A DNA stretch of 34,401 nucleotides, taken from a virus. This document shows, piece by piece, positions 1 to 34,401 of this stretch; within the stretch, counting starts at the first letter, position 1; each line of letters starts with the position of its first letter. The notes beneath the pieces were generated by a model. The model made no database searches and was not told the origin of the DNA. It saw only the letters and a program-made list of their open reading frames with translations. Position numbers and translations under genes: made by a program. The stretch is taken from positions 1-34,401 of IMG/VR virus record IMGVR_UViG_3300025146_000042, one strand, 5' to 3'.

Positions 1-207
1 GATACGACCTAAAGCCTGGACTGTAAAGCCTAGGCTTGTCACCCCCAAAGGTGATTACACCCGTGCAGTCTTTAGAGGGACACTGAACGGGCGGCACTCG
101 ACATACGTTCACTGTGCGTCTGCGCACCGGAACGCGCGTCACTGCTCAGAGGTACCGGGTACCCCCTTGGGGCGAGAAGGGGGGAGCGGACGCGGGCACC
201 ACGATCG
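1..207. other. Left-edge region without a convincing gene
   Basis: No open frame here looks like protein: the frames are short, Arg/Ser/Pro-rich and lack ribosome-binding sites. The stretch lies downstream of the leftward gene that ends at 208. It contains an 8-base direct repeat (TAAAGCCT at 10-17 and 24-31), a perfect 12-base palindrome at 26-37 and a GGGTACCC palindrome at 157-164. It may be a non-coding junction or the 3' flank of the leftward gene. No T-tract terminator was recognised. Confidence 0.5.
26..37. repeat. 12-base perfect palindrome
   Basis: AAGCCTAGGCTT reads the same on both strands and overlaps the second copy of the direct repeat TAAAGCCT. It could be a dimeric protein-binding site, but a single 12-base palindrome also arises by chance, so no function is assigned. 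Confidence 0.3.
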
Positions 208-672
208 CTACTCAGAATTTTCTGAGACTTCCCAAGAACCATCCCCGAGCTCCTTGAGTTTACATTTCATGGTCCACCTAGAGAGTCCATTGAACAACCC
301 TTGGGCAAAAGCAATCTCTCGTTTGCCTTTACGAGCGCGGACGAACTCGATGATTAGTCGCAGGCCCACGTCATCTACGTAGCGGATGGGGCGGCGGAAA
401 TAGTTCCTGCCGGGGGATTTAACGCGGGCGAATTTGATGAGGTTGTTGGTTCTGGCAAACTCTAGCGCGTGTTTCCACCAGCGGCACGCTCCAACGAGCA
501 CAGGCAAGACCTCAGCGAGAGGGAAGAAGTCTGGCACATATTCTGGAGGGGCTGGTTGGCCCGGGTCTGGGGGATCAAGAGCGATTCTGTTCCAGGAGCA
601 CCGGTGGTATTGGCCCTGGTTACCTCCTCTAGTTCCGCCGTAGGGACGCGGAAGCGCTTTCTTTCTGGCCAT
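208..672 (-). CDS. Hypothetical basic protein, divergent from structural operon
   Basis: I do not recognise this 154-residue product. The ATG at 672 is the first start in the frame, and no good Shine-Dalgarno precedes it. The N-terminal third is Pro/Gly-rich (residues 1-45). The rest looks like a folded, strongly basic domain with many Trp, Phe and Arg residues (WWKHALEFARTNNLIKFARV around 65-84, then an R/K-rich helix around 105-120). The opposite-strand frame over the same bases is Cys/Trp/Pro-rich and unlike protein, which favours this strand. The gene is transcribed away from the terminase operon. It could be an early or regulatory gene, but nothing in the sequence shows that. Confidence 0.5.
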   Translation of the reverse strand: MARKKALPRPYGGTRGGNQGQYHRCSWNRIALDPPDPGQPAPPEYVPDFFPLAEVLPVLVGACRWWKHALEFARTNNLIKFARVKSPGRNYFRRPIRYVDDVGLRLIIEFVRARKGKREIAFAQGLFNGLSRWTMKCKLKELGDGSWEVSENSE

Positions 673-1007
673 CTAGCCAGTATTTCGTATAAAGTCTACG
701 CTTGCAAGCGTCTCGGTCCCATGGGAGGCTGTTTTGGTATGCAGGAGAGCAGAATCGACTGCCAATTGTGCTGGGGACAAGCGAAGCCAGGGTGCTGCCC
801 ATGTTCTGTACCCTGGCCACGGCCCATCCTCCCGGCACCGATCATCACGATTCCGAACTGGCCAGTTCGTAAGGTGACGCACTATGTGGCCCGTGGCGGC
901 GAATGCCCGCATTTGAGCAACGTTTGCGTATGGCGTATGGTTGCCCCCTGGGCAGACAGGTTTGGGTGCCAATTGGTTGACGGGCGCTGGATGTTGGGGT
1001 CCTGGAC
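673..1007. other. Divergent intergenic region
   Basis: These 335 bases separate the leftward gene at 208-672 from the rightward operon starting at 1008. The rightward frame that runs through to 1011 is very rich in Cys, Trp and Pro and overlaps the leftward gene, so I do not call it. The region probably holds promoters for both directions. One weak sigma-70-like candidate is listed separately. Confidence 0.5.
913..941 (+). promoter_or_regulatory. Weak sigma-70-like promoter candidate for structural operon
   Basis: TTGAGC at 913-918 and TATGGT at 936-941 are separated by 17 bases. Each matches the bacterial consensus at four of six positions. It lies about 65 bases before the first gene of the long rightward operon, in the only large gap upstream of it. 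Position is the main support, because in GC-rich DNA such matches are weak evidence. Confidence 0.25.
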
Positions 1008-1466
1008 ATGAGCGACGACCCCAAAACCGAGGTGGTGGACAACGCGCCTCGTCTGGACCTGACCAAGGCCTACGCGAGCGACAGTGCCCGGGCGCTCCGT
1101 ATGGAGCGGATGTTGGCCATCGAGGACGAGATCCTGGAGCATTCGCTCGGGATTGTGCGCGGCATGCTGTCAGCCGCCGAGATTCGTCCAACGGACGAGA
1201 ATCCCCCGGAAGAGTGGGTTCAGCGATTGGGCAAGGAAGCCGCCGAGGCTCAGTTGGCTGTGGCCCGAGAGTGCTGGCTGCCGGCATCCAAGATGCCCGG
1301 CTTCGTGGTTCATTCGACGCATCTGGTTGTCGGCATCGCTAAGGCCAGGGGCCAGAAGATTCACCTCAGGGCTGGAGAGCTAAACGTGAAGATTTCATTG
1401 CCGGCTCCGACCACGGCGGAGCATCCGGGCGAGGTGGTGTATGAGACGCGGGAGATCGAAGAATGA
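1008..1466 (+). CDS. Hypothetical protein at head of packaging operon (possible small terminase)
   Basis: A 152-residue acidic, helical protein that begins the rightward operon. The ATG at 1008 follows a GGGG-containing stretch. Residues 20-60 form a predicted amphipathic helix (RMERMLAIEDEILEHSLGIV), followed by a conserved-looking PPEEWV segment and a C-terminal NVKISLPAPTTAEHPGEVVY stretch. Its length and place upstream of the large terminase fit a small terminase subunit, but I see no clear DNA-binding helix-turn-helix, and four small genes intervene. The role is therefore only a possibility. Its stop overlaps the next start (ATGA), which suggests translational coupling. Confidence 0.75.
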   Translation: MSDDPKTEVVDNAPRLDLTKAYASDSARALRMERMLAIEDEILEHSLGIVRGMLSAAEIRPTDENPPEEWVQRLGKEAAEAQLAVARECWLPASKMPGFVVHSTHLVVGIAKARGQKIHLRAGELNVKISLPAPTTAEHPGEVVYETREIEE

Positions 1467-1687
1467 GCAGCGACCCCATCAACCCAGAGTACTACTCGGA
1501 GCATCCAAGCGGAGTGCAGTGCATCGAAGTCGTCGAGCACATGACGTTCAACCGCGGAAACGCCGTGAAGTACATCTGGAGGGCTGGGCTCAAGAACGAC
1601 ATGATCGTCCAAGACCTGCGCAAAGCCATCTGGTATCTGAACCGAGAGATCGAGAGGTTGGCGGTGGAGGAGATTGCGCGACCATGA
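1463..1687 (+). CDS. DUF3310 family protein
   Basis: The 74-residue product shows the DUF3310 (SaV-like) signature seen in many phages: an early P-x-Y-Y segment (INPEYYSEHPSGVQCIEVVEHM), then F-N-R-G-N-A-V-K-Y-I-W-R-A-G-x-K at about 29-44, then D-L-R-K-A-I-W-Y-L-N-R-E-I. The GNAxKYxxRxGxK core is the family hallmark. Members have been loosely linked to nucleotide metabolism, but a biochemical role is not settled. The start overlaps the previous stop as ATGA, and its own stop overlaps the next ATG in the same way. Confidence 0.9.
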   Translation: MSSDPINPEYYSEHPSGVQCIEVVEHMTFNRGNAVKYIWRAGLKNDMIVQDLRKAIWYLNREIERLAVEEIARP

Positions 1688-2010
1688 AGCTCGCGAACGG
1701 CACAAAGATGCGGCGCTCCAGCGATGGCGTTGCCGGCACAGTAGAGATGGTTTTTGGGGAGTCCCGCATCTGTTACCTGGAGTTTGGGGAGAGCAAGATT
1801 GCGCCTCGTAGCGAGCGTTGGGAGCCAGCGGACCCTCCAGAGTGGCCGCTGCGTGACGAGGAGAAGCTAGATGTTGCGCTCGCTGCGGATGCCATGCTGC
1901 GGAGTATCGTTATGCATCAACCCAACCGGTACTGGGAGCCTCCGTCCGGGACGGCGTTTGACCCGGGACTGGTGCAGTGCATCGTGGTGTACCTGGGGAG
2001 AAGGACGTGA
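1684..2010 (+). CDS. Hypothetical protein
   Basis: A 108-residue protein that I do not recognise. The ATG at 1684 is chosen because it overlaps the stop of the DUF3310 gene (ATGA), the pattern used by every junction in this part of the operon. The N-terminal half looks like a small beta-rich fold (MKLANGTKMRRSSDGVAG, then VEMVFGESRICYLEFGESKI). The second half is more helical and ends in a hydrophobic strand (LVQCIVVYL). There are no cysteine motifs or membrane segments. The downstream gene starts at a GTG overlapping this stop. Confidence 0.7.
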   Translation: MKLANGTKMRRSSDGVAGTVEMVFGESRICYLEFGESKIAPRSERWEPADPPEWPLRDEEKLDVALAADAMLRSIVMHQPNRYWEPPSGTAFDPGLVQCIVVYLGRRT

Positions 2011-2237
2011 GCAGAAGGCCATGGTTTCCACCGGTCCAAGCGGCTGAGTGGGTTACGCCTAAACGAAGGTACTATGGGCTCGGGTGCTGCGACTGTGGGC
2101 TAGTCCACAAGATGGAGTTTCGTCTGGTGGAGTCGTGGCACGGCCCGGGCAAGAAGATCCAGTTCCGGGCCTGGCGCGACGAGACGGCTACCAAGAAACT
2201 TCGAAAGAGGAACAAGAAGACGAGGCGCAGCCCGTGA
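2007..2237 (+). CDS. Small basic protein with CCxC motif
   Basis: A 76-residue, strongly basic protein. The GTG start at 2007 overlaps the upstream stop (GTGA) and gives the sensible N-terminus VSRRPWFPPV. Cys27, Cys28 and Cys30 (GCCDCGLVH) with His34 suggest a small metal-binding knuckle. The tail is dense in Lys and Arg (ATKKLRKRNKKTRRSP). Similar 'CDCGLVH...FRAWRD' proteins are, from memory, common unassigned genes near phage terminases. Nucleic-acid binding is plausible from the charge but not shown. It lies between two other overlapping small genes. Confidence 0.7.
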   Translation: MSRRPWFPPVQAAEWVTPKRRYYGLGCCDCGLVHKMEFRLVESWHGPGKKIQFRAWRDETATKKLRKRNKKTRRSP

Positions 2238-2347
2238 TCGACTGGGGAGCCACCATCTGGGCGTGCTCCTGCACGGGGCTGATTGGGCTGGCCATCGGCT
2301 GGATGCTGGGCTTTCGGGATTGGCGAAGCCTGGGTAAGAAGCGGTAG
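2234..2347 (+). CDS. 37-residue single-pass membrane protein
   Basis: The GTG at 2234 overlaps the previous stop (GTGA). The peptide runs VIDWGATIWACSCTGLIGLA and continues through IGWMLGF to a short basic tail (RDWRSLGKKR). Residues 6-27 form one hydrophobic segment, and the positive C-terminus suggests that end stays in the cytoplasm. The junction pattern and the well-formed membrane helix argue that it is real despite its size. Its role is unknown. A small membrane protein just before the terminase could be a lysis or inner-membrane accessory factor. Confidence 0.6.
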   Translation: MIDWGATIWACSCTGLIGLAIGWMLGFRDWRSLGKKR

Positions 2348-2355
2348 GCGGCTGA

Positions 2356-3870
2356 TTGTTCGACAGAGCACTTTACACGCCTTCTAGATGGCACGTTGCC
2401 TTCCACCAGTCCACCTGCGACTGGGTGATGGGCGGCGGCAGCGCGGGCCCCGGGAAAAGCCTGGGCTTGCTATTTGATCCGATCGTGACCCAGGCAGTGG
2501 TGGAGCACACCCGGATGACCGGGATCATCCCGGAGGGCTTCCCCTCCTGGCTTGCAGATCTGTGCCTGAAGCACCGGATCAAACAGGGCGAGAGTGAAGG
2601 CCACGCGCTCTACATGCGCAGGACAATGCCTCAGCTGCGTGAGACTTTGGACCGCGCTGCGCGCATGTTCAAGAAGTTCGACCCGGGCGTCGAGTTCAGC
2701 AAGGAGAACCATCGGTACACCTTCAGCTCGGGGTACAAGTACACCTTCGGCCACTGCCGGCAGGAGAGCGACTACGAGGACTACCTCTCGCAGCAGTACA
2801 CCTGGCTCGGCATCGACGAAGCCTACCAGTTCACACTGCGGCAATTCGAGGAGCTAGACGCGCGCGTGCGCCCGCCTGGCGGAGACCCGGTGCTGGTGCA
2901 GCTGCTGCGCACTCGTCTCATGTCCAACCCGGCACCGGGCTGGCTGAAGGAGCTGTTCGTGGACCCGGCCCCCGAGGGCAACGTGATCTTGAAGAAGAAG
3001 ATCACGGACCCATCGACGGGCGAGACGCGCTGGAAGACCATGCTGTTTCTGCCGGCTAAGCTCGACGACAACCCGGACAAGACCTTCGTTGACGCCTACA
3101 AGTTCAAGCTGCTGAGTAAGCCCGCGCACATCCGGGCACGGTACCTATACGGCGACTGGAACTCGATGGAGGGCGGGTTCTTTGAGAACGACTACAACAG
3201 TGGGGTCCACGCGATCGAACCCTTCAAGGTGCCAAGGGATTGGCCAAAGTGGCGCAGCATGGACTGGGGCTACAAAGCGCCGGGTGTCATCGGCTGGCAC
3301 GCGCTCGACCCGGACGAAAACCAGTATACCTTCTACGAGTTCAACTTCAGGCTCATGAAGGATGAGGTCTGCGCAGATCGTGTCATCGAGATCGAGAAGG
3401 CGTTTGGCTTCTGGGACCCGGTCCGGCGCAAAAGCAGACTGACTGGAGTCGCCGACACCCAGCTCTGGGAGGAGCGCGGCGACTCGGGCAAGAGCAAAGC
3501 GGCTGTGTTTGCGGCGAAAGGAATCTACTGGCAGCCGGCGGATAAGGCCGACATGGTCCGCAACGCTGAGCGGATCGTGGAGCGACTCAGGGACTACGAT
3601 GAGACCAAGCCTCCGGGGCTGATGGTCTTCAAGAACTGCACGAAAACCCTGGAGATGCTGAGCAGCATCCAGGTGGACCCGAACGACTCCACACGCCCTG
3701 ACAAAAACAGCCCTCTCAAGCACTGGTTCGACATGCTGGCCTATGCGACAGCCAGAGCTTCTCGCGGCGGCGGCAGTGTCGTGATGGACATGCACCCGTT
3801 CTCCAAGGCGGACCGAGACGAAGAGGAACCCGTAGCCACTGAGTCTGGGCAATTTGGTTACGGCTGGTGA
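2356..3870 (+). CDS. terL: Terminase large subunit
   Basis: This is the DNA-packaging motor: an ATPase that translocates DNA into the prohead and a nuclease that cuts concatemers. In the 504 residues I see the Walker A motif GSAGPGKS (28-35), a Walker B with catalytic Glu (YTWLGIDEA, Asp154-Glu155) and a motif III-like SNP (190-192). The RNase H-like nuclease domain has Asp303 (SMDWGYKAP), Asp367 (GVADTQ) and Asp459 (HWFDMLAYA) as the likely metal-binding triad. The length is close to that of P22 gp2 and other large subunits. The start is a TTG at 2356, because no ATG or GTG precedes Walker A in a suitable place. The HNH gene follows within a few bases. Confidence 0.95.
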   Translation: MFDRALYTPSRWHVAFHQSTCDWVMGGGSAGPGKSLGLLFDPIVTQAVVEHTRMTGIIPEGFPSWLADLCLKHRIKQGESEGHALYMRRTMPQLRETLDRAARMFKKFDPGVEFSKENHRYTFSSGYKYTFGHCRQESDYEDYLSQQYTWLGIDEAYQFTLRQFEELDARVRPPGGDPVLVQLLRTRLMSNPAPGWLKELFVDPAPEGNVILKKKITDPSTGETRWKTMLFLPAKLDDNPDKTFVDAYKFKLLSKPAHIRARYLYGDWNSMEGGFFENDYNSGVHAIEPFKVPRDWPKWRSMDWGYKAPGVIGWHALDPDENQYTFYEFNFRLMKDEVCADRVIEIEKAFGFWDPVRRKSRLTGVADTQLWEERGDSGKSKAAVFAAKGIYWQPADKADMVRNAERIVERLRDYDETKPPGLMVFKNCTKTLEMLSSIQVDPNDSTRPDKNSPLKHWFDMLAYATARASRGGGSVVMDMHPFSKADRDEEEPVATESGQFGYGW

Positions 3871-3874
3871 TCAT

Positions 3875-4348
3875 ATGGACACGAAGTACCTACATACCTT
3901 CTGGTCGAAGGTGACCGTCAGCGGACCGGATGACTGTTGGGAGTGGACTGGACCCAGGGACTGGGACGGGTATGGGCTATTCAGCCATATGCTTGATAGC
4001 AAGAAGCGGTCAGATAGGGCCCACAGGTTATCCTGGCAACTCAGTAGCGGAACTGCGCCAGGCAAAATGTTCGTCTGCCACAAATGCGACAACCCTCCCT
4101 GCTGCAATCCCGACCATCTGTTTCTGGGCACTGCCCGGGACAATTTTCGCGACTGTTTGAGCAAAGGCAGGTATAGCCCTAAGGGCTCAGGCAATGCAGC
4201 CGCAAAGCTTAACGAGCAGGACGCCAGAGACATTCGCGCAAACTGGGCACTGTGCCGAGTCTCGCAGAGGGAGCTGGCAGAACGATTCTCAGTTAGCCAG
4301 CAGACCATATCTCTGATCGTGCGAGGAGCTAAGTGGAAGCATGTCTGA
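3875..4348 (+). CDS. HNH homing-type endonuclease with C-terminal HTH
   Basis: This 157-residue protein is a free-standing HNH nuclease. It has the C-W-E-W-T-G N-terminal element (21-26), the AHRLSW helix (49-54) and the zinc/active-site block HKCDNPPCCNPDHLFLGT (69-86). A C-terminal helix-turn-helix (about 128-152, SQRELAERFSVSQQTISLIV) probably reads target DNA. I start at the ATG at 3875 rather than the upstream in-frame TTG, which would overlap the terminase. The gene sits between terL and the portal gene, two genes that are normally adjacent, and overlaps the portal start by 8 bases. That placement is typical of a mobile nuclease that inserted cleanly between essential genes. Confidence 0.9.
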   Translation: MDTKYLHTFWSKVTVSGPDDCWEWTGPRDWDGYGLFSHMLDSKKRSDRAHRLSWQLSSGTAPGKMFVCHKCDNPPCCNPDHLFLGTARDNFRDCLSKGRYSPKGSGNAAAKLNEQDARDIRANWALCRVSQRELAERFSVSQQTISLIVRGAKWKHV

Positions 4349-6527
4349 CCAGACAGACCCGAAGCCGCGGGGCGACGACGAGGAGAGCCTGTTCGAGATA
4401 GGCCAGGACACTCCGACTGAGCCCGACTTCGAGTACAACGAGGAGGACTTGAACCTGGTCGCTGCGTTCAAGGCTCACCCGGAGGGGCGAGCAGCCTTGA
4501 AGCGGCTCAGTCGCCACTGTCTGGACAACTTCGAGCAGGCCTGGGAGGCCACGGACGTATTCCGCAAGAAGATGGCCGAGATCTGGATGCTGTTCTCTGG
4601 TGTCCTGAAGGAGTCGGAGGGCAGCTTCAAGTCTCTGGCGCGCGCGCACGTGCCGATTCTCATGGAGAACACCATCCGCATGGTGTTCAGGCAGGCGTAT
4701 GAACTTTTTGGAAACTGGACAAACGTTTTTGGTGTCACCCCGATTGGTCCGGATGATGAGCACACGGCCAAGCTGCTCACCCTTCATGGTAACTGGCAGA
4801 TCCGAAAGCGTATCAAAGACTTCAAGCGGCAAATTGGTCATAGAGGGCTGCTAATCTTCGACCTTTTTGGTGACGTCACCTGCCACAGCTACTGGGACCC
4901 CCAGCGACGCTGCAACCGTCACGAGATTCTGACCGCGAACGAGTTCGTGTGCGCAAACGCTCACGTCTCGACGATGCCGGACTATTCCGATGTTAGCTGG
5001 GTCGGAAAGATTCTCTTCATGGACGCGCATGAGTTGCGCAAGAAGCAGGGCATCTGGGAGGACGTGGCCACGGTACTGAAGCGCCTGCCGCCAGAGTGGG
5101 ACGACCCTGAGTTGCACCAACATCTGCGTGAGGAAGTGGACCGTGCAATCGGTGTGGACTCCTCGGCCTTCGAAAAAGGCCAGTACAAGCTCATCCAGTA
5201 CGAGGGATGGCTGAACCTGCCCGGGCAAGACCGTGACCGATACTGCATGGTGATCGTCGACAAGACCACGCAGACGATCGTGCACCTCGGCATCCACGAG
5301 CGCGTTGACGCCTACGACAAACGCAGGTTCGAGTTCGAGCAGAAGCAGCTGAAGCAGTACCAGGCCGCCCAGCAAGAGATCCAAGCGTTCCAGCAGGAGA
5401 TGGAACAGACCAAGCAACTCGCGCTGGAGATGGCGCACAGCTCGGACCCAAACTCCGACGGCCCGACGCAGGGCATCGCGATGGCGCGCGCCATCGAGGA
5501 GATGCCTCCTCCGCCCGAGTCGCCCATGCCTGAATGGATGCAAGGGAACCCTCTAGCCACACCGCGTCCGCCGGACTCGGTACCGATCAGGATGTTCGCA
5601 CATGGGGTCAACATTGAGCCGATTCAGGGCATTCTTGGAATGGGCACTGGCAGCATCCATGCCGCACAGAACAAGGCCGCCAACATTGCCCTTTCCATGT
5701 TCATCGACCAAGGGACCCTAGGCAACTTCAAGAACTTCCTGGCGAGCGACAACGTGCGCTTCCCGGGCGGTGACAAGTTCCAGCTGGAGCCCGGTAAGAT
5801 TCACAAGCTGCAGGGCGTTGTTGACCTTCAGAAGGAGGTCATGCCGCTTGACTTCGGAGAGGCCAACCCACAGCTGATTCAGCTGATTGAGATGCTGGTG
5901 CGCTTTGGAAACACCGTTTCGAATACGCCTGAGGTTCTTTCTGGAGAGAGCGGCAAGAGCGGCGAGACGGCTCAGGGGCTCTCCGCACGTATCGAGCAGG
6001 CCACGAAGATGCTTTCTGTGCCTACTGGGAAATACGCGGACTTTCTGTCGCAGGTGCTGGAGAACAACGCCGCCCTGAACTCCGTCTTCCTGGATGACGC
6101 CGAGTTCTTCAGTGTCAACAACCACGACCCGGAGCTTGGCAAGATGGGGCAGCAAATGCTGTCCGTTGGTCGCGAGATGTACGACCGTCCATACGACGTC
6201 GAGATCTCCGCGGACCTCAAATTCACGTCTACTTCCCAGCGAATCTCAGAGGCCGACGCCCTGGTGCAGCTCCCCCAAGCTGTTCCTGAGCTCGCAGGGA
6301 ACTACGCCTTCAAGCACTCGGTGATCAGCAAGAGCCTGGAAGCCCGCAACCGCTACGACCTGATCGCGATGCTGGGTGCCCCGCCTGCGCCGCCGCAGAT
6401 GTTCGGTATGCCCACCACCCCACCAGCGCCTCCCCCGGGTGCGGTTTCTCCTGCCCCACCCGGGGCTGGGGCGGCTAGCCCGGGCGGTCCACCACAGAAA
6501 CCACCAGGAGCACCGCCGAATGGATGA
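4341..6527 (+). CDS. Portal protein
   Basis: The dodecameric portal ring sits at one capsid vertex and passes DNA during packaging and ejection. This 728-residue protein is about the size of P22 gp1 (725), follows the terminase, and has an acidic N-terminus. A long Gln/Glu-rich coiled coil lies at about 330-365 (FEQKQLKQYQAAQQEIQAFQ), followed by the portal core. A low-complexity tail rich in Pro, Ala and Gly occupies the last 45 residues. The assignment rests on position, size and general architecture, as there is no single catalytic motif to check. The ATG at 4341 lies inside the end of the HNH gene. A gag-free AGGAG upstream of the next gene lies within its 3' end. Confidence 0.85.
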   Translation: MSDQTDPKPRGDDEESLFEIGQDTPTEPDFEYNEEDLNLVAAFKAHPEGRAALKRLSRHCLDNFEQAWEATDVFRKKMAEIWMLFSGVLKESEGSFKSLARAHVPILMENTIRMVFRQAYELFGNWTNVFGVTPIGPDDEHTAKLLTLHGNWQIRKRIKDFKRQIGHRGLLIFDLFGDVTCHSYWDPQRRCNRHEILTANEFVCANAHVSTMPDYSDVSWVGKILFMDAHELRKKQGIWEDVATVLKRLPPEWDDPELHQHLREEVDRAIGVDSSAFEKGQYKLIQYEGWLNLPGQDRDRYCMVIVDKTTQTIVHLGIHERVDAYDKRRFEFEQKQLKQYQAAQQEIQAFQQEMEQTKQLALEMAHSSDPNSDGPTQGIAMARAIEEMPPPPESPMPEWMQGNPLATPRPPDSVPIRMFAHGVNIEPIQGILGMGTGSIHAAQNKAANIALSMFIDQGTLGNFKNFLASDNVRFPGGDKFQLEPGKIHKLQGVVDLQKEVMPLDFGEANPQLIQLIEMLVRFGNTVSNTPEVLSGESGKSGETAQGLSARIEQATKMLSVPTGKYADFLSQVLENNAALNSVFLDDAEFFSVNNHDPELGKMGQQMLSVGREMYDRPYDVEISADLKFTSTSQRISEADALVQLPQAVPELAGNYAFKHSVISKSLEARNRYDLIAMLGAPPAPPQMFGMPTTPPAPPPGAVSPAPPGAGAASPGGPPQKPPGAPPNG

Positions 6528-6795
6528 CCTGATATCATGGGCCGCAGCGACCAATGACCGTCACTTCATAGTGCACCGTGGGGTCGGCATAGAGACGCGC
6601 TGGCGCGTCGTTGCTTGGCTCAAGGCCGAAGGCGAGTGCATCGTAGGCAGCCCTGGAGAGGGCTACGGCAAGACATGCGACGAGGCAGCAAGCTCAGCCC
6701 TGTTGCACCTACAAGCGGGGTTCGTTATGGAGCGCCCGACCGGGGCGAGTTGGTACATCCCGAACAACCTGGCCCGCATGCTGGCAGAAAAATGA
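6520..6795 (+). CDS. Hypothetical protein after portal
   Basis: A 91-residue protein of unknown function. The ATG at 6520 overlaps the portal stop and has a good Shine-Dalgarno (AGGAG) nine bases upstream, so the start is well supported. The sequence is a compact alpha/beta-looking fold (MDDLISWAAATNDRHFIVHR, then GIETRWRVVAWLKAEGE). A C-terminal stretch rich in aromatic and small residues ends in LARMLAEK. No metal, membrane or nuclease motif is evident. It is coupled to the next gene by an ATGA overlap. Confidence 0.75.
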   Translation: MDDLISWAAATNDRHFIVHRGVGIETRWRVVAWLKAEGECIVGSPGEGYGKTCDEAASSALLHLQAGFVMERPTGASWYIPNNLARMLAEK

Positions 6796-7013
6796 GCCAG
6801 CGAGACCTAGATCTGTTCGCCGAGTACCTGCGCAAGCAGCGAGACCGGCACCGTGAGCAGGCCCACAGGATTGCCTCAGGTTCCATCAACCAGACCGACT
6901 ATCAGGCGATCGTGAACGAAGCCAAAGCAGCCGAGGTGTTCCAGCGTATGCTCGTGGACCTGAAGCTGCTAGACCAAGACGCTGGTGAGTTCGTCAAGAA
7001 GTTCATCAGCTGA
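6792..7013 (+). CDS. Small helical hypothetical protein
   Basis: A 73-residue, almost fully helical, charged protein (MSQRDLDLFAEYLRKQRDRH, then IVNEAKAAEVFQRMLVDLKL). The start is set by the ATGA overlap with the preceding stop. Small helical proteins at this place between portal and scaffold are common and unassigned. Nothing here identifies a role. A strong ribosome-binding site for the following gene begins just after its stop. Confidence 0.75.
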   Translation: MSQRDLDLFAEYLRKQRDRHREQAHRIASGSINQTDYQAIVNEAKAAEVFQRMLVDLKLLDQDAGEFVKKFIS

Positions 7014-7028
7014 AACAGGAGAGAGAGA

Positions 7029-7697
7029 ATGACCCGCGATACCGGCCGAGTCTGGTCCATCCCAGACATGAAAGAGCCCGACAAGAAATCCTCATGGGAC
7101 CCGCAGCCCAAAGAGGCCCCGATCGAGATGGTCGATCACGAGCTGGAGAAAGCGAAGCGGCGCACCGAAGAGATTCGCGCGCTGATGTCGACGGCTGGAG
7201 CACTGGGTTTGCCTCAGCTGCTTGATGAGCAGCGCCTGAAGTGGGGCATCCCGGACGGGGCGTTCTCGACGCAGGCTGTGTTCGACCGTATCCACATCTT
7301 CCCGATCGACTTCGAGGGATTGAAGGAAACCTGGGGCCAGGGTCTGATTCATCGCCCCGAGGTCACCAAGATGAGGGACACCCAGAATGGGCATCGGGGC
7401 ATTCTTATATCCATGGGCCTTGCTGCAGCTGATCATTGCATCAGCCACGGTATTGAGCTTGGTCACATTGTTCGCACTATCCGCAACGCGCCGCATGCGC
7501 AGGAATGCGCGCGTATCTCGTCGGGGTCCATCTTCTACCTAGTGATGAGAGACGGCGACCTGACCGGCAGCGAGACGCAGGCGGATGAGTTGAGAGCAGG
7601 CAAGACACGCATCATCGACGAGGGTGGGCAACACGGATACTGCTTCAACCTGGACGGCAGGAAGAAGCAGATCGCTCTGACCAAGGACAACTGGTAG
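7029..7697 (+). CDS. Hypothetical protein between portal and scaffold
   Basis: A 222-residue protein with an excellent ribosome-binding site (AGGAGAGAGAG before the ATG at 7029). Residues 1-35 are polar and Pro-rich. Residues 35-70 are helical (ELEKAKRRTEEIRALMSTAG). A mixed domain follows with a hydrophobic core around 118-140 (GHRGILISMGLAAADHCISH). The last 60 residues look beta-rich (SGSIFYLVMRDGDL, GYCFNLDGRKKQIALTKDNW). I do not recognise the family. Its place in the head block suggests a capsid assembly or minor head role, but that is inference. Confidence 0.8.
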   Translation: MTRDTGRVWSIPDMKEPDKKSSWDPQPKEAPIEMVDHELEKAKRRTEEIRALMSTAGALGLPQLLDEQRLKWGIPDGAFSTQAVFDRIHIFPIDFEGLKETWGQGLIHRPEVTKMRDTQNGHRGILISMGLAAADHCISHGIELGHIVRTIRNAPHAQECARISSGSIFYLVMRDGDLTGSETQADELRAGKTRIIDEGGQHGYCFNLDGRKKQIALTKDNW

Positions 7698-7715
7698 ATT
7701 GCACAGGAGACATAA

Positions 7716-8603
7716 ATGGCCGGAGAAAATTTCGTGACCAAGGGCGCCGGGGTAATCGAGGTTCCGTTCTCAGATGACGAGACGGTTCGCGATGACGAAC
7801 TGCTGCTCGACGACGAGAAGCCCGGTGAGACACCGGAGCAGAAGCAGGCTCGCAAGGACCGGCGCCGGCAGCGCTCTCAAGAGCGCGAGCAGGAGCGGAA
7901 GGACGCCATCTCGAAGGCAGATCGTGTCGAACGTGAGCTGAACGAGACCCGAGAGAAACTTGCCCGCCTGGAGGGCGTGGTTGCCTCGTCGCGGCAGCCG
8001 GCTACCGGCAAGGACCAGTTTCAGGCCAGGCTTGAAGCCGTCGAGGAGAAGCGCCGGAACGCCTACGAGGCCGCGAACGCCGAGATGGCTACGGGCAAGA
8101 TGACCAAGGAGCGCATGGAGCACTACTCCCGGGTCGGGCAGGAGGTGGAGGAGGAGAAGATCCGCATCCACACCGAGAAGGTGTTAGCCGAGCGGCTGCC
8201 CGCGCAGCGCCAGGAGCAAGCGCAGCAGGTCTGGAGGCAGAAGTACCCGGAAGTGTACGGGAATGACCAAGCGTACCAGTACGCGCAGGCTACTTTCACT
8301 CGCCGCCGGCTGACGGGTGAGAAGGACAGCAACGATCTCGTCGACGAGGTGATGAACGAGGCCAGGACGGTCTTCAAGCTGGGCGGCAAGTCCACGCCGA
8401 CCAAGACAGACCGTGAGCGGCTCAGCGGAACACCGTCCAGCGGCTCGGGTGGCGGCGACAACCGCGTCTCGGGAGGCATCTCGATGACGAAGGAGCTCCG
8501 GGCGATGGCGGAGGCCAAGTACAGCGACCTGCCGCAGGAGAAGGCCTGGAAACAGTGGGCCGACAACGAGGGGAAAGAGCTGCGCAAGCAGAAGGTGCTC
8601 TGA
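7716..8603 (+). CDS. Putative scaffolding protein
   Basis: Scaffolds fill the prohead during assembly and are then removed. This 295-residue protein has the usual composition. It has a very acidic N-terminus (PFSDDETVRDDELLLDDEKP), then a long charged coiled coil from about 45 to 165 (Arg/Glu/Gln-rich). A Gly/Ser-rich linker lies near 245-255, and a short basic C-terminal helix (WADNEGKELRKQKVL) could bind coat protein. A strong AGGAG lies before the ATG at 7716. Its place between portal and coat gene supports the call. No protease domain is fused to it. Confidence 0.75.
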   Translation: MAGENFVTKGAGVIEVPFSDDETVRDDELLLDDEKPGETPEQKQARKDRRRQRSQEREQERKDAISKADRVERELNETREKLARLEGVVASSRQPATGKDQFQARLEAVEEKRRNAYEAANAEMATGKMTKERMEHYSRVGQEVEEEKIRIHTEKVLAERLPAQRQEQAQQVWRQKYPEVYGNDQAYQYAQATFTRRRLTGEKDSNDLVDEVMNEARTVFKLGGKSTPTKTDRERLSGTPSSGSGGGDNRVSGGISMTKELRAMAEAKYSDLPQEKAWKQWADNEGKELRKQKVL

Positions 8604-8605
8604 CC

Positions 8606-8634
8606 TTGACGCCGGTCGGCTGATGTGCTGAGAT
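8606..8634 (+). promoter_or_regulatory. Weak promoter candidate before head-accessory and coat genes
   Basis: TTGACG at 8606-8611 (five of six to the -35 consensus) is followed after 17 bases by a poor -10 (TGAGAT at 8629-8634). It lies in the longest gap (101 bases) of the head block, directly upstream of the genes leading to the coat protein, which are usually strongly expressed. The poor -10 keeps confidence low. Confidence 0.2.
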
Positions 8635-8673
8635 AACACGTCGGCAACGGTATCGTTTCCCACGAACTGCTGT

Positions 8674-8694
8674 CTGTATTCCCCGGGAGTACAG
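8674..8694 (+). promoter_or_regulatory. Hairpin abutting a ribosome-binding site
   Basis: CTGTATTCC at 8674-8682 can pair with GGAGTACAG at 8686-8694 (nine pairs, one of them G-U) across a three-base loop. The stem ends one base before the CGGAG Shine-Dalgarno of the GTG start at 8705. No T-tract follows, so it is not an intrinsic terminator. A hairpin stacked against a ribosome-binding site could tune translation or protect mRNA ends. Confidence 0.4.
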
Positions 8695-8704
8695 CGGAGC
8701 TTTC

Positions 8705-9187
8705 GTGGCAGAGAACGACAAGCCAAACTTCCCCAAGCCGATCAAGCGCAACGACCCCGATCCTCGCCCCGTAGAGGGCGCGACGAACCGCGTCGGGCTC
8801 GAAAATCAGGACCCCACCAAGCACTACGTGTGGGTGTCGACCGTGAACGACCCGACGCTGAATCCGGGCTCGTACCGCTCTCAGGGGTACAACTTCACGC
8901 AGTACGACAAGGACGAAGTGCACCCGACCATGGGGTATCAGAACCACCTGAAGCCCGGCGACAATGTCGAAGCCTTCGGCATGGTGCTCATGGAGTGCTC
9001 GAAGGAGCACAAGGCCAAGCTGGACGCCGTGGGGCAGCATTGGGCCACCGGCATCGAGCAGACCATCCGCAAGGTGGACATCATCGACGAAACCGAGCCG
9101 ATGTCCGCGAATGAACGCGCCAAGATGCGCGGCATCGTCACTGGCAAACGCTACGCTGGCGATGACCGCCAGTCGTGGGGATTCTGA
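8705..9187 (+). CDS. Hypothetical head-block protein
   Basis: A 160-residue protein starting at GTG 8705, with CGGAG five bases upstream. The first 40 residues are disordered-looking and rich in Pro, Asp and Asn. A folded segment follows (KHYVWVSTVNDPTLNPGSYR, later NVEAFGMVLMECSKEHKAKL) and a polar C-terminal tail ends in RQSWGF. Its place between scaffold and coat, and its size, fit a minor head protein or assembly cofactor. I do not recognise the family. Confidence 0.8.
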   Translation: MAENDKPNFPKPIKRNDPDPRPVEGATNRVGLENQDPTKHYVWVSTVNDPTLNPGSYRSQGYNFTQYDKDEVHPTMGYQNHLKPGDNVEAFGMVLMECSKEHKAKLDAVGQHWATGIEQTIRKVDIIDETEPMSANERAKMRGIVTGKRYAGDDRQSWGF

Positions 9188-9201
9188 AGGGAATCAAGTA
9201 G

Positions 9202-9891
9202 ATGGCCAACACTCATCGATACGGCTTCCGGTTCCTGAGGAACCTTTGGGGCGGCGACGTTCCCGAGGTGGAAGTGCTCCCGATTGCAAGCGGCTACCAG
9301 CCGAACACGGGCACACCGAACACCGACGTGAATCTGAACATCGGGGACCCGGTCACCAAGCTGGAGACTGGGGCGGTGCAGCTGTGCACGATCGGCTCTG
9401 GAGACGCCACCACCACTGAGCGCGTTTACGGAATCGTTGTCGGCTTCCCGCAGGTGCTCATCAGTGGAGCCATTAGACCGAACGCCTTCTACCCCGGTGG
9501 CACCGTCTACGGGTCTGGGCTGGCACCCTACACTCTGCAGACGAAGGTGGCCGTGATTCCGGTGGTTGGCCGCGAATTCGAGGTTGATACGCAACTAGCC
9601 GGAGGCGCCTCTCTGAACACTTATGAGGAGTGGCAAGCTGCAGTCGGTTCTGTTGCAACCTTCGTCTACAGCCCGATCAACACCACGAGCAGCAACCCGA
9701 AGGCGAATCCGCTGATCGACGAGACATCACTCACTGACGCGACTGCATCCTCTCTGCAGCTTCGCGTTAACGGGATTGGTCGAATCGATGACAAGCAAGA
9801 CTTCACGCTCGCCAACGTGGCGCTACGGGTCGTGTTCAACGCAGTCCAGGAATCTCCGATCAGAACCGCTGGCGGATTCGACGAGAGCTGA
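9202..9891 (+). CDS. Putative capsid accessory or decoration protein
   Basis: A 229-residue, beta-rich protein with low Lys and high Gly, Thr and Val. Motifs such as LNIGDPVTKLETGAVQLCTI and TVYGSGLAPYTLQTKVAVIP suggest a small barrel like the head-decoration proteins found beside many coat genes. It has no signal or membrane segment. AAGGGAA lies before the ATG at 9202, and the coat gene follows after six bases. Decoration is an inference from position and composition. A minor head protein is an alternative. Confidence 0.75.
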   Translation: MANTHRYGFRFLRNLWGGDVPEVEVLPIASGYQPNTGTPNTDVNLNIGDPVTKLETGAVQLCTIGSGDATTTERVYGIVVGFPQVLISGAIRPNAFYPGGTVYGSGLAPYTLQTKVAVIPVVGREFEVDTQLAGGASLNTYEEWQAAVGSVATFVYSPINTTSSNPKANPLIDETSLTDATASSLQLRVNGIGRIDDKQDFTLANVALRVVFNAVQESPIRTAGGFDES

Positions 9892-9897
9892 GGAACC

Positions 9898-10806
9898 ATG
9901 AGTGAAATTTTCACCAGTACTGCGGCGCTTGCACTCCAAGAGACGCTGCGAACCATCCAGACCGACGAGCACGGGTCGGAGGGCTCGAAGGCGGTCTTCC
10001 CTCACTACCTCATGGTCAAGTCCATGGCGGACAACTACGTAGAGGACTACGAGATCGCCGGCACAGGGCTCGCGGGCGAAAAGCCAGAGGGCGAAGCGAT
10101 GCCACTCGGCGGGATCGTCGAAGGCCCGCTCACCCGATACAACGCCCGCACGTACGGTCAGCGCATCATCGTCTCGGAAGAGGCGATGGAGGACATGAAG
10201 TACGACAAGGTCATCCAGGCAGCGAAGCGCAACGGTCGCTCGCTCTGGAAGCTTGCCGACTTCGACGCGGTGCTGATTCTGGTGCGTGCCACGAACGCGA
10301 GCTTCGTCGGCGGCGACGGTCTGCCCTTGGCGAGCGCGAGCCACGCGCTGCCCGGCGGCGGAACCTACACCAACATGATGGTCACGCCGATGTCGCCCAG
10401 CAAAGCGGCGATGTACATCGCCCGAGCTCAGCTCCGGCAGCAGGTCGGCCATGATGGCCTGATCGACGGCTACGAGATGAAGAAGGTGGTCTTCCCGGTC
10501 CAGCAAGAGGGCGTCTGGGACGAGGTGCTGGACAGCGCGAAGGACCCGACCCCGGGCGCCTTCAACGCGGTGAACTCGATCTACAAAGAGAAGGTTGAGA
10601 AGGTTCCGGTCAAGTACTGGAACAACACCACCACGAACTGGCTGCTTCAGACCGACGCCGAAAACGGCCTGATGTGGTTCTGGCGGCGCAAGCCGAAGTC
10701 GAACACCTGGGTCACCGAAGACAAGACCATGATGAACTACGGCATCACGGCCCGCTGGACCCGCGGCTGGACCAACCCCCGCGCCATTCTGTTCTCCGAC
10801 GCTTGA
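9898..10806 (+). CDS. Major capsid protein (HK97-fold-like)
   Basis: A 302-residue protein placed after the scaffold and preceded by a strong GAGG five bases before the ATG. It has a helical N-terminus (EIFTSTAALALQETLRTIQT) and an E-loop-like region (residues 55-85). A GDGLPLASASHALPGGGTYT segment (about 140-159) resembles the 'G.PL.s..H...G...N' element of Mu gpT-type major head subunits. The C-terminal half carries strands and helices typical of the A-domain, ending in RGWTNPRAILFSDA. These features and the gene order make it the best coat candidate. The fold assignment is inference, not a computed match. Confidence 0.85.
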   Translation: MSEIFTSTAALALQETLRTIQTDEHGSEGSKAVFPHYLMVKSMADNYVEDYEIAGTGLAGEKPEGEAMPLGGIVEGPLTRYNARTYGQRIIVSEEAMEDMKYDKVIQAAKRNGRSLWKLADFDAVLILVRATNASFVGGDGLPLASASHALPGGGTYTNMMVTPMSPSKAAMYIARAQLRQQVGHDGLIDGYEMKKVVFPVQQEGVWDEVLDSAKDPTPGAFNAVNSIYKEKVEKVPVKYWNNTTTNWLLQTDAENGLMWFWRRKPKSNTWVTEDKTMMNYGITARWTRGWTNPRAILFSDA

Positions 10807-10814
10807 GGCTCACC

Positions 10815-10889
10815 ATGAAGAAACCCAAGACCAAAGGCAAGGGCATGTGCATGGGATGCAAGAAGCCCAAGGGAAAGTGTAGCTGCTGA
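10815..10889 (+). CDS. 24-residue Cys/Lys-rich peptide
   Basis: The ATG at 10815 has GAGG seven bases upstream, and the frame ends at a TGA that overlaps the next ATG (TGATG). The peptide is about one-third Lys and ends with four cysteines (Cys12, 15, 22, 24; GMCMGCKKPKGKCSC). A C-x2-C-x6-C-x-C arrangement can bind one zinc ion. The good ribosome-binding site and exact junctions favour a real gene. Its role is unknown, though binding to DNA or capsid by the basic tail is possible. Confidence 0.65.
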   Translation: MKKPKTKGKGMCMGCKKPKGKCSC

Positions 10890-11878
10890 TGTCTCTCTTC
10901 CAAAACGCATACGGGAACTTCCTCAGCACGGCGTTACCCTACTACCAGTCGATGCCGGGCATCGTCACGCCCTACGGGACGCTGCTGAAACCTGGCGGAC
11001 GGGTCGCCGCCTACGTGCGCAGCACTGGCGCTCAGGACGGCGAGGACCACTTCGCCACTAGCGGCATGCTTGTTGCGACCCTGCAACAGGCCCTTGCACG
11101 CTGCAGGTCAGGTCAAGGAGATATCGTCTACGTGCTGCCGGGGCACGTGGAGAACGTCTCCACGGCGGACTTCTTTACGAACCTGGTGGCCGGTACGCAG
11201 ATCATCAGCGCCGGGAAGCCCGGATCGTCGAACAACCCGACATTCACCTGGACCGCGGTCGCCTCCACTTTCCTGCTCGACGTGGCCGACGTGGCACTTG
11301 TGGGCCTGACACTGAACCTGGGCGGCGCAGACAACGTGACTGCGCCGATCACCGTGTCGGCTGCCGGATGCTCCATTTCGGGTTGCCACATCATCGCCGG
11401 AACAAGTTCCGCTCTGGAGTCTGCCACGTGCGTGACTGTGGCCTCCGGTGCCAACGATTTCACGTTCGCTGCAAACCGCGTGACGGCAACCGGCGGGGCG
11501 GTCACTACTGCCTGCATCTCAGTGGCCGCGGCAGTCGCACGGACAACCATTGTTGGAAACCGCTTCTTCACGACTCAGTCAAGCGCAACGACCGGCGCGA
11601 TCGCCATTGGTGCGGCCTGCACAGAACTGGATGTCGGCTGGAACGTCATCTACAACGCTGTGGAGGACGGTGTTGGCATCAGACTGGCGGACGTGGCAGC
11701 GACCGGCATGATCTACAACAACTATGCCGGCGGAGTGGACGCTGGCGGCACCGTTGCAAACGCACTCAAGTGCGTGTCCTTCGCGGGCGCCACTCAGATC
11801 ACCCGGTGCTTTGAGAACAGGTCCAACGACGAAGGCTCTGCAACCGGCGTCATCGCTCCTGCGGCCGCGACCACCTGA
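10889..11878 (+). CDS. Beta-helix-like virion protein
   Basis: A 329-residue protein rich in Ala, Thr, Val and Gly with little charge. Short strand repeats of the type 'V..A...I.G..I' recur from about 100 to 310 (NVTAPITVSAAGCSISGCHI, ARTTIVGNRFFTTQSS, TGMIYNNYAGGV), as in right-handed parallel beta-helices. The N-terminal 60 residues are distinct and polar. It follows the coat gene, so it is probably a capsid surface or vertex protein. Such a helix could instead be a tail appendage. There are no catalytic residues I can defend. The start overlaps the stop of the 24-residue gene. Confidence 0.75.
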   Translation: MSLFQNAYGNFLSTALPYYQSMPGIVTPYGTLLKPGGRVAAYVRSTGAQDGEDHFATSGMLVATLQQALARCRSGQGDIVYVLPGHVENVSTADFFTNLVAGTQIISAGKPGSSNNPTFTWTAVASTFLLDVADVALVGLTLNLGGADNVTAPITVSAAGCSISGCHIIAGTSSALESATCVTVASGANDFTFAANRVTATGGAVTTACISVAAAVARTTIVGNRFFTTQSSATTGAIAIGAACTELDVGWNVIYNAVEDGVGIRLADVAATGMIYNNYAGGVDAGGTVANALKCVSFAGATQITRCFENRSNDEGSATGVIAPAAATT

Positions 11879-11892
11879 GCTAACGGTGATGC

Positions 11893-12267
11893 ATGCGCAG
11901 CGTCCCCCGCAACATCGACCGCAAGGGAGAACATCTCTCGCAGTGCGATGTTTGCGGGGTCATGTACCTGCGCAGCTCTCTACGTAGAGGACGCGACGGC
12001 TTACTCCGGTGCGAAAACGATCGCCCGGGTCGCAACTTGGTCGAGCTTGCGGAAGCAACTGCAGCCCGGGCAGCGGCAATCGCTGCGCGCCTGGGCTCGC
12101 AGCTGCCCGCAGACGGGGCGAGGCCAGACGTGGACAGCAACGGTGTGCCGAGCAGCAGTTCCAGCTACACTGGGCCCGTGACACGGCGCACGGTTGAGGA
12201 CGTCTACGCGAGCGGGGTGCCCACCTACGATCAGCCGGGGACGCTGGTAGACTTGGATGGGTTCTGA
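11893..12267 (+). CDS. Zinc-knuckle protein upstream of adaptor
   Basis: A 124-residue protein whose N-terminus has Cys18, Cys21 and Cys40 (SQCDVCGVMYLRSSLRRGRD, then LLRC), with His14 as a possible fourth ligand. It looks like a small rubredoxin-like or zinc-ribbon knuckle. An Ala-rich helix follows (about 48-67), then a Ser/Thr/Pro-rich tail. The ATG at 11893 is used; another ATG four bases upstream is out of frame. Phage head-completion and tail proteins often carry such knuckles, so a connector accessory role is possible. The next gene starts directly at its stop. Confidence 0.7.
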   Translation: MRSVPRNIDRKGEHLSQCDVCGVMYLRSSLRRGRDGLLRCENDRPGRNLVELAEATAARAAAIAARLGSQLPADGARPDVDSNGVPSSSSSYTGPVTRRTVEDVYASGVPTYDQPGTLVDLDGF

Positions 12268-12999
12268 ATGGTCGCCTCAACCCTGCCCTCCACGCCGATC
12301 AGCATCAACACGCTGGTGTTGCTCGCTTACAAGCGCGCGGGCCTGTTGCCCGTCGAGGCCAAGCTGTCTGGAGCCAACATGGTCCCAAAGCTAGAGCACG
12401 GCCGACAGCTGCTCGACCTGATTCTGGACGGGCTAGCGACCAAGGGGTTCATCGCCAGAACGATGGGCTTCTACGACCTGACGATCGTTGCTGGAGAATC
12501 CCAGTACACGCTGCCCGACAGCATCCTGGACGTCTACGAAGACGCGATGTTCGTGCCTGGCCCACCGGAGAACCAGGACACGAAGCACACCACGGGCGAG
12601 ATGGTCTGCAAGCAGATCGACCTGGCCACCTGGCAGAGCCTGACGACCAAGGGCACGACTTCAAGTCGCCCGACGCTCTACGCCGCGTTTCGCAGCGGGG
12701 CCACGGCCGAGCTCCGGCTCTGGCCTGTGCCGAACGAAGCGGGAACCCTGCGAGTGAAAACCGTCAGACTGCTCGGCGACAACTCGGACGGCACGAAGAC
12801 CCCGGACTTGCACCGGTACTGGTTCGATGCTCTGATCTGGTGCCTTGCCTACTACGTCTCGGTTGACTCATCGATGCCCGCCGAGAAGATCACGTTCCTG
12901 GCGCAGATGGCCGAGGCCAAGAAGGCCGAGTGCCTGGGCTACGGCTTCGAGCATACCGGGGCGACTGCGACACTGAACTACACCACGCAATGGAACTGA
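12268..12999 (+). CDS. Head-tail adaptor, P22 gp4-like
   Basis: Adaptors close the portal and form the platform for the tail. This 243-residue protein has a helical N-terminus (INTLVLLAYKRAGLLPVEAK). An LDLILDGLATKGF helix comes next, then a beta segment with VAGESQYTLPDSILDVYEDA and LRLWPVPNEAGTLRVKTVRL. It ends with a helical segment (FDALIWCLAYYVSVDS...EKITFLAQMAEAKKAECLGY). That order matches gp4/gp11-type adaptors of podoviruses. The start follows the preceding stop directly. The stabiliser gene downstream supports a podovirus tail module. Confidence 0.75.
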   Translation: MVASTLPSTPISINTLVLLAYKRAGLLPVEAKLSGANMVPKLEHGRQLLDLILDGLATKGFIARTMGFYDLTIVAGESQYTLPDSILDVYEDAMFVPGPPENQDTKHTTGEMVCKQIDLATWQSLTTKGTTSSRPTLYAAFRSGATAELRLWPVPNEAGTLRVKTVRLLGDNSDGTKTPDLHRYWFDALIWCLAYYVSVDSSMPAEKITFLAQMAEAKKAECLGYGFEHTGATATLNYTTQWN

Positions 13000-13062
13000 A
13001 CCCATGGCCCGATTGCGAACCGACAGGTGCGGCGGCTGCCTTGAAAACCGTGGGTTAGACGC

Positions 13063-14673
13063 ATGCCCGAAGCCAGAACATCTGCAATCCCGTTCGGGCC
13101 GACTCTCGAAACAAGCTCAGAAGAGATCAGCGGAGCGTCGCCAGAGGCGTACAACGTCGTTGCGGATGCCCGAGGAGTCATCCGCAAGCGTCCCGGAATC
13201 GCCGCCTATACGGGTGTCGCTCCCTCTACTGCCGTCGACGCGAACGGGGTGCTCGGGCTGTATCTGACCGAGCAGCGTGTCGCTCACACCACCGGAACAG
13301 CGGTAGTCAGCGGCGAACATGCTGGTGTGCTCTACGCCGTCGGAGCGACCGTGAACGCCTCCGGTGGGGGCCACAATGCGGGCAGAATCGTATACCGCAT
13401 CGTGGGGGGAGTGGCGACTGCCGTAGGGACGGGAGCGGCGGACGAGGATCGCTTATCCACTCCCGCAGCTGTCGCAACCACACGGTTTCCGCGGCCTGTT
13501 TTCGCAGAGACTGAGGCACTGCTCATCATCGCTGGCGGAGCTCAGATCGGCAAGATTGATATCCGCCCCGAAACATTCAGCGCACCAAACTTCACAAACC
13601 CTAACCCGGACCGGCACGAGATGTCCTTCCTGGGCGGCTGCCCCCCGCTGGCCAGCCACGTGTTCGCGAACAGCTCGCGCATCTGCGCCAACGACACACA
13701 GCTCGACCAGACCAAGGTTCGCTTCAGTGACATCACCCAGGGTATCACCAGCTTCGCTGGGCACGAGACGTGGGACCCGAGCCCGGGCGCGGCAGGGTTC
13801 TTCACGGCGGAAGCGCGCAGCGACTCGATCGTGGCCTGCGCCGAGAACACGAACGACATCTTTCTATTCGGCCGGACAAGCTTGCAGTTGTTCGCTCCGG
13901 ACGGGCAGACAACATTCGCCCCGAGCATAACGCGCGAGGCAGGGTGCCTGGCTCCCTACAGCCCAGTGAAGTGGGACGACAAGTACATTTGGCTGGACCA
14001 TTACACCCGCATCGTGGCCAGCGACGGGCGCAGCTGGGAGGACATCGGTGGAGCCGTGCAGGCCACCCTGGACGCGCTGACGGTACCGGACGAGTGCTAC
14101 TCGTACCGGTTCAGTGAGAGTTTCGCCGACTGCCTGGTGTTCCGGTTCGAGACCGACCAGGAGACACTGGTTCACCAGCCGGGCATCGGTTGGAGCCGTT
14201 GGGCGCAACACACCGCCGCCAGCGACACGTTCACGATGTTCCCGGTGCTGTCCCACCACATGCGCCCGGACGGTGGGTTGAACGTGGTCGGTCTCGAAGA
14301 CGGTACGATCCGCACCCTGAGCCTGTCCAACACGACCGATCTCGGTAGCGCGATCGTCGCGTACGTCACGACGGGCTTCTTGGACCGTGAGTCAGACAAC
14401 CTGAAGCAGTCGCAAGCCGTCCGGCTGACGTTCAAGCGCACGGCGGAGCTGTCTCAAGGCGTAGTTGCCTACCTGGACTACCGTGACGACCTCAGCGACG
14501 AGTGGGTTACACTGGACATCGACCTGGGGGTAGAGGACGGCAATCAGGACCCGATCGTCGAGTTCCGGTCGCTGGGTATCTACCGGCGCCGTCAATGGCG
14601 CTTCCGCTGGGCGGATTCCGCCGGGCTCTTCCTGGTGCGGGCCTCAGAGACCCTCATCGTGCTTGACAACTGA
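13063..14673 (+). CDS. Tail hub/packaged-DNA stabilisation protein, P22 gp10-like
   Basis: This 536-residue protein is beta-rich, with propeller-like repeats (SYRFSESFADCLVFRFETDQ, VGLEDGTIRTLSLS). It has an N-terminal segment EAYNVVADARGVIRKRPGI typical of gp10-like or nozzle proteins that assemble under the adaptor. The ATG at 13063 is the first usable start after an in-frame TGA at 13042, so the 63-base gap upstream is real. The C-terminal half describes strands ending in RRRQWRFRWADSAGLFLVRA. The function is to seal DNA in the head and connect the tail. The assignment rests on gene order, length and the N-terminal pattern. Confidence 0.75.
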   Translation: MPEARTSAIPFGPTLETSSEEISGASPEAYNVVADARGVIRKRPGIAAYTGVAPSTAVDANGVLGLYLTEQRVAHTTGTAVVSGEHAGVLYAVGATVNASGGGHNAGRIVYRIVGGVATAVGTGAADEDRLSTPAAVATTRFPRPVFAETEALLIIAGGAQIGKIDIRPETFSAPNFTNPNPDRHEMSFLGGCPPLASHVFANSSRICANDTQLDQTKVRFSDITQGITSFAGHETWDPSPGAAGFFTAEARSDSIVACAENTNDIFLFGRTSLQLFAPDGQTTFAPSITREAGCLAPYSPVKWDDKYIWLDHYTRIVASDGRSWEDIGGAVQATLDALTVPDECYSYRFSESFADCLVFRFETDQETLVHQPGIGWSRWAQHTAASDTFTMFPVLSHHMRPDGGLNVVGLEDGTIRTLSLSNTTDLGSAIVAYVTTGFLDRESDNLKQSQAVRLTFKRTAELSQGVVAYLDYRDDLSDEWVTLDIDLGVEDGNQDPIVEFRSLGIYRRRQWRFRWADSAGLFLVRASETLIVLDN

Positions 14674-14691
14674 ACATGGTAAGGTGTTGCA

Positions 14692-15777
14692 GTGGCAGAC
14701 GCGCGAACCATCAACTTCGACGACGGGTCCAGCGACCTAGACCCGTTCGAGACCCTGGCCCCGACACCCCTGGTGGATCAGGCGCGTCGAGAGGCCGCGA
14801 TCCGCGAGTGGCAGCGCGATCAGGCCCGGAAGACGGGCAACACGAATATGCAGCAGGACCCTGCCGGCAGGACGGCTCAGGGTGCTGGCAAAATCAACCC
14901 GAAGACGGGCGATCTCTACACTGGTGACGAGCGGCCGGAGACAGCGTCGTTTGGAGACCAACGCTTCTTCAAGGAGAGCCTGGATACCATCCAGCAGCAT
15001 CCCTGGCTGCCGCTACTCCCTTTGGCCCCACTTGCGATGGGCGCGATTGCCCCCGGAGCCGCAGGTGCAGGCTCCATCTCGACAGCTGGCGGCGCAGCGC
15101 CTTACGTGTCCTCTGCTGCGCCTGCCATGGGCGAGGCGTTCACTATGGCAAGCCCCTACGCTGCCACCGGTGGTGCCGGGGCAGCCGGAGCGGCCAGCGC
15201 AGGCGCGGGCGCCGCAGGGACGGCTGGGGCCGCCGGAGCGGCGGCAGGCGGAGCCGCAGAGAAGACGCTGGGCAGCATGGTCGGAGAGGACGTTGGCAAG
15301 TGGGCCCCTGGCCTCGTGGGCGCGGCGCTACCGATCGTTGCCAACGAAGTCTTGGGCGGCAGGACGCCAGAGCAAAAGCGCTTGCTGGAGACACAGGAGC
15401 AGATCGCCAAGGAAGCCGAGGAGCGACAGTTCCAGCAGCAAAACCAGCGAATGAACTCGCTCGGACAGCAGCTTCTGGCGCTGAACCCTACCAACCAGAT
15501 GATGGCGAACATGTTCGGACCCAGCGCGGCGTTCACGCCGGAGTCGATGGCGCAGATGGTTCAGGGCCCGCCTCCTACGCTGGACCCAGCGCTGGTGAAC
15601 TACCAGGGTACGGACCCTGCCGTACGCGCGAAGGTTGACGAATACCTGAGGCGCAAGCGTGAGTACGACGCCAACGAAGCTTCGCGGCGCGACATGATGA
15701 TGGGTGGCATCCAGCAGCCGGGGGCTGGCCCGGCGCCAATCCAGATGCCTACCCCGCAGGCAGCGAGGAGATTCTAA
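14692..15777 (+). CDS. Putative DNA-ejection protein with Ala/Gly-rich hydrophobic core
   Basis: A 361-residue protein starting at GTG 14692, with TAAGGTG about seven bases upstream. A polar N-terminus (1-100) is followed by a long Ala/Gly-rich, uncharged stretch (about 104-195, LPLLPLAPLAMGAIAPGAAG and similar) that could insert into membranes. Then come a helical Glu/Gln-rich region (LLETQEQIAKEAEERQFQQQ) and a Pro/Gln tail. Ejection proteins of P22-like and T7-like phages combine helices and membrane-active regions in this way and are encoded at this place. I infer a channel-forming ejection role. Confidence 0.7.
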   Translation: MADARTINFDDGSSDLDPFETLAPTPLVDQARREAAIREWQRDQARKTGNTNMQQDPAGRTAQGAGKINPKTGDLYTGDERPETASFGDQRFFKESLDTIQQHPWLPLLPLAPLAMGAIAPGAAGAGSISTAGGAAPYVSSAAPAMGEAFTMASPYAATGGAGAAGAASAGAGAAGTAGAAGAAAGGAAEKTLGSMVGEDVGKWAPGLVGAALPIVANEVLGGRTPEQKRLLETQEQIAKEAEERQFQQQNQRMNSLGQQLLALNPTNQMMANMFGPSAAFTPESMAQMVQGPPPTLDPALVNYQGTDPAVRAKVDEYLRRKREYDANEASRRDMMMGGIQQPGAGPAPIQMPTPQAARRF

Positions 15778-17592
15778 ATGGCAACACCCAATCCCTTTGC
15801 CAGCCTACCTGCTCAGGTGCGCAACTCGCTCACGCCACAGAACACGCAGCCCAATCCCTACACAGCGGCGCCTAGCGTTTGGTCCACGCAAGGAGCGTTC
15901 AGTGGCAATGCGCCAGCGAGCATGCCTACTGGATCGTCACCCGCGATAGCCCCTAGCGGGGCTGCTTTTGGAGGCTCCACGTCTACAACTGGAGCTCCTG
16001 GCACGTACGCGCCGCAGCCGGCGCCCGGGTACACCAACACCACCGGTCCAGGCGTGACCGTGAATGGGCAACCGCCGAGTCCATTTCCGCCACCAGCTGC
16101 GCCGAGCCCACTGCAGACGCCGGGCAACAACTTCACGAACCCGGGTTACTCCGAGCAGGGTCTGGAGCTGACGCAAAACCGCCTACTGGAGGACCCGTTC
16201 CAGAGCACGTTTCAGAACGCCGCTAGCGGGTCCCAGCAACCCGGTCAGGGCGAGAACTACATCAACCAGAACATGGGCTCTCTCGATGGCCCGGGCCAGG
16301 GCGAGCAGTACTGGAACCAGGTGAGCGGGCAGTTTCAGGACCCCTTCGCGGGCGAGCAGTTCGCCCGGCAAGCCACGCAGAACATGAGCCCAACTGGTCC
16401 CGCGGGAGCGTTCTTCAACCAAGCGATGGACCAGTACGGGGACTTCACCGGCTACTCTGGCCCGCAGGCGAGTGCTGGCCAGTACGGCACCAACGCGGCA
16501 AGCGGGCCTTTGGCTGGCCAGGAGTTCTACAACCAGGTCGGCGGCAACTACGACTCCACCGGGCGCTACACGGACCCGAACCTGGCCGCTGGCCAGTACA
16601 GTCAGACTCAGCAAGCCTTCGGCGACCTGCCGATTGCGAACTTCGATCCGTTCTACGATCGCGCGCGGCAGCTCGGGGTGCAGTCCTACAACCAGGACGC
16701 GGCAGGGCGCGGGGTCTACGGATCCAGCGAAGCGCTGAGCGGGGTAGGAAACGTGATCACCGACATCGAGGCGCAGCGCGCGAACCGCTCCTTCGATGCC
16801 GAGATGCAGCGCGCGCAAGAGCAGCGCATGCGTCAGGGCCTACTGGGCGAACAGGCACGCATGGGCGACCTGTCCAGTCAGGGCGCGTTCGGCGCAAACC
16901 TGGCAGGCGTTGAGACCTTCGGCAACCTCGCCAAGACCGCGGGCGAGCAGACCCTGGGTCAGCAGACGATGCTGGGCAACCAGGCACGCGACGTGGACAC
17001 CTCGGCGCAGAACGCCCAGGACAGCAACCTGCGCGGCGTGGAGGCATTCGGGCAGCTCTCGAACGCCGCAGACGCGCGCGAGACAGACCGCTTCACAGCT
17101 CGCACATCGGCCATGGACGCGGCCGATCGCACCGGTATCCAGCGTCTGCAGACTGGTGGAGACCTGTCCAACATGGCGGACGACAACGCGCGAGACGATT
17201 TCGTCGCCTCTAACCGTGCCGCGGTGGACTCGGGCAATCTGGCGGACCAGCGCACCAACACGGGTATCAGAGCGGCTGATGTCGGCTCACGTAACGACCT
17301 GGCGCGACTGGACTCGTTCAACCAGACGGCGAACACAGCCGAGGATTCGCGTCAGAAGCGCAACGAGTTCACGGCAAACATGACACGCCTGGTCGGCAAA
17401 GACCTCGCGGACCGGATTGGAAATGCAGCGAGCGAGTTTGACGGCAAGTCCCAGGCAGACTGGGAGAACTATGTAACTTCCACGCTGGCCCCGCTGATTC
17501 AGGGCTCCGGGCTCAGCGCCGCTGAACAGCAGGCTGAGATTGATGCCCTAATCAACGGCGGGAGCAACTTCCTAAACTACGCGACACGTTAA
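15778..17592 (+). CDS. Large Gln/Asn/Gly-rich ejection protein with internal repeats
   Basis: A 604-residue protein starting directly after the preceding stop. Residues 1-130 are Pro/Thr/Gly-rich and disordered-looking. Residues about 155-280 hold imperfect 17-24 residue repeats. Residues 280-500 are a long helical region with recurring 'FxxLxxxAxxxR' units, such as GVETFGNLAKTAGEQ and GVEAFGQLSNAADARETD. The end is a compact helical domain (DWENYVTSTLAPLIQGSG). There are no cysteines and no signal. Composition and place suit a virion-internal protein released with DNA. The enzyme content, if any, is not visible. Confidence 0.7.
   Translation: MATPNPFASLPAQVRNSLTPQNTQPNPYTAAPSVWSTQGAFSGNAPASMPTGSSPAIAPSGAAFGGSTSTTGAPGTYAPQPAPGYTNTTGPGVTVNGQPPSPFPPPAAPSPLQTPGNNFTNPGYSEQGLELTQNRLLEDPFQSTFQNAASGSQQPGQGENYINQNMGSLDGPGQGEQYWNQVSGQFQDPFAGEQFARQATQNMSPTGPAGAFFNQAMDQYGDFTGYSGPQASAGQYGTNAASGPLAGQEFYNQVGGNYDSTGRYTDPNLAAGQYSQTQQAFGDLPIANFDPFYDRARQLGVQSYNQDAAGRGVYGSSEALSGVGNVITDIEAQRANRSFDAEMQRAQEQRMRQGLLGEQARMGDLSSQGAFGANLAGVETFGNLAKTAGEQTLGQQTMLGNQARDVDTSAQNAQDSNLRGVEAFGQLSNAADARETDRFTARTSAMDAADRTGIQRLQTGGDLSNMADDNARDDFVASNRAAVDSGNLADQRTNTGIRAADVGSRNDLARLDSFNQTANTAEDSRQKRNEFTANMTRLVGKDLADRIGNAASEFDGKSQADWENYVTSTLAPLIQGSGLSAAEQQAEIDALINGGSNFLNYATR
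16243..16615 (+). repeat. Imperfect coding repeats, core GxxYxNQ
   Basis: Within the 15778-17592 product, about six to seven degenerate copies follow one another: GQGENYINQ, GQGEQYWNQ, AGEQFARQ, AGAFFNQ, AGQYGTN, AGQEFYNQ, AGQYSQTQ. Each is followed by a variable Gly/Ser/Asp/Pro spacer, giving a period near 17-24 residues. The shared pattern is Gly/Ala, Glu/Gln, aromatic, Asn-Gln. Confidence 0.6.
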
Positions 17593-17601
17593 ACCATAGG
17601 C

Positions 17602-17630
17602 TTGACAGTGCTGGCCAGACGAGACATCTT
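17602..17630 (+). promoter_or_regulatory. Promoter candidate with perfect -35 box
   Basis: TTGACA at 17602-17607 is a perfect sigma-70 -35 element. The sequence 17 bases further on (CATCTT, 17625-17630) is a poor -10. It lies in a 73-base gap, one of the few gaps in the operon, upstream of a zinc-ribbon gene with its own strong ribosome-binding site. Confidence 0.3.
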
Positions 17631-17665
17631 CACAAGCCTACGCTGACAACAGGAGCAGGATCAAG

Positions 17666-18295
17666 ATGATTCAGAAGAAGTGGTTCAGGATTGAGACGGG
17701 CGCTGATGGCTCTGTTCTGTCGTGCGTCGAGGTACCGGCACAGGGCCGCAATGGCGCTGTGGTCCGCTTCTATGAAGCCGCGGACAAGGCGGCAGCATGC
17801 AGCGCGGCGAAGGAGTGGTACGAGAAGCACAGGCAGTCAATGAATGCGAGTTCAAAGCGAACCAAAGAAAGGGCAGCAGTGGCCGAAAAATGCCGTATTT
17901 GCCTACGTGAGCCACCAAGACCGGGCAGGCTTTCTTGCCAGGGCTGCGTAGACAGTCTACCGTCCAGGTTGCCGCGCAAGGCACATAAGCGTGAGAATAG
18001 AGGTAACCCGGAGAAGGTCCGGGACAGCTTCCGGGATACCTTGCAGCGGACCACCGAAATGCATAAGGAGGTGTTTGGTAGCCCGTCAGGGTACAATTTT
18101 TGGCTCCTCCTTCGCAAATTCGACACACTTGGACCCGCCGCCTTCCGGGACTACCTCGTCAGCAAGATCCCGAACTACGAGCAGTTGATGGCCAAGCAGG
18201 CTGCCGAGCAGAAGAAGAATCAGCCGATCACAAACCTAAACACCGAGACTGACGCTGCCTGGGTGGAGTTGGAAGAGCAAGCAGCCGCAGAGTAA
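17666..18295 (+). CDS. Zinc-ribbon hypothetical protein inserted among ejection genes
   Basis: A 209-residue protein with AGGAGCAGGA before the ATG at 17666. Cys76, Cys79, Cys91 and Cys94 (KCRICL...RLSCQGC) form a C-x2-C-x11-C-x2-C zinc ribbon. Basic residues flank it (KAHKRENRGN), followed by a helical region. The N-terminus has a small beta unit (KKWFRIETGADGSVLSCVEV). It sits in a gap-bounded slot between two ejection-protein genes and has a normal cytoplasmic composition unlike its Ala/Gly-rich neighbours. It may therefore be a moron-like or regulatory insertion rather than a virion part. I do not recognise the family. Confidence 0.75.
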   Translation: MIQKKWFRIETGADGSVLSCVEVPAQGRNGAVVRFYEAADKAAACSAAKEWYEKHRQSMNASSKRTKERAAVAEKCRICLREPPRPGRLSCQGCVDSLPSRLPRKAHKRENRGNPEKVRDSFRDTLQRTTEMHKEVFGSPSGYNFWLLLRKFDTLGPAAFRDYLVSKIPNYEQLMAKQAAEQKKNQPITNLNTETDAAWVELEEQAAAE

Positions 18296-18297
18296 CC

Positions 18298-20220
18298 ATG
18301 GCACTCGACATCAACCGCATGTTGGCTCCGGTGGAGCGCCTCTCACCGGTCAAGCTTGAAGCTCCCGGGCAGGCATCTTTGGAGCGACAGCGCTTGCAGC
18401 TGATGCGCGAGCAATTCGAGAACTCCAAGGCCGAGCAGGCGCGTCAGCTGGAGCTGAGCAGGGTCGAGGAAGAGGGGCGCAACGCCCGCCAGCGCATGCA
18501 GGCGCAACAGGCTCAAGCGGAGGCGCAGGCTCAAGCAGAGGCCGAGACCAAGAAACAGCGCCTGACTGCGCTGGGCGAGTTCTCGAAGTTGAACGGCTCG
18601 GGCGATGTAGAGGGCGCCCGGGCCATGGTGCCGCTGATGACCAGCCTCGGCATGGAGGTAGACCTCGAAGGCGAGGTGAACGGCCTGCCTCGCTACCGCG
18701 TGGACCTGTCAAAGGAAGACCGCGCGCGCAGCGAAGCGCAACAGCCCGGCGTGGGTTACCCAACGGACGACTCGGGACCGATGGTACCACCTGCTGGCAT
18801 TGGCTCGACCGAAGACGCCTTCGGGCAGGCCTTGGCGGCTTCGCAGCATGCGGAGTCCACAGGCCAGCCGCTGCGCGGACCAGACGAGCCCGACTACACC
18901 GGGGCGGTCCCGAAGAACGTATACGACGCTAGCGCGACGCAGATGGCCACAATCGCTCGCCTGGACCCGGTGATGGGCTCTCTCGTCAACGCCTACCCGG
19001 ACCAGGTCTCGCGCGACAGCGCCAAGCACACGGCCGACGCCGTGCGCGGCATGGGCTTGCCCTTGAAGGAGTCGGTCAAGCAATACGAGTCGCTGCGCGG
19101 AGCTCCGGACTCCACCGTGCGAGCCAACATCGCGGCCGATGCCGAGAAGAGCCAGCGGTCAGGGCTGACTGCAACCCAGGCACAAGGTCAAACCGGTGAC
19201 GGGTTCACTCAAGCGAAGGAGACCTGGGTGGAGAGCCAGGGTCGAGAGAAGTTGACCGCGGTCGGCGCGGCAGACGAGATTATCGAAATTCTCACCAACG
19301 ACAACCCAGAGGACGATGTCCAGGTGGGCAACAGAATGGTTGCTCTCTCAGGTGGCAAGGGCACCCAAAGCGACCGCGACGTGGCCCGGGCCCTTGGACT
19401 GTCCGGGGCCAGCACATGGGAGCAGGCCATCGCCCAAATCCAGAAGCTGGGCATGTCCGGCTTCCAGCGTACCCAGCGCGAGGCGATCATCAACTACGCC
19501 AAGACCGCGCAGAGGAACTCGAAGAACGACTTGTTCAAATGGATGGACAACGTTGACAACGCCTCTTCCGACCCCGAGATGCGCCCCGACGAGGCGGTTG
19601 GTTGGAGGCGCTATCGGAACACGGTGATCCCGCGCGCCATGCGCGACGAGTACGACGAGGCCAAGAAGAGGGCTCGCGGTGGCTCCGGCGGAAGCGCCCA
19701 GCAGCCGCGCTCGTTCAACATGGAGGAGGACGCGCGCTCCAACCCACGCGAAGGGTTCCGCATGGACGCAGGCACTGGCGGAACGACCATTCCAGAGACC
19801 AGTCGCATCGCATTCGAGCACAACAACCCAGGAAACCTGAAGTTTGTCGGACAGGACGGCGCCGAGAAGGGCGAGCCAGCCGAGGACGGTGGCAGCTGGG
19901 CCAGGTTCAAGTCTGTGGATGATGGTCTGTACGCGCTGCGGATGCAGGTCGAGAAGGACTCCGAGCGTGGATTGTCGGTTGAGGAGTTCATCACCAAGTA
20001 CGCGCCACCTGGCAGCAACGACACGGAGTCGTACATCAAGCAGGCAATGTCGGCCCTGAAGGCGCGACCAGGTGATGCCCTGGCTGAGCTGGACCCCTAC
20101 GACGTTATGCGGTTCATCGCCAAGAAGGAGTCGGGAACCGAGATGCCGGACCAGTACACGAGCGGTTCTGGCGACCCGGAGACCCGCGCACAGAAGCTGC
20201 TAGAGGAGACCGGATACTGA
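18298..20220 (+). CDS. Ejection protein with C-terminal NNPGNL cell-wall domain
   Basis: A 640-residue protein. Residues 25-95 form a Gln/Glu/Ala-rich coiled coil. A long helical middle part follows. From about 500 the sequence has FEHNNPGNLKFV, then SWARFKSVDDGLYALRMQV, then LSVEEFITKYAPPGSNDTES. This is the pattern of the phage 'NNPGN[LI]' domain (F-x-s-x-x-x-G-x-x-A-L, then y-A-P...N-d-t...Y) related to lytic transglycosylase-like and virion peptidoglycan domains. It probably helps the phage cross the cell wall during DNA entry. The catalytic residue cannot be named with confidence. Its stop overlaps the next start (TGATG). Confidence 0.8.
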   Translation: MALDINRMLAPVERLSPVKLEAPGQASLERQRLQLMREQFENSKAEQARQLELSRVEEEGRNARQRMQAQQAQAEAQAQAEAETKKQRLTALGEFSKLNGSGDVEGARAMVPLMTSLGMEVDLEGEVNGLPRYRVDLSKEDRARSEAQQPGVGYPTDDSGPMVPPAGIGSTEDAFGQALAASQHAESTGQPLRGPDEPDYTGAVPKNVYDASATQMATIARLDPVMGSLVNAYPDQVSRDSAKHTADAVRGMGLPLKESVKQYESLRGAPDSTVRANIAADAEKSQRSGLTATQAQGQTGDGFTQAKETWVESQGREKLTAVGAADEIIEILTNDNPEDDVQVGNRMVALSGGKGTQSDRDVARALGLSGASTWEQAIAQIQKLGMSGFQRTQREAIINYAKTAQRNSKNDLFKWMDNVDNASSDPEMRPDEAVGWRRYRNTVIPRAMRDEYDEAKKRARGGSGGSAQQPRSFNMEEDARSNPREGFRMDAGTGGTTIPETSRIAFEHNNPGNLKFVGQDGAEKGEPAEDGGSWARFKSVDDGLYALRMQVEKDSERGLSVEEFITKYAPPGSNDTESYIKQAMSALKARPGDALAELDPYDVMRFIAKKESGTEMPDQYTSGSGDPETRAQKLLEETGY

Positions 20221-22868
20221 TGCCCGGCATGAGCGACAAGCAGTATCGGGACGTCCAAGCGTTGCTTGCTGACCCTGGCATCTCCGAGCAGACGAAGACT
20301 CGCTTGATGCAGGCCAAGGCGTCCTACGAGCAGGAGAACGGCAGCAATCCTGCCGTGGCAGACTCTCGGCAGAGCGAACTTGCGGGCATGCTCAGGCCCG
20401 ATCAGGACCCGGTTCCGCAGGCACTGGCGACACTGCCGGCTACCAACCACGCAGGCGGCGACGAGGGCGCCGAATCCGACTGGATGCGCAAGCCGGAGGC
20501 GGCCGCGAACGGCTCGGTGTTCTTCTACGAGCCGACCCTGGACTCGATGAAGAAGCGATTCGCTACGGACCCAGCATTCGTGGCTTCGGTGTTTCCTGCG
20601 ACAGGCGGCGAGATCAACCCAGAGTTGATCGCCAACATGACGCATGACAGCTCCGAGTTTCAGGCCGGAGCCACCAAGATGTGGCAGGAAGGCGCAGACG
20701 CTGCTTCTGCAGCTGGAAAGACTGCATACCGCTACTCGCGGACCCCGTGGTTGCAAGGTGGCGAGGCAACGAGTTGGCTGAGTCAGCTCGGCACGAAGCT
20801 GCAGGGCGCCGTCAAGCCTGGCGTCGAAGGCGCGACGTCGTTTCTGTTGGGCGTCGACAACACGGCCCTGTTCGGTGCCGCGCGCGGCGCTCAAGAGGCG
20901 GTCAACCCGACCATGGGTGAGGCGGGAGGGTCGGCTCAGTTGCAGGAGTGGGAGACCGGCAAAGCGCCTGCGGAGATTCAGGGCGGTATCCCCGGAGGCC
21001 TACCCGCTACCGAGTACAACAAGCAGCTAGAGGATGAGTATCCGACCGCCTATGCGCTCGGCAACCTTCGCGGCGCATTCCGCTCCCTTGGAGGCGAAGT
21101 GCTGGGCATTCTCGGCAAAGCCGGGCAGGCCGCCACGGCCGGCGTCAAGGGGGCACTGGGCGTGGGAGCCAAGGTGGCCGCTGGGGCTGGCGCTGCCGGC
21201 GCTGGCGCCGCCGCTCACCAGGTGGTGAGTGAGGGTGTCGACGCCGCGTCCAGCGCGGCACGTACCGGTGGAGACCCAGGAACGACCCTTGGCGAAGCCG
21301 CTGGCCGCGTTGGTGGGGCTGCCATGGACCCGGTCAATCTAGCCCTGGGTGGAGGCGGCGAGCTCGCTGGCTTGGCTGCCGGGCGCCTTGCGCAGGGCAT
21401 CGCGGAAACCCCGCGGTACGGCGGAAACATTGGCCGCCTGGAGCGCATGGGTGGCTCGGTAGAGCTGGGCTCTGGACCGAAGGGGCCGGCAGCGCTGGAT
21501 GAAGCCAAGGCGCGCGGTAAGGCCCAGGACGTGATGCCGCAGGACGTGATCGCAAAGGAGATCGCGCCCAAGGTGTCTCAGGCGGTCAAGGAAAACCGTG
21601 AGGTCATCAACCGCCAGGTCCACGACGTTCAGGAGCAGTTCTACCCGACCCGCGAAGGGCAGATGTTGTTGCCCAACACCCAGGTGCAGTCAGCAGCGGT
21701 CGAGGAGTTGAACGCGCTCTACGCTCCGTCGCGCGGCCGACTGCGACCCATCGGATCGGCCAAGGATGCTGCGCGAGAGGTGCGGACCATCTTCAACGGC
21801 AACATCGAGAAGGTGTCCGTGACACCGGTCAAGGGCGCCATCGAGCTGGACCCTGACCAGGCCGAGGCGTACTTGCTGCCGATGTTCAAGGCTGAAGTCG
21901 TCAAGCAGGTGACGCCAAAGGCAAAGCCGAAGGCTGCGCCAGAGCCGACCACCGGCGCTCGCGAGATGGACTTGCCGGCAGGCCCTGAGGATGCCGCCAC
22001 CGTGCCGCCCAAGGGAAAAGCCGCCAAGCCGGCTGGCAAAGTCGCTGCCAAGCCCACTCGGGAAGCGGACACTGTCCGCATGCAGGAGCCGCCCGAAGGG
22101 CCAGGAAAGAACGAGTACGGAGAGGCTACGCGGCCATACCGCGAGGCACAGCGCGCCGACAACTCGCGGGCGCAAGCCCTGGCTGAAGAGATGGGAGTCC
22201 CTGGCACCGAGTCAGTTGAGCCACCCAAGATGCTTGCCGATGCGCTGCGCGGCGCTGGAAAGACCAAGGTCTACGTTGTGCCTCGCAGGTACGATGCCCG
22301 CCGGCAGGATGCGCTGATCAAGCAGCTCCGGGAGGCAGGCAAGAACGACTCTTCTCCACACCAGCGGCAGGCCAAGAAGATGTACGTCATGGCACTGAAG
22401 GACCGCGACGTGCGTCCCATGAACGGCGAGCAGGGTGGCTGGAGCGCGACTCAGCGACAGCACGCCGACATGCTGGAAAGCGCCGACCGCGAAGCTGAAC
22501 TGGTGACTCCCGGCGGAGACGCCATGCCTGCACTGATTGATTTCTCGAAGCAGCGTCCGGGCCAGATTGACCTGGTCGACGCCGTGCGGAAGGCGGCTGA
22601 TCGCGGAGGCGTCCGTCAGCAAGTGGACGAACTGCGCATGCTTGACCCGCTGCAATCCTTGCGCGACAAGATGGGCGTCCACAAACCTGCGCACGCGGCA
22701 CCGCCGCAGACGGCCTACGGAGCGCTGAGTGCCGCAGGCGACGCGCTGATGCTGCGCGGCGCATACCCGGGCCTGAAGGCGCTCGGCAATCCAGGCGGCC
22801 CTATCCGCAGCGGCCAAGCCGGTAGATTCAACTGGGCACGCGAGCAAGAGAAGGATAAGCGACCATGA
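20220..22868 (+). CDS. Very large putative ejection protein
   Basis: At 882 residues this is the longest protein in the window. Residues 1-130 are polar. Residues about 290-400 are an Ala/Gly-rich, low-charge region (GVGAKVAAGAGAAGAGAAAH and neighbours) that may contact membranes. Residues about 560-630 are a Lys/Pro/Ala linker. Residues 660-830 are a charged helical domain (ARRQDALIKQLREAGK, WSATQRQHADMLESADREAE). The combination and place match the largest ejection proteins of podoviruses (P22 gp16 and T7 gp16 are functional analogues), without any motif that I can match. The start lies in a TGATG junction, and the end overlaps the next gene by ATGA. Confidence 0.75.
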   Translation: MPGMSDKQYRDVQALLADPGISEQTKTRLMQAKASYEQENGSNPAVADSRQSELAGMLRPDQDPVPQALATLPATNHAGGDEGAESDWMRKPEAAANGSVFFYEPTLDSMKKRFATDPAFVASVFPATGGEINPELIANMTHDSSEFQAGATKMWQEGADAASAAGKTAYRYSRTPWLQGGEATSWLSQLGTKLQGAVKPGVEGATSFLLGVDNTALFGAARGAQEAVNPTMGEAGGSAQLQEWETGKAPAEIQGGIPGGLPATEYNKQLEDEYPTAYALGNLRGAFRSLGGEVLGILGKAGQAATAGVKGALGVGAKVAAGAGAAGAGAAAHQVVSEGVDAASSAARTGGDPGTTLGEAAGRVGGAAMDPVNLALGGGGELAGLAAGRLAQGIAETPRYGGNIGRLERMGGSVELGSGPKGPAALDEAKARGKAQDVMPQDVIAKEIAPKVSQAVKENREVINRQVHDVQEQFYPTREGQMLLPNTQVQSAAVEELNALYAPSRGRLRPIGSAKDAAREVRTIFNGNIEKVSVTPVKGAIELDPDQAEAYLLPMFKAEVVKQVTPKAKPKAAPEPTTGAREMDLPAGPEDAATVPPKGKAAKPAGKVAAKPTREADTVRMQEPPEGPGKNEYGEATRPYREAQRADNSRAQALAEEMGVPGTESVEPPKMLADALRGAGKTKVYVVPRRYDARRQDALIKQLREAGKNDSSPHQRQAKKMYVMALKDRDVRPMNGEQGGWSATQRQHADMLESADREAELVTPGGDAMPALIDFSKQRPGQIDLVDAVRKAADRGGVRQQVDELRMLDPLQSLRDKMGVHKPAHAAPPQTAYGALSAAGDALMLRGAYPGLKALGNPGGPIRSGQAGRFNWAREQEKDKRP

Positions 22869-23281
22869 GCTGCAAAACTTACATACCGTTCAAGAACACG
22901 CAGACAGCGGACGGCGACGGTCTGCCTCGCGCCGCCGAGGTAGTTGTTCTGTTCAACTCTGTGGTTGCTTTCCCGCCCGGGCAAAACATGCACAACATGG
23001 GCTCGGTGTACTGGTTCACCTACTCGATCAAGCCCAGTACGAACGCCACCGGGAACAGCGTTACTGCCCAGTACAGCAACAACCGAGGCGTCACCTGGAA
23101 CGAGTTCTATGCTTCCGACACCAACGAGCCCGTCGGCGACTCGACTACGTTCCGTGACGAGATCCCGATCGGTGAGTTTCAAGACGTGCGAGTGCTCTTC
23201 AACAACGGCGCGCTGGCGCAAACAAGCTTCGTGGTGAACATGAGCCTGGACGCCACTGAAAGGGCAGCCAGCGGCATCTGA
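22865..23281 (+). CDS. Small beta-sandwich-like tail protein
   Basis: A 138-residue, beta-rich protein with strands such as AAEVVVLFNSVVAFPPG, NSVTAQYSNNRGVTWNEFYA and DVRVLFNNGALAQTSFVVNM. The 'YSNNRGVTWNEFY' piece resembles surface-exposed repeats in virion proteins. It begins the receptor-binding block. The ATG at 22865 overlaps the preceding stop, and its own stop overlaps the next ATG. It could be a tail tip or a baseplate-like adaptor for the SGNH protein that follows. This is inference from composition and order. Confidence 0.75.
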   Translation: MSCKTYIPFKNTQTADGDGLPRAAEVVVLFNSVVAFPPGQNMHNMGSVYWFTYSIKPSTNATGNSVTAQYSNNRGVTWNEFYASDTNEPVGDSTTFRDEIPIGEFQDVRVLFNNGALAQTSFVVNMSLDATERAASGI

Positions 23282-24663
23282 TGGGCGCGCGTGGGTCCAG
23301 AGTCTTCGTGCCGCCGGCATTTGTGCCGTGGCGAGACGTGCCGCAACTCGCCGCTGGCGAGGTCTGGATGCCGGCTGTTGGTGTGAGCGGTGCCGCACCC
23401 ATTCTCTGGGCGGGACGCAACGGCACCAACACGCTCTCCACGGCCGGCGCCGGAGATCCAGCGGCCGTCACCGGGCCCGGTGGCAACCCGGCTTGGACGT
23501 ATACAGCTGCCGAATCTGACTCGTTCGAGGTCGCCACGCCTGCAGGTCCACTCGTGGCGACAGATGGCTTGTACGTCGCGTGTGACTTCCGGTTCGATTC
23601 CATCGACGCCACCAACCGGGTCATCGTCGAGCAGAACGGCAGCAACGGCGCACGCAAGTGGCACATCCGAAAGACCGCCTCCACCACCACGCTGCAGGTA
23701 GAACTAAGCCAGGACGGGACTGCCGTACAAACCGCCACGGTATCTGGCCTGACAGAGGCCGAGGGTGTCGGCGTACAGACTATCCTGGGCAAGTATCTGT
23801 TTCTCGAGCTGGCCGTGGATACCACCGCCACCACGCTGGCCACGCAGACACGGCTCTGGCTCGAACGTAAGCCCATCACGTTCACGTCGCACACCGGTTC
23901 GGTGCTGACCGCGCTGTTTAACGGCGGCATCCTCCGGTTCGGTAACAACAACTTCCAGAACCAGGACTTCAACGGGCAGCTCGGGCGCCTGTTCATCGGC
24001 AAGCGCGCCAATGGCGCCATCCTCCCGACCGACGACCACCGGAGGAAGATCCAGGGCTACCTCAACCCCAAGGACCGCCGCATCCAGATCATCCTGCGCG
24101 GTAACTCACTGACTTCTGGCCAGGGCGCAAGCGTTGCTGGTGTCACCAGCTACCCAGGTGTTCTACGCGCGGCGTTCGGTACCGCAGGGTACCAGACAAC
24201 AGACGTGCACGACCGCGGCCTAGGTGGTCTCAAGAGCAGTGACGCGCTGGCCAACTTCTTCACCAACGAGGCACTGTTCTCTGACAACACGTTCGACCGC
24301 CAGGTTCTGGTGTTCTTTGAGGTGCGCAACAGCTTCATTGCTGGCTTGAGCGCTCAAGCGATCTACCAGGAACATGTAGCTTATGGCGCCCGCGCTCGTG
24401 GAGCCGGGTTCTGGTTCCTTGTGTGCACGGCGCCACCGTCTGACGGTAGCGCGGTGGGGCAGACTGTTGCGGGAGAGGCGAACGCGCTAATCAGGGCCAA
24501 TTGGCGCTCGTTCGCCGACGGCTTCGTAGACCTGGAGACGGTGCCGGAGTTCACGCCCGCAGGTTCCGTGGCGAATCCGACCTACTACAGCGACGGCGTC
24601 CACCTTACGGATGCAGGATATGCCGTCATCGCGGCTCGCGTACTCGCGGCCATCATCACCTGA
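23281..24663 (+). CDS. Tail-associated SGNH hydrolase with N-terminal LamG-like domain
   Basis: A 460-residue protein. Residues about 60-245 look like a concanavalin-type jelly roll (LamG-like: YVACDFRFDSIDATNRVIVE, KYLFLELAVDT...). The C-terminal domain shows the SGNH blocks: GNSLTSGQG with the nucleophile Ser276, a Gly block at GLGGLKSS (about 311-318), Asn350 in FFEVRNS, and the catalytic Asp438/His441 in DGVHLTDAGY. Such enzymes remove ester groups, for example acetyl groups, from surface polysaccharides. Placed in the tail-tip block, it probably modifies the receptor glycan. The Asn block is E-V-R-N-S rather than G-x-N-D, a variation worth noting. Confidence 0.88.
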   Translation: MGARGSRVFVPPAFVPWRDVPQLAAGEVWMPAVGVSGAAPILWAGRNGTNTLSTAGAGDPAAVTGPGGNPAWTYTAAESDSFEVATPAGPLVATDGLYVACDFRFDSIDATNRVIVEQNGSNGARKWHIRKTASTTTLQVELSQDGTAVQTATVSGLTEAEGVGVQTILGKYLFLELAVDTTATTLATQTRLWLERKPITFTSHTGSVLTALFNGGILRFGNNNFQNQDFNGQLGRLFIGKRANGAILPTDDHRRKIQGYLNPKDRRIQIILRGNSLTSGQGASVAGVTSYPGVLRAAFGTAGYQTTDVHDRGLGGLKSSDALANFFTNEALFSDNTFDRQVLVFFEVRNSFIAGLSAQAIYQEHVAYGARARGAGFWFLVCTAPPSDGSAVGQTVAGEANALIRANWRSFADGFVDLETVPEFTPAGSVANPTYYSDGVHLTDAGYAVIAARVLAAIIT

Positions 24664-24669
24664 GGACCC

Positions 24670-25089
24670 ATGGCACTTACCATCGCAGTAGCAACCAGAG
24701 CCTTGATGCTCGACGGTCTCGAAGACTCCATGGAGGTCGGCAGCGGCACGGCAAACCTGACCATCTACCAGACCAACACCGCGCTCTGCGTGTTCCCGCT
24801 CGCGGCGACCCCATTCGGCGCAGCGGTGAATGATGGTGCAGCCGCCGCATCAGCGCCCATCAGTTCCACCGGCACCGAGGTGGCTGGCAAAGCGAACCGG
24901 TTCATCCTGACGAATCAAAACGGTGACACAGTTGTGACCGGAACCGTTTCCGCAGTGGGAGGAGGAGGGGATATTGAAGTTCCGGCGCTGACTGTAACGG
25001 CGGCCGCGACACAGACCCTCAACTCGTTCGTGTTGCGCATGGCGGCCGATGGGCGTATAACCGTGGAGGCAAGCCTAACGCTGGTTTAA
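24670..25089 (+). CDS. Tail-tip hypothetical protein, paralogue A
   Basis: A 139-residue beta-rich protein with GAGG before the ATG at 24670. It begins MALTIAVATRALMLDGLED and contains NRFILTNQNGDTVVTGTVS followed by IEVPALTVTAAATQTLNSF. The next gene has the same layout (residues QYVITDSDGATILTGTAS), so the two look like tandem duplicates with diverged N-terminal halves. No catalytic motif is seen. It is probably a small structural subunit of the adsorption apparatus. Confidence 0.75.
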   Translation: MALTIAVATRALMLDGLEDSMEVGSGTANLTIYQTNTALCVFPLAATPFGAAVNDGAAAASAPISSTGTEVAGKANRFILTNQNGDTVVTGTVSAVGGGGDIEVPALTVTAAATQTLNSFVLRMAADGRITVEASLTLV

Positions 25090-25093
25090 CCAA

Positions 25094-25471
25094 TTGGCGA
25101 TCACACTCGGCGCAATCACAGCCCTGTCCACAGCGGCGCGGAACGCGCTGGCGGATGCCTTCGATACGCTCGCTAACACCGGGGCAACGGCTCCGCACCT
25201 GATCGTACAGACCAGCGGCGGCGGCTCCACGTTGATCGATTTCACGCTCGACGGCACGGCGTCATTCGGTGTGGCTTCCACCGGCGTGATCACGCTCGAC
25301 GTGTCGCCTGCGGTACAGAACACCGCGGCAAACAGCGGAGCTCCCGGGCAGTACGTGATCACCGACTCGGACGGCGCTACCATTCTGACTGGCACCGCTT
25401 CCGGTGACTCGGTGGTTTCGGGGAACACCTACCAGATCTCTTCGTTCACGCTCACGATGCCGGCGAGCTGA
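25094..25471 (+). CDS. Tail-tip hypothetical protein, paralogue B (TTG start)
   Basis: A 125-residue beta-rich protein. The start is a TTG at 25094, chosen because it yields MAITLGAITAL, parallel to MALTIAV in the preceding gene and MAITTLDGAL in the next. There is no clear Shine-Dalgarno, so expression may depend on coupling to the gene that ends four bases before. The C-terminal half (GQYVITDSDGATILTGTASG, then YQISSFTLTMPAS) aligns by eye with its neighbour. The stop overlaps the following ATG. Confidence 0.65.
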   Translation: MAITLGAITALSTAARNALADAFDTLANTGATAPHLIVQTSGGGSTLIDFTLDGTASFGVASTGVITLDVSPAVQNTAANSGAPGQYVITDSDGATILTGTASGDSVVSGNTYQISSFTLTMPAS

Positions 25472-26277
25472 TGGCCATCACCACCCTGGATGGAGCCTTG
25501 GCGGGCATGCGGGCGCCCGAGAATCTCCTGAAGGTGGGCGCAACGATGGAGGCCGTTGGGGTCCATCACTCCTTCATGTACACCTCGGGAAGGCCCGGGG
25601 CGGGCGCTGCGGGCGGGCAGGGTCTAGGCGGGGCTGCGCTGACCAGCAAGACGGGTCAGATACCCTGGACGAACCCGGGTGCCGGGAACAGCTACCTGGC
25701 CCGCTTTGAGGCTGCTGCTTCTACAGTAGGCACCCTGCTGCTGCTGGACCGGCTGTGGGAGAACGACACGATCGCTGAGACGACGACCACCGGTCAAACG
25801 ATCAACTCCGCAGCTTTCCCGGCGCGCGACTCAGCAGGCTCCACCAACGGAGCAGGCATCATGGTTGCCATCGAGGTCAGCACGGCCACCACCAACGCGG
25901 GCGCGATCACCAACACTACGCTGACTTACACGAACCAGGCTGGCACCGGGAGCCGCACGGCTACGATGGGCTCGTTCCCCGCTACTGCCGTGGCAGGCAC
26001 CTTCGTGCAGTTCCAGCTGGCCGCCGGTGACACCGGTGTGCGCAGCATCCAGACGCTGACACTGGGGACCAGCTACGGCGGCGGGGCCATTCATCTAGTG
26101 GCCTACCGAGTACTGGCAATACTGGGCCTGTCCCTGATCAACACAAGCGTTGCAGTCGATGCGCTAACAGGTGGCTTCGTGCGCTGCTTCGACAACACGG
26201 TCCCATTCCTGGTATGGTTGCCCAGCGTCACCACCGCCACCACTGTCAACGGGCAGCTGATAGTCACACAGGGGTAG
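25471..26277 (+). CDS. Tail-tip/fibre-associated structural protein
   Basis: A 268-residue protein dominated by Thr, Ala, Gly and Val with few charges, typical of virion surface beta-structure. Examples are STVGTLLLLDRLWENDTIAE, AGAITNTTLTYTNQAGTGSR and VRSIQTLTLGTSYGGGAIHL. The N-terminus (MAITTLDGALAGMRAPENLL) resembles minor tail proteins that anchor to the tail body. It lies between the paralogue pair and the repeat protein. I cannot name a family, and a base for fibres is one possible role. Confidence 0.7.
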   Translation: MAITTLDGALAGMRAPENLLKVGATMEAVGVHHSFMYTSGRPGAGAAGGQGLGGAALTSKTGQIPWTNPGAGNSYLARFEAAASTVGTLLLLDRLWENDTIAETTTTGQTINSAAFPARDSAGSTNGAGIMVAIEVSTATTNAGAITNTTLTYTNQAGTGSRTATMGSFPATAVAGTFVQFQLAAGDTGVRSIQTLTLGTSYGGGAIHLVAYRVLAILGLSLINTSVAVDALTGGFVRCFDNTVPFLVWLPSVTTATTVNGQLIVTQG

Positions 26278-26281
26278 TCCC

Positions 26282-27079
26282 ATGGCTGGCCAGGGCAGCC
26301 TTCTAAGAAGCCTCTGGCTGAAGCCGGGAGCGCTCCGCCCGCAGTTCTTTCCGGGGGACTCGGACGACGCCGGGCAGGTGGCGCTTGCGGACTGGGCGTT
26401 CGAGAGCGCTGGATCTCCCGTCGAGGGCGCCTCCGGCACGCCGGCCCTGCCTGCGCTGACGGCATCGGGCAGCGTCGTTCCAGACCCGGCCATCTCTGGA
26501 GCGGTAACATTTCCTGATCTGATCGCCTCGGGTTCGGTAGCACCGGACCCTGCAACATCAGGGGTAGGGTCGTTCCCTGCCCTGGTGGCCTTGGGGACGG
26601 TCCAGATCCTGGACCTGACGGTATCAGGGAGCATCTCGGCTCCAGCGCTGGCAGCTGCCGGCTTGGTGTACGAGCCGAACCTGCTGGCGGCAAGGTCGTT
26701 CCCTGGGCTGCTTGCATCTGGCTCGGTTGTCCCGGACCCTCTGGTTGCGGGCAGTGCCACGTTGCCGTCACTGGTGGCCTCTGGTGGCGTCCACGAGCCT
26801 CTAGTGCTGGGGTTCGTCGCCCTGCCGCGGCTGTCCGCTTCAGGTGGCATCCACGAACCGCTGGTGGCCGGCGCGCGGGTGTTCCCAATGCTCCTAGCGT
26901 CTGGCACTGTGGAACTCCCAGACGACCCCAACAAGCCTCACGGTGGTGCCGCTGCCGTCCCACATGGGGCGCCTTCTGGCGCCGCCGTCTCCGATGGGCA
27001 CGCTTACTCCGGCACGCCAGCGGCAGGGTCGCCCGCTGTGCGGACCGATGGCGGCAGCTCCACTGCCAAGGTATCCTAA
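26282..27079 (+). CDS. Protein of about 21-residue 'PxLxASGxV' repeats
   Basis: A 265-residue protein with CAGGGGTAG before the ATG at 26282. Residues 1-54 are a unique head (LLRSLWLKPGALRPQFFPGD). Residues about 55-215 contain eight imperfect repeats. The last 50 residues are rich in Gly, His, Ala and Pro (PHGGAAAVPHGAPSGAAV...). The regular hydrophobic spacing suggests a solenoid or fibrous beta structure. It is encoded just before the main fibre gene, so it may be a fibre shaft or a spacer that positions the fibre. I know no family to name. Confidence 0.75.
   Translation: MAGQGSLLRSLWLKPGALRPQFFPGDSDDAGQVALADWAFESAGSPVEGASGTPALPALTASGSVVPDPAISGAVTFPDLIASGSVAPDPATSGVGSFPALVALGTVQILDLTVSGSISAPALAAAGLVYEPNLLAARSFPGLLASGSVVPDPLVAGSATLPSLVASGGVHEPLVLGFVALPRLSASGGIHEPLVAGARVFPMLLASGTVELPDDPNKPHGGAAAVPHGAPSGAAVSDGHAYSGTPAAGSPAVRTDGGSSTAKVS
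26444..26926 (+). repeat. Eight coding repeats, consensus (F/L)PxLxASGxVxxP
   Basis: The successive units begin LPALTASGSVVPDP, FPDLIASGSVAPDP, FPALVALGTVQILD, APALAAAGLVYEP, FPGLLASGSVVPDP, LPSLVASGGVHEP, LPRLSASGGIHEP and FPMLLASGTVELP. The period is 20-22 residues. Units 6 and 7 are the most alike, which suggests recent duplication. Confidence 0.75.
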
Positions 27080-27082
27080 CGC

Positions 27083-27418
27083 ATGGCCGAAATTGGAGCC
27101 CTGATCACCTGGAGCCAGAACTTCACTAACTCGGCTGGCGCCGACGCAGACCCGACCGTGGTCAAATTCTACCTCCGGGAGGAGGTCGACGGCACGGAGC
27201 TCGAATGGACCTACGCTGCCGTACCAGTGGAGGGCACTGACTATCCGACCGGGATGAACGCCGTCGTCAAGGATAGCACTGGTGACTACCATGTTGACTT
27301 CGTGACCCGGAAGGCAGAGCGCCACACAGGCCGCTGGCGCGGCTCGGGGACCATCTTCCAGGCCTCAGCGTCAACCGTCTTCGTGCGCCACTCGCTGATT
27401 GAACTCGCCGAGCCATGA
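27083..27418 (+). CDS. Small Ig-like tail protein
   Basis: A 111-residue protein with alternating strands: ALITWSQNFTNSAGADADPT, VVKFYLREEVDGTELEWTYA, GDYHVDFVTRKAERHTGRWR, STVFVRHSLIEL. The order 'DPT.VKF...DG....Y......GDYHVDF......GRW..' matches a small immunoglobulin-like phage protein type often found near fibres. It probably packs on the tail tip. The start at 27083 follows the preceding stop closely, and the stop overlaps the fibre start (ATGA). Confidence 0.75.
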   Translation: MAEIGALITWSQNFTNSAGADADPTVVKFYLREEVDGTELEWTYAAVPVEGTDYPTGMNAVVKDSTGDYHVDFVTRKAERHTGRWRGSGTIFQASASTVFVRHSLIELAEP

Positions 27419-29712
27419 CCTGTACAGACAGGCAGCTCACCCAGGCCGAGCTCGAAGCTGCCTTCGAGCAGCAGCGCACCGGCGTCCAGAAGACCATCCG
27501 TCCCTTCTCGGGACAGGCTACGCCCGAGAACATCGTCGACTACCTGAACCGCGAGGTGTTTCCGGTCCTGAAGGCGTCTCGCGACGCGATCAACGAAGTG
27601 TTCACGCAGGTCGTGGATAACGCCTCCAGCGCCAACCCGCTGCGGTATCTGTTCTCGTCCAGTACGGTCAACGCCGACCCGACCAATGGCTTCTTGCGGC
27701 TCGACAACGCCACACAGAACCTGTCGACAACGATCCGCGTATCCCAGCTCAACGCGCGCCTGGTGGACGCCACGCCATGGCTGGAGGTCATGGCCGGGAG
27801 TTCCACGAGCCCGCTGGGTGTGGTTACCCTGCAGCACGCCAGAGACCCGGGCAGATTCATCCGGTTTGATCTGAACACGATGACGGACCAGGGCGCCTAC
27901 TGGGACCTCTCGGTGAGCGTCGTGGAGTCGAGCGGGGACAACCCGTTCACCGAGAACGACCCGGGCATCACCATCGGCTTTATCGCTGGAGTAGCCAGCG
28001 GCGGTACTACCGTTTCCCCAAGCGCCATCACGCCGATCGCAGACGACACCTTCCTCGCGAACATCGCGGGCGCCGTTGCATCCCCCGCAGCGGTCGCGCT
28101 CACCACGCTTGCGGGTGACGGCATCCAGGGCGGCGCGAATGCGGTGCTCAACATCGACGTCTCGGACTTCGCAGGCACTGGCCTAGAAGACGACGGAGCG
28201 GAGAACCTGCGCATCGCGGCTGCTGCAGCCGGAGCGGGGCTCACGGGCGGCGGAGGTTCAGCGCTGGCAGTTGGCGCAGGCACCCGGATAACGGTCAACG
28301 CGGACGACGTGCAGCTGGCCAGCGGTGCAGCCGAGACGTTTCTCGGCAACTTCACGGCGGGTGTAGCGGTAGCCGACTACCGCGCCGGCTCCAGCGTGGC
28401 AGGCGCAGGCCTGACCTACACCGCGGGTGGCACGCTGGCAGTCGGAGCGGGCACCAACGTAACCGTCAACGCGAACGACGTGGCCGTTACCAACTTCCCG
28501 CTCACTGGGCTGGCCACCCAGGCCGATGACACATTCCTCGCCAACATCAGCGGCGGCGCGGCCGCCCCAGCCGCCGTCGCGCTCACAACCATGGCAGGCG
28601 CAGGCTTGACTGGTGGCTCAAACGCCGTACTGGCGGTAGGCGCAGGCGATGGCATCGACGTAAACGCTGACGACGTAGCCGTGGACGTGACGGATATCGT
28701 CGACAACGTCTCGATCACAGAGGTCGCTACCAACAACATCCAGCGTGCCGCGCTGACGGGGTTTGCAGCAGCGAGCGCTGGTAGCAACGCCACGACCAGT
28801 GCCGAGCCGATCGTAACCTACTCGTCCAGCGCCAACATGAGCGCCGAGCGCGTAACCACGAGTTCTACCAGCGTCACGGTCTCTACCGGCGTCGCGAGCC
28901 AGATTGAGTTTCAGCGCGCGGCCATCACAGGAGAGGTCACGATCGCTGCCAACGCCAACGCTGCCACCGTCACGCGCTCCACGGACTTCCAGACGACTCC
29001 ATGGACTGGCAACCACGAATTCACTGGCAACGTCAGGCTTAACGGGACATTCGAAGTGCGGGGCCGCAGCGACGCCACGCTAGCGGCTGACGCTGATGAC
29101 TTCGACATGACCACGTTCAACGTGGCGCGCCTCGTGGGCAACGATTTTCGCCTGACCGGCATGGTGCCCAACGGCACCAACGGGCAGACGGTGCAGATCT
29201 TGAACGCCGACTCGGGTGACTCTCTGATTATAGGTCACGAAGATACTGGTAGCACCGCTGCTAACCGTTTCGTTTGTCCAGGGGGCGTTGACTTCCACTT
29301 GCAGCCACGCTCCGGGGTGTGGGCCCGCTACGACGACACTGCCGACCGCTGGTTTCTGCTCGACCGAGGACCGAACAACAAGATTCTCACCCCTGCTCAG
29401 ATCACCGCCAACCAGAACGACTACACCCCAACAGATTGGGAAACAGCCAACATCATCAGATTGTCAAGTGACACTGCTGGTCGCCTCATCACTGGAGCGG
29501 CCGCCGGATTCTCTGGCGAGCAGAAGTTGCTTATAAATACTAACTCTGTCGCTTCCGCCAGAAGCATATTTCTCACCATCGAAGACGCGAGTTCCACGGC
29601 CGCCAATCGGTTTCTTACCAGCAGCACAGGGCTAAATATCGCAGCCGGCGGCGTCGTTGCCATAGTATATGACGGCACGTCCTCTCGATGGAGACCTGTG
29701 TCACAGTTCTGA
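27415..29712 (+). CDS. Modular tail fibre / receptor-binding protein
   Basis: A 765-residue protein. Residues 1-65 are helical and probably attach to the tail (ELEAAFEQQRTGVQKTIRPF, NREVFPVLKASRDAINEVFT). Residues about 205-425 are repeated beta modules of the form 'ADDTFLANI...AAPAAVALTT', 'GAGLTGG', 'LAVGAGT.I.VNADDV'. Residues about 570-765 hold two related terminal units, each with 'STAANRF...' and then a 'Y D xx x x RW' segment (VWARYDDTADRWFLLD and VAIVYDGTSSRWRPVSQF). Such trimeric fibres recognise the host surface. No intramolecular chaperone domain is apparent. The start overlaps the upstream stop, and the end overlaps the next ATG. Confidence 0.85.
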   Translation: MTCTDRQLTQAELEAAFEQQRTGVQKTIRPFSGQATPENIVDYLNREVFPVLKASRDAINEVFTQVVDNASSANPLRYLFSSSTVNADPTNGFLRLDNATQNLSTTIRVSQLNARLVDATPWLEVMAGSSTSPLGVVTLQHARDPGRFIRFDLNTMTDQGAYWDLSVSVVESSGDNPFTENDPGITIGFIAGVASGGTTVSPSAITPIADDTFLANIAGAVASPAAVALTTLAGDGIQGGANAVLNIDVSDFAGTGLEDDGAENLRIAAAAAGAGLTGGGGSALAVGAGTRITVNADDVQLASGAAETFLGNFTAGVAVADYRAGSSVAGAGLTYTAGGTLAVGAGTNVTVNANDVAVTNFPLTGLATQADDTFLANISGGAAAPAAVALTTMAGAGLTGGSNAVLAVGAGDGIDVNADDVAVDVTDIVDNVSITEVATNNIQRAALTGFAAASAGSNATTSAEPIVTYSSSANMSAERVTTSSTSVTVSTGVASQIEFQRAAITGEVTIAANANAATVTRSTDFQTTPWTGNHEFTGNVRLNGTFEVRGRSDATLAADADDFDMTTFNVARLVGNDFRLTGMVPNGTNGQTVQILNADSGDSLIIGHEDTGSTAANRFVCPGGVDFHLQPRSGVWARYDDTADRWFLLDRGPNNKILTPAQITANQNDYTPTDWETANIIRLSSDTAGRLITGAAAGFSGEQKLLINTNSVASARSIFLTIEDASSTAANRFLTSSTGLNIAAGGVVAIVYDGTSSRWRPVSQF
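28030..28690 (+). repeat. Fibre shaft modules
   Basis: Two near-identical starts (IADDTFLANIAG...SPAAVALTTLAG and QADDTFLANISG...APAAVALTTMAG) and a more diverged middle unit (AAETFLGNFTAG) are each followed by an AVGAG...VNA(D/N)DV element. They recur about every 60-75 residues. This is a typical phage fibre shaft and a likely hotspot for recombination between phages. Confidence 0.6.
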
Positions 29713-30323
29713 TGAACGCCATCATCACTCTGCCGGTGCGCGACAACATCAATGCCGCGCTGCGCTCGGCCTTGGACGAGAGTGGCCTGCCCTGGCTGCC
29801 GATCTACGGTTCCAGCGACCTTCCTCAGGCGCGGTCCGTCCTGTTGACGCAAGCGCTAGCCCGCGGAGCGGATCGCGTTCTGTGCATCGACGCGGACATA
29901 GTCCCTACTGCGGATCAGATACTGAGGCTTGCGTGTCACCCTCGGGTAGACGCATGGGGAGCCGTTACCGGTCTCTACGCTCTGCGCTCCGGAGAGGCCT
30001 GGGCCTGCACAGCGCCAGCGAGCGAGACCGAGTCTGACGGCTGCCGGCTGGCAGACTACGCTGGTCTGGGCTTCGCGTGCGTATCGCGCCTCAGCCTGCT
30101 TGCGGTTCGGGACTCTTTGCCGCAGCTAGATGACCCCAAAGTGGGCCCATGGTGGCCGTTCTGTATCCCATTCGTCGGCGACAGGAATGGCCGCCTCGAA
30201 TACTGTGCGGACGACGTGTCACTATGGCGACGGCTACAGGCGGCCGGCACCCGTCTGTGGGCGGACACGCGGCTGGTTGTTGGTCATCAGGCGTTGATGA
30301 CTCTACATTCACCGCTGGGCTAA
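29712..30323 (+). CDS. Glycosyltransferase-like protein (GT-A fold)
   Basis: A 203-residue protein. I start at the ATG at 29712, which overlaps the fibre stop (TGATG), rather than the in-frame ATG 24 bases upstream. Features of GT-A enzymes are visible. A helix AQ-type stretch (LPQARSVLLTQALARGADRV) leads to CIDADIV, with a D-x-D metal/nucleotide-sugar motif at 60-62. YCADDVSLWRRLQAAGTRLW (164-183) then follows, ending in VVGH with His192, like the 'ED..fc.r....G..iw.....vgH' block of small phage glycosyltransferases. The donor and acceptor are unknown. It may modify host surface glycan, virion proteins or DNA. It is the last rightward gene of the structural transcript. Confidence 0.8.
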   Translation: MNAIITLPVRDNINAALRSALDESGLPWLPIYGSSDLPQARSVLLTQALARGADRVLCIDADIVPTADQILRLACHPRVDAWGAVTGLYALRSGEAWACTAPASETESDGCRLADYAGLGFACVSRLSLLAVRDSLPQLDDPKVGPWWPFCIPFVGDRNGRLEYCADDVSLWRRLQAAGTRLWADTRLVVGHQALMTLHSPLG

Positions 30324-30772
30324 CACCCCTGCTGTTTGCACCACTCCGCGGCCGCCAGCGAGTCCACCGTCCAGGGAATATCCTCGCCCAGATCGAACCT
30401 GGCCTTCATCAGCGGCGACCTGGGCACATGCCCATCGATGCCGAAGTGTCCAAACTCGTGCACCATGGCCCCCGTGAGGTAGTCGGCGCCGCCTTCCACG
30501 ATGTTCGCCTGCACCTTGATGGTCTCTCCGGAGTTGTTCATGCGCGAGTCCCACGACTGGCCCGTAAACGCCTGAACAATGACCTGCGCGTCACCGCCGC
30601 TATCAACCAGCTCCGGGCACCAGTCGACCGGCGCCGCGCACCAAGCATCACGTGCTCGCGCGGCCGCGATAGCTACGCTCTCGTGCAGGCCAGGCGCCAA
30701 CGTGATCGTCTGCGGCGGAGCCGCTGCACACCCCACCAGCATCAGCCCAATGATCAACGGTGATACTCGCAC
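30320..30772 (-). CDS. Putative lipoprotein metalloprotease (metzincin-like)
   Basis: A 150-residue product. I start at the GTG at 30772, five bases after GAGG, giving a signal peptide RVSPLIIGLMLVGCAAAPP with a lipobox LVGC (lipidated Cys15). H105, E106, H109 and H115 form HEFGHFGIDGH, which has the metzincin spacing HExxHxxxxxH. Its Gly is one place earlier than in the usual HExxHxxGxxH. Met122 follows and could serve as the Met-turn. Mature Cys45, 52, 145 and 150 could form disulphides. It is probably an exported zinc protease. Targets are unknown, with peptidoglycan, envelope proteins or receptors as candidates. Its stop overlaps the rightward gene's stop. It overlaps the upstream Cys-rich gene by 19 bases. 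Confidence 0.8.
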   Translation of the reverse strand: MRVSPLIIGLMLVGCAAAPPQTITLAPGLHESVAIAAARARDAWCAAPVDWCPELVDSGGDAQVIVQAFTGQSWDSRMNNSGETIKVQANIVEGGADYLTGAMVHEFGHFGIDGHVPRSPLMKARFDLGEDIPWTVDSLAAAEWCKQQGC

Positions 30773-30933
30773 TCTGACCTCACGCACGTCCCGCCGCAGC
30801 ACCGCTCGGGCTCAGCCGAGCCCATCGGCTGAGTCTTCGTGGCCGACTCTTTCCAGCGATTCTGGTGCTCTTTGCACCACGTCTTGGCGGTGCAGTACAT
30901 GCACCATTCTTCGCACCATGCATGGTGGTACAT
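30754..30933 (-). CDS. 59-residue Cys-rich microprotein
   Basis: The frame runs from ATG 30933 to TGA at 30754 on the minus strand, with AGGG six bases upstream of the ATG. It starts MYHHAWCEEWCMYCTAKTWC and contains Cys7, 11, 14 and 20 with His23, then Cys45, 46, 50 and 55 with His58, enough for two metal sites. A polar linker joins them. It fits exactly between the membrane-protein gene (stop 30936) and the protease start, in the same operon direction. The dense cysteine pattern and good junctions make chance unlikely. Function is unknown. Confidence 0.65.
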   Translation of the reverse strand: MYHHAWCEEWCMYCTAKTWCKEHQNRWKESATKTQPMGSAEPERCCGGTCVRSECEYHR

Positions 30934-30935
30934 GG

Positions 30936-31127
30936 TTACCCTGCCACCACGATCAGCGCGAAGACCGCAAGACCCACAGCGCCTACGAACCCCAGCGTCT
31001 CGGCGAGCAGCCGGAAGCCGTCGCCGATGTAGAAGCGCTCCGGGTAGGAGCGGCGCTTGGGTGGCAGGATAACGCCCACGCTGACCAGTCTACGCACTTC
31101 CCATACGGTGTGGCGCACTTTGGTCAC
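30936..31127 (-). CDS. Small single-pass membrane protein
   Basis: About 63 residues, read from a GTG at 31127 that overlaps the upstream stop (GTGA). Alternative GTGs at 31130 and 31145 would extend it slightly. The N-terminal half is basic (KVRHTVWEVRRLVSVGVILP, KRRSYPERFYIGDGF). Residues about 43-62 are one hydrophobic segment (ETLGFVGAVGLAVFALIVVA) that ends the protein. The charge pattern places the N-terminus in the cytoplasm. A late membrane gene beside an exported protease could be a lysis or export accessory, but there is no direct evidence. Confidence 0.6.
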   Translation of the reverse strand: MTKVRHTVWEVRRLVSVGVILPPKRRSYPERFYIGDGFRLLAETLGFVGAVGLAVFALIVVAG

Positions 31128-31588
31128 CACACTCGCACCGAACACGCCTGAGAGGCACTGGAGACCAGCACGGAGGGCTGCGCGGGCGAGGCCTCGGGGC
31201 CCTCTGGCTGCAGGCAGACGCCGCACACCACGTCGCGTCTCCAGGGCATTCCAAAGCATCCTTGGCAGAGCACCCGCGGCACCCGCGGCGCCTCGCCGGC
31301 CATCGGCCGCATCTGCTGCCCCAACCCCAGCTCACGGATGCCCTTGTAGTACTTCTCGTGACGCGCGGCGTTATCTTTGGGCGTACGCTTGTGCGAACGC
31401 GCCTGCCTACCCGGACGCTCCTTGTCGTACTTCTTCTGCCGCGTTACGCGACCGTGACGTTCTCGAATCTCGGCGCAGGTGAAGCACCGTACGGCGAGCG
31501 CTCCACGATTGGCCTCCAATTCCTTGCCGCAGGGAGTCTCCTCCCACGGACCCGGGCAAATCCTGGGGTTTTGTGCTACATGTTCCAT
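31124..31588 (-). CDS. Double zinc-ribbon protein
   Basis: A 154-residue product from ATG 31588. An upstream in-frame TTG at 31624 is less likely. The first metal site uses Cys11, Cys20, Cys35 and Cys38 (RICPGPWEETPCGKEL, VRCFTCAE). A basic linker follows (about 44-80, rich in Lys and Arg). The second site uses Cys108, 111, 122 and 125 (LCQGCFGM...VVCGVCLQ). The basic linker and ribbons resemble small phage DNA-binding or recombination-mediator proteins, and HNH-like ancestry is possible, but there is no catalytic His pair. It lies upstream of the membrane and Cys-rich genes in the leftward operon. Confidence 0.7.
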   Translation of the reverse strand: MEHVAQNPRICPGPWEETPCGKELEANRGALAVRCFTCAEIRERHGRVTRQKKYDKERPGRQARSHKRTPKDNAARHEKYYKGIRELGLGQQMRPMAGEAPRVPRVLCQGCFGMPWRRDVVCGVCLQPEGPEASPAQPSVLVSSASQACSVRVW

Positions 31589-31594
31589 ACACAA

Positions 31595-31711
31595 ATGGCT
31601 AGCACCTGGAGAACTCAAGTGCAAGCTTTAAAGCGCATGGTTTCGTTCGTCAGCAAACTAGCCGTCATCGAACTGGTACGCTGGTTGTTCAAGGTGCGTC
31701 GCAAACGTTAG
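31595..31711 (+). CDS. Possible 38-residue cationic peptide
   Basis: A rightward frame lies in the 137-base gap between divergent genes. It starts MASTWRTQVQALKRMVSFVS and ends LVRWLFKVRRKR. Residues 15-33 form an amphipathic or hydrophobic helix followed by a strongly basic end, as in small membrane-active peptides. There is no Shine-Dalgarno before the ATG at 31595. A second ATG at 31637 would give 24 residues. The peptide-like composition is suggestive, but the gap may simply be regulatory. Confidence 0.25.
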   Translation: MASTWRTQVQALKRMVSFVSKLAVIELVRWLFKVRRKR

Positions 31712-31725
31712 ATAAGGATTTCGTC

Positions 31726-32076
31726 ATGCTGTCAGCATTCAAGGTGGCCTCTCGCGCATTCGTGTTCTCGGCCTCTTGGCTGCTGGCGTTCAGCCTAGTC
31801 CGGTGCGCCGGGCTACAGCTGACGCCCGAGCAACAGGCGGCTGTCGACCTGTTTGAATGCCGGGTACGCGCATTGGAGCCGTACGTTGGTGAGATCTATG
31901 ACACGTCTGACCTGGTCAGGCAGTTCTCAACCGATGACGTTGAGCTCGGAAAGATGCTCAACTCTCTCGGATACGAGCTCCCGGAGATTCTCAAGGCCGC
32001 CGACGCCTTCCGATCGTGCCAGCCAGACCCCGCCCTCGTGGCGCCGCCGCCGCAGCCCGGGGGGAAGGTTTTGTGA
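31726..32076 (+). CDS. Exported or membrane-anchored small protein, head of rightward island
   Basis: A 116-residue protein with AAGGA before the ATG at 31726. Residues about 5-27 form a signal or membrane segment (KVASRAFVFSASWLLAFSLV), followed by R-C-A-G, which is not a canonical lipobox. The remainder is acidic and helical (LTPEQQAAVDLFECRVRALE, VELGKMLNSLGYELPEILKA) with a Pro-rich end. It is the first of three rightward genes of membrane proteins in an otherwise leftward arm. Given the endolysin nearby, an o-spanin-like or other lysis role is possible, but not shown by sequence. Confidence 0.7.
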   Translation: MLSAFKVASRAFVFSASWLLAFSLVRCAGLQLTPEQQAAVDLFECRVRALEPYVGEIYDTSDLVRQFSTDDVELGKMLNSLGYELPEILKAADAFRSCQPDPALVAPPPQPGGKVL

Positions 32077-32361
32077 TTGGAGTACCTGCTTTGGGCCGCG
32101 ATTGCCTGGGGGTCAGCGTCAACCGCTCTGGGGCTCTTGTCGCTCTGCGCAATCTGGGCAGAGGGTCGCATGGCGCGCTCACGCCACGCAGCCGTCCAGG
32201 CCGACGTTCGTGGACTCCGCCAGCAAGTCGCCAATATCGCTTCCATGCTCCTGAAGGCCGGATTCAAACGCGGAGCCTCCAGAGACTGGAGCGACAACGA
32301 GCTGGACACGCAGTTACTCGGGGACTCGGATGTTTCGTTCAAGTGGAAAAAGAAGGACTGA
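32077..32361 (+). CDS. Membrane protein with coiled coil (possible lysis accessory)
   Basis: A 94-residue protein from a TTG at 32077, immediately after the preceding stop and after a GGGGAAGG ribosome-binding site. Residues 2-27 are a membrane helix (YLLWAAIAWGSASTALGLLS). Residues 30-62 are a charged helix, likely a coiled coil (AVQADVRGLRQQVANIASML). The tail is acidic and then basic (KWKKKD). One N-terminal membrane helix plus a coil is the plan of i-spanins, so a spanin is possible. A competing frame from GTG 32073 is Arg/Gly-rich and unlike protein. Confidence 0.65.
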   Translation: MEYLLWAAIAWGSASTALGLLSLCAIWAEGRMARSRHAAVQADVRGLRQQVANIASMLLKAGFKRGASRDWSDNELDTQLLGDSDVSFKWKKKD

Positions 32362-32365
32362 CCTG

Positions 32366-32632
32366 ATGGCTGCGGGCAAGATTCAGATCGACCGTCAGAC
32401 GGTTCTGCTGCTGGTTGGCCTACTCGGAGGAGGTGGCAGCGTCACCAAGGTGGTCACCGACATCTCGGACATCAAAGAGAGGGTGGTTCGGATTGAGACT
32501 CGCATGGATGAACAGCGTCGGGCTGACCGACGCTCCGAAGTACCTCGATGGCTCCAGCGAGAGCCCAGCGCTTCTCAATCCGCCCCAGAGCAGAAACGTG
32601 CGAGTCTCCCTTCGGCATCACCGCATCCATAG
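32366..32632 (+). CDS. Holin-like small membrane protein
   Basis: An 88-residue protein with AAGGA before the ATG at 32366. Residues 9-29 are hydrophobic (RQTVLLLVGLLGGGGSVTKV). The sequence then runs TDISDIKERVVRIETRMDEQ, a short coil typical of phage holin and XhlA-type proteins. The last 35 residues are Ser/Pro/Arg-rich and lie antisense to the RusA gene, so this end may be a low-constraint extension. A holin would time release of the endolysin encoded on the other strand. The evidence is topology and neighbourhood only. Confidence 0.65.
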   Translation: MAAGKIQIDRQTVLLLVGLLGGGGSVTKVVTDISDIKERVVRIETRMDEQRRADRRSEVPRWLQREPSASQSAPEQKRASLPSASPHP

Positions 32633-32882
32633 TCCCGCCCAACAAATTGTCCAAGTCGGGGCGGGACCGGTGAGGGGCACCGACATGGGCTGACCGCTTC
32701 TTGCTGCTCCAGGACCTCGGCATTGCGATCCAGAAGATGATCGAGTCCCCATCCTGAAGCGTGCACCCGAGCGCTCGCAGCTTGTCCGCGAACGCCCGGT
32801 AACGCATCACGCACGGACGCTGCTCCCAGCGGTCCGACTGTGTCTGCCGGACCTTGGCGGTTGGCGAGACGTTGTATATCAC
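32472..32882 (-). CDS. rusA: RusA-family Holliday junction resolvase
   Basis: RusA dimers cut Holliday junctions and branched DNA, helping phage recombination or clearing branches before packaging. The 136-residue product has RQTQSDRWEQRPCVMRYRAF (12-31), then IAMPRSWSSKKR, then the signature SRPDLDNLLGGTMDAV with Asp76 and Asp78. Asp93 comes later (KGDSHVSALGRIEKRW). These match the catalytic Asp residues and following basic segment of the family. The start is the GTG at 32882, which overlaps the stop of the upstream 52-residue gene (GTGA). Longer versions of the frame would overlap two other genes. Its 3' end overlaps the rightward membrane gene by 161 bases. Confidence 0.9.
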   Translation of the reverse strand: MIYNVSPTAKVRQTQSDRWEQRPCVMRYRAFADKLRALGCTLQDGDSIIFWIAMPRSWSSKKRSAHVGAPHRSRPDLDNLLGGTMDAVMPKGDSHVSALGRIEKRWALAGAIEVLRSVGQPDAVHPCESQSEPPSL

Positions 32883-33037
32883 CGATGCACCTGCTCCGTT
32901 GTGCACTCGCCCAGGTTCCATCCCGCGGCTTGCGCCGCGAAGAAGGCCGTCTGCGCCACCACGCGCTTCTGCTGGCCAGATGCCATGTGCGTCACCAGCC
33001 ACTCTACTGGGCGATTCGGCGGAGCGTATTCAGGCAT
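32879..33037 (-). CDS. 52-residue small protein upstream of rusA
   Basis: The frame runs from ATG 33037 to a TGA overlapping the rusA GTG. GGAGA lies about seven bases before the ATG. The product begins MPEYAPPNRPVEWLVTHMAS and continues as an amphipathic helix (QQKRVVAQTAFFAAQAAGWN) to a short polar tail. The well-placed ribosome-binding site and both overlapping junctions support a real gene. It overlaps the 34-residue gene by 34 bases. Function unknown, possibly a rusA regulator or partner. Confidence 0.6.
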   Translation of the reverse strand: MPEYAPPNRPVEWLVTHMASGQQKRVVAQTAFFAAQAAGWNLGECTTEQVHR

Positions 33038-33108
33038 GGATCGTCTCCGAATGAAGCCAGGTCATGGCCGAGGTTCAGCGCCGCCGTCACCGCAATTGCG
33101 TACTTCAT
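33004..33108 (-). CDS. 34-residue peptide after endolysin
   Basis: The ATG at 33108 overlaps the endolysin stop (ATGA) and has GGAG upstream, inside the endolysin end. The product is MKYAIAVTAALNLGHDLASF followed by GDDPCLNTLRRIAQ. Its short hydrophobic N-terminus could be weakly membrane-associated. The tight junction favours translation. The size and lack of motifs leave function open, and it may be a leader peptide for the genes that follow. Confidence 0.45.
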   Translation of the reverse strand: MKYAIAVTAALNLGHDLASFGDDPCLNTLRRIAQ

Positions 33109-33599
33109 TGTTTCTTCTCCGCCAGTTCAAAGTGGACCAGGTCCACCAGTGGTTTCTTGCCCGGGTTCTGCAGCTTGTAGCGCTCGCAGTACACGGTGTG
33201 CTCCATCTCAAGGGACCTCCCAAGCTCATTCAGTGTGCGGTCCCACACTCCTCCCCAAACGATCGGGATGCGCATAAACCGCGCTGCGTCCTGGTAGGCC
33301 CTGGCTACGCGGTAGCACTGCGCAGCGCCCCAGGTGTACTCGCCGCGCACCCATGGCACCGCGTCGACGGCTAACCCGTCCTGGTGCTTCGAGCGCTCAG
33401 CGCGCGTGGTGCCGTTGGCCAGGTTTATGGAGTGCTCCAAGTCCGTGCGTATGCCATCGTGGATGCCGAAGTCGACGAAGCAGGTCGCCAGCGCGAGCCT
33501 GGCCACAGCCTGAAGCCTGGGCGCTACTCCGGATAGCTCGCTTTCGCTTTTGGAGCCGAATGCCCAGTCGCTCTGCGACGGAAGAACCAGGCGTACCAT
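33105..33599 (-). CDS. Endolysin, M15-type peptidase
   Basis: The 164-residue product resembles L-alanoyl-D-glutamate/VanY-type endolysins (such as the T5 lysin), which cut peptidoglycan stem peptides. I see a core GIHDGIRTDLEHSINL (45-60). Then comes SKHQDGLAVDAVP with zinc ligands His72 and Asp79, a WGG element (115-117), and LVDLVHFEL with Asp153 and His156. The spacing matches the family's HxxxxxxD...DxxH metal site. The ATG at 33599 overlaps the previous stop (TGATG), in preference to an upstream in-frame ATG. There is no signal peptide, so a holin or pinholin is needed for export. Confidence 0.9.
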   Translation of the reverse strand: MVRLVLPSQSDWAFGSKSESELSGVAPRLQAVARLALATCFVDFGIHDGIRTDLEHSINLANGTTRAERSKHQDGLAVDAVPWVRGEYTWGAAQCYRVARAYQDAARFMRIPIVWGGVWDRTLNELGRSLEMEHTVYCERYKLQNPGKKPLVDLVHFELAEKKQ

Positions 33600-33949
33600 C
33601 AGTCCTCGACCCTGCGCCAACCCTCGGGCGTGTGCTCGCGCTGCCGGATGACCTGGTAAACCGCGCCCTGCCCGCCTCCGAGGCGCAGCGTCTCGTGGGT
33701 GTCGTGCGGCCGGTGGTGGATCACGTCGCAGTGATCAACGCTTTCCAGCCGCAGGTACGAGATGAGCGGGTCTCCGCCCGTGTAGTGCACCACGCCGGTG
33801 TCATCGATGGCGTGGTGATGGCCCGTCTCCGAGTGGGCGACGATGAGCCGGGCGCCCTTGCGGGGCGCCACCTCGAAGCCGACCGGCACGGTCTCCACGC
33901 GACGAAACATCACATCACCCTGCGCACCCATTCGTTCGATCGTTTTCAT
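33599..33949 (-). CDS. QGDV-motif conserved hypothetical protein
   Basis: A 116-residue protein. The ATG at 33949 has GGAG seven bases upstream. It starts MKTIERMGAQGDVMFRRVET, then shows KGARLIVAHSETGHHHAI, then the HCDVIHHRPHDTH segment and GAVYQVIRQREHTPEGWRRV at the end. This matches my memory of a widespread phage/bacterial protein of unknown function with 'RQGDVLLxPV ... GExTGHxHxI ... QRxYxP...RRV'. Its clustered histidines (HHH, HH, H...H) could bind metal in a small cupin-like barrel. It is often encoded beside a DUF6745-type protein, as it appears to be here. Function unknown. Confidence 0.8.
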   Translation of the reverse strand: MKTIERMGAQGDVMFRRVETVPVGFEVAPRKGARLIVAHSETGHHHAIDDTGVVHYTGGDPLISYLRLESVDHCDVIHHRPHDTHETLRLGGGQGAVYQVIRQREHTPEGWRRVED

Positions 33950-34087
33950 CTGTTTTCTCCTGGCCCGTAGGCGTTTCTGATAGGCGGCTGCGCAGGCCCT
34001 GCATGCCCGGCAGCCGTTGGACTTGACACGGCCCGCTGAAGTCTCAGGTTCGCCATTCGAGATCCGTCTCCTCTTTGTTGAGCCCAT
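33950..34087 (-). other. Possible N-terminal zinc-knuckle extension, or a short gap
   Basis: The frame of the QGDV protein stays open upstream to an ATG at 34087, adding 46 residues with SNGCRACRACAAAYQKRLRA, a Cys-x2-Cys-x2-Cys knuckle followed by a basic helix. The good ribosome-binding site at 33949 argues for the short protein, while the knuckle-like sequence argues for something being encoded. A different frame (ATG 34054 to TGA 33946, 36 residues) also ends in an ATGA overlap. Only one of these can be right. Confidence 0.35.
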
Positions 34088-34401
34088 AAGTCCAGTAATT
34101 GGCTTCGCGCGCCGTGGCCATCTCCGGAGGCACGGGGAGCGCGAACGTCCGTCGAGTGCCGCACTCGACCTTGATGAACCGAGAGCGCGGCGCCTGCGGC
34201 AGGTCCACCTCCAGGAGCTGGCCGATCTGCGGATTGGGGTCCGTGTCGATGACCCGGCTCTGCAGCGCCGCCAGGATCGCGTGCCAGCCGAGCAGCTCCA
34301 CAGCTGCGCGGCGCAGCTCGGTGTTCTGCTGGCCGAGCGCCAGCGCCGGCGTCAGCGACGCGCGGTCGGTGATCCAGTTGGGCGGCACACGGACGCCGTC
34401 C
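34044..34401 (-). CDS. DUF6745-like protein, cut by window edge
   Basis: The C-terminal 119 residues of a larger leftward gene whose start is beyond the window (the frame is open at the edge). The visible part reads DGVRVPPNWITDRASLTPAL, then LRRAAVELLGWHAILAALQS, and after a link RFIKVECGTRRTFALPVPPE and EANYWTYGLNKEETDLEWRT. The order 'GV.VP..v', 'RR...E..G', 'C..T.r...L.VPP', 'A..WtyGl..ee' fits my recollection of the C-terminus of DUF6745-type proteins found with the QGDV family. Function unknown. Confidence 0.65.
   Translation of the reverse strand, partial: DGVRVPPNWITDRASLTPALALGQQNTELRRAAVELLGWHAILAALQSRVIDTDPNPQIGQLLEVDLPQAPRSRFIKVECGTRRTFALPVPPEMATAREANYWTYGLNKEETDLEWRT

Follow-up and report, generated by a model that had tools for sequence, protein, structure and literature searches.

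Several phage lipoproteins are known to exclude superinfecting phages, among them Llp of T5, Cor of T1 and phi80, and Rtp45 (PMC9586334, PMC12685063). Llp is a proven exclusion lipoprotein, and its gene, which is expressed early, lies adjacent to and downstream of the gene encoding the receptor-binding protein (PMC9586334). A metzincin of phage origin, Mtz, has been described in Listeria together with Tim, a TIMP-like lipoprotein (PMC8235301). Metzincins are defined by the presence of a Gly or an Asn at position 8 of the zinc-binding motif (PMC11674741). Here we describe a phage gene, P0001, whose product is probably a membrane-tethered, metzincin-like protein encoded beside a putative tail-fibre gene.

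The window (the whole stretch of DNA that was analysed, 34,401 nucleotides) is a 34.4-kb linear virus contig, for which no DNA similarity to known phages was found. Its terminase shares no more than about 32% identity with those of phages of rhizobia, Pelagibacter and roseobacters, which were among the best matches, and judging by such genes a Gram-negative host is only likely. The rightward genes encode the terminase, the portal, head-closure and virion proteins, followed by a long repetitive virion protein (27415..29712, +) and a glycosyltransferase-like (GT-like) gene (29688..30323, +; phrog_1574). The repetitive protein gave no match to a named family, and the N-terminal 210–340 aa are conserved in the relatives described below; its position and repeats led us to regard it as a putative tail fibre. 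The leftward genes at the right end include a RusA-like resolvase, which is a DNA-metabolism gene (32472..33002, −), an M15-type endolysin (33105..33620, −; phrog_465, E = 9e-33) and a protein with weak similarity to HNH endonucleases. A partial DUF6745 protein (34044–34388; Pfam E = 7e-12) is located near the end of the contig.

P0001 (30320..30772, −) is convergent with the GT-like gene, and the stops of the two genes overlap by 4 bp. It encodes 150 aa from a GTG start, and a GAGG Shine–Dalgarno sequence is present at 30778–30781, five bases 5′ of this codon. The GC content by codon position is 0.65/0.50/0.79, as compared with 0.64/0.52/0.77 in an established gene of the same phage, and the antisense ORF shows the mirror pattern; given this agreement, the minus-strand reading is the coding one. 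The leftward gene of 150 residues proposed in the earlier note is thus a real coding gene. Two ORFs without a family lie upstream in the same direction: a Cys-rich ORF of 59 aa (30754..30933, −) that overlaps the start of P0001 and has several His residues, possibly binding zinc, and an ORF of 107 aa with a hydrophobic C-terminus (30936..31259, −).

The N-terminal leader, VRVSPLIIGLMLVGC, is hydrophobic (residues 1–17) and contains the lipobox LVGC (residues 12–15, L12-V-G-C15; 30728..30739, −), as is typical of bacterial lipoproteins (SPII). This lipobox had been noticed earlier, and the alignment strengthens its assignment, since all homologues have a hydrophobic leader terminating in Cys. 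The residue at +2 after the lipobox Cys is Ala, which would allow sorting to the outer membrane in hosts of the E. coli type.

When P0001 was searched as a single sequence, no match was obtained in PHROGs, Pfam, NCBIfam, PDB sequences, INPHARED phages, IMG/VR or GTDB contigs, and its identity was resolved through synteny. Twelve related contigs were found via the structural protein encoded at 15778–17592, and a scan of these for HExxHxxxxxH revealed three with the motif HELGHALGGDH (G001, G004 and G011), in all of which the ORF carrying the motif encodes a lipoprotein directly beside, and convergent with, a GT-like gene. In the 13 records, including the window, the four that have the GT-like gene are the same four that have the metzincin-like lipoprotein, although several of the other records end before this place and absence there is not proven. 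Further searches yielded L028 and L035, which show the same arrangement, and in five related phages a convergent lipoprotein with HELGH[AV]LG[GA]DH occupies the same position beside the GT-like gene. A sixth homologue, L031, is encoded directly after a tail-fibre-like gene of an apparently unrelated phage, and L032 is a secreted bacterial matrixin-like protein. Other motif matches were set aside after inspection of the ORF lists by eye: the strand matched in L002 and L022 runs antisense to a long ORF, and the L003 match is read in another frame than the long ORF within which it falls; those in G002, G007 and G008 look random.

P0001 is 24–28% identical to the homologues, and has in common with them its position, its orientation, the lipobox, a Trp in the backing helix, HExGHxxxxxH, D137 and the C-terminal CxxxxC. 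The comparison of P0001 with the family by hhalign gave a probability of 57% and a pairwise E of 1e-4, and its score exceeded those of 150 of 150 full shuffles and of 149 of 150 motif-preserving shuffles. The profile search of the family, which the earlier note had proposed as a check, was less clear: with hmmsearch P0001 was the first ORF in the window, but with an E of 0.09 and with a non-motif ORF close behind. Two generic viral metzincin profiles were discarded, since nothing but the motif accounted for their signal (17 and 59 of the 150 shuffles that kept the motif, respectively, scored equally); beyond the motif, signal was added only by the syntenic family profile. P0001 did not match Peptidase_M10 (Pfam PF00413), and the homologues reached 11.8–13.3 bits with this profile, below its cut-off of 24. 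Homology of P0001 to the family is likely, and it is carried mainly by synteny.

The zinc-site motif of P0001, HEFGHFGIDGH (residues 105–115; 30428..30460, −), was located by pattern scan and in the alignment, and the spacing previously read in it is correct (H105-E-F-G-H109-F-G-I-D-G-H115). At the DNA level the window contains a single match to HExxHxxxxxH, where shuffles predict 0.07, and the expectation for one 150-aa ORF with the composition of P0001 is about 1e-4. H105, E106, G108, H109 and H115 are invariant in the alignment (A5). All six phage homologues conserve HExxH, and P0001 and five of the six have the third His at the canonical position 11, as in metzincins (clan MA(M)), so that the conservation expected for these His and Glu residues was largely found. 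The canonical spacing is broken in L031, which carries HELGHALLMHRGH; the L031 protein (L031:4842-5387) has HELGHALLMHRGHTAHEH, in which either extra residues separate the second His from the third or the third ligand is a different one. At position 8, P0001 has Ile, with Gly at positions 7 and 10, in agreement with the earlier observation of a shifted Gly; five of the six homologues have Gly at this position and L031 has Leu. In metzincins, Gly8 is needed for the turn to the third zinc ligand. With Ile in place of the Gly or Asn of clan MA(M), P0001 falls outside strict metzincin membership.

A candidate Met-turn residue, M122 (30407..30409, −), was placed by the homologue alignment seven residues after the third His, within PLM. 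The same spacing is found in L035 and L032, which agrees with the Met-turn position previously attributed to this residue, but conservation does not follow: L035 has Met at this place, whereas four homologues have Leu followed by Ser. A Met-turn role of M122 is therefore only plausible from the alignment. Replacement of the Met-turn residue of MMP-2 by Leu or Ser changed its activity little, and replacement by Leu impaired protease C, another metzincin (PMC1266349). Considering Gly8, the Met position, the conservation of HExxH and these replacement data, the family plausibly works in the manner of metzincins, with less certainty for the P0001 copy. Two other regions align with the homologues. 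The predicted backing helix (residues 31–46, ..AARARDAWCAA; 30635..30682, −), also seen in the model, corresponds to AAxRWSAATGC, and the C-terminal CxxxxC (C145 and C150; 30323..30340, −), which follows D137, belongs to a pattern common to P0001 and the homologues (VDxxxxxxxCxxxxC / IDxxxLxxVCxxLxC), in which C145 and C150 probably form a disulphide.

The structure check gave different outcomes for the family and for P0001. The core of the AlphaFold model of homologue L020 has a pLDDT of 90–96; Foldseek matched it to snapalysin (E = 2.7e-4) and MMP1 (E = 3.3e-4), and a VIA search matched it to snapalysin (Z = 12.9, rmsd 2.5 Å over 117 aa), karilysin (Z = 12.3) and MMPs (Z = 11–12). The predicted fold of L020 is clearly that of a metzincin. 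In contrast, the model of P0001 has a pLDDT of 51, and of less than 50 after the second His; the top Foldseek match of this low-confidence model was MMP-11 (E = 0.86), its VIA search returned no metzincin, and fold searches with it were rejected as evidence. The order of elements in this weak model (helix 31–46, strands, helix 95–111 with the motif, helix 138–148) parallels that of L020. The earlier description of a lipoprotein with a metzincin-like zinc site is consequently upheld by the conservation of the motif and by the fold of the homologue, and weakened by the absence of Gly or Asn at position 8 and by the poor model of P0001 itself.

The orientation of the gene gives a hint of its expression. 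In the five relatives with the same slot, the metzincin gene runs opposite to the virion and lysis genes, and in L027 the strand that it occupies also carries genes for a 5′-3′ exonuclease/annealing protein and a DUF559 nuclease. In the window, P0001 is on the strand opposite the late virion genes, which it shares with RusA. This arrangement of strands suggests that P0001 may be expressed outside the late operon. A scan of the P0001 region for promoters found nothing. In three relatives, the tandem element GTGTTGCACCGA[CG]GTGTTGCACGTG is present just upstream of the ribosome-binding site of the metzincin gene (L018:1060-1095, L020:1045-1080 and L034:6444), once per contig searched, and an imperfect copy is found in L028 (upstream of 4983); this element is possibly an operator or a phage promoter. 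The tandem GTGTTGCAC element is absent upstream of P0001.

The slot also holds other proteins. In G002, G008 and G009 it is occupied by a lipoprotein of about 75–93 aa that lacks a zinc motif and shares a Cys-containing C-terminus, CQ..VY.DR..GYC..W..C. Small Cys-containing slot lipoproteins of relatives without a detected metzincin are encoded at L135:1-308 (G002), L131:18758-18997 and L138:16406-16636. G002 and the metzincin phages have near-identical upstream DNA, leader and linker (GTGTTGCACGTGGAATCCTAAAGGATG; CGCCAGAGCGAGCGATCTA), which suggests an exchange of mature domains behind a single leader; the swap with an identical leader was seen in one phage, G002, and the leader region of the window differs from that of G002. 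When the shared leader was used as a search pattern to look for further cargos, only phages that were already known came up. A more far-reaching idea, that the slot trades receptor-blocking lipoproteins for an outer-membrane-tethered, receptor-cleaving metzincin with a displaced Gly behind one leader and promoter region, seems to us rather unlikely.

The explanation that we prefer is that of a tethered metzincin-like protease that disables a receptor or another surface protein and thereby excludes superinfecting phages. A short Sec/SPII leader and an acylated Cys15 would be followed by a minimal matrixin-like zinc endopeptidase domain of about 135 aa; its zinc would be bound by H105, H109 and H115, its general base would be E106, and M122 would be positioned beneath the metal. 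P0001 would be tethered to the envelope of the infected cell (probably to the outer membrane if the host is Gram-negative), where it could cleave a nearby exposed envelope protein; if this were the receptor, or another surface protein needed by an incoming phage, its loss in the infected cell would lead to superinfection exclusion. We infer zinc binding, proteolysis, early expression and the substrate of P0001, and the exclusion role is suggested by genomic context and by analogy. As a whole this explanation stands, in our judgement, at the point of balance, which combines a probable tethered metzincin-like protein, a lower confidence in catalysis by the P0001 copy, and a role that is tentative: given a tethered protease, superinfection exclusion or receptor modification falls somewhat short of an even prospect. 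We place this role ahead of the others because an exchangeable lipoprotein slot by the tail fibre resembles the arrangement of T5 Llp, and we favour, in order, exclusion or receptor modification, accessory lysis and a non-catalytic blocker. Of the roles put forward in the earlier note, the genetic context agrees best with superinfection exclusion and least with adsorption.

An accessory role in lysis, in which late cleavage of an envelope or wall-associated protein would weaken the cell in the manner of Listeria Mtz with its lipoprotein target Tim, is unlikely but deserves attention, since Mtz and Tim enhance phage lysis and are encoded downstream of holin/lysin in Listeria prophages (PMC8235301), the metzincin gene of the relatives abuts a lysis cassette (small lipoprotein, membrane/coiled-coil protein and M15 endolysin), and P0001 shares its strand with the M15 endolysin of the window. 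Nevertheless, in the five metzincin-bearing relatives the gene is opposite to both the lysis cassette and the virion genes, Mtz is secreted whereas P0001 is anchored, and the neighbouring small lipoprotein is also present in G006 and G009, in which no metzincin was found, and so is probably not a dedicated Tim-like partner. Receptor or envelope modification is thus favoured over lysis by a gene that is opposite to the late genes, beside the tail fibre and in a slot shared with small lipoproteins. Concerning the lysis region of the window itself, three small rightward ORFs at 31726–32632 (a lipoprotein-like protein with two Cys, a membrane protein and a weak holin match, phrog_689) are similar to the lysis cassette that is conserved in the relatives, and are candidate o-spanin/holin genes; the M15-type endolysin is leftward here and co-oriented with the virion genes in the relatives, which points to a rearranged lysis region. 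Such cassette genes are also found in G006 and G009, without a detected metzincin.

The remaining alternatives concern the site and the location of the protein. P0001 could be a pseudo-protease that has lost the turn Gly and, built on a metzincin scaffold, works in the envelope as a lipoprotein without catalysis, blocking a receptor for instance. The Ile at position 8, the non-canonical spacing of L031 and the small lipoproteins without a zinc motif in the slot of G002, G008 and G009 all agree with this, but the three His and the Glu have been kept at only about 25% identity to the homologues, which suggests selection on the site, and we consider this alternative doubtful. A virion-associated or tail-linked protease used in adsorption or entry is very unlikely: even though the gene adjoins a tail-fibre-like gene, also in the apparently unrelated phage L031, a lipidated protein would remain in the host envelope, and neither in the window nor in the five related phages does the gene run in the direction of the virion genes. 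The least probable alternative, which we regard as hardly credible, is a chance motif in an unrelated lipoprotein. It would account for the lack of a family match for P0001 alone and for the weak profile score, but the motif, with the low expectation given above, is at the exact place where the lipoproteins of the relatives carry the same motif, and the common Trp, Asp and CxxxxC, as well as the results with the shuffles, also argue against it.

If a tethered protease acts on the receptor, as our preferred explanation proposes, superinfection exclusion by an enzyme would join that by blocking lipoproteins, which is already known, and phage receptors could be sought with a small, defined enzyme. 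In addition, a metzincin family of about 150–195 aa that tolerates the loss of Gly8 and of the Met is useful for testing what a metzincin zinc site needs.

The view that a surface-anchored protease encoded by a phage is unusual was overstated, given that one degenerate pattern, HELGHxLGxDH, matches 87 stretches of viral contigs, and that both annotated phage M10/matrixin proteins and the studied Listeria Mtz (PMC8235301) exist. Phage metzincins are already known; the new features are that the protease itself carries the lipid anchor, that its gene sits in a slot next to the tail fibre and that Gly8 has been lost. Among the annotated phage proteins, those of an uncultured Caudovirales (A0A6J5P205) and of Maribacter phage Colly_1 have the matrixin fold matched by the L020 model, but are only 12–19% identical to the homologue in this comparison by fold. 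Snapalysin (M7, 1kuh) and the matrixins (M10: karilysin and MMPs) resemble the minimal metzincin core of L020, with the backing, active-site and C-terminal helices in the same order as in its model; the phage family differs from them in being lipid-anchored, in having no Pfam M10 assignment, in often having Leu in place of the Met and in its probable C-terminal disulphide, and P0001 differs further by lacking Gly8. Mtz–Tim is also a case of a phage metzincin that is encoded near lysis genes and acts at the envelope, but in that system a secreted protease has a lipoprotein as its partner, whereas here the protease itself is the lipoprotein. We found no dedicated Tim-like partner; the small lipoprotein ORF at 31726–32076, whose pattern is similar to that of the small lipoprotein in the lysis cassette of the relatives, is not favoured as such, since G006 and G009 encode relatives of it and no metzincin was detected in either. 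Llp, Cor and Rtp45 are, like P0001, phage lipoproteins, and the Llp gene is next to that of the receptor-binding protein just as P0001 adjoins the tail-fibre region; they are, however, small non-enzymatic blockers, closer in size to the slot lipoproteins of G002, G008 and G009, whereas P0001 is a putative protease.
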